From the IMG/VR virus record IMGVR_UViG_3300037225_000087, positions 1 to 25,207 of that record: a stretch of DNA of 25,207 nt; one strand, 5' to 3'. Below the pieces are notes generated by a model. It had not been told where the DNA came from, made no database searches, and saw only the letters and a program-made list of their open reading frames with translations. Origin of the DNA: a virus. The position numbers were made by a program, and so were the translations under genes. Of the stretch, positions 1-25,207 are shown piece after piece; position 1 is the first letter of the stretch; every line of letters starts with the position of its first letter.

Positions 1-273
1 AACATGATACGGGAAATAAGTGTCTGTTAATGCCGTTAGTTTCGCCGTGGTAGCCTGCAAAAAACTGGTCAGCGTCAAATCCCCAGCGACGGAAAGGCTG
101 TCCGCATCCGTCTGCGCGAGGATTGAGTTGGCAAGACCAGCAGCATCGGAAACATGATACGGGAAATAAGTGTCTGTTAATGCCGTTAGTTTCGCCGTGG
201 TAGCCTGCAAAAAACTGGTCAGCGTCAAATCCCCAGCGACGGAAAGGCTGTCCGCATCCGTCTGCGCGAGGAT
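1..273. repeat. Tandem direct repeat, 150-bp unit, inside the fibre gene
   Basis: Bases 1-123 are identical to bases 151-273, giving a 150-bp period, exactly 50 codons. The copies diverge from base 124/274 onward. Further copies may continue past the left edge. Lack of even synonymous differences points to recent duplication or homogenisation of a fibre module. Confidence 0.95.
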
Positions 274-621
274 GGAATCCACCACACTATGCCCGTCCGC
301 TCCGAACATGGCGAGCGTGGCGGCGGTGCCGGAAAGGGCGGCGGAGATGGCGGCGGCGATATTATCACCAACACCATGCACCGATGTGTCCGTTAAATTA
401 ATATGTGTGGTTAAATTTTCTTGCACGATTTCCGCCAGGCCCGCGGCATCAAATATTTCCGTGTCGGTCGTTAGCGCGGTAGAAGCGTAAGACGCGCCGT
501 TTTTTATTCCGAGCCTGCCCGTGTTGGACTCAACGGCAATCTGGGCATCTAAAAGAGCGGCGGCATTGGCGGTATCGGTATCGGATATTTGTCGTATGTT
601 TTTAGGGTTGCGCGTTGTCAT
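1..621 (-). CDS. Tail fibre-like protein, 3' end cut off by the window
   Basis: The reading frame starts at ATG 621, behind AAGGA six bases upstream, and stays open for 207 codons to the left edge, so the C-terminus is missing. The start reads MTTRNPKNIRQISDTDTANA. Residues about 1-70 are followed by Ala/Thr/Ser/Leu-rich sequence with a 50-residue tandem repeat containing ILAQTDADSLSVAGDLTL and TDTYFPYHV. The phrase FPYHVSDAAGLANS occurs in many phage tail fibre or appendage proteins, often ahead of a C-terminal chaperone domain; this is a family impression. Its place after the baseplate genes fits a receptor-binding or fibre role. Any C-terminal peptidase S74-type chaperone would lie outside the window. 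Confidence 0.75.
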   Translation of the reverse strand, partial: MTTRNPKNIRQISDTDTANAAALLDAQIAVESNTGRLGIKNGASYASTALTTDTEIFDAAGLAEIVQENLTTHINLTDTSVHGVGDNIAAAISAALSGTAATLAMFGADGHSVVDSILAQTDADSLSVAGDLTLTSFLQATTAKLTALTDTYFPYHVSDAAGLANSILAQTDADSLSVAGDLTLTSFLQATTAKLTALTDTYFPYHV

Positions 622-630
622 GGGATTTCC

Positions 631-960
631 TTAATATTTATTTTGAATGGAATCATCAGACGAAACAGCTTCCACGATTTCTTGATATTGCGGCACGCTG
701 GAATCCGTCGAAACCGTGTTCTGCCAGTAGTAATCATCCCGCGCGCCGGCTTCGTTGTCGCCTTTGAATTGCTCAAGGATATTCTGATATACCATAGCAA
801 AATAATCAATGACCTGATCGGAAAAACCGACAATAGGCGTAATGACGCTTTGAATAGGCCCAGCGACAATCTGCGGCGGGTTAGGGTTGTCCGGGCCAAA
901 CTGTGTACGGAATTGTACAAGCAATCCCTGGTCTACCATATCAACGTAATTTATTGTCAT
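631..960 (-). CDS. Hypothetical 109-residue protein in the fibre/baseplate region
   Basis: I do not recognise this protein. It is acidic, with no membrane segment or signal peptide, and contains a proline-rich stretch (DNPNPPQIVAGP, residues about 24-35) followed by hydrophobic and helical sequence. It lies between a terminator and the fibre gene, ends nine bases before the fibre start, and was probably kept for tail fibre or baseplate assembly. The start ATG 960 has only a distant GAGG upstream, so initiation may be weak or coupled to the preceding transcript. A small adaptor or a fibre chaperone are possible guesses only. Confidence 0.7.
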   Translation of the reverse strand: MTINYVDMVDQGLLVQFRTQFGPDNPNPPQIVAGPIQSVITPIVGFSDQVIDYFAMVYQNILEQFKGDNEAGARDDYYWQNTVSTDSSVPQYQEIVEAVSSDDSIQNKY

Positions 961-988
961 AAGTAAACCACGACCCTCGTTAAAAATA

Positions 989-1011
989 CCGGGGCTGTTT
1001 TACAACCCCGG
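989..1011 (-). terminator. Rho-independent terminator, first of three adjacent hairpins
   Basis: CCGGGG at 989-994 pairs with CCCCGG at 1006-1011. TGT/ACA extends the stem past one mismatch. On the minus strand the stem is followed by TATTTTTAA. Two further hairpins lie just upstream in the transcript: 1015-1038 (GCCG..TGG with CCA.CGGC, two-base bulge) and 1040-1058 (CCCCTG with CAGGGG, loop of seven). Together they separate the baseplate genes from the last two genes. Confidence 0.7.
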
Positions 1012-1061
1012 CTTGCCGCGTGGAGGAAGCCCCACGGCGCCCCTGGCGGAGGCAGGGGATT

Positions 1062-1673
1062 CTAAGAAACATCCATCATATATTCACAAGCCAAATAGCA
1101 ATACCGGCCCGTTCCGGGCGTCCATACGGCAAAACTCGGCTTTGCTATAATAAGCCATTTTTCCGAACCCAGCGACGTTACAACGCCGCTTTCCGTATTA
1201 ATTTGAGAAGTGCCCACCATTAACTGAAAAGAGCCGGCGGTTAATACGTGACCCCTTAAAGGCAGGGCTCCGGCGGCGATTACAAATTTTATATCGTAAA
1301 TGGTTCCCACGATATCAAATTTGCAAACTAATTGCAGATGTGCGCGATTGCCGATAACGTAATACTGATATGTGTTGGAGCCTGCAGTTCCCACGTTTGC
1401 CAATGACCCCGTATTTCCAGCGTTGTCTGTATTTTTGTCCACGGTAATTTTTAAGCCGGAACCCGAGGCCCCGATCTGTCCATCGACCCGCGTCCATTGG
1501 CCGAATAAATACTGTATCCACTGGCTATTTTCGTTCTGGATTTCATTCAGCCATGTCGCGGGTAATGCCGCGGCCGGCTCAAAGCCGGTATTGGCAACCG
1601 AGGCAATCAGAGATGGATTAAGGGTATCGCCATTTGATAGGCGGGGCGGTATCTGTCCGGGCTGTACGGTCAT
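1062..1673 (-). CDS. Putative tail or fibre-associated structural protein
   Basis: A 203-residue protein of unrecognised family. The N-terminus is proline-rich (MTVQPGQIPPRL), then a helical stretch (TWLNEIQNENSQWIQYLFGQ, about 40-60). The rest is Gly/Thr/Val-rich sequence that looks like beta structure, ending CYLACEYMMDVS. That pattern suits a small fibre, tip or appendage protein. It follows the DUF2612-like baseplate gene by 12 bases, with AAAGGA eight bases before ATG 1673, and is followed by a strong terminator, so it probably ends the baseplate transcription unit. The role is inferred from position and composition. Confidence 0.75.
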   Translation of the reverse strand: MTVQPGQIPPRLSNGDTLNPSLIASVANTGFEPAAALPATWLNEIQNENSQWIQYLFGQWTRVDGQIGASGSGLKITVDKNTDNAGNTGSLANVGTAGSNTYQYYVIGNRAHLQLVCKFDIVGTIYDIKFVIAAGALPLRGHVLTAGSFQLMVGTSQINTESGVVTSLGSEKWLIIAKPSFAVWTPGTGRYCYLACEYMMDVS

Positions 1674-1685
1674 AATGTTTTTCCT

Positions 1686-2195
1686 TTATAATAAGTTGGC
1701 TTCAAGTAATCCATTGTCAAGACCGGCCGCGTCTGAATCGAACCTGAAAGGTAGCGTCGCATCGCCCTGAAATAAATTTAGTTTTCTTACCGCCGCGCAA
1801 AGGTTCTGCATGTACGTAAAAAGATTATCCGGCGGAGTTTCATTTAAATCAAACTCCATAAAAATATAGTAAGGATAGCCTTCCCAATATTTAATCGGCA
1901 CGGTCATGCCGAAGTCGCCTATCAAAATTCGCAATGCCGCTATAAGCTGTTCCGGCGTGCCGCCAGCCACGTTCATGGCGATAGTGCCATAAATCATATC
2001 ACGAAAATCGGCATCCCCCATTCCGGCGGGCCGGGAAGCGCCAACCTGCAAACCCACATTGTCAAGCGTTTTGCCGGTCGCTGCGGCCACGGATCGCAGA
2101 CTATAAACATCCTGCGCGGCGTTTTCAAGCGCCTGCATTTGATCGGCAAAAAAGCCGATTTCCTTACTTAAATTTGTCTGTGCGCCCATGGTCAT
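1686..2195 (-). CDS. Baseplate protein, DUF2612-like
   Basis: A 169-residue protein that follows baseplate J directly, the usual place of the T4 gp53/P2 gpI/DUF2612 type wedge component. Residues about 25-60 (DVYSLRSVAAATGKTLDNVG) followed by LQVGASRPAGMGDADFRDMI resemble DUF2612-type proteins, where the same segment describes a short helical region and a conserved G-R-P-G turn. The C-terminal half is beta-rich and contains PFRFDSDAAGLDNGLLEANL. Function is inferred as closing the wedge and anchoring fibres. The ATG at 2195 lies two bases after the stop of the J gene; a second ATG two codons later is an alternative. Confidence 0.7.
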   Translation of the reverse strand: MTMGAQTNLSKEIGFFADQMQALENAAQDVYSLRSVAAATGKTLDNVGLQVGASRPAGMGDADFRDMIYGTIAMNVAGGTPEQLIAALRILIGDFGMTVPIKYWEGYPYYIFMEFDLNETPPDNLFTYMQNLCAAVRKLNLFQGDATLPFRFDSDAAGLDNGLLEANLL

Positions 2196-2197
2196 AA

Positions 2198-3373
2198 TTA
2201 GCTTACCGTTATCGTTATGGTTCCGCCGGTCGCGGCTATTTGCAAGGCCGTAACCGTATAATCGGTTGCGTTGCCGTCAATTGTTAAAGTGTTAATTTTA
2301 ATCCCCGGAATAAGAGCGCACGCGCCGAGCATTCGATTGTATAAAACATTTTCGCCGATTGCCTGTGCGTTAAAAACGGAATCAATCGCCGTAGTCAAAG
2401 CCCCGGTAACATCTGCTGGCGGCGGTATCGGGCCGAAAAGAGAATAGTCCAAAACGACAGCCGGATGAACTGCTGTAACGTATGAAAAATATACGGTCTG
2501 TGTGGCCCCGGTTGAATCTGTTATATCAACCCACGCCGCGCCATCCAGGGGCGTAGCGCCCGCACGCTTTGACCAGATCGCGTTGGCAACGGCAACCGCC
2601 TCGGTTGTGGCCAAAAGTCCGGTTCCGGGATCCGCGCCCTGGACAATCACGCGCATGGTATACGCCGGCGTGCCGTTGGCATCCACGGTCGGCCCCAGGT
2701 TTTCGATCACCGAGCACGAGGTTATCTGCTGTACGCCCGCGATTACGGGCAGATTTAAAACGGCGGCCGTAATGGACTGGATTGTGCCGCTCCCTGCTAT
2801 TTGCAGGCTCTGCTGCCGCCGTATGCGGGCCTGGGCCAAAGTTTCAGCCACAGCGCCCAATGCCGTAGATACCCACGTAACCGCGCTCCAATTGGTCTGT
2901 CCATCGGTTATAACGAGCGTACCGGCATAAGGCACCGGACCGGCCACGGTGCAGGCAAATGAGCCGGTATACGCCCCTGCGCCCGGCGCCACAATCGCGG
3001 ACACCGCGGCATACTGGTTGCCGGCCGCGTCGGTTATTTTCGCGCCCTGCGGCACGCTTCCGGCCCCGGTAAACGTGCAGGAAACAGCCAAAACCGTGGC
3101 CGTCGCGGTTTTCATGGTAAGACCGACAAGGGCCATAACATTGGGCATACTACCCGCGTCGGTAAGATTTGGGAATTCCGAATTATAAACGAGTTGCAGG
3201 CCGCTCCACAACTGCGCTGCCATATTCGCGGGGACCACAATATTTTGTCCAATTACTGCCGTGGGATCAGTATTTGGAGTACCATAAAGGCCCACATAGT
3301 CCGCTTTAAAGGCGGCAACCAAATCCGAAAATGTCATTGGTACGAAGCCCGAAGTGTTATCAATGCCAGGCAT
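2198..3373 (-). CDS. Baseplate J-like wedge protein
   Basis: A 391-residue protein with the architecture of P2 gpJ/Mu gp47 baseplate proteins. The N-terminal helix has DLVAAFKADYVGLYG and PTAVIGQNIVVPANMAAQLW, then a beta-rich middle domain with SVPQGAKITDAAGNQYA, and a C-terminal segment with ALTTAIDSVFNAQAIGENVLYNRMLGA typical of the family. It forms the wedge that links hub to periphery and transmits the contraction signal. It starts at ATG 3373 with AAAGGA upstream, 11 bases after the gp25-like gene. Length is normal for the family. Confidence 0.88.
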   Translation of the reverse strand: MPGIDNTSGFVPMTFSDLVAAFKADYVGLYGTPNTDPTAVIGQNIVVPANMAAQLWSGLQLVYNSEFPNLTDAGSMPNVMALVGLTMKTATATVLAVSCTFTGAGSVPQGAKITDAAGNQYAAVSAIVAPGAGAYTGSFACTVAGPVPYAGTLVITDGQTNWSAVTWVSTALGAVAETLAQARIRRQQSLQIAGSGTIQSITAAVLNLPVIAGVQQITSCSVIENLGPTVDANGTPAYTMRVIVQGADPGTGLLATTEAVAVANAIWSKRAGATPLDGAAWVDITDSTGATQTVYFSYVTAVHPAVVLDYSLFGPIPPPADVTGALTTAIDSVFNAQAIGENVLYNRMLGACALIPGIKINTLTIDGNATDYTVTALQIAATGGTITITVS

Positions 3374-3384
3374 GATATTTTCCT

Positions 3385-3756
3385 TTATGGTGCTACCGGC
3401 ACGGTTTGGCTGCCAGTTGTTCCGTAAATTGTGTTTGCCGTAAATGTCACGGTTAAAGCCCTGTTTGATAGCGTTGACGTATAAGATGTAATCGAAACCA
3501 CGCCTGCAGTGCTTACAATCGTTGATTTTATTGCTGCGTCAACCAGATTTTTTACATTGCCCTTTGTTGCCAGAACAGAAACATCAATACAGCCTATCGT
3601 GTTATCGTAAAATAGTTCGCCCTTGATCGTAAGCAGGCGGCATTTGACAGCCTGAATTATTTGATCGGGATGTCCTGGCGTATCAGAAATAAGCACATGA
3701 TCGCCATTGACATATACAAGATCGTGAGAAATGGGATCAAGCATTAAGTCAACCAT
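3385..3756 (-). CDS. Baseplate wedge protein, gp25/DUF2634-like
   Basis: A 123-residue protein placed between spike and baseplate J, where T4 gp25 or Bacillus XkdS (DUF2634) homologues sit. It reads LDPISHDLVYVNGDHVLISD, then a helix with HPDQIIQAVKCRLLTIKGELFYDNTIG, the region that carries the conserved core helix and E-x-x-x-x-x-G motif of this family, then a beta-rich tail. It probably forms the core wedge bundle next to the sheath initiator. The start codon overlaps the preceding stop as TAATG, so translation is coupled. Confidence 0.8.
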   Translation of the reverse strand: MVDLMLDPISHDLVYVNGDHVLISDTPGHPDQIIQAVKCRLLTIKGELFYDNTIGCIDVSVLATKGNVKNLVDAAIKSTIVSTAGVVSITSYTSTLSNRALTVTFTANTIYGTTGSQTVPVAP

Positions 3757-4394
3757 TATTGCGCCTCGGTTTTCGATGTAAGTCCGTTATCTGCGATAAT
3801 CAATGCTTCAGTCATGGGTACCGCTGCGGCTGTCATCGGAGGGGACGGCGTTCCTGTTGCGGCCGTGGCATGCACATGGCCTAAAAACCAATTTTTTACA
3901 AATTTTTCAGTTGCCAATGTCTGCGCCGACGCTCCACCTAAAATTATCTTTCCCGTGCCGTTATTATAAATTGTAATGTCCCCGCTTCCCGCCGTCCCGA
4001 ATTGACTGCCGAAAAGCGGAATAAAAAAGGCGTTCCCCTGTGAAAAGTTTTGCTCTAAAAGCGTGTCCGCAACTTGGCCGGTCTGCAAAAACAGCCCCGG
4101 ACTCTTTTCGGCAAAAATGAGCAAGCCAATATCACCCTGAACAAGATCAAATTTTATTCCGCATGTCGCCGTACCCAGCACAAGCACGGGCACGGCAGGC
4201 AACATAGCAAGCGCCTGTTGTGTGCCGTCTGGCTGCGCGGCCCGGAGCAGTGGCAGAACGTCTGCCGTGGGAGAAGTACCGCCAGTATATGCCTGCACCA
4301 TACCGGGTTGGCAGGTGTGTATTTCTTCGGCAAACAGGCGCTTTACAAGCTCGCGCGCTGCGTATCCCACATCTTGGGTATTTATTTTATTCAT
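3756..4394 (-). CDS. Baseplate spike protein, Gp138 N-terminal-domain type
   Basis: A 212-residue spike-like protein. The N-terminal OB-fold-like region contains CQPGMVQAYTGGTSPTADVLPLL and VPVLVLGTATCGIKFDLVQGD, the pattern of the Gp138_N family (phi92 spike). It is followed by Gly/Thr-rich beta structure (about 130-165). Residues 173-175 form an H-V-H motif after a short helix, resembling metal-binding turns at the tips of phage spikes. It would form the trimeric membrane-piercing tip below the hub. ATG 4394 overlaps the hub stop by four bases. Confidence 0.82.
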   Translation of the reverse strand: MNKINTQDVGYAARELVKRLFAEEIHTCQPGMVQAYTGGTSPTADVLPLLRAAQPDGTQQALAMLPAVPVLVLGTATCGIKFDLVQGDIGLLIFAEKSPGLFLQTGQVADTLLEQNFSQGNAFFIPLFGSQFGTAGSGDITIYNNGTGKIILGGASAQTLATEKFVKNWFLGHVHATAATGTPSPPMTAAAVPMTEALIIADNGLTSKTEAQ

Positions 4395-5245
4395 ACGATT
4401 TCTTTACCCTTGAGCGTAGTTGTCCATTTTTCCCCGTGGCTGTCGCCCTCGTGGTGGACCTCTTTTACTTGCAATCTTGTTTTTTTAGTCACGTCCCGGC
4501 TGGTAAATTCAACCAAACTCCCAGGCTCTGCTTTGGACATGAGCCGCGCCTCAATTTCATATCCGCTGAATTCAGTCAGCGATGGCGCATAAGGATTTTC
4601 TTCGAGCTTGCGCGGGCTGCCGATAATCACGGATTGCAGAGGCCCGACGTTATCCACGCCCTCGGATTTAAATATTTTTATTGAACCGTTTTGAATCGAG
4701 CAATGCAGATCGTTTTCGTTGCACAGTTTTACAAGCCACGTCCAAGCCTTGCCGGTATGACTATAAGTTCCCTTTGTCGGCGTCGCGGGCAATATCGACG
4801 GGTCAAAGTTTATCGGCAGACCGATAGCGGCGATTGCGTGGTTTATAATCGTGTTAATCGGCTTACCCTTTTTAAACGCCACGCTGATTTTTGAACCATG
4901 AACGGCGGAATGGCCGTCCATTGCAATAATTTTAGTCTCTACTTCGTTTTTCGCAAGATCGTGCGTAACGCGGGTAATTTCCCCGGCAAAAATCAAAGAC
5001 GGTTCGCCCTGGTCACGATACCCGGCGAAAACATTTATCTGCTGCGGTTTCTTGGGAATGTACCGTATCTGATTTCGGCTTTCATCTTTCAGGTTATTTA
5101 TGGTAAGGGTCATGCTGTTCGTAACATCGAGCGCATTCTTATTTATTTCAAAGGCAATACGCAGGGGTGTGTTTACAACAAGGCCGTAGACGGAAGATTT
5201 CGTTCCGATTTCAACCCGCGCGATTCTGTCAAAAAAATATGGCAT
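4391..5245 (-). CDS. Baseplate hub protein (gp27/gpD-like)
   Basis: A 284-residue protein between the plug/Dit genes and the spike. The first half contains LRIAFEINKNALDVTNSMTL and TINNLKDESRNQIRYIPKK, then FAGYRDQGEPSLIFAGEI, characteristic of the beta-barrel of phage hub proteins (T4 gp27, P2 gpD, Mu gp44). The second half has TWLVKLCNENDLHCSIQNGS and IIGSPRKLEENPY, matching the family's second barrel. It forms the trimeric adaptor between tail tube and spike. RBS AAGG lies five bases before ATG 5245. The gap upstream holds a plus-strand HTH gene. Confidence 0.85.
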   Translation of the reverse strand: MPYFFDRIARVEIGTKSSVYGLVVNTPLRIAFEINKNALDVTNSMTLTINNLKDESRNQIRYIPKKPQQINVFAGYRDQGEPSLIFAGEITRVTHDLAKNEVETKIIAMDGHSAVHGSKISVAFKKGKPINTIINHAIAAIGLPINFDPSILPATPTKGTYSHTGKAWTWLVKLCNENDLHCSIQNGSIKIFKSEGVDNVGPLQSVIIGSPRKLEENPYAPSLTEFSGYEIEARLMSKAEPGSLVEFTSRDVTKKTRLQVKEVHHEGDSHGEKWTTTLKGKEIV

Positions 5246-5316
5246 ATTTACCTTGACAATGCCAGAGCGTTAATAGACTTGATAAACATTTTAAAGCGAA
5301 AGGAAGTTTTCATGGA

Positions 5317-5454
5317 ATGGCAAAACTTAAAGAATCTGATATTATTAAAATTAGAAATGATAGGCGCTTTCATAAAATTATAGCCAAAGACTATAAGGTG
5401 AATCGCGCCACGATAAGTTCTATAAAAGCGAGAAAAATATGGAAACATATTTAA
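5317..5454 (+). CDS. Small helix-turn-helix DNA-binding protein on the opposite strand
   Basis: A 45-residue basic protein. It begins MAKLKESDIIKIRNDRRFHK and ends with IAKDYKVNRATISSIK followed by ARKIWKHI. The pattern IR-x-D-x-R...IA-x-x-Y-x-V-x-x-x-TIS-x-IK...W-K-H-I is a compact HTH seen in small phage proteins and at the ends of some HNH homing enzymes. It lies tail-to-tail with the plug gene: both stop codons share TTAA at 5451-5454. AGGAAG at 5301-5306 precedes two ATGs (5312 and 5317); only the second opens the HTH frame. TTGACA at 5253-5258 has no convincing -10 partner. Its target is unknown; it may regulate nearby late genes or be a moron. Confidence 0.82.
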   Translation: MAKLKESDIIKIRNDRRFHKIIAKDYKVNRATISSIKARKIWKHI

Positions 5455-5786
5455 TTCCCTATTGGTTGATAGACCAACAAAACATTCCTACCAGAAATAA
5501 AATCGTTTCTCCCAGGTTCATTTACTGCAGTAATTGGATTTTGATCTAACAAAAAAAGTATACCCGGCGGCCTGCCGGTTATATTATACGGCGAAAGCAA
5601 ATCACAACCCATTGTCAGTTTTATGCCCGATATTAACGGATTATTATTGCTATCGTTAATCGACATACTATAAAATCCGCCCCTAATATTCCAGATAAAC
5701 CGTAAAAAATATTCGTTACCGTCCAGCGTAATGGATTCACTGAATTGCGCGTCGGCGGACATTGGTATTGATACGGCGTTGCTCAT
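5451..5786 (-). CDS. Baseplate plug-like protein (DUF6983-like)
   Basis: A 111-residue beta-rich protein with ESITLDGNEYFLRFIWNIRG and GFYSMSINDSNNNPLISGIK, then LTMGCDLLSPY. This sequence resembles phage baseplate plug proteins of the DUF6983 group, which sit between Dit-like and hub genes, as here. It probably closes the central channel of the tail until infection. The start codon overlaps the stop of the Dit-like gene as ATGA. Its 3' end overlaps the end of the plus-strand HTH gene. Confidence 0.75.
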   Translation of the reverse strand: MSNAVSIPMSADAQFSESITLDGNEYFLRFIWNIRGGFYSMSINDSNNNPLISGIKLTMGCDLLSPYNITGRPPGILFLLDQNPITAVNEPGRNDFISGRNVLLVYQPIGN

Positions 5787-6445
5787 TCTACTATCGGGAT
5801 TCCAGCCTTCGCAAAGGCCGCGTTTAATTCGGCTTTCGTTGCCGCTAAATTCTGTTCGTCTGTTAATGGCGTTGTCAGTTTTTTCCCTAAAGAATTTTCA
5901 TTCGTATACTGGTCGCTGCCGCCCGCCACGTTATAGGTAATCGTACCCATGCTCGTGGAAACCTTACGCACCTTTTTAAAGCTGATAGTGAATATCAGGG
6001 CATCGCCGGTTTCCTTTGTTGCCGGAATCGAAAGGCTCTCGCAGATCATGTCGGTATAAACGCGGTTGCGGGTGCCGATAATGTCAACCGTGATTGGATT
6101 AGGATACTGATTTAGGGCGTCCGGCGCATTGCGGCCGGCGGGAAAGCGGCCGACAATGTCAAGCAAAGCGTTAAACGCGCTTGCAACGTATTCACCGCTT
6201 TCGTTGTTTTTGTCCGTAGGCAAGTCCGGGGTATTGGTAACAACGCCCTCAATTTTTACCTCGTCCGGTTCCTGGTAAATATGGTCAGAAACATCGAGTC
6301 CGTTTTCAACCGGATACGAAGATATTTTGTTCCGGTATTCCTGGTTCTCGGATAGGCAGGTGTCAAGGGTTATCAGCGACAAATTGGCATTCGGCTGGTT
6401 TCTGCCCACCAGTATTTCCACCTTTTCTTTTGCGATTTGGTACAT
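5783..6445 (-). CDS. Dit-like distal tail / baseplate protein
   Basis: A 220-residue protein following the tape measure. The segments SYPVENGLDVSDHIYQEPDE and VKIEGVVTNTPDLP, then DALIFTISFKKVRKV at about 157-171, match the Dit-like N-terminal domain of myophage tail proteins. These form a ring at the end of the tail tube. The C-terminal 40 residues (DEQNLAATKAELNAAFAKAG) form an extra helical tail. The start codon follows the tape measure stop by one base with no clear RBS, which suggests translational coupling. Confidence 0.8.
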   Translation of the reverse strand: MYQIAKEKVEILVGRNQPNANLSLITLDTCLSENQEYRNKISSYPVENGLDVSDHIYQEPDEVKIEGVVTNTPDLPTDKNNESGEYVASAFNALLDIVGRFPAGRNAPDALNQYPNPITVDIIGTRNRVYTDMICESLSIPATKETGDALIFTISFKKVRKVSTSMGTITYNVAGGSDQYTNENSLGKKLTTPLTDEQNLAATKAELNAAFAKAGIPIVE

Positions 6446-6446
6446 T

Positions 6447-7892
6447 TTAAGGTGTTGCCGCCTGTAAAGACGTCACGATGTGCTGCAAGAGCGCCGTTTT
6501 ATGGTCGGTCAATATTTTCTTGTGCTGTTCGGTTGTGCCGGGCGGCAGCGTGACGTGGGAATAGTCGTTGATGGTAATGCTGGGGCCGCCAATTCTTTTG
6601 TTCACTGCGTAACTTTCCGCCGAAACCGGAGCATTTAATTTTTGCATGGCATTATAATTTTCCAGCACCTTGCCGCCCGCTACATTAGCATACATACCTT
6701 TTAGCCTTTCGACCTTGGCGGTGTCGCCGGATTTTTCAGCCTCCATTATTCCCGTATGCAAAGACTGTAGCCTTTTGGTCTTTGTAGCATTGGCCGCGGC
6801 GGCGGCATCAATTTTGTCCTCTTTGTTTTTTGCGCCGGACAAAAGCAGATAGGCCGCAAGCACGCCGGCGGTAAGTGGTAACAAAACCGCGGTAAGACCG
6901 GCCAGAGAGCTACCAAACGTCGCTACCGTCCCGCTTACGCCCGCCACACCGGAAAGTCCGCCGATAACATTTGATAAAATGGTAAAACTTTTTACAAGTC
7001 CGGCAGCGGCAAGTAGTCCTCCGCCGATACCTAAACTCGTTTTAAGCCACTGCGGCGCCATCTTTAATTCCAGCGTCCAGATTTTTAATTGGAGCCCGAT
7101 AATTTTAAACGCAGTGTTAAGGTGAAAGGTGCCGGCGATCATTTCCCCGAATGCGCTTGATAAATCGGAAAAATGGTCTTTGATATTTTCAAGGTTTTTG
7201 CCCATGGTGTCGCTTAATTTTTCCGCCATTCCCTGGTTAGATTCGTACATGGCATTAAAAATTTTGTCAAAAGTGCCCATGCCGATTCTGCCCATGCCGC
7301 CTTCGCGCCGTACCAGGCGCGGGTCAAGTCCAGCCTTGCGCAAATCGGCGTCACTGACCGCGCCCTGGAGCATCATGCGTTGTAACATGCGCCCGCGCAT
7401 AATAGGGTTTAAGCGTGCTTCCGCCCATTCAGTCATCAGCGCGCCTGCCTCTTGGCCCGTGCCCGCGGCAATATCGGAAAACATTTTAATGCGCGGGATA
7501 ATATCGTTGACCGGCACTTTTAATTTAAAAAGTTCCTTACCGTATTCCTGGATTTCAGCGCGGTTGAACTGCGTTTTTTCCACAACATCGTTGAGCTTCT
7601 GGAAATATGCAATCCCAACGGGCATGGAATGCAGCATGCCCCCCCAGGCGGCTTGCAGGCGCTCTTGGTTTATACGAGCGCGCACTGCGTTAAGAGAAAA
7701 CACTTCGAGCGGCAAAACCATTTTTTTAGCGAAACCGCCAAGAGCGTTTGTGAATGCCCCGGCCTTGCCGATCATGCCGTCTATGCGGGTATTTGCGCCC
7801 TTGACGGTATCATCGTATTTTTTTAGCCCTGTGAGATCGACATTAAAGCCGATCTTGTGGACCAATTCCCTTAAAATGCCCTCGTCTGCCAT
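6447..7892 (-). CDS. Tape measure protein
   Basis: A 481-residue, mostly helical protein placed directly after the tail assembly chaperones, the standard place. It has an N-terminal coiled region, then VPVNDIIPRIKMFSDIAAGT (about 126-145), a motif of the tape measure N-terminal domain, and a long hydrophobic Gly/Ala-rich segment at about 286-352 that would insert in a membrane during DNA ejection. The C-terminus is polar (ITINDYSHVTLPPGTTEQHK). It sets tail length and is expelled at infection. At 481 residues it is short for a myophage and implies a short tail. ATG 7892 overlaps the stop of the frameshifted chaperone (TAATG). Confidence 0.88.
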   Translation of the reverse strand: MADEGILRELVHKIGFNVDLTGLKKYDDTVKGANTRIDGMIGKAGAFTNALGGFAKKMVLPLEVFSLNAVRARINQERLQAAWGGMLHSMPVGIAYFQKLNDVVEKTQFNRAEIQEYGKELFKLKVPVNDIIPRIKMFSDIAAGTGQEAGALMTEWAEARLNPIMRGRMLQRMMLQGAVSDADLRKAGLDPRLVRREGGMGRIGMGTFDKIFNAMYESNQGMAEKLSDTMGKNLENIKDHFSDLSSAFGEMIAGTFHLNTAFKIIGLQLKIWTLELKMAPQWLKTSLGIGGGLLAAAGLVKSFTILSNVIGGLSGVAGVSGTVATFGSSLAGLTAVLLPLTAGVLAAYLLLSGAKNKEDKIDAAAAANATKTKRLQSLHTGIMEAEKSGDTAKVERLKGMYANVAGGKVLENYNAMQKLNAPVSAESYAVNKRIGGPSITINDYSHVTLPPGTTEQHKKILTDHKTALLQHIVTSLQAATP

Positions 7893-8484
7893 TATGGTTT
7901 GTCCGTTAAAGCCTTGTTGACATGATAATTAATCGTGCTTTCCATTTCGATATACGCCAGCGCCTTTTGCATCATTTCAAATGTCCAGGAGCGTTCTATT
8001 TCTTCAATCCCGGACGCCAGGCCGGCTTCGGGGATTTTCGCCAGCATCGAAAAGTCAAGCAGTTCCTCATCCGCGTATTTAAGTAAGCGCCGGCGTTCTG
8101 CATTCGCCTTTGATATTTCGGCGGTTACTCCGCCGCGATAGTTCCAGTACGTGCGCTGCTGTCTAAAAAACCCTTCCCGAAGTTCACCTCCCCGGCCCAG
8201 GTAAGCACATCGTAAAGAAAGTCGATTTTGCCCGCAAAGATCACGTCAAAGTTCGGCATGCCGCTTTCGTTTTTTGCCGTAATATTCAGACCGTCAACCG
8301 CCGTGCCCTGCAGCATCTTTTCGCAAAAATCCTGAAACGTATCGGGATCAACCACGGGTAGGAGTTTTCCCCGCGCAATGTCAAACACCTGGGAAAACTG
8401 GACAAACATTTTGTTAGCGACCGAGCCGGTGAATGGCGCGACCTTGACTTTCTTGCCGTCGATCTCTTTTGTTTTCGGTTCCAT
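7892..8484 (-). CDS. Tail assembly chaperone GT fusion, made by -1 frameshift
   Basis: The first 107 codons are those of the G-type chaperone. A -1 slip at 8170-8164 would continue with 90 codons (AGA at 8164 to TAA at 7894-7892), giving about 197 residues. The T part reads RQQRTYWNYRGGVTAEISKA and later IEEIERSWTFEMMQKALAYI. The second frame has no start codon of its own with an RBS near its beginning, and it stops exactly at the tape measure start, so it would be stranded without the frameshift. G and GT chaperones bind the tape measure during tube assembly in lambda-like and many other tailed phages. Confidence 0.8.
8125..8484 (-). CDS. Tail assembly chaperone G (unshifted product)
   Basis: A 119-residue protein starting at ATG 8484 behind GGAGAG. 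It reads MEPKTKEIDGKKVKVAPFTG and contains DPDTFQDFCEKMLQGTAVDG. It sits between tail tube and tape measure, the conserved place of tail assembly chaperones. The frame ends with a 12-residue tail beyond the slippery site. It is expected to be the major product, with the GT fusion as a minor one. The identification rests on position, size and the frameshift signal rather than strong sequence similarity. Confidence 0.82.
   Translation of the reverse strand: MEPKTKEIDGKKVKVAPFTGSVANKMFVQFSQVFDIARGKLLPVVDPDTFQDFCEKMLQGTAVDGLNITAKNESGMPNFDVIFAGKIDFLYDVLTWAGEVNFGKGFLDSSARTGTIAAE
8164..8170 (-). other. Programmed -1 frameshift site U UUU UUA
   Basis: On the minus strand the codons GGT TTT TTA contain the heptamer T TTT TTA in the correct X XXY YYZ phase, the same heptamer used by HIV-1 gag-pol. 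A CGGCGG/CCGCCG hairpin with a five-base loop follows at 8135-8119. It is about 28 bases downstream and spans the frame-0 stop, so whether it stimulates the slip is open. Confidence 0.82.
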
Positions 8485-8540
8485 TTAAACTCTCCGCGCA
8501 GGCGTGTGCCCGCAAGTTAATGGTGTATGTCAACTCCAAA

Positions 8541-8969
8541 CTATGCCGGCAAAGGCATCTGGTCCTGATCGTAAAGCGCAGACAGCATGTCGTTTGACGC
8601 GCTGGTCTGCATGAGTGTGAAAGTAATTTTGCCTGAAAGATTCCACTGCCTTGCGCGGGCTTCTTCGCCCTTTGTTCCGACGTACTGCGTAAACGAATCG
8701 ACATTACGCAGGGCCTTGACGAATGTTCCATCCGCCCAGCCGACAATCGGAAACGTGGCAACGATAACGGATACCAGTTGCGGGTCGTAGGTTTTATATA
8801 GGTTTTGGCTCCCCGCCATGACATAAATCAAGTGTCCGCAGGTAAATTCCCATATACGTGTGCCCACGTCTTTGCCGAATTCTATTTCCGGCAGTTTGGT
8901 GAGATAACAGTCCGGGGCTGTGATTAACGCGGTGCCGGAGTTATCCTTGATGACGATAGGAAATCTCAC
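8541..8969 (-). CDS. Tail tube protein
   Basis: A 142-residue beta-rich protein between sheath and chaperones, the expected place of the tube subunit (DUF3277-type in related phages). Segments include TKLPEIEFGKDVGTRIWEFT, LVSVIVATFPIVGWADGTFV and NLSGKITFTLMQTSASNDML; the last recalls the conserved end of tube proteins, where residual strands and I-T-F-T-L-x-Q-x-S-x-S-N appear. It polymerises into hexameric rings inside the sheath. It begins with GTG at 8969, with AGGGAGG six bases upstream; there is no better ATG. Confidence 0.83.
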   Translation of the reverse strand: MRFPIVIKDNSGTALITAPDCYLTKLPEIEFGKDVGTRIWEFTCGHLIYVMAGSQNLYKTYDPQLVSVIVATFPIVGWADGTFVKALRNVDSFTQYVGTKGEEARARQWNLSGKITFTLMQTSASNDMLSALYDQDQMPLPA

Positions 8970-8990
8970 AGTAAGCCTCCCTTTTAGAGG

Positions 8991-9019
8991 TTGACAAAAT
9001 TTAAATTATTTGCTATATT
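8991..9019 (+). promoter_or_regulatory. Sigma70-like promoter on the plus strand
   Basis: TTGACA at 8991-8996 and TATATT at 9014-9019 are separated by exactly 17 bases. The expected start is near 9026, at the first arm of a 12-bp inverted repeat. It would transcribe the damaged HTH gene and run antisense into the sheath gene. The surroundings are AT-rich, so the -10 could be chance. Confidence 0.6.
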
Positions 9020-9025
9020 ACTACC

Positions 9026-9104
9026 AGAGTCCGCAAAACTCCGAATTCTAAAAATAATCCGGTTGCTCCAAGCATTAAAGCGCGGCATTTTCTTTGCGGA
9101 CTCT
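9026..9104. repeat. Perfect 12-bp inverted repeat with crossing shorter repeats
   Basis: AGAGTCCGCAAA (9026-9037) is the exact reverse complement of TTTGCGGACTCT (9093-9104), with 55 bases between. Two more perfect pairs interlock with it: AATCCGG (9056-9062) with CCGGATT (9112-9118), and AGCGCGGCA (9079-9087) with TGCCGCGCT (9119-9127). The arms occur in order A B C A' B' C', so they would form alternative or pseudoknotted structures, not one nested stem. Confidence 0.85.
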
Positions 9105-9172
9105 GCCGCCGCCGGATTTGCCGCGCTACCGTGTCTATGATAAAAAACAAAAAAAGATGGAGCCATATTTAA
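9030..9172 (+). pseudogene. Frameshifted remnant of a second small HTH gene
   Basis: Bases 9119-9172 encode CRATVSMIKNKKRWSHI and a stop, matching the end of the intact HTH protein at 5317-5454 (NRATISSIKARKIWKHI) at 10 of 17 residues. In a different frame, bases from 9033 encode AKLRILKIIRLLQALKRG, resembling the start of such proteins (AKLKESDIIKIR in the intact copy). One frameshift between the halves would be needed, and no ATG precedes the first half. The stop lies one base from the sheath stop, mirroring the tail-to-tail placement of the intact gene. A sequencing error or degenerate relic are both possible. Confidence 0.55.
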
Positions 9173-9173
9173 C

Positions 9174-10691
9174 CTATAAAGAAATGGTGCCCGTTATTAA
9201 AAGACTGTTGACCGCCCCGCTATACCAGCATTTCCACGTGACGTTGTTGAGCACCCGGTTGGCTTTGTCGTTTGCCGACGCCGCGGAGGTGTCCGGCATG
9301 CCGATTGCGTAGCCGCCCGTTTGCACACCGCTCGAATTTTTGGCAAACGGCGTCACGGCCTTGGCGGTAATCGCCTGCTCAAAAACCACTGTCATGGCGC
9401 CGCGCAGCATGCTCTCGCCGTCGATATCATAGGGCACTTTGTCATTGTTGACAAGTACGCCGTAGGCTGCGGATTTCAGGGCGGCAACCAGCCAATCCTG
9501 GAAAATCACGAAATCAACCCAGGAACCGTCGGCGCAGCGGCCCCAGCGGATAATGTCAAAACTGCCAACATCTTCAAACGTGTTTATCTCTTTGGCTGGG
9601 GTAAAGGCGTCGATCCCGTTGATTTGGGAATAATATCCGCGCGACTGCATGCCCTCAAGCTCAGTGAGATTATCGGCAACAACGCTGCCGGCGGGCTGCT
9701 GGTATGCGGCATTCCATGATCCCGGCGCCTTTGCGGAAATCAGGCCGAAAAACTCTGCGGCAATGTCTGCGGTCGGGTCTGCGGCCGAGCTTTGATACGA
9801 GCTGGAATCCCGTCCAGCCATTGCGCTATAAAATCCCACAGTGCGCTTGTTGTTCGGTATAGCCGCCATGAGTGCGGCTATTGACGTAGAATCCGACGCC
9901 ACAGATTTGTCAATGATGTTGGTGTCACTGGAAGCGTAGCCAAAAAGTTTAGGGCTGGAATTCGCCAGCACCCAGGCTTCGGCGAGTTCAATGTTGGCAT
10001 TCGTCGAAGATCCAATCAAAAGCTGATACCAGTCATCGTCATAAAGCTGGATTGCATTGAGGCCCGTGGTGTAGGTTTCCGCCGTGCCGCCGGTTGCGAC
10101 AAGCGCGCTGGATACCGTGTCGGTGTTACCGGCGCCCACGACTATCGTTGTGGCAACAGTGCAAGTATTCCCGGTTTTCGGCGTGATTGTAATGGTGTGC
10201 GTGCCCTCTGTGGCGGTTGAGCTGGTATCGCCGCCAATTGCCGTGCGCAGGGCTGCTTGAATAGCTGCGGCATGAGCTGTAAGCGTACCGGCCTCGTCCG
10301 TGACCCAAGCCGTTGTAACCGTTACCGGGGCAAGAGCGAAATTGACATACAGCAAGGATGTGATCGAGCCGGCCGTCCATGTGCCGCCCGAACAGGTAAT
10401 GACCGTGGTCACAACCGTTGAACCGGCAAGGTTCATCCAGCCGAGTTTGGCGATCGCCGGAGAATTGACCTGGGAAAACAGGCCCGCCAGTTTTACGTAT
10501 TCCGGGGAATTCACGCCGCCGTTTAAATACGGCAATGCACCGGCCAGAGTGGTCACGGGTATCACGCGCTGCGTGAGCGGCCCCTGGACGTTCGCGCCTG
10601 CAATCAGACAAAGTCCGAAGTTTTCCACGGCAACGGATTTAGTGGCCGGGGTGATGTTAATCATGACAGATTCATTGAGATTTGCCGACAT
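9174..10691 (-). CDS. Tail sheath protein, DUF3383-type
   Basis: A 505-residue contractile sheath protein. The N-terminus reads VMINITPATKSVAVENFGLC, then VIPVTTLAGALPYLNGGVNS and EYVKLAGLFSQ. The C-terminal half has ELEGMQSRGYYSQINGIDAF, IIRWGRCADGSWVDFVIFQD and PYDIDGESMLRGAMTVV, features of DUF3383 sheaths. Residues about 108-195 form a Thr/Ala-rich inserted module (AAAIQAALRT, HTITITPKTGNTCT), which resembles a module in the capsid cement gene and may decorate the tail surface. RBS GGGAG lies five bases before ATG 10691. It proves the tail is contractile. Confidence 0.92.
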   Translation of the reverse strand: MSANLNESVMINITPATKSVAVENFGLCLIAGANVQGPLTQRVIPVTTLAGALPYLNGGVNSPEYVKLAGLFSQVNSPAIAKLGWMNLAGSTVVTTVITCSGGTWTAGSITSLLYVNFALAPVTVTTAWVTDEAGTLTAHAAAIQAALRTAIGGDTSSTATEGTHTITITPKTGNTCTVATTIVVGAGNTDTVSSALVATGGTAETYTTGLNAIQLYDDDWYQLLIGSSTNANIELAEAWVLANSSPKLFGYASSDTNIIDKSVASDSTSIAALMAAIPNNKRTVGFYSAMAGRDSSSYQSSAADPTADIAAEFFGLISAKAPGSWNAAYQQPAGSVVADNLTELEGMQSRGYYSQINGIDAFTPAKEINTFEDVGSFDIIRWGRCADGSWVDFVIFQDWLVAALKSAAYGVLVNNDKVPYDIDGESMLRGAMTVVFEQAITAKAVTPFAKNSSGVQTGGYAIGMPDTSAASANDKANRVLNNVTWKCWYSGAVNSLLITGTISL

Positions 10692-10708
10692 ATATTCTCC
10701 CTTGTTAA

Positions 10709-11272
10709 TTATGACGCGGTTACATCCATAACAATATTTTCAACCGAATCTATTTTTCCGGTCGAGTTCACGGTTTCAATTATTCCCGGTATGCCTGCAA
10801 CCGTTGACCAGTTATCGGTAAAACCGAAGCGCATATCCATTATTGCTCTGTCCTCCGGCATGGTTCCCAGGAAAACGTGGGCATCGACAATCGGGTGTGC
10901 TTCACGGAAGGCAATCCCCCGGTCCTGCAAATACGTGATTTTTGTCCGGTCATGGGTGGCGTTGCGGATTGCTTTTAAAGCAGTCATTGCGCCCTCGCCC
11001 ATGTAATTCAAATAAAGCATGATGTCCCGCACACCGGTATAAATCTGACTTCCTTTCGCGGCGTCCGGCGCGCTTGGATAATCTCTGCCTATGCGGGTGT
11101 CACTTGTCAAGCGGCACTCAAGCAGCGGCGTCAATGGACGGCTGCCCGGTTCCATGTGCCACACAAACTCCGTGACATTGGCAGGCCGCGTGCCGCCGGT
11201 GCCCACCCACAGACCGGGAATAATGCCTTGCAGCCAGGCAAAAAGTGTTTCTTTTAAATATTCTTCGGTCAT
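10709..11272 (-). CDS. Neck/tail terminator-like protein (gp12-like)
   Basis: A 187-residue protein just upstream of the sheath. It starts MTEEYLKETLFAWLQGIIPG and contains TEFVWHMEPGSRPLTPLLEC and RDIMLYLNYMGEGAMTALKA, consistent with the neck terminator family: an N-terminal helix, a target-facing strand region and then IRNATHDRTKITYLQDRGIA. Such proteins cap the tail tube and bind the neck. Its start overlaps the previous stop as ATGA. Assignment rests on this pattern and position. Confidence 0.72.
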   Translation of the reverse strand: MTEEYLKETLFAWLQGIIPGLWVGTGGTRPANVTEFVWHMEPGSRPLTPLLECRLTSDTRIGRDYPSAPDAAKGSQIYTGVRDIMLYLNYMGEGAMTALKAIRNATHDRTKITYLQDRGIAFREAHPIVDAHVFLGTMPEDRAIMDMRFGFTDNWSTVAGIPGIIETVNSTGKIDSVENIVMDVTAS

Positions 11273-11625
11273 TCGTATACCTGTGGATTTTCGATTTTTA
11301 CCACGATATATTCATAGTGCGAAATTACGTTGTTCTGCCAAGGTAAGGCCGCCGCGACTTCAAACCACTGGCTTAAAACCTGTATCCAGGCTGGTACGAT
11401 ACCACCGGGCTGCGCGGTTTGCAAGGACGTTTCGGTTATCAGTTTATACGCCTGCTGCGTGCGCTTCCCCTCTTCGAGCAGTGCAATATCGTTCGGTGAC
11501 GCAACGCTTAAAGTGCCTTTTACGGTTCCCGTAACAATCGCGCCGGGCTTTATTGTGCCCCGATCATTAATTGTCGGCCCTGGCGTGCGCGTTGCGAAGG
11601 TTCCGTGCGGCAAAACCGTTAACAT
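11269..11625 (-). CDS. Putative head closure protein
   Basis: A 118-residue protein of beta-rich composition that follows the gp10-like gene. It contains FATRTPGPTINDRGTIKPGA and an end segment with WIQVLSQWFEVAAALPWQNN, followed by hydrophobic strands and VVKIENPQVYE. Size, fold impression and position suit head closure (head-tail joining) proteins that seal the portal channel after packaging. The start overlaps the upstream stop as TAATG, and the stop overlaps the next start as ATGA, so the genes are translationally coupled. No motif proves the family. Confidence 0.6.
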   Translation of the reverse strand: MLTVLPHGTFATRTPGPTINDRGTIKPGAIVTGTVKGTLSVASPNDIALLEEGKRTQQAYKLITETSLQTAQPGGIVPAWIQVLSQWFEVAAALPWQNNVISHYEYIVVKIENPQVYE

Positions 11626-12209
11626 TATTTACCGCCGCGGACAAAATTAACAGAATTGAGCATTTGGCCGGTATCGACAAGCGGCTTGCTCGATCCTTTG
11701 CGTTCAATGGTTATCGGCGCATTGACCGGCGTGGTAACAGCCATGATCGCAGCCCTGATTTTCGCCTGCATCCACAGGCCCAAAGCCTCAAACGCCATGT
11801 CCGGCGTAAATTGTGATGTGCCGCCGAAAGATGATTTTACCATCGCACCGCGCAGACACTTGCTTTCCACTTTTACGCAAAGCGACTTCAGGGCTTCAAG
11901 ATTATTGTCCCAGGCCGGCCGGAAAAATGGACGGGGCGGAATTCTCCAGAAGGACATGAATCCGCGCTTTGCCCCAGACTCCGCCGCCCCTTTTTTCGGC
12001 ACCCCAAATTCATTCCAGGCAGCAATGCGCGCGACTTCACTCATGTTTTCATAGGGTTTCGCGCCGGTCTTTAGAGCGTGCAGCCATCCCGCGGGTTCGG
12101 CTTTTTCGGGGAAACCTACTTTAACAAAACCACCATTTAGGTCTTTTGCCGTCGCCATTACGCGGGCGTAATTGTCGGTTTTGACTATAGTGGAATGTGT
12201 GACGCCCAT
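11625..12209 (-). CDS. Neck/tail completion protein, HK97 gp10-like
   Basis: A 194-residue protein. Residues about 25-40 (GGFVKVGFPEKAEP) and then EVARIAAWNEFGVP, IPPRPFFRPAWDNN and SSKPLVDTGQMLNSVNFVRG are the landmarks of gp10-like/tail completion proteins: an early strand, the W-N-E-F-G motif, the P-R-P-F-F-R-P-A motif and the final L-x-D-T-G-Q-M-x-x-S. It bridges connector and tail. The start overlaps the DUF4054 stop as TAATG. Confidence 0.8.
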   Translation of the reverse strand: MGVTHSTIVKTDNYARVMATAKDLNGGFVKVGFPEKAEPAGWLHALKTGAKPYENMSEVARIAAWNEFGVPKKGAAESGAKRGFMSFWRIPPRPFFRPAWDNNLEALKSLCVKVESKCLRGAMVKSSFGGTSQFTPDMAFEALGLWMQAKIRAAIMAVTTPVNAPITIERKGSSKPLVDTGQMLNSVNFVRGGK

Positions 12210-12592
12210 TATCGCCCCCGGCCGCTAGGGTTGAGCATTGGCCCGCCGGCAACAAACGGCGCAAAAACGTTGCCCTCAATAAGTTGCGCCAGTTCCATGC
12301 CGTAGGGTGTGCTGCACAAATCCCCGTACTTGGTCTGCAATTTCGGCGGAATGGAATATTGCTGATGCACGCCGCCCTCTTGAGCCGTTGTTACCGCACC
12401 GGGCTGTCCGGCCTGCGTCGTAGGATTGCGGGCGAGCATGTGACACACGCGCAATGCGATGGCATAATTATAATTGACTCCAAAGCGCTGCCGGCTTGTC
12501 AACTGCGTGGCCACGGCAGTAAACGCCGTAATGCGCGTATCACTGACATACGCGGGCGCAATTGCGGCGATTAATTCAGCGACAGTGGACAT
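12209..12592 (-). CDS. Head-tail connector, DUF4054-type
   Basis: A 127-residue helical protein immediately after the capsid block. It has FTAVATQLTSRQRFGVNYNY and AIALRVCHMLARNPTT, then a Gly/Gln-rich loop and STPYGMELAQLIEGNVFAPF, with a final GGPMLNPSGRGR. This matches DUF4054, a connector that docks under the portal. The ATG at 12592 follows the preceding stop by four bases. Length is normal. Confidence 0.88.
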   Translation of the reverse strand: MSTVAELIAAIAPAYVSDTRITAFTAVATQLTSRQRFGVNYNYAIALRVCHMLARNPTTQAGQPGAVTTAQEGGVHQQYSIPPKLQTKYGDLCSTPYGMELAQLIEGNVFAPFVAGGPMLNPSGRGR

Positions 12593-12596
12593 TTAC

Positions 12597-13130
12597 TTAG
12601 CCCCTGGCGTCCTTGCGGATGCTGGTTTCGATGGTCTTAAACTGGCGCTCAATGGCCTGGATGATATTCGAGCGCTTTTCCTGCTTTTCGATTTCTTCCA
12701 AGGTTTTTACCTTGAAAATATTTTCAATGCAATGGAGCTGTTTTTTCTCCAAAGCCTTGATTTCCTTTTCCTGCAAGCCTGCGGGAATTTTCGTGCAGTA
12801 TTCAACGACATCGAAATCCGGGAGCTTCACCGCATCGCTGACATTCATGGCGGCCCGCGTGGGGTCAATCTTGGATTCACGGTCAATGATTTCAATCCCC
12901 TCGTTCGGACTTTCGCGCTGGCAGTCCTCGATGAACGCCGCGCTGTTGAGCAGTTCTTTGGGATGGTTACCGGTCACGCCGCAGAATACGGCAATGTGAT
13001 GGGGCGGCGGCAAAACGCTGGGGTCGAAAACTCCCTTGGCCGCGTTTTCCTTTGCCTTTGCCCGCTGAGGATCGCCTGCGGTGGAAATTGTGTAGCCTAT
13101 GGGATTGGTTGACTTGTTGTTGAGAATCAT
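12597..13130 (-). CDS. Hypothetical 177-residue capsid-region protein
   Basis: I do not recognise this protein. It begins MILNNKSTNPIGYTISTAGD, has a mixed middle with HHIAVFCGVTGNHPKELLNS, and ends with a long charged helix (about 115-175: KEIKALEKKQLHCIENIFKV, EKQEKRSNIIQAIERQ) that could form a coiled coil. It is the first gene after the major capsid terminator and has a good RBS (GGAGG, seven bases before ATG 13130). Its place between capsid and connector suggests a head decoration, head fibre or assembly factor; this is position only. Confidence 0.8.
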   Translation of the reverse strand: MILNNKSTNPIGYTISTAGDPQRAKAKENAAKGVFDPSVLPPPHHIAVFCGVTGNHPKELLNSAAFIEDCQRESPNEGIEIIDRESKIDPTRAAMNVSDAVKLPDFDVVEYCTKIPAGLQEKEIKALEKKQLHCIENIFKVKTLEEIEKQEKRSNIIQAIERQFKTIETSIRKDARG

Positions 13131-13171
13131 AATTGAACCTCCGCGATTCGTTTATGTGTGGTTTTAAAAAT

Positions 13172-13197
13172 CCCCGGAATACAGGCGTACTCCGGGG
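13172..13197 (-). terminator. Rho-independent terminator after the major capsid gene
   Basis: CCCCGGA at 13172-13178 pairs with TCCGGGG at 13191-13197, extended by TAC/GTA, with a four-base loop. On the minus strand it is followed by ATTTTTAAAA. It would limit read-through from the strongly expressed capsid gene, and processing here would stabilise the capsid mRNA. Confidence 0.8.
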
Positions 13198-13219
13198 CAA
13201 TTACTGGACAATCCTTTGT

Positions 13220-14320
13220 TTAGGTCGAAGGAACCGAAAGTTCCATTATCTGAATCGACAGCGGATACTGACTGATAACGCCGCCGACTTTGGCATGACA
13301 CGGAATCAGCCATTCCAGATTTTTCTCCTGTGGCGGCAACTGTTCAAACGGCTGCGGGATATGGAGTTTCAGTTTGTCCGGCGAGCGTTTGTAAAACACA
13401 GCAACGTTCGTGCTGGTCGTCATATCCGTAGGCGTTGACGGGCGCGGGGTAACGTTGTTCAGGTCGATCACCCATTCGATTTCGCGCACCGAGGGATTAT
13501 GGGCAAGGAAATAATCGGCGACCGTGGTGAAACCGGCAACCGTGCTGCTGTTGCTGCCCGGCAGCGTAAACGGCGTGGTCGTGATCGCCACGTACTCGGC
13601 AAACGGCAGAAGCAGGGTGTCCGGCATTTCAACCGTGTTCGTTACCGTGCCCTGTAGCGCGACGGCATTAACGAGATCGGCATACATATATGCCGCGTTC
13701 CCGGCGTTCGTGGTAGTCCAGAGTCCGTATGTCGGCCGGCTGATGAGCGCATTCGGTTGGTAAACCAATCCGATAAGCCCGCCATACGTCGGGTCGTTGG
13801 CGCGGGCAAGGAACCCGATTTTGTTAATGGTCTGCTCGTAGTCCATGCGCGTGGCTTCGGCTTCCATCATTTCCAGCGGTACGTTGGCAAATTTCGCGGC
13901 CCGGATTTCGTCCAGGTTGTAGCCATAAGAACCGCCGAAAGCGTGGATCGGACGCCGGACTTCGCTGGCCTTGACCGAGGTGCGCGGCAGGTCGTTGGCG
14001 TAATTGGAAATCAGCGCAAAACTGCCAGCGCGGTCGTACATGCGATAGGTGATCGTGGTTGCGCCGGGGCCAGCCTCGCTGGACACCGGAATAAGGCGCG
14101 TCGCTTTGTATTCCGGATATTTTTTCCAGAAAATCTGCGACATGATGCATTCAAGCTGGCGGGTAAAAAACATATTATAGCCCTCGGCGTCCTGCGCGAA
14201 GCGGCTATAAACTGTTCCCGGTGCCGTGTCCATTTTGAACATTGTGTCAAGACTTGCGAAGCTGCCGGAAATTTTGAACTGCTCGCCGGCGGCCCTCGGC
14301 TTGTAATCCAGGTTAAACAT
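13220..14320 (-). CDS. Major capsid protein, DUF2184-type
   Basis: A 366-residue protein. It contains YSRFAQDAEGYNMFFTRQLE followed by CIMSQIFWKKYPEYKATRLI, IPVSSEAGPGATTITYRMYD, RTSVKASEVRRPIHAFGGSY and GYNLDEIRAAKFANVPLE. Near the end it has FYKRSPDKLKLHIPQPFEQL and PLSIQIMELSVPST. This is the DUF2184 HK97-fold major head protein pattern, including the conserved G-G-S-Y-G-Y-x-x-x-E-I-R-A-A segment in the E-loop/spine region. It forms the icosahedral shell. RBS AAAGGA lies seven bases upstream of ATG 14320. Confidence 0.92.
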   Translation of the reverse strand: MFNLDYKPRAAGEQFKISGSFASLDTMFKMDTAPGTVYSRFAQDAEGYNMFFTRQLECIMSQIFWKKYPEYKATRLIPVSSEAGPGATTITYRMYDRAGSFALISNYANDLPRTSVKASEVRRPIHAFGGSYGYNLDEIRAAKFANVPLEMMEAEATRMDYEQTINKIGFLARANDPTYGGLIGLVYQPNALISRPTYGLWTTTNAGNAAYMYADLVNAVALQGTVTNTVEMPDTLLLPFAEYVAITTTPFTLPGSNSSTVAGFTTVADYFLAHNPSVREIEWVIDLNNVTPRPSTPTDMTTSTNVAVFYKRSPDKLKLHIPQPFEQLPPQEKNLEWLIPCHAKVGGVISQYPLSIQIMELSVPST

Positions 14321-14349
14321 ATTGTGATCCTTTCAAAAGGTTTTATTGT

Positions 14350-14365
14350 TGTTCCACGTGAAACG
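14350..14365. promoter_or_regulatory. parS-like ParB-binding site
   Basis: TGTTCCACGTGAAACG matches the Bacillus-type chromosomal parS consensus TGTTNCACGTGAAACA at every fixed position except the last base. It occupies the 45-bp gap between the cement stop codon (14366-14368) and the capsid start (14320), clear of the capsid RBS. No parA or parB gene is in the window, so host ParB would be the natural binder. Confidence 0.6.
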
Positions 14366-15448
14366 TTATCGAGTCTGAACTACTGCGAGTCCGTTATTGG
14401 TGTCCGTGCATCCCTGCCAAAAAAACCAGTTCGGGACCAGCACGCAGGTGCCGCTGTCGCTGTCGTTGCGCAGGCCGCCGCGCACCGTGGCGTAGGCCAC
14501 GCCGCCGATTGTGGTTGTGCCGTCCTGCAGACGCACGTATACGGGATCGTTCGCCGCAACCGCGACTTCGGCAAAAACCCAGAGGCGGCCTACACGCCGG
14601 CAGTTGACCGCATTGCCCGCGACGTAATTCAGAATCAGGGAACCCAATTGCTGCTCTTTGCCCTGAGTCTGCATCGACAGACCAAGGATAAGATCGGTCG
14701 TAGACAGCGTGTTGGTGATCGACAATGTAGTGCTATGCACTGTTACTGCCCAGCCAGCCAAAATGCAGTCTTTGCCGTCCTTGGAGTAGATTAGGATGGT
14801 GCGGTTTGACGTATCCGTTCTATCAACGTCCGCTTCGTCGATATCGGCATGAGCCTCAATCGCCGTGGCGAGAGCCAGGATATCCGTCGCCGGAGTTCCG
14901 CCGGCGGTTACGGCCGCTATCGCCACTCCGTTGATGGTAAGGTTTACTACGTCGCCGCTGACCAAATCGGCGCTCAAGATGATCTTGGTGAAGTTCGCGC
15001 GCGGCAGACGGGCAACAAGCTGGCCGGGAGTCGTGTACGACGGCATGCGTACAATGCCCAGGCCAAGGCCGATGGTTTCATAAGCCACGGGGCTTACATT
15101 GTCCACGACTTCGGCAATGTCGTAGGGCATACCAACGATACCGATTTTGGCGTATTCGCTGTAATCGGTCTGGCCCTCAAAACCCGAAGTGTTCAGCGCA
15201 TCGGCGTACGCATTGGCAACCGTGACGGCGCTGAAAGTGATCGTGCTGTCTCCGGTGCCGGTAACTTTGGTAAGCGTGCCGGGCGCCGGGATCCCGCTGG
15301 CCGTTGTTATCAGCGTGGTTTTAGACGCAATGGTTGATAAAACAGTAAAGGTATAGCCGCCGCTGGTGTAAACCGCGCCGACCGTTGCGCTGGCGCTCGA
15401 AACCGTAAAGGTCGCAAGCTGGGCGAGAAACTGCTTGGATGCTGTCAT
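14366..15448 (-). CDS. Structural cement / head decoration protein with inserted modules
   Basis: A 360-residue protein in the position of DUF2190/gp24-like cement proteins, between scaffold and capsid. The framework is residues about 78-155 (FEGQTDYSEYAKIGIVGMPY, VSPVAYETIGLGLGIVRMPS) and 260-355 (AGNAVNCRRVGRLWVFAEVA, NDPVYVRLQDG, WFFWQGCTDTNNGLAVVQTR). Two modules seem inserted: residues about 14-75 (YTSGGYTFTVLS, TLTKVTGTGDSTITFS), a beta module common in phage surface proteins, and residues about 158-245 (ILALATAIEAHADIDEADVD), similar to one in the sheath. RBS AAGGAG sits in the loop of a CAACT/AGTTG hairpin. Confidence 0.78.
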   Translation of the reverse strand: MTASKQFLAQLATFTVSSASATVGAVYTSGGYTFTVLSTIASKTTLITTASGIPAPGTLTKVTGTGDSTITFSAVTVANAYADALNTSGFEGQTDYSEYAKIGIVGMPYDIAEVVDNVSPVAYETIGLGLGIVRMPSYTTPGQLVARLPRANFTKIILSADLVSGDVVNLTINGVAIAAVTAGGTPATDILALATAIEAHADIDEADVDRTDTSNRTILIYSKDGKDCILAGWAVTVHSTTLSITNTLSTTDLILGLSMQTQGKEQQLGSLILNYVAGNAVNCRRVGRLWVFAEVAVAANDPVYVRLQDGTTTIGGVAYATVRGGLRNDSDSGTCVLVPNWFFWQGCTDTNNGLAVVQTR

Positions 15449-15491
15449 ATTTTCAACTCCTTAAAGTTGGTTTTAGGTTACGTTTTTTTGC

Positions 15492-16055
15492 TTACTTTTT
15501 GACCGACATGGAGCATGGCGCTTTCCAGGCGTCCTGCACCGGATTGGCTTCTTTCTTCTCGGCGTTCGGATCACTGTCCTGATTCGTATTCACGGCGGCT
15601 TTGCGCTGGGATGCGATTGCCTCTTTGCGCTGCTTGGTGTCGCCGGCGGTAAGCGCGGCATCAAACATGGCCGAAACGTACTCGGCGCTTTTGCCGTCCA
15701 TTTTCAGTTCGGGGAAAACCTTGGCAATGACCAGGCCTTTAATCTCGGCATCGGTTTTGCCCTTGAGGTCAGCAGCGTCGCAAATCAGGGACGCGGATTC
15801 CACCAGGGCGATACGAGCGGCAATGCCGTCCTGCACCAGCTTTTCGGTATCCACGGCCTTGATTTTGGTGAGTTCGGCCTTGGCCGCGTCGCGTTCGGCG
15901 GTCACGGTGTCAAGTTTGGTTTTGTTTTGTGCGCTGTCCGCATTGGCGGTGGTCAGCGCCGTTGTTGCAGTTGCGCAATCCGTGCGGGCCTTGACCAGCG
16001 CGTTTACGATACTTTCCGGGGCTTCAACTTCCACGCCGTCGAGATTGTATTTCAT
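15492..16055 (-). CDS. Nested scaffolding protein, internal in-frame start
   Basis: Met199 of the protease gene has its own strong ribosome binding site: AAGGAG at 16069-16064, eight bases before ATG 16055. Independent initiation would give a 187-residue protein, beginning MKYNLDGVEVEAPESIVNAL, that is only the coiled-coil scaffold. This is the arrangement of lambda C/Nu3, where the short product is made in excess and co-assembles with the capsid protein. Confidence 0.78.
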   Translation of the reverse strand: MKYNLDGVEVEAPESIVNALVKARTDCATATTALTTANADSAQNKTKLDTVTAERDAAKAELTKIKAVDTEKLVQDGIAARIALVESASLICDAADLKGKTDAEIKGLVIAKVFPELKMDGKSAEYVSAMFDAALTAGDTKQRKEAIASQRKAAVNTNQDSDPNAEKKEANPVQDAWKAPCSMSVKK

Positions 16056-16649
16056 TTTCCGTTCTCCTTGAGAAAGGTTGGTGGTTAAATTCAATGCCAG
16101 TGGATTTTCCATAATGTCCGCGGTGTCCATGTTAAGCCGCGCGCAATCACCGGCCCGGCCTTGATCAACGATTGCCAGGTGGTTGCCTCGTATATTGGTC
16201 TGTCGGTAGTCGTATTTCAGGCCATCGGCGGTAATTCCGGGTTCATCAATGTCTTCGGAATCATAGGCCAGGGAAAGCCCGCGCCGGCCATCCTTGACCG
16301 CCTGAACGCCCGCCTTGTCCATGATGGTGCCGGTCAATTTAAGGTAATTGCCGTCTTGCCGGACATTTTCGCCTATGGCGCCGATTTGGAATTGTTTTAC
16401 ATTGTCGGCGGTTATTTTCGGCGTAACGCCCATTTCGTGGTTGTTGACAATGGGCTTGAGTGCAAAACTGGCCATTGAATCGGCTTTAAAAACTTCGGCG
16501 GGCGCCCGATATACCCGGCGCGTGCTGCCGTCGGCGTTGTAATAAATAAAAATGCCGGAGCGCGAGGCAATGGCATCGAATCTAAGATAGCCTTCGGGCG
16601 TGGTTGTAACGGAACCGATCGAACTTCTATCGTAATAAGTCTTGAGCAT
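15492..16649 (-). CDS. Prohead protease-scaffold fusion, DUF2213-type
   Basis: A 385-residue protein. Residues about 1-165 form the protease: TTTPEGYLRFDAIASRSGIF, KPIVNNHEMGVTPK (His71), GRRGLSLAYDSEDID (Ser126) and TNIRGNHLAIVDQGRAGD (His157); DUF2213 is related to the herpes-type assembly proteases, and Ser126 with the two histidines are the likely catalytic residues. Residues about 205-385 are Ala/Lys/Asp-rich and largely coiled coil, the scaffold. It cleaves and matures the procapsid. ATG 16649 directly follows a terminator-like hairpin that also contains its only RBS (GAGG). Confidence 0.87.
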   Translation of the reverse strand: MLKTYYDRSSIGSVTTTPEGYLRFDAIASRSGIFIYYNADGSTRRVYRAPAEVFKADSMASFALKPIVNNHEMGVTPKITADNVKQFQIGAIGENVRQDGNYLKLTGTIMDKAGVQAVKDGRRGLSLAYDSEDIDEPGITADGLKYDYRQTNIRGNHLAIVDQGRAGDCARLNMDTADIMENPLALNLTTNLSQGERKMKYNLDGVEVEAPESIVNALVKARTDCATATTALTTANADSAQNKTKLDTVTAERDAAKAELTKIKAVDTEKLVQDGIAARIALVESASLICDAADLKGKTDAEIKGLVIAKVFPELKMDGKSAEYVSAMFDAALTAGDTKQRKEAIASQRKAAVNTNQDSDPNAEKKEANPVQDAWKAPCSMSVKK

Positions 16650-16650
16650 G

Positions 16651-16691
16651 AAAAAAGCCCTCGCAATGTCGGCCGAACATCGAAGGGCTTT
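16651..16691 (-). terminator. Terminator-like hairpin overlapping the protease RBS
   Basis: AAAGCCCT at 16654-16661 pairs with AGGGCTTT at 16684-16691. CG/CG and ATGT/ACAT extend the stem past small bulges, and TTTTTT (16656-16651) follows on the minus strand, one base before the protease ATG. The GAGG that would serve as RBS lies within the descending stem arm. Confidence 0.75.
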
Positions 16692-16765
16692 GTTTCAATC
16701 CCCAAAAGGAGGAAACGCAGTCATCGCTTTAATTAAATTAAATGTACCAACAAAAAAGATAAAAG

Positions 16766-16972
16766 TCAAGGACTTTGTGAATTATTTATTTCCCGCAACT
16801 TTTCAACCTCTTCATTGGTCACGGTTTTTTTTACGTCAATCCCGCATTCCCGCACGCCCCCCTGCAGACATATCATTTCTACGTGGATCGAAAGCCTGCC
16901 CGTGTACCGCGGCACGACAAGCGCCCGCACAACCGCATCATCCACGACAAGTGCAACATCTGCAGGGCGCAT
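16766..16972 (-). CDS. Hypothetical 68-residue protein
   Basis: The protein reads MRPADVALVVDDAVVRALVV, then PRYTGRLSIHVEMICLQGGV and a polar helix with DVKKTVTNEEVEKLREIN. I do not recognise the family; strands followed by a helix suggest a small structured protein. ATG 16972 follows the upstream stop by three bases, with AAGG eight bases before it, so it is coupled to that gene. The 75-base stretch after it ends in the protease terminator hairpin. Small size is the main doubt. Confidence 0.6.
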   Translation of the reverse strand: MRPADVALVVDDAVVRALVVPRYTGRLSIHVEMICLQGGVRECGIDVKKTVTNEEVEKLREINNSQSP

Positions 16973-16975
16973 GTG

Positions 16976-17317
16976 TTATGCCTTTTCGGGTGTTTTGTTT
17001 TTTTCCGGTAACACAAACCTTTCATAAAGCGGCAATTGGTCAAGAGATAGTTTTTTCCCCTTTTCGAGTTCGTCCAGTTTATCAATGATAATGGAAACCA
17101 TCTTCGGCCCCATTTCTATTTCTTTTTCAAGAGGAATTTTGGTATTCCAAATAACACGTTCTCCAGTCTGTTTCATTGACAGGTCATTCATTTCTGTCTC
17201 AGAAAATGAAAGATCGCCCTTTAGGTTTCGGACAATTTTCAAGGTCAAAAAATCGCCATTGTCAGGAACAAGGTCAAGCAAAATCAAACGTTCAATTACA
17301 CTCAGTTTGTAAACCAT
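16976..17317 (-). CDS. Hypothetical 113-residue phage protein
   Basis: The protein begins MVYKLSVIERLILLDLVPDN, continues GDFLTLKIVRNLKGDLSFSE, and ends LPLYERFVLPEKNKTPEKA. Similar small proteins with the pattern LSVxERLxLLxxLPxxGDxxTLKIVR occur in phage genomes, without a known function; this is an impression. It is helical and charged, with no membrane segment. GGAGG lies eight bases before ATG 17317, just after a terminator, so part of its expression depends on read-through. Confidence 0.78.
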   Translation of the reverse strand: MVYKLSVIERLILLDLVPDNGDFLTLKIVRNLKGDLSFSETEMNDLSMKQTGERVIWNTKIPLEKEIEMGPKMVSIIIDKLDELEKGKKLSLDQLPLYERFVLPEKNKTPEKA

Positions 17318-17334
17318 TTTAATTTCCTCCGCTT

Positions 17335-17367
17335 AAAAAAAAGTGAAGGGGCGCTCCGCTGCGCCCC
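17335..17367 (-). terminator. Rho-independent terminator
   Basis: GGGGCGC at 17348-17354 and GCGCCCC at 17361-17367 form a perfect seven-base, all-GC stem with a six-base loop. On the minus strand, eight T residues (17342-17335) follow after TTCAC. The gap of five bases between stem and T tract may reduce its efficiency. Confidence 0.68.
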
Positions 17368-17374
17368 AGGTTGT

Positions 17375-18172
17375 TTAGACGTGCGGCACTACAGACAGAA
17401 TAGGAACATAGCCGAGCGTCCCATTAAAATTAACATAAATTACTCCGATACAGGCATCCCCGCCCGTTGCGACTTTCGATGTATTCGCAACCGCCAGACC
17501 GTTCGAAGACTGCAAATACAAGAAGGCATCCCAGTTCCCAGCGCCCGGGGCGTCGGCCCGAATACAAACCACTTTTCCGGTGCTGTTGCGGCCACCCGAA
17601 ACGTCGCCGGATTTGATGTATAAACCCGAGGCGACGGCCCCTGCGGTGACATACGCCGTAGAAATGACATCAATCATGGCCATAACGCCACAACAAATTC
17701 CTCCGCCCGTGACCGCCGTGCCGATGGTTTCAAAATATCCCCATAGACCATATTGACAGCCATTGCCCGGCGAAGTAATGCCGCTGGCGACCTTGACATG
17801 CCCTTGCACGCCGCCGATTGACATATCGACGTTGCCGTGGGAAAATCCGATAACAGTACGGCCCTCAAAGGCACACACCGAATTTCCCGTGGCAATCTGT
17901 ACGCCGCCATCATCAGCATAAATAGCGCCAATCCGCTCTCTTGTCGCGGTCATTGCGATTCCGCTGCCAGCAACGTTTGCCTTTACGCCAATACGTCGGA
18001 TTCCGCTTGTGGAATCTATCCGAAACGTATTGGCATGCATAGTACGCAGGTTTACGGCATCGCAATCATTTGTCGCGTCGCCGACGTTTTCGAGTTTGCC
18101 GAGAACGTTGACTTCTGCCAGCCCACTCGAATCAATTTCTCGGTTGACATTCGGATTAACTTGATCGCCCAT
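17375..18172 (-). CDS. Putative head fibre/decoration-like structural protein
   Basis: A 265-residue Gly/Val/Ala-rich protein that looks like mostly beta structure. It begins MGDQVNPNVNREIDSSGLAE, has FRIDSTSGIRRIGVKANVAG and GVMAMIDVISTAYVTAGAVA, and a C-terminus with VIYVNFNGTLGYVPILSVVP. The N-terminal phrase LENVGDATNDCDAVNLRTM resembles linkers in phage fibres. It sits among minor head genes, so a capsid fibre or decoration role fits better than a tail role. RBS AAGGAG lies seven bases before ATG 18172. Confidence 0.72.
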   Translation of the reverse strand: MGDQVNPNVNREIDSSGLAEVNVLGKLENVGDATNDCDAVNLRTMHANTFRIDSTSGIRRIGVKANVAGSGIAMTATRERIGAIYADDGGVQIATGNSVCAFEGRTVIGFSHGNVDMSIGGVQGHVKVASGITSPGNGCQYGLWGYFETIGTAVTGGGICCGVMAMIDVISTAYVTAGAVASGLYIKSGDVSGGRNSTGKVVCIRADAPGAGNWDAFLYLQSSNGLAVANTSKVATGGDACIGVIYVNFNGTLGYVPILSVVPHV

Positions 18173-18184
18173 AAAACAACTCCT

Positions 18185-18529
18185 TTATTGAGAGGTTATT
18201 AAATTCTCCGCTTTCTTTTCTGCTTCTGCAATTTCGGTTTTCCAGCGTACAATAGTCGCTTGCATTGCGTCAAGTTTTTCCTGTGGGTAGCCGGCGAAGG
18301 TTTTATTATTCGGGTCAACCATGTAAAGCTGAACTTCAAACGATATTGCCGCCTGCCTGAATTGGCTGGCAATGTCTCCCAGCTTACAGATTTTTTCTAT
18401 GAGTTCATATTTTGACAGCGTGATGGAATCCTTGCCGCCTAAAATGTTATTGGCTTGCAGGCGCAGGCGCTGCCGATATGCCTCGGAATTACTTGGGGAA
18501 AGCGGAATAGGGTTGGGCATTGTAGTCAT
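18185..18529 (-). CDS. Hypothetical 114-residue helical protein
   Basis: The protein reads MTTMPNPIPLSPSNSEAYRQ, then RLRLQANNILGGKDSITLSK, and ends with a charged helix (VRWKTEIAEAEKKAENLITS). It is soluble and helical, without recognised motif. Its start at 18529 lies five bases after the stop of the membrane protein gene, with GAGG nine bases upstream; a second ATG three codons later (AATGCCC) is an alternative start. Position suggests a partner of the neighbouring membrane or head proteins. Confidence 0.75.
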   Translation of the reverse strand: MTTMPNPIPLSPSNSEAYRQRLRLQANNILGGKDSITLSKYELIEKICKLGDIASQFRQAAISFEVQLYMVDPNNKTFAGYPQEKLDAMQATIVRWKTEIAEAEKKAENLITSQ

Positions 18530-18533
18530 AGCA

Positions 18534-18911
18534 TTATGCCTCGTGCTTGGGCGTTGCGGGCATTGCCTTTGACGTTGACGGCATGGTCAAAATGTTGTTC
18601 GGGGCCGAGACTTCGGCGGCTTTCGGCACCGAGAACGCGCCGCCCACGCGGGTCTTTAAAACTTCAACGTCTTTTTTCGTATCGACCAAGAGTTGTGTAA
18701 GTTGTTTGCTATTACCGGTAATTGCGTCAACCACGGCCTGCTTGTGTGCGGCCACATCTTCATACGCCGCCTGGGTAAACTTGTTCAGCATGGTTTCGAC
18801 CTTCTTGACATACGCGCCGTGCGTCAACATAACCAGAACCGCCGTGAGCGCCGCGACAACAAGGCCAATAAGGACACCTACCAGAACCAGGCTGAAAGCT
18901 GAATGAAACAT
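18534..18911 (-). CDS. Single-pass membrane protein with coiled coil
   Basis: A 125-residue protein with an N-terminal hydrophobic segment at about 5-30 (SLVLVGVLIGLVVAALTAVL), followed by a helical stretch with YVKKVETMLNKFTQAAYEDV and TGNSKQLTQLLVDTKKDVEV, and a flexible Pro/Ser/Ala-rich tail. The layout resembles inner-membrane spanins or holin-like accessories, but no endolysin is nearby and it lies in the head block. GGAGGAG precedes ATG 18911. I give no function. Confidence 0.75.
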   Translation of the reverse strand: MFHSAFSLVLVGVLIGLVVAALTAVLVMLTHGAYVKKVETMLNKFTQAAYEDVAAHKQAVVDAITGNSKQLTQLLVDTKKDVEVLKTRVGGAFSVPKAAEVSAPNNILTMPSTSKAMPATPKHEA

Positions 18912-18948
18912 AAGAACTCCTCCGCTGAAAAAGTGAATAAATGCCGCG

Positions 18949-20235
18949 CTATGCGGCTTCCTCCATCAAAAGACTTTCCATGTTCGGTTCGGCCCAGCAC
19001 CGGCAATTGTAGTCTTGTCCGGGAATCAATCCGCGCATTTCCGCAGGACGCGCAATCCAGGTCTGGCCCCCATCTAAAGAGTATACATTTCCGTCGCTCC
19101 ATTTGCAAAGGCTGTCGTTCATTTCTACGTGGCTGTCGCGTTCGCGTTCGTCGCCCACGCCGCGCCACCAATATTCATCAACCCCCACGCCCTGTTGCCG
19201 GTACTGCGCGATATCGCCGTTTAATTTATTTACCTGGTCGCGGGCAATAAGGCGGGCGCGCGTTTTGACCTTGCCAAAAACCCCCCGCGTCAAATCGGTA
19301 TCGGCGAGAATATCGTTTGCAATTGTGTTGTACCTGTCGCCATTGCGCACGCCTTGGGAAACCGTAAGGCGCACGTCCTTATAAACTTGGGCCTCCACGT
19401 CATTAATCAGCGTCACATTGTCATGCAAAAAGGCTTCCATGCGCCCGGTCAATAGCGGCTCCTTGCCGTAAAGCTGAATGCCTATGGCGGCATTGCAGAT
19501 TTTATACCATTGCGCGGCGTTGAAAGTATTGGTTTTATATGTCACGGATTCCAGGGCTTCGAGCATTTTAGGCTGTGGGAAAATGGAATCGAATGAATCC
19601 TGAAAGTCGCCCATGAGCGTGTCAAGATCGGCAGACCATGCGTCCTGTTTCAACGCCCCCACCTCGGCCAGCATGCCCTTGACTTTTGGCAGTATTTTTG
19701 TTTCCACCTCGGCCTGCAGCTTGGCGATAAAGGCAAGCAAAATCTTGCGGTAATAAACTTCCACCGTCAACGGGTACATCCAGCGCGGGGCCTTGCCGGG
19801 CTTGCGCTTTAGCCGGTTTGCATGTACGGCAAGTCGGTGCTTGATTAGCGGCGGCAGCGCGTCCTGGTTTAATGCGGGCGTGAAATCTTCCGGCGCGGGC
19901 ATGGCGGCAATATGGGCCTTGATTTTCAGCCAGTCGATAGGAAAACTATGGTCGTCAATATAAAAATCTGCAAACGCCTTACGCGATGTTGGGAAAGCGC
20001 CGGGCCAGTTTTCGTTTATCGCGTCAAAGACAATCCCCTGCTCATGCAAAAAGCGCAGTGCTACGGCCAAGCGCGTTCCCGTGCGGCACGTCCAAAGCAC
20101 AAGATAATTTCCCTGTTCGCGTATCCATGCCAATACTTCGACGGCATGGGGCAATAGTCGGCGCGGAATTTGGTCAACCTCGGTATAGGCGATACTGCCG
20201 TCAAAATCCGAAAATATTATACGAGGGCGGGTCAT
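18949..20235 (-). CDS. HAD hydrolase-MuF minor head protein fusion
   Basis: A 428-residue protein; the start chosen is ATG 20235, because it overlaps the portal stop (TAATG) and begins the HAD domain directly; an upstream ATG adds 10 residues. Residues 1-115 are a HAD phosphohydrolase: IIFSDFDGSIAYTE with nucleophile Asp10 and acid Asp12, LVLWTCRTG (Thr49), SRKAFADFYIDDHS with Lys86 and Asp94/Asp95. All four motifs are intact. Residues about 285-412 are MuF/SPP1 gp7-like: RARLIARDQVNKLNGDIAQY, GVGDERERDSHVEMN and PGQDYNCRCW. The helical middle links them. MuF proteins are minor head parts packaged near the portal. Confidence 0.88.
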   Translation of the reverse strand: MTRPRIIFSDFDGSIAYTEVDQIPRRLLPHAVEVLAWIREQGNYLVLWTCRTGTRLAVALRFLHEQGIVFDAINENWPGAFPTSRKAFADFYIDDHSFPIDWLKIKAHIAAMPAPEDFTPALNQDALPPLIKHRLAVHANRLKRKPGKAPRWMYPLTVEVYYRKILLAFIAKLQAEVETKILPKVKGMLAEVGALKQDAWSADLDTLMGDFQDSFDSIFPQPKMLEALESVTYKTNTFNAAQWYKICNAAIGIQLYGKEPLLTGRMEAFLHDNVTLINDVEAQVYKDVRLTVSQGVRNGDRYNTIANDILADTDLTRGVFGKVKTRARLIARDQVNKLNGDIAQYRQQGVGVDEYWWRGVGDERERDSHVEMNDSLCKWSDGNVYSLDGGQTWIARPAEMRGLIPGQDYNCRCWAEPNMESLLMEEAA

Positions 20236-22397
20236 TATAATTTTAACTCCCCACCTACCTGGCACCGCGCCCTTACATCCGCCTCTTTAAACTGTACTGG
20301 GTTGCCGCTTAAATCCAGATTGCGTCCGACCTTCTTAGGCAGATAATCCAGCGTTGTCAACTGGTTCCCGTTTAAAAGCAGGTCGCCCGGAATTTCGTCC
20401 GGCAGGCCCTGCATGCTTGACACCTTGCACATATAGGCGTGTAAGTCTTTTTTTACTTTTGGGCAACCGATAAAATTGGTTATGCCGGAATTATGGCAGT
20501 GAAAGTCCGTGCATTCTTTCGGCCCGCCCGTTAAGCTGGTCATTTCCGCGCATGAACAACAATGAAAATCTTCCGTCTTTTCTGGCGCCCCAAGCAAATC
20601 CTCTATCGGGTTTTTGTTGACAATAACGGCGCCATTGACAATACGCGGAAGCCCCGCGAGCGTGGTCAATTCGTTATTGGAAAGATTGATAAAGCCGTTG
20701 TAAAATTGCGGCAGCTTTAAATCCACCAGCGTTTTTAAGCCAGTATTCGATACATCAAGACCGTCGCTGGAATCTGCATTGACTTTTTCTTTCGTGGTTT
20801 TAACCGGCTTCCCGGCAGGAGTATTTTTATTGGGAACCGCCCCGCCCTTCGCCGCTGCCAGTGCCAGGGCGTTGGCGTGGTCTGCCTCGGCCTGTTCTTC
20901 CGCCGCCGTCTTAAATTTGGGATCGCTTTCGTTTTCGCTCAACGTGGTTTCAAACGAATACGCCTGACTGCCGAAACGGCTCTGGCCGATGGTGCCCTGG
21001 GCGTCAGCGATAACGCCGCTCTCAAGATAAATCTGATCTGTCAACGCCTGCTTATTGCGCATGTCAACAATATCTTTTTGCGTGGGTTGCCAGAGCGGAT
21101 TGAATTTGATCGGACTGTTTTCTTCCACGGGCTTGCCCATACTGATATTGACGTAGTTGACAAGCCGCTCCATCTGGTCAAGCATTTTTTCTTCTTGAAA
21201 AACGGAAACGCGGTCGTACCAAAAGCGCACCTGGGCCGCCTCATCATCCGAAAGCCCGCCCTGCGAGCGTCCGAAAAGCAGGCACATCGGCAAACCCTTT
21301 TGCGCCGCCAGGCTCTCAAGGATTAAATCAACGAGGTCTTTAAGCCCGGATACCTGCGAACTGATGCGCTCGTATTTCTGATTTTCATCAAGCAGAACCG
21401 AATTTATAACGTGTTTGCCCTGGTCAACTTGGGTCAGATACGCCTGCACCTCTTTTTCTTTTCCCTCGGCAAGCAGGTTCATAAGATTGTGTATTGTCAG
21501 AGTGCCCAGCACAAACTCGCTGATGATATGCTCGATATTGTTGTATGTTTCGCCCGTGGCCCGCAGTCTGTCCCAGCAGGATTGAAAAATTGAATCCGCC
21601 CAGCCTTGGTTCTGGAACCGTGTAACATCCGGCACCGGATCGCCTTCAAAGCGCAAGCAGCGGGATTCGTGGACAAAAAACGGCTCACCGAAAATGGGGG
21701 TGATGCGGTATACCTGCGGGTGCCCGTAAGAATCGTTTGATGGATCGAGATAAAGGTCAGCAGGATTTATCGTAATGCGGTAACGGTCAAAGACCAATAG
21801 CTGCAACACGCCTTTAAGGCGCGCCAGGTTCACGGGTTGGTCAAACTTGCCGCCGTCATCCAGCACCATAATAGCCAGCGAGCCGCCGTATAGTTCGCCC
21901 CACATTATCGCTTTTTTAATTTCCTGCTTGGCGTGGATTTTTTTAAGGTAACCCTCGATCTTTTTGTCAGTATCGCCCTCTACTGTCCACCAAGCGCGAG
22001 TCATGTCACCGACAATGCGGTGTAAGATTATGCGGCCCAGGCCGTCGCTGCGGTATATGTCGGTCAGGTCTTGGTAACGCAGGCGGGCTTCGGGCGCGAA
22101 CGTCGTGGCAAGTTTGCGGTCATGGCCCGGAACGCCCATTCCAGAAATGAGGTTCATCCACGAATCCATAGAAAAACTATCTTTTGTAAACAACGGGGCC
22201 ATTCTTCCTCTTGGGAAAACTACACCCGCATTTACAGCCTTGCGATGCCCGATTGGCTTGGGATCGGATGCGCTGTCGGCGCTCATGTTATTGCGAGGTA
22301 TGATTTTATGATTTTCCCGGTATCGGCGTTGTCTGATTGCTGCGGCGGACCGGATTCTGTCAAGAGCATCGGATGTGGCGTCGGTTTTATTGGGCAT
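20235..22397 (-). CDS. Portal protein, DUF1073-type, with C-terminal leucine-rich repeats
   Basis: A 720-residue protein. Residues about 65-500 match DUF1073 (HI1409-like) portals: SMDSWMNLISGMGVPGHDRK, LTDIYRSDGLGRIILHRIVG, MTRAWWTVEG, LLFGRSQGGLSDDEAAQVRF and FNPLWQPTQKDIVDMRNKQA. It forms the dodecameric DNA channel and docks the terminase. A linker (500-545, Ala/Lys/Thr-rich) leads to residues about 546-700, a leucine-rich repeat domain (FINLSNNELTTLAGLP, DLLLNGNQLTTLDYLP, NLDLSGNP) with a Cys/His-rich centre. The end, FKEADVRARCQVGGELKL, is a tail common in phage LRR proteins. RBS AAGGA precedes ATG 22397. Confidence 0.9.
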   Translation of the reverse strand: MPNKTDATSDALDRIRSAAAIRQRRYRENHKIIPRNNMSADSASDPKPIGHRKAVNAGVVFPRGRMAPLFTKDSFSMDSWMNLISGMGVPGHDRKLATTFAPEARLRYQDLTDIYRSDGLGRIILHRIVGDMTRAWWTVEGDTDKKIEGYLKKIHAKQEIKKAIMWGELYGGSLAIMVLDDGGKFDQPVNLARLKGVLQLLVFDRYRITINPADLYLDPSNDSYGHPQVYRITPIFGEPFFVHESRCLRFEGDPVPDVTRFQNQGWADSIFQSCWDRLRATGETYNNIEHIISEFVLGTLTIHNLMNLLAEGKEKEVQAYLTQVDQGKHVINSVLLDENQKYERISSQVSGLKDLVDLILESLAAQKGLPMCLLFGRSQGGLSDDEAAQVRFWYDRVSVFQEEKMLDQMERLVNYVNISMGKPVEENSPIKFNPLWQPTQKDIVDMRNKQALTDQIYLESGVIADAQGTIGQSRFGSQAYSFETTLSENESDPKFKTAAEEQAEADHANALALAAAKGGAVPNKNTPAGKPVKTTKEKVNADSSDGLDVSNTGLKTLVDLKLPQFYNGFINLSNNELTTLAGLPRIVNGAVIVNKNPIEDLLGAPEKTEDFHCCSCAEMTSLTGGPKECTDFHCHNSGITNFIGCPKVKKDLHAYMCKVSSMQGLPDEIPGDLLLNGNQLTTLDYLPKKVGRNLDLSGNPVQFKEADVRARCQVGGELKL

Positions 22398-22415
22398 GGT
22401 GATTTTCCTTTGTTA

Positions 22416-22461
22416 CGTTACTACATAACGCTATTATAACAAATAGCGGGGCATTACGCAA
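22416..22461 (-). promoter_or_regulatory. Promoter upstream of the portal gene, with an operator-like palindrome
   Basis: On the minus strand TGTTATAAT gives an extended -10 (TATAAT at 22438-22433), with a weak -35 TTGCGT (22461-22456) 17 bases upstream. Two inverted repeats overlap it: CGCTATT/AATAGCG at 22429-22448 spans the -10, and CGTTA/TAACG at 22416-22430 covers the expected start. Both would suit a repressor or activator site. Confidence 0.65.
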
Positions 22462-22472
22462 TATTTATTTTT

Positions 22473-23975
22473 TTATGACCCGAACCATTCCTTTGCGGAA
22501 GGCATGTGATTGTTTTCCAAAGGCTCAATATATTTGTCACTGAAAAACGCCAGGCAGCAGGCGTCGCCGTCGTCGGTAGACCGGCCAATACGCTCTTTAA
22601 TATCGGCTTTGCTTTCGATCAGTATTTTGCCATCGCTGCGGGTCTTGCGGCGCGGCGCCGTCAGATCGCCGATCAGCAGCGGGTCGTCGGGCAGACAGAT
22701 ATTTTCTTCGTTGGCCGGATCCAGCAACTCTCGCATGCACCACCACAATGCTGCCCTGGTGTTGGCAAATTCAAGGAGTCCACTGCGGTCCCGGCGCTCC
22801 GATTTCTCGGCGAAGTTTACGCAGTTCACGCGGCGGCGGAAACCGTCAAGCTCTTTAAGTCGCCCGGCCGTGCCCGCACCCTCACCGAATGATGTGTCGA
22901 TATTTAGCAACCCTTTGGTTCCCAAAATGATTTTAAGCTCGCCCGCAAGTTCCATGGGCTCAGATTTCGATTCCCGCTGTATTTTTTGCAACACTTTTTT
23001 ATACCGAAAGCAAAAACTTGTCATATCCGCGCCCTGACCGGCAGTGTCAGCGCCCACGATCAAATTACCCTCGACCGCCGAATGCTCGTTTTTCTGCCAG
23101 GCATACCAGCGCTGTATGGCCGCCTCTACCCAAGTCAGCGGAATTACCGATTGTGGGTCGTCGGTTGCGAATATGCCCCACACACGGTTTTGATATACCG
23201 GGCTGCTTTTGCCCCACTGTTTGTTCTTTTCCCTGGCCCAGGCCATTGATATCTGTCCGGCCCGGATGGCCTCGCGTAACGACACGTGGCGCACCTTCCA
23301 ACTTTCGTAGCCATGCGCGCGGCTGCAGATGTTATAAAAAACGCCCGATGTGTCACCGGGCGTTGATAGGGCAATGTGGATATGGTCGCCGGGCGTTGAA
23401 AACGCTCCTTCGGCGCTTTCCCACGTGCCTGAGATTATGGTTTTGGATTCATCGAAAATGTAACACACGCGCTTGGCGTGCGCGCCCTCGATTGTCGCCG
23501 GGGTGTCTGAGGCCACGGCGAACGCCTTTGATTGCGGCCCAAACTGACATTCCAGATTTAATAGACGCGGTTTAGCCCCGCCCTGGTCTATAATTGCCTG
23601 CCAATTCACTCGTCCGCACCACTTGTGGACTTCGGGCCAGAGAAATTCTTCGAGCTGCCGCCACGCGCTGGCCGTGGTGGGTATTTTGCAATCGGCGCTC
23701 ACCGAACCCGCCCATAAAATAATCAGCGCGGCAATAACGGATTTGCCCAAGCCGTGAGGCCCGTATACCGCCATTTTATTGTTTCCAGCGCCGATCATTT
23801 TTAAAATATCCTCGCCATAAGGCGGAAGGCTTATGGCAACAAAATCCTTAACCCATTGGAAAGGGTTGTTATAATATTTTATTTGATAATCGCGGGAGAT
23901 CGGCCTTATCTGAGCCAATCGCTTTTCCAATTCGATTGCCGCCGCGATAAGTTCTTCCCTTGTAAATTGTGTCAT
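22473..23975 (-). CDS. terL: Terminase large subunit
   Basis: A 500-residue DNA-packaging motor. The ATPase has Walker A GPHGLGKS (72-79), Walker B CYIFDE (171-176) and a coupling motif ALSTPGDTSG (202-211). The nuclease domain has GADTAGQGADMT (Asp310), TSFGEGAGTAG and STDDGDACCLAFFSD (Asp469/Asp471 region), consistent with an intact RNase H-like metal site. It translocates DNA through the portal and cuts it. Four bases separate it from terS, with GGAG twelve bases before ATG 23975. Length and domains are complete. Confidence 0.95.
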   Translation of the reverse strand: MTQFTREELIAAAIELEKRLAQIRPISRDYQIKYYNNPFQWVKDFVAISLPPYGEDILKMIGAGNNKMAVYGPHGLGKSVIAALIILWAGSVSADCKIPTTASAWRQLEEFLWPEVHKWCGRVNWQAIIDQGGAKPRLLNLECQFGPQSKAFAVASDTPATIEGAHAKRVCYIFDESKTIISGTWESAEGAFSTPGDHIHIALSTPGDTSGVFYNICSRAHGYESWKVRHVSLREAIRAGQISMAWAREKNKQWGKSSPVYQNRVWGIFATDDPQSVIPLTWVEAAIQRWYAWQKNEHSAVEGNLIVGADTAGQGADMTSFCFRYKKVLQKIQRESKSEPMELAGELKIILGTKGLLNIDTSFGEGAGTAGRLKELDGFRRRVNCVNFAEKSERRDRSGLLEFANTRAALWWCMRELLDPANEENICLPDDPLLIGDLTAPRRKTRSDGKILIESKADIKERIGRSTDDGDACCLAFFSDKYIEPLENNHMPSAKEWFGS

Positions 23976-23978
23976 CCA

Positions 23979-24518
23979 TTACTTTTTCTCCGCTTCGTTT
24001 ATTTGTGACAACAAACCCGATAAATATGCCGTGAGCTGCTCCGTGGTCATGGATTCAAATTTCACGCCGGCGTTGGTAAGATCAATACTGCGATTATCGC
24101 GCCAGCGCAATTTTCTGCGATTGTTAAGCCAGTAAATCCCCGCAAGAGTATCAGGAGCATATTTTTTAACCGTCTTTGCCCGGTGGACACTACCCCATCG
24201 GTCAAAATGGATTTCTTCTGAAGGGTGCTCGAATCCGCGCGCTCTCTGATAAAGCGAAGCTTCAACAAGATCGTCAGCCAGCCTATCACCCTCTTTTATG
24301 GCGTTACAAAATTCAGGGTGCTTCTTTTTCCAGCGCGCAATTGTAAGCCGATTTACGCGGAAATAGTCGGCCAAGTTCTGATCTGTAAAGCCCCTGGTAG
24401 CGAGAAAGCGTATTGTCTCTAAGTCTATGACAGGCGCAATAAGGGTTGTGGAAATACGATATTTGGTTTTCCTGCCGCGCTTTTTTAATTCAGATTTCTT
24501 TTTACGCGGGGTTGCCAT
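23979..24518 (-). CDS. terS: Terminase small subunit
   Basis: A 179-residue DNA-binding protein ahead of terL. A basic start (MATPRKKKSELKKRGRKTKY) leads to an HTH at about 38-66 (FLATRGFTDQNLADYFRVNR, LTIARWKKKHPEF), then NAIKEGDRLADDLVEASLYQ and RARGFEHPSEE, the oligomerisation region of the TerS family. It recognises pac/cos sites and stimulates terL. Its ATG at 24518 lies only eight bases after a good -10 box and has no RBS, so the mRNA may be leaderless. Confidence 0.9.
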   Translation of the reverse strand: MATPRKKKSELKKRGRKTKYRISTTLIAPVIDLETIRFLATRGFTDQNLADYFRVNRLTIARWKKKHPEFCNAIKEGDRLADDLVEASLYQRARGFEHPSEEIHFDRWGSVHRAKTVKKYAPDTLAGIYWLNNRRKLRWRDNRSIDLTNAGVKFESMTTEQLTAYLSGLLSQINEAEKK

Positions 24519-24526
24519 TTGCTTTA

Positions 24527-24555
24527 ATATTAATCCATAATCGCCTAAATGTCAA
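24527..24555 (-). promoter_or_regulatory. Sigma70-like promoter of the terminase genes
   Basis: TTGACA (24555-24550) and TAATAT (24532-24527) are separated by exactly 17 bases on the minus strand. Transcription should start near 24520, one or two bases before the terS ATG. It lies just after the stop of the small membrane gene. Confidence 0.75.
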
Positions 24556-24572
24556 TAGCTAAGTTTTTGCGG

Positions 24573-24734
24573 CTATTTCCACGCCGTTGACCAGCTCCAG
24601 AGCAGGCCAAGAAACTGGCCCCAAGTCATGCCGTTGGCGTGCATCATGTCGGTGCCGAATTTAAATATGAAATAGCAAAAAAGCAAACCGCCGACGCCAT
24701 ATAAAAAGGCGAAAAACTTAGAGATTGCGTTCAT
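24573..24734 (-). CDS. Small single-pass membrane protein, 53 residues
   Basis: The frame encodes MNAISKFFAFLYGVGGLLFC, then YFIFKFGTDMMHANGMTWGQ, and ends FLGLLWSWSTAWK. Residues about 7-25 form one hydrophobic helix and the end is a Trp-rich amphipathic segment. GGGGAGG lies five bases before ATG 24734, which strongly supports translation. It sits between the radical SAM gene and terS. A small holin-like or host-membrane peptide is possible; it is not recognised. Confidence 0.75.
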   Translation of the reverse strand: MNAISKFFAFLYGVGGLLFCYFIFKFGTDMMHANGMTWGQFLGLLWSWSTAWK

Positions 24735-24753
24735 AATGCCTCCCCGTTAAATG

Positions 24754-25207
24754 TTATTTCAGAAACAGCGCCGTGCAATCCTTTTCTTTTTCCGTCAAAA
24801 CAACGCCGGAATCCTTTTCAAAGGCGCGTAAATCGTGCTTGATATAAAACAGTTTGCCGGCCGCTCGGAGAGTATTGACCGAATCTGCTAAAAATTTGGG
24901 CCAGTTCGTTTCGTTTTTTGTATGATTCAAAACCCCAATCTTAAAATGGTCGGTAACCGCCAAAGACTGCCGGATACATGCCAGGGATTGCTCCGGATCC
25001 AGGACCGGCTCAATGGATACCCAGGTCTTGATACCGAGTGCGTGGAAAGCCTCAAGCATCTTAAGACGGTCTGCAGGCAGGGCGGCGCCGGGCTCCACCG
25101 CGGCCGACCTTTCCGGGTCCATGAACGTAAGCGTGGCGCCTACTTTGATCCGATCCCCGAATGCCCGTATTTCGTCCAGTGCTGATAATGCCCTGAGCCC
25201 GCCTTTG
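24754..25207 (-). CDS. SPL-like radical SAM protein, 5' end outside the window
   Basis: The frame is open to the right edge; 150 residues are visible, including KGGLRALSALDEIRAF, DRIKVGATLTF and IKTWVSIEPVLDPEQSLACI. This is the C-terminal half of radical SAM proteins related to spore photoproduct lyase (SPL/Rv2578c type), where the second half of the barrel contains V-G-A-T-L-T-F and W-x-S-I-E-P-V. The iron-sulphur CxxxCxxC motif would be upstream. These enzymes act on nucleic acids or their repair, but the substrate here is unknown. It may be a phage cargo gene or the last gene before the late region. Confidence 0.85.
   Translation of the reverse strand, partial: KGGLRALSALDEIRAFGDRIKVGATLTFMDPERSAAVEPGAALPADRLKMLEAFHALGIKTWVSIEPVLDPEQSLACIRQSLAVTDHFKIGVLNHTKNETNWPKFLADSVNTLRAAGKLFYIKHDLRAFEKDSGVVLTEKEKDCTALFLK

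Follow-up and report, generated by a model that had tools for sequence, protein, structure and literature searches.

In a 25,207-nucleotide stretch of viral DNA (IMG/VR record IMGVR_UViG_3300037225_000087, here called the window), a small HAD phosphohydrolase domain is fused in frame to the N-terminus of a MuF minor head protein, and we put at about 0.58 the probability that the product is a portal-anchored phosphohydrolase carried in the virion. The fusion gene (18949..20235, minus strand) encodes 428 aa in one open frame, which begins with an ATG at 20235 and contains zero internal stops over its 428 codons; the other two frames carry 6 and 7 stops across the HAD stretch. The HAD domain matches profiles over residues 4-110 (19906..20226, minus strand), with the capless domain reaching residues ~4-115, and is followed by a linker at residues 118-153 (19777..19884, minus strand), a large part of which is predicted to be disordered, and by the MuF part at residues 154-421 (18973..19776, minus strand), with an NCRC motif at its end. 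The MuF part matches PF04233 over residues 287-414 (E 2.1e-14; 54.6 bits against a gathering score of 29.6) and PHROG 324 over residues 140-421 (E 3e-61); since this homology extends to residue 421 of 428, a variable C-terminal toxin domain after MuF is absent. An AlphaFold2 model of the fusion, built from 59 aligned sequences, displays a HAD block with pLDDT values mostly between 83 and 96 (66 around residues 81-90), a linker below 50 at residues 118-132 and 134-153, and a helical MuF part. The initial annotation had proposed this N-terminal joining, which the uninterrupted frame and the profile matches to both domains support, and had rightly called the arrangement unusual. In the MuF polymorphic toxins of temperate phages (PMC5576092), whose gene also follows that of the portal immediately, MuF has an added domain as well, but the effector there is a C-terminal toxin, whereas here the phosphohydrolase is N-terminal and MuF runs on to the C-terminus.

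The HAD part matched PHROG 1238 over residues 4-110 (E 1.5e-21) and the NCBIfam BT0820 HAD model (NF046079; E 1.4e-15) with 57.9 bits, against a curated equivalog cut-off of 165 bits; as judged from its sequence it is a relative of BT0820, not an equivalog. BT_0820 (PDB 2OBB) is also the nearest solved structure (sequence match 2.5e-8; Foldseek match 1.8e-6), and comparison of our model with 2OBB gave a structural Z of 15.9 and an rmsd of 2.3 over 109 residues, which assigns the domain to the HAD fold. BT_0820 and the phage HADs named 'phosphoheptose isomerase' or 5'-nucleotidase, such as SPO1 gp30.2, consist of the same small domain at ~30-46% identity; those proteins are free-standing and, as far as seen, outside head operons, whereas the window HAD is fused and lies within one. 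Across an alignment of 69 HAD rows, D10, D12, R51, N74, K86, D94 and D95 are invariant, and the T49 column holds T in 67 rows and S in 2. The K and DD columns belonged to the search pattern, so that their conservation is not independent, while that of the remaining motif columns is. The fusion of the two domains with these motifs lies, as an observation, far beyond chance, and the four motifs previously assigned to Asp10/Asp12, Thr49, Lys86 and Asp94/Asp95 were correctly numbered.

The head operon around the fusion indicates where the HAD domain came in. The terminase large subunit (22473..23975, minus strand; PHROG 2, 2.1e-25) lies upstream of the portal gene (20235-22397), which in turn directly precedes the HAD-MuF gene, as is usual for MuF genes. 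The portal core (20772..22397, minus strand; residues 1-542; PF06381, 2.2e-69) is followed by a leucine-rich-repeat (LRR) tail of ~178 aa (20238..20771, minus strand; residues 543-720), which gave a weak match to an LRR-type profile and which, among phages, comes closest to hypothetical proteins from a pair of nearly identical ~196 kb Vibrio phages (33%, tblastn). IMG/VR yielded five contigs from the lineage of the window phage, their portals being 64-78% identical to that of the window. MuF identity to the window reached 52-59% in L011, L012 and L018 and 50% over the whole alignment in L019, which has one MuF sequence in common with L020. No HAD was detected in the compared stretches of the five contigs, an absence bounded by the sensitivity of tblastn, and none of their portals bears the LRR tail, which is missing from them in the alignment. 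The lineage MuF proteins begin at fusion residue ~127-143 (~127-130 in L011 and L012), and the L011 and L012 portals stop at a point near window-portal residue 542. Over the portal-MuF junction, the window phage thus has ~0.9 kb of additional sequence, made up of the portal LRR tail and the MuF HAD. Because the relatives have MuF without HAD and portals without LRR, sequence comparison places the addition of both domains at this junction, in the window lineage; the absence of HAD from all five contigs likewise marks it as an acquisition kept in frame and not a MuF subdomain. An assembly error, or two separate genes, was considered and rejected, given that the compared stretches of the relatives hold no HAD at all and that the GC (0.524) and GC3 (0.563) of the HAD stretch are close to those of neighbouring sequence. 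A GGACT-like domain (gamma-glutamylcyclotransferase/AIG2; PF06094, 3e-5, above the cut-off) was observed in mid-MuF in L019 (L019:3959-5236) and L020 (L020:5455-6735), and this insert indicates that MuF genes of the lineage took up small domains more than once.

Translation of the fusion appears to depend on a single start. The portal stop and the start codon of HAD-MuF overlap (TAATG); a putative ribosome-binding site, GGTGGGGAG (20247..20255, minus strand), lies within the end of the portal gene with an anti-SD duplex of -8.0 kcal/mol. Near the HAD/MuF border the candidate starts are M112 (-3.0 kcal/mol) and M153 (-3.8 kcal/mol), neither of them good, and a HAD-free MuF made from an internal start was therefore rejected. 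In the lack of a comparable start at this border, HAD-MuF is probably made only as a fusion. A head maturation protease of the DUF2213 type, encoded at 15492..16649 on the minus strand (PF09979, 2.1e-40; PHROG 530, 1.3e-88), is by its profile matches a candidate for cutting HAD-MuF during maturation. A further head-region gene of 265 aa (17375-18172, minus strand) gave zero Pfam or PHROG matches.

The same HAD type was found on other head proteins. It is N-terminal to an S78 prohead protease in Lactobacillus phage LJ (L005:4010-4966) and at L158:2474-3400 and L183:2480-3412, N-terminal to a ClpP-type protease at L136:3-1163, L184:2489-3652 (L185 being the same) and L200:2486-3646, and C-terminal on a PF04860 portal at L186:1262-2806, L187:817-2334, L191:3-1121, L192:1223-2821/L195:1244-2821 and L221:753-2324; as the later IMG/VR HAD scans were partly seeded with fused HADs and the best 80 loci were kept, these counts are not frequencies. 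All head-protein fusions lie directly at the junction between portal and next gene, and wherever the gene order can be read, the portal comes first, then the protease, then the major capsid protein (the L136 sequence breaks off upstream); the HAD-bearing portals are followed by a ClpP-type protease and then by the major capsid protein. An Acetoanaerobium phage match (H235) taken at first as HAD-ClpP proved to be portal sequence plus protease. A close parallel is LJ orf39 (MF999224), in which the same HAD type is N-terminal on a head protein encoded after the portal, but there the HAD is attached to an S78 prohead protease that has a strong internal start of its own for the free protease, and the window partner is a MuF protein without one. 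The LJ HAD forms a clean ~330 bp insert relative to phage A2, the portal-side DNA being 97.5% identical.

The protease fusions share a nested start. At codon 110-118, on the domain border, all six distinct ones combine a strong ribosome-binding site with an in-frame TTG; the duplex energies are -19.0, -17.6, -13.2, -13.0, -13.0 and -13.0. When 1,333 internal in-frame starts were sampled, 0.3% came up to that level. The linker peptide KEVxxL, present in five of these fusions, is simply the ribosome-binding site translated in frame. From these signals, HAD-protease genes can yield both the fused and the free protease, with predicted lengths in LJ of 318 and ~209 residues; no such strong site and start at the domain border was found in the HAD-MuF or portal-HAD fusions.

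A tree of the HADs (132 rows, 107 columns), in which many forks are open and bootstrap has not settled, groups the window HAD with those of L103 and L114 (97/90), apart from the branch of protease and portal fusions (92/91, 30 rows); the portal-fused HADs form one group (100/92). As the window HAD sits in another branch, the MuF fusion is by sequence most likely a separate event from the protease and portal fusions, and a common origin with the protease-fused HADs receives no support from this tree, with its few columns and unsettled bootstrap. The HAD at L103:2474-3617, which in the tree is the one nearest to that of the window, has a GIY-YIG/NUMOD3 homing-type endonuclease immediately after it, a possible vehicle for its spread.

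HADs of the window type also occur away from head proteins. Phages commonly have free-standing copies (as in SPO1, Listeria A511-like and Enterococcus phages), which lie mostly outside head operons, and non-head fusions join the same type to Tad3, a MazG-like domain (weak match), DnaA-C, a replication-initiation-like domain and DUF6273. The fusion with Tad3, a Thoeris inhibitor, was observed at L034:2881-4746 and, by sequence likeness, in L222, L256 and L230, and PHROG 24386 seems to describe this architecture.

Searches for a second example of HAD-MuF returned none. Not one of 50,697 phage records covered the fusion at 80% coverage, nor did any among 72,556 plasmids, and eight IMG/VR scans revealed no second HAD-MuF; two genome-contig scans gave no lineage relatives of the window phage. 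Faecalibacterium phage FP_Brigit was set aside as a HAD-MuF candidate, having a MuF match and no HAD annotated there. HAD-MuF and HAD-prohead-protease fusions are unnamed in the literature searched, a field in which many subscription papers were beyond reach; HAD as a head-borne domain, its N-terminal placement on MuF and the nested start of the protease fusions were likewise not found there. The general kind, an enzyme domain fused to a head protein, is already known.

How the fusion might work is suggested by better-studied head proteins. SPP1 gp7, a MuF protein without an enzyme domain, is directed by the portal to the procapsid interior in few copies, a route like the one proposed here, and is dispensable, with ~25% of virions infectious in its absence (PMC6316719). 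Published surveys of NudE-type Nudix, 2H, ART and PBECR domains read enzyme domains on MuF, portal and capsid serine peptidase as packaged in the head and injected (PMC9503650, PMC5512222), the partners and the logic being the same as here; injection is an inference in those surveys too, and their available text neither lists HAD as a domain joined to head proteins nor mentions nested starts at domain borders. The fusions described here fall within that theme: each attaches an enzyme domain covalently to MuF, to the portal or to the prohead protease. Given the targeting of SPP1 gp7 and these surveys, we favour a portal-anchored, virion-carried enzyme. The MuF part would bind the portal, as SPP1 gp7 does with gp6, and so bring HAD into the procapsid in a few copies. 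These would stay beside both the portal and the end of the DNA and could then pass, along with the genome, into the new host or into its envelope.

The absence of HAD from relatives, together with its repeated joining to head proteins, suggests carriage of the enzyme within the virion, and the presence of the same HAD type on portal and prohead protease at the same junction lends a virion role indirect support. Against this count the finding of just one HAD-MuF example and the cytosolic uses of the family, evident from its free copies and non-head fusions. A protease partner, moreover, is normally lost in maturation, which sits badly with injection.

As a weaker inference, the HAD may act within minutes of the onset of infection, ahead of phage gene expression, and take phosphate from a nucleotide, from the end of a nucleic acid or from a signalling nucleotide. 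Action on packaged DNA ends or on host molecules, which the initial annotation put forward, is likewise conjectural. A nucleotide or nucleic-acid phosphate is favoured because the structural kin include the deoxyribonucleotidase-like 3BWV (Z 9.8) and the T4 Pnkp 3'-phosphatase (Z 8.7), because neighbours of free HAD genes include thymidylate synthase and dNMP kinase, and because PNKP-phosphatase profiles match HADs of the window type, albeit weakly. The one HAD on a MazG-like domain was counted in the same direction, itself a weak match. These substrate pointers are circumstantial: general HAD folds score almost as high as 3BWV, and the members with such neighbours may be mutually related.

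We consider it unlikely that the tethered HAD acts instead in head assembly or DNA packaging, with no role after ejection, for instance by taking phosphate off a head protein or a protein bound to DNA, or by trimming DNA-end phosphates. MuF, portal and both protease types all act in the procapsid, the protease partner exists mainly before maturation, and an unrelated virus offers a precedent in baculovirus 38K, a viral HAD with DxD, S/T, K and DD motifs that are required for nucleocapsid assembly via dephosphorylation of P6.9 (PMC5899202); as 38K belongs to another HAD family and to a eukaryotic virus, the likeness is one of analogy only. The second Foldseek match to our HAD model, a weak one, is to one of the chains of an AcMNPV nucleocapsid structure. 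However, near relatives build heads without HAD, so that it is no general need, and a phosphorylated phage head substrate is not known here.

Less probable still is a hitch-hiking moron, in which a HAD landed after the portal for late expression and the loss of its stop gave an accidental fusion with a cytosolic role or none. Such an origin would suit the clean LJ insertion, in which the protease kept its own ribosome-binding site and start, as well as a family that is widely free-standing and joined to unrelated proteins, and a lineage whose MuF genes gain further domains such as the GGACT-like insert of L019 and L020. Yet the HAD has repeatedly been joined to head proteins, from four families in all and in either orientation, at the portal C-terminus and at the protease or MuF N-terminus, and neither the window fusion nor the portal fusions have a strong start that would free a separate head protein or HAD. 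That the HAD is a non-catalytic spacer or binding module is highly improbable: its motif I reads DFDGS in place of the usual DFDGT and its tree branch is long (1.13), but the catalytic residues are all kept and S occupies the same motif I position in further alignment rows.

Taken together, this analysis leaves a portal-anchored, virion-carried phosphohydrolase as our preferred reading of HAD-MuF. A broader proposal, which we advance only tentatively, is that small HADs form a recurrent virion-borne class, tethered independently to MuF, to the portal C-terminus or, by way of a nested gene that yields fused as well as free protease, to the prohead protease. Entering along with the DNA, such enzymes would break down a nucleotide signal or mend nucleic-acid ends ahead of the immune response of the host. 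The enzyme domains that head proteins carry mark possible needs of phages in the first moments of infection, and a phosphatase-type domain with four head partners at one junction suggests selection for carriage in the particle. The nested start of the protease fusions is a testable way in which a phage may set the dose of a tethered enzyme, and these fusions offer a possible handle on a large phage HAD family that is often misnamed 'phosphoheptose isomerase'.
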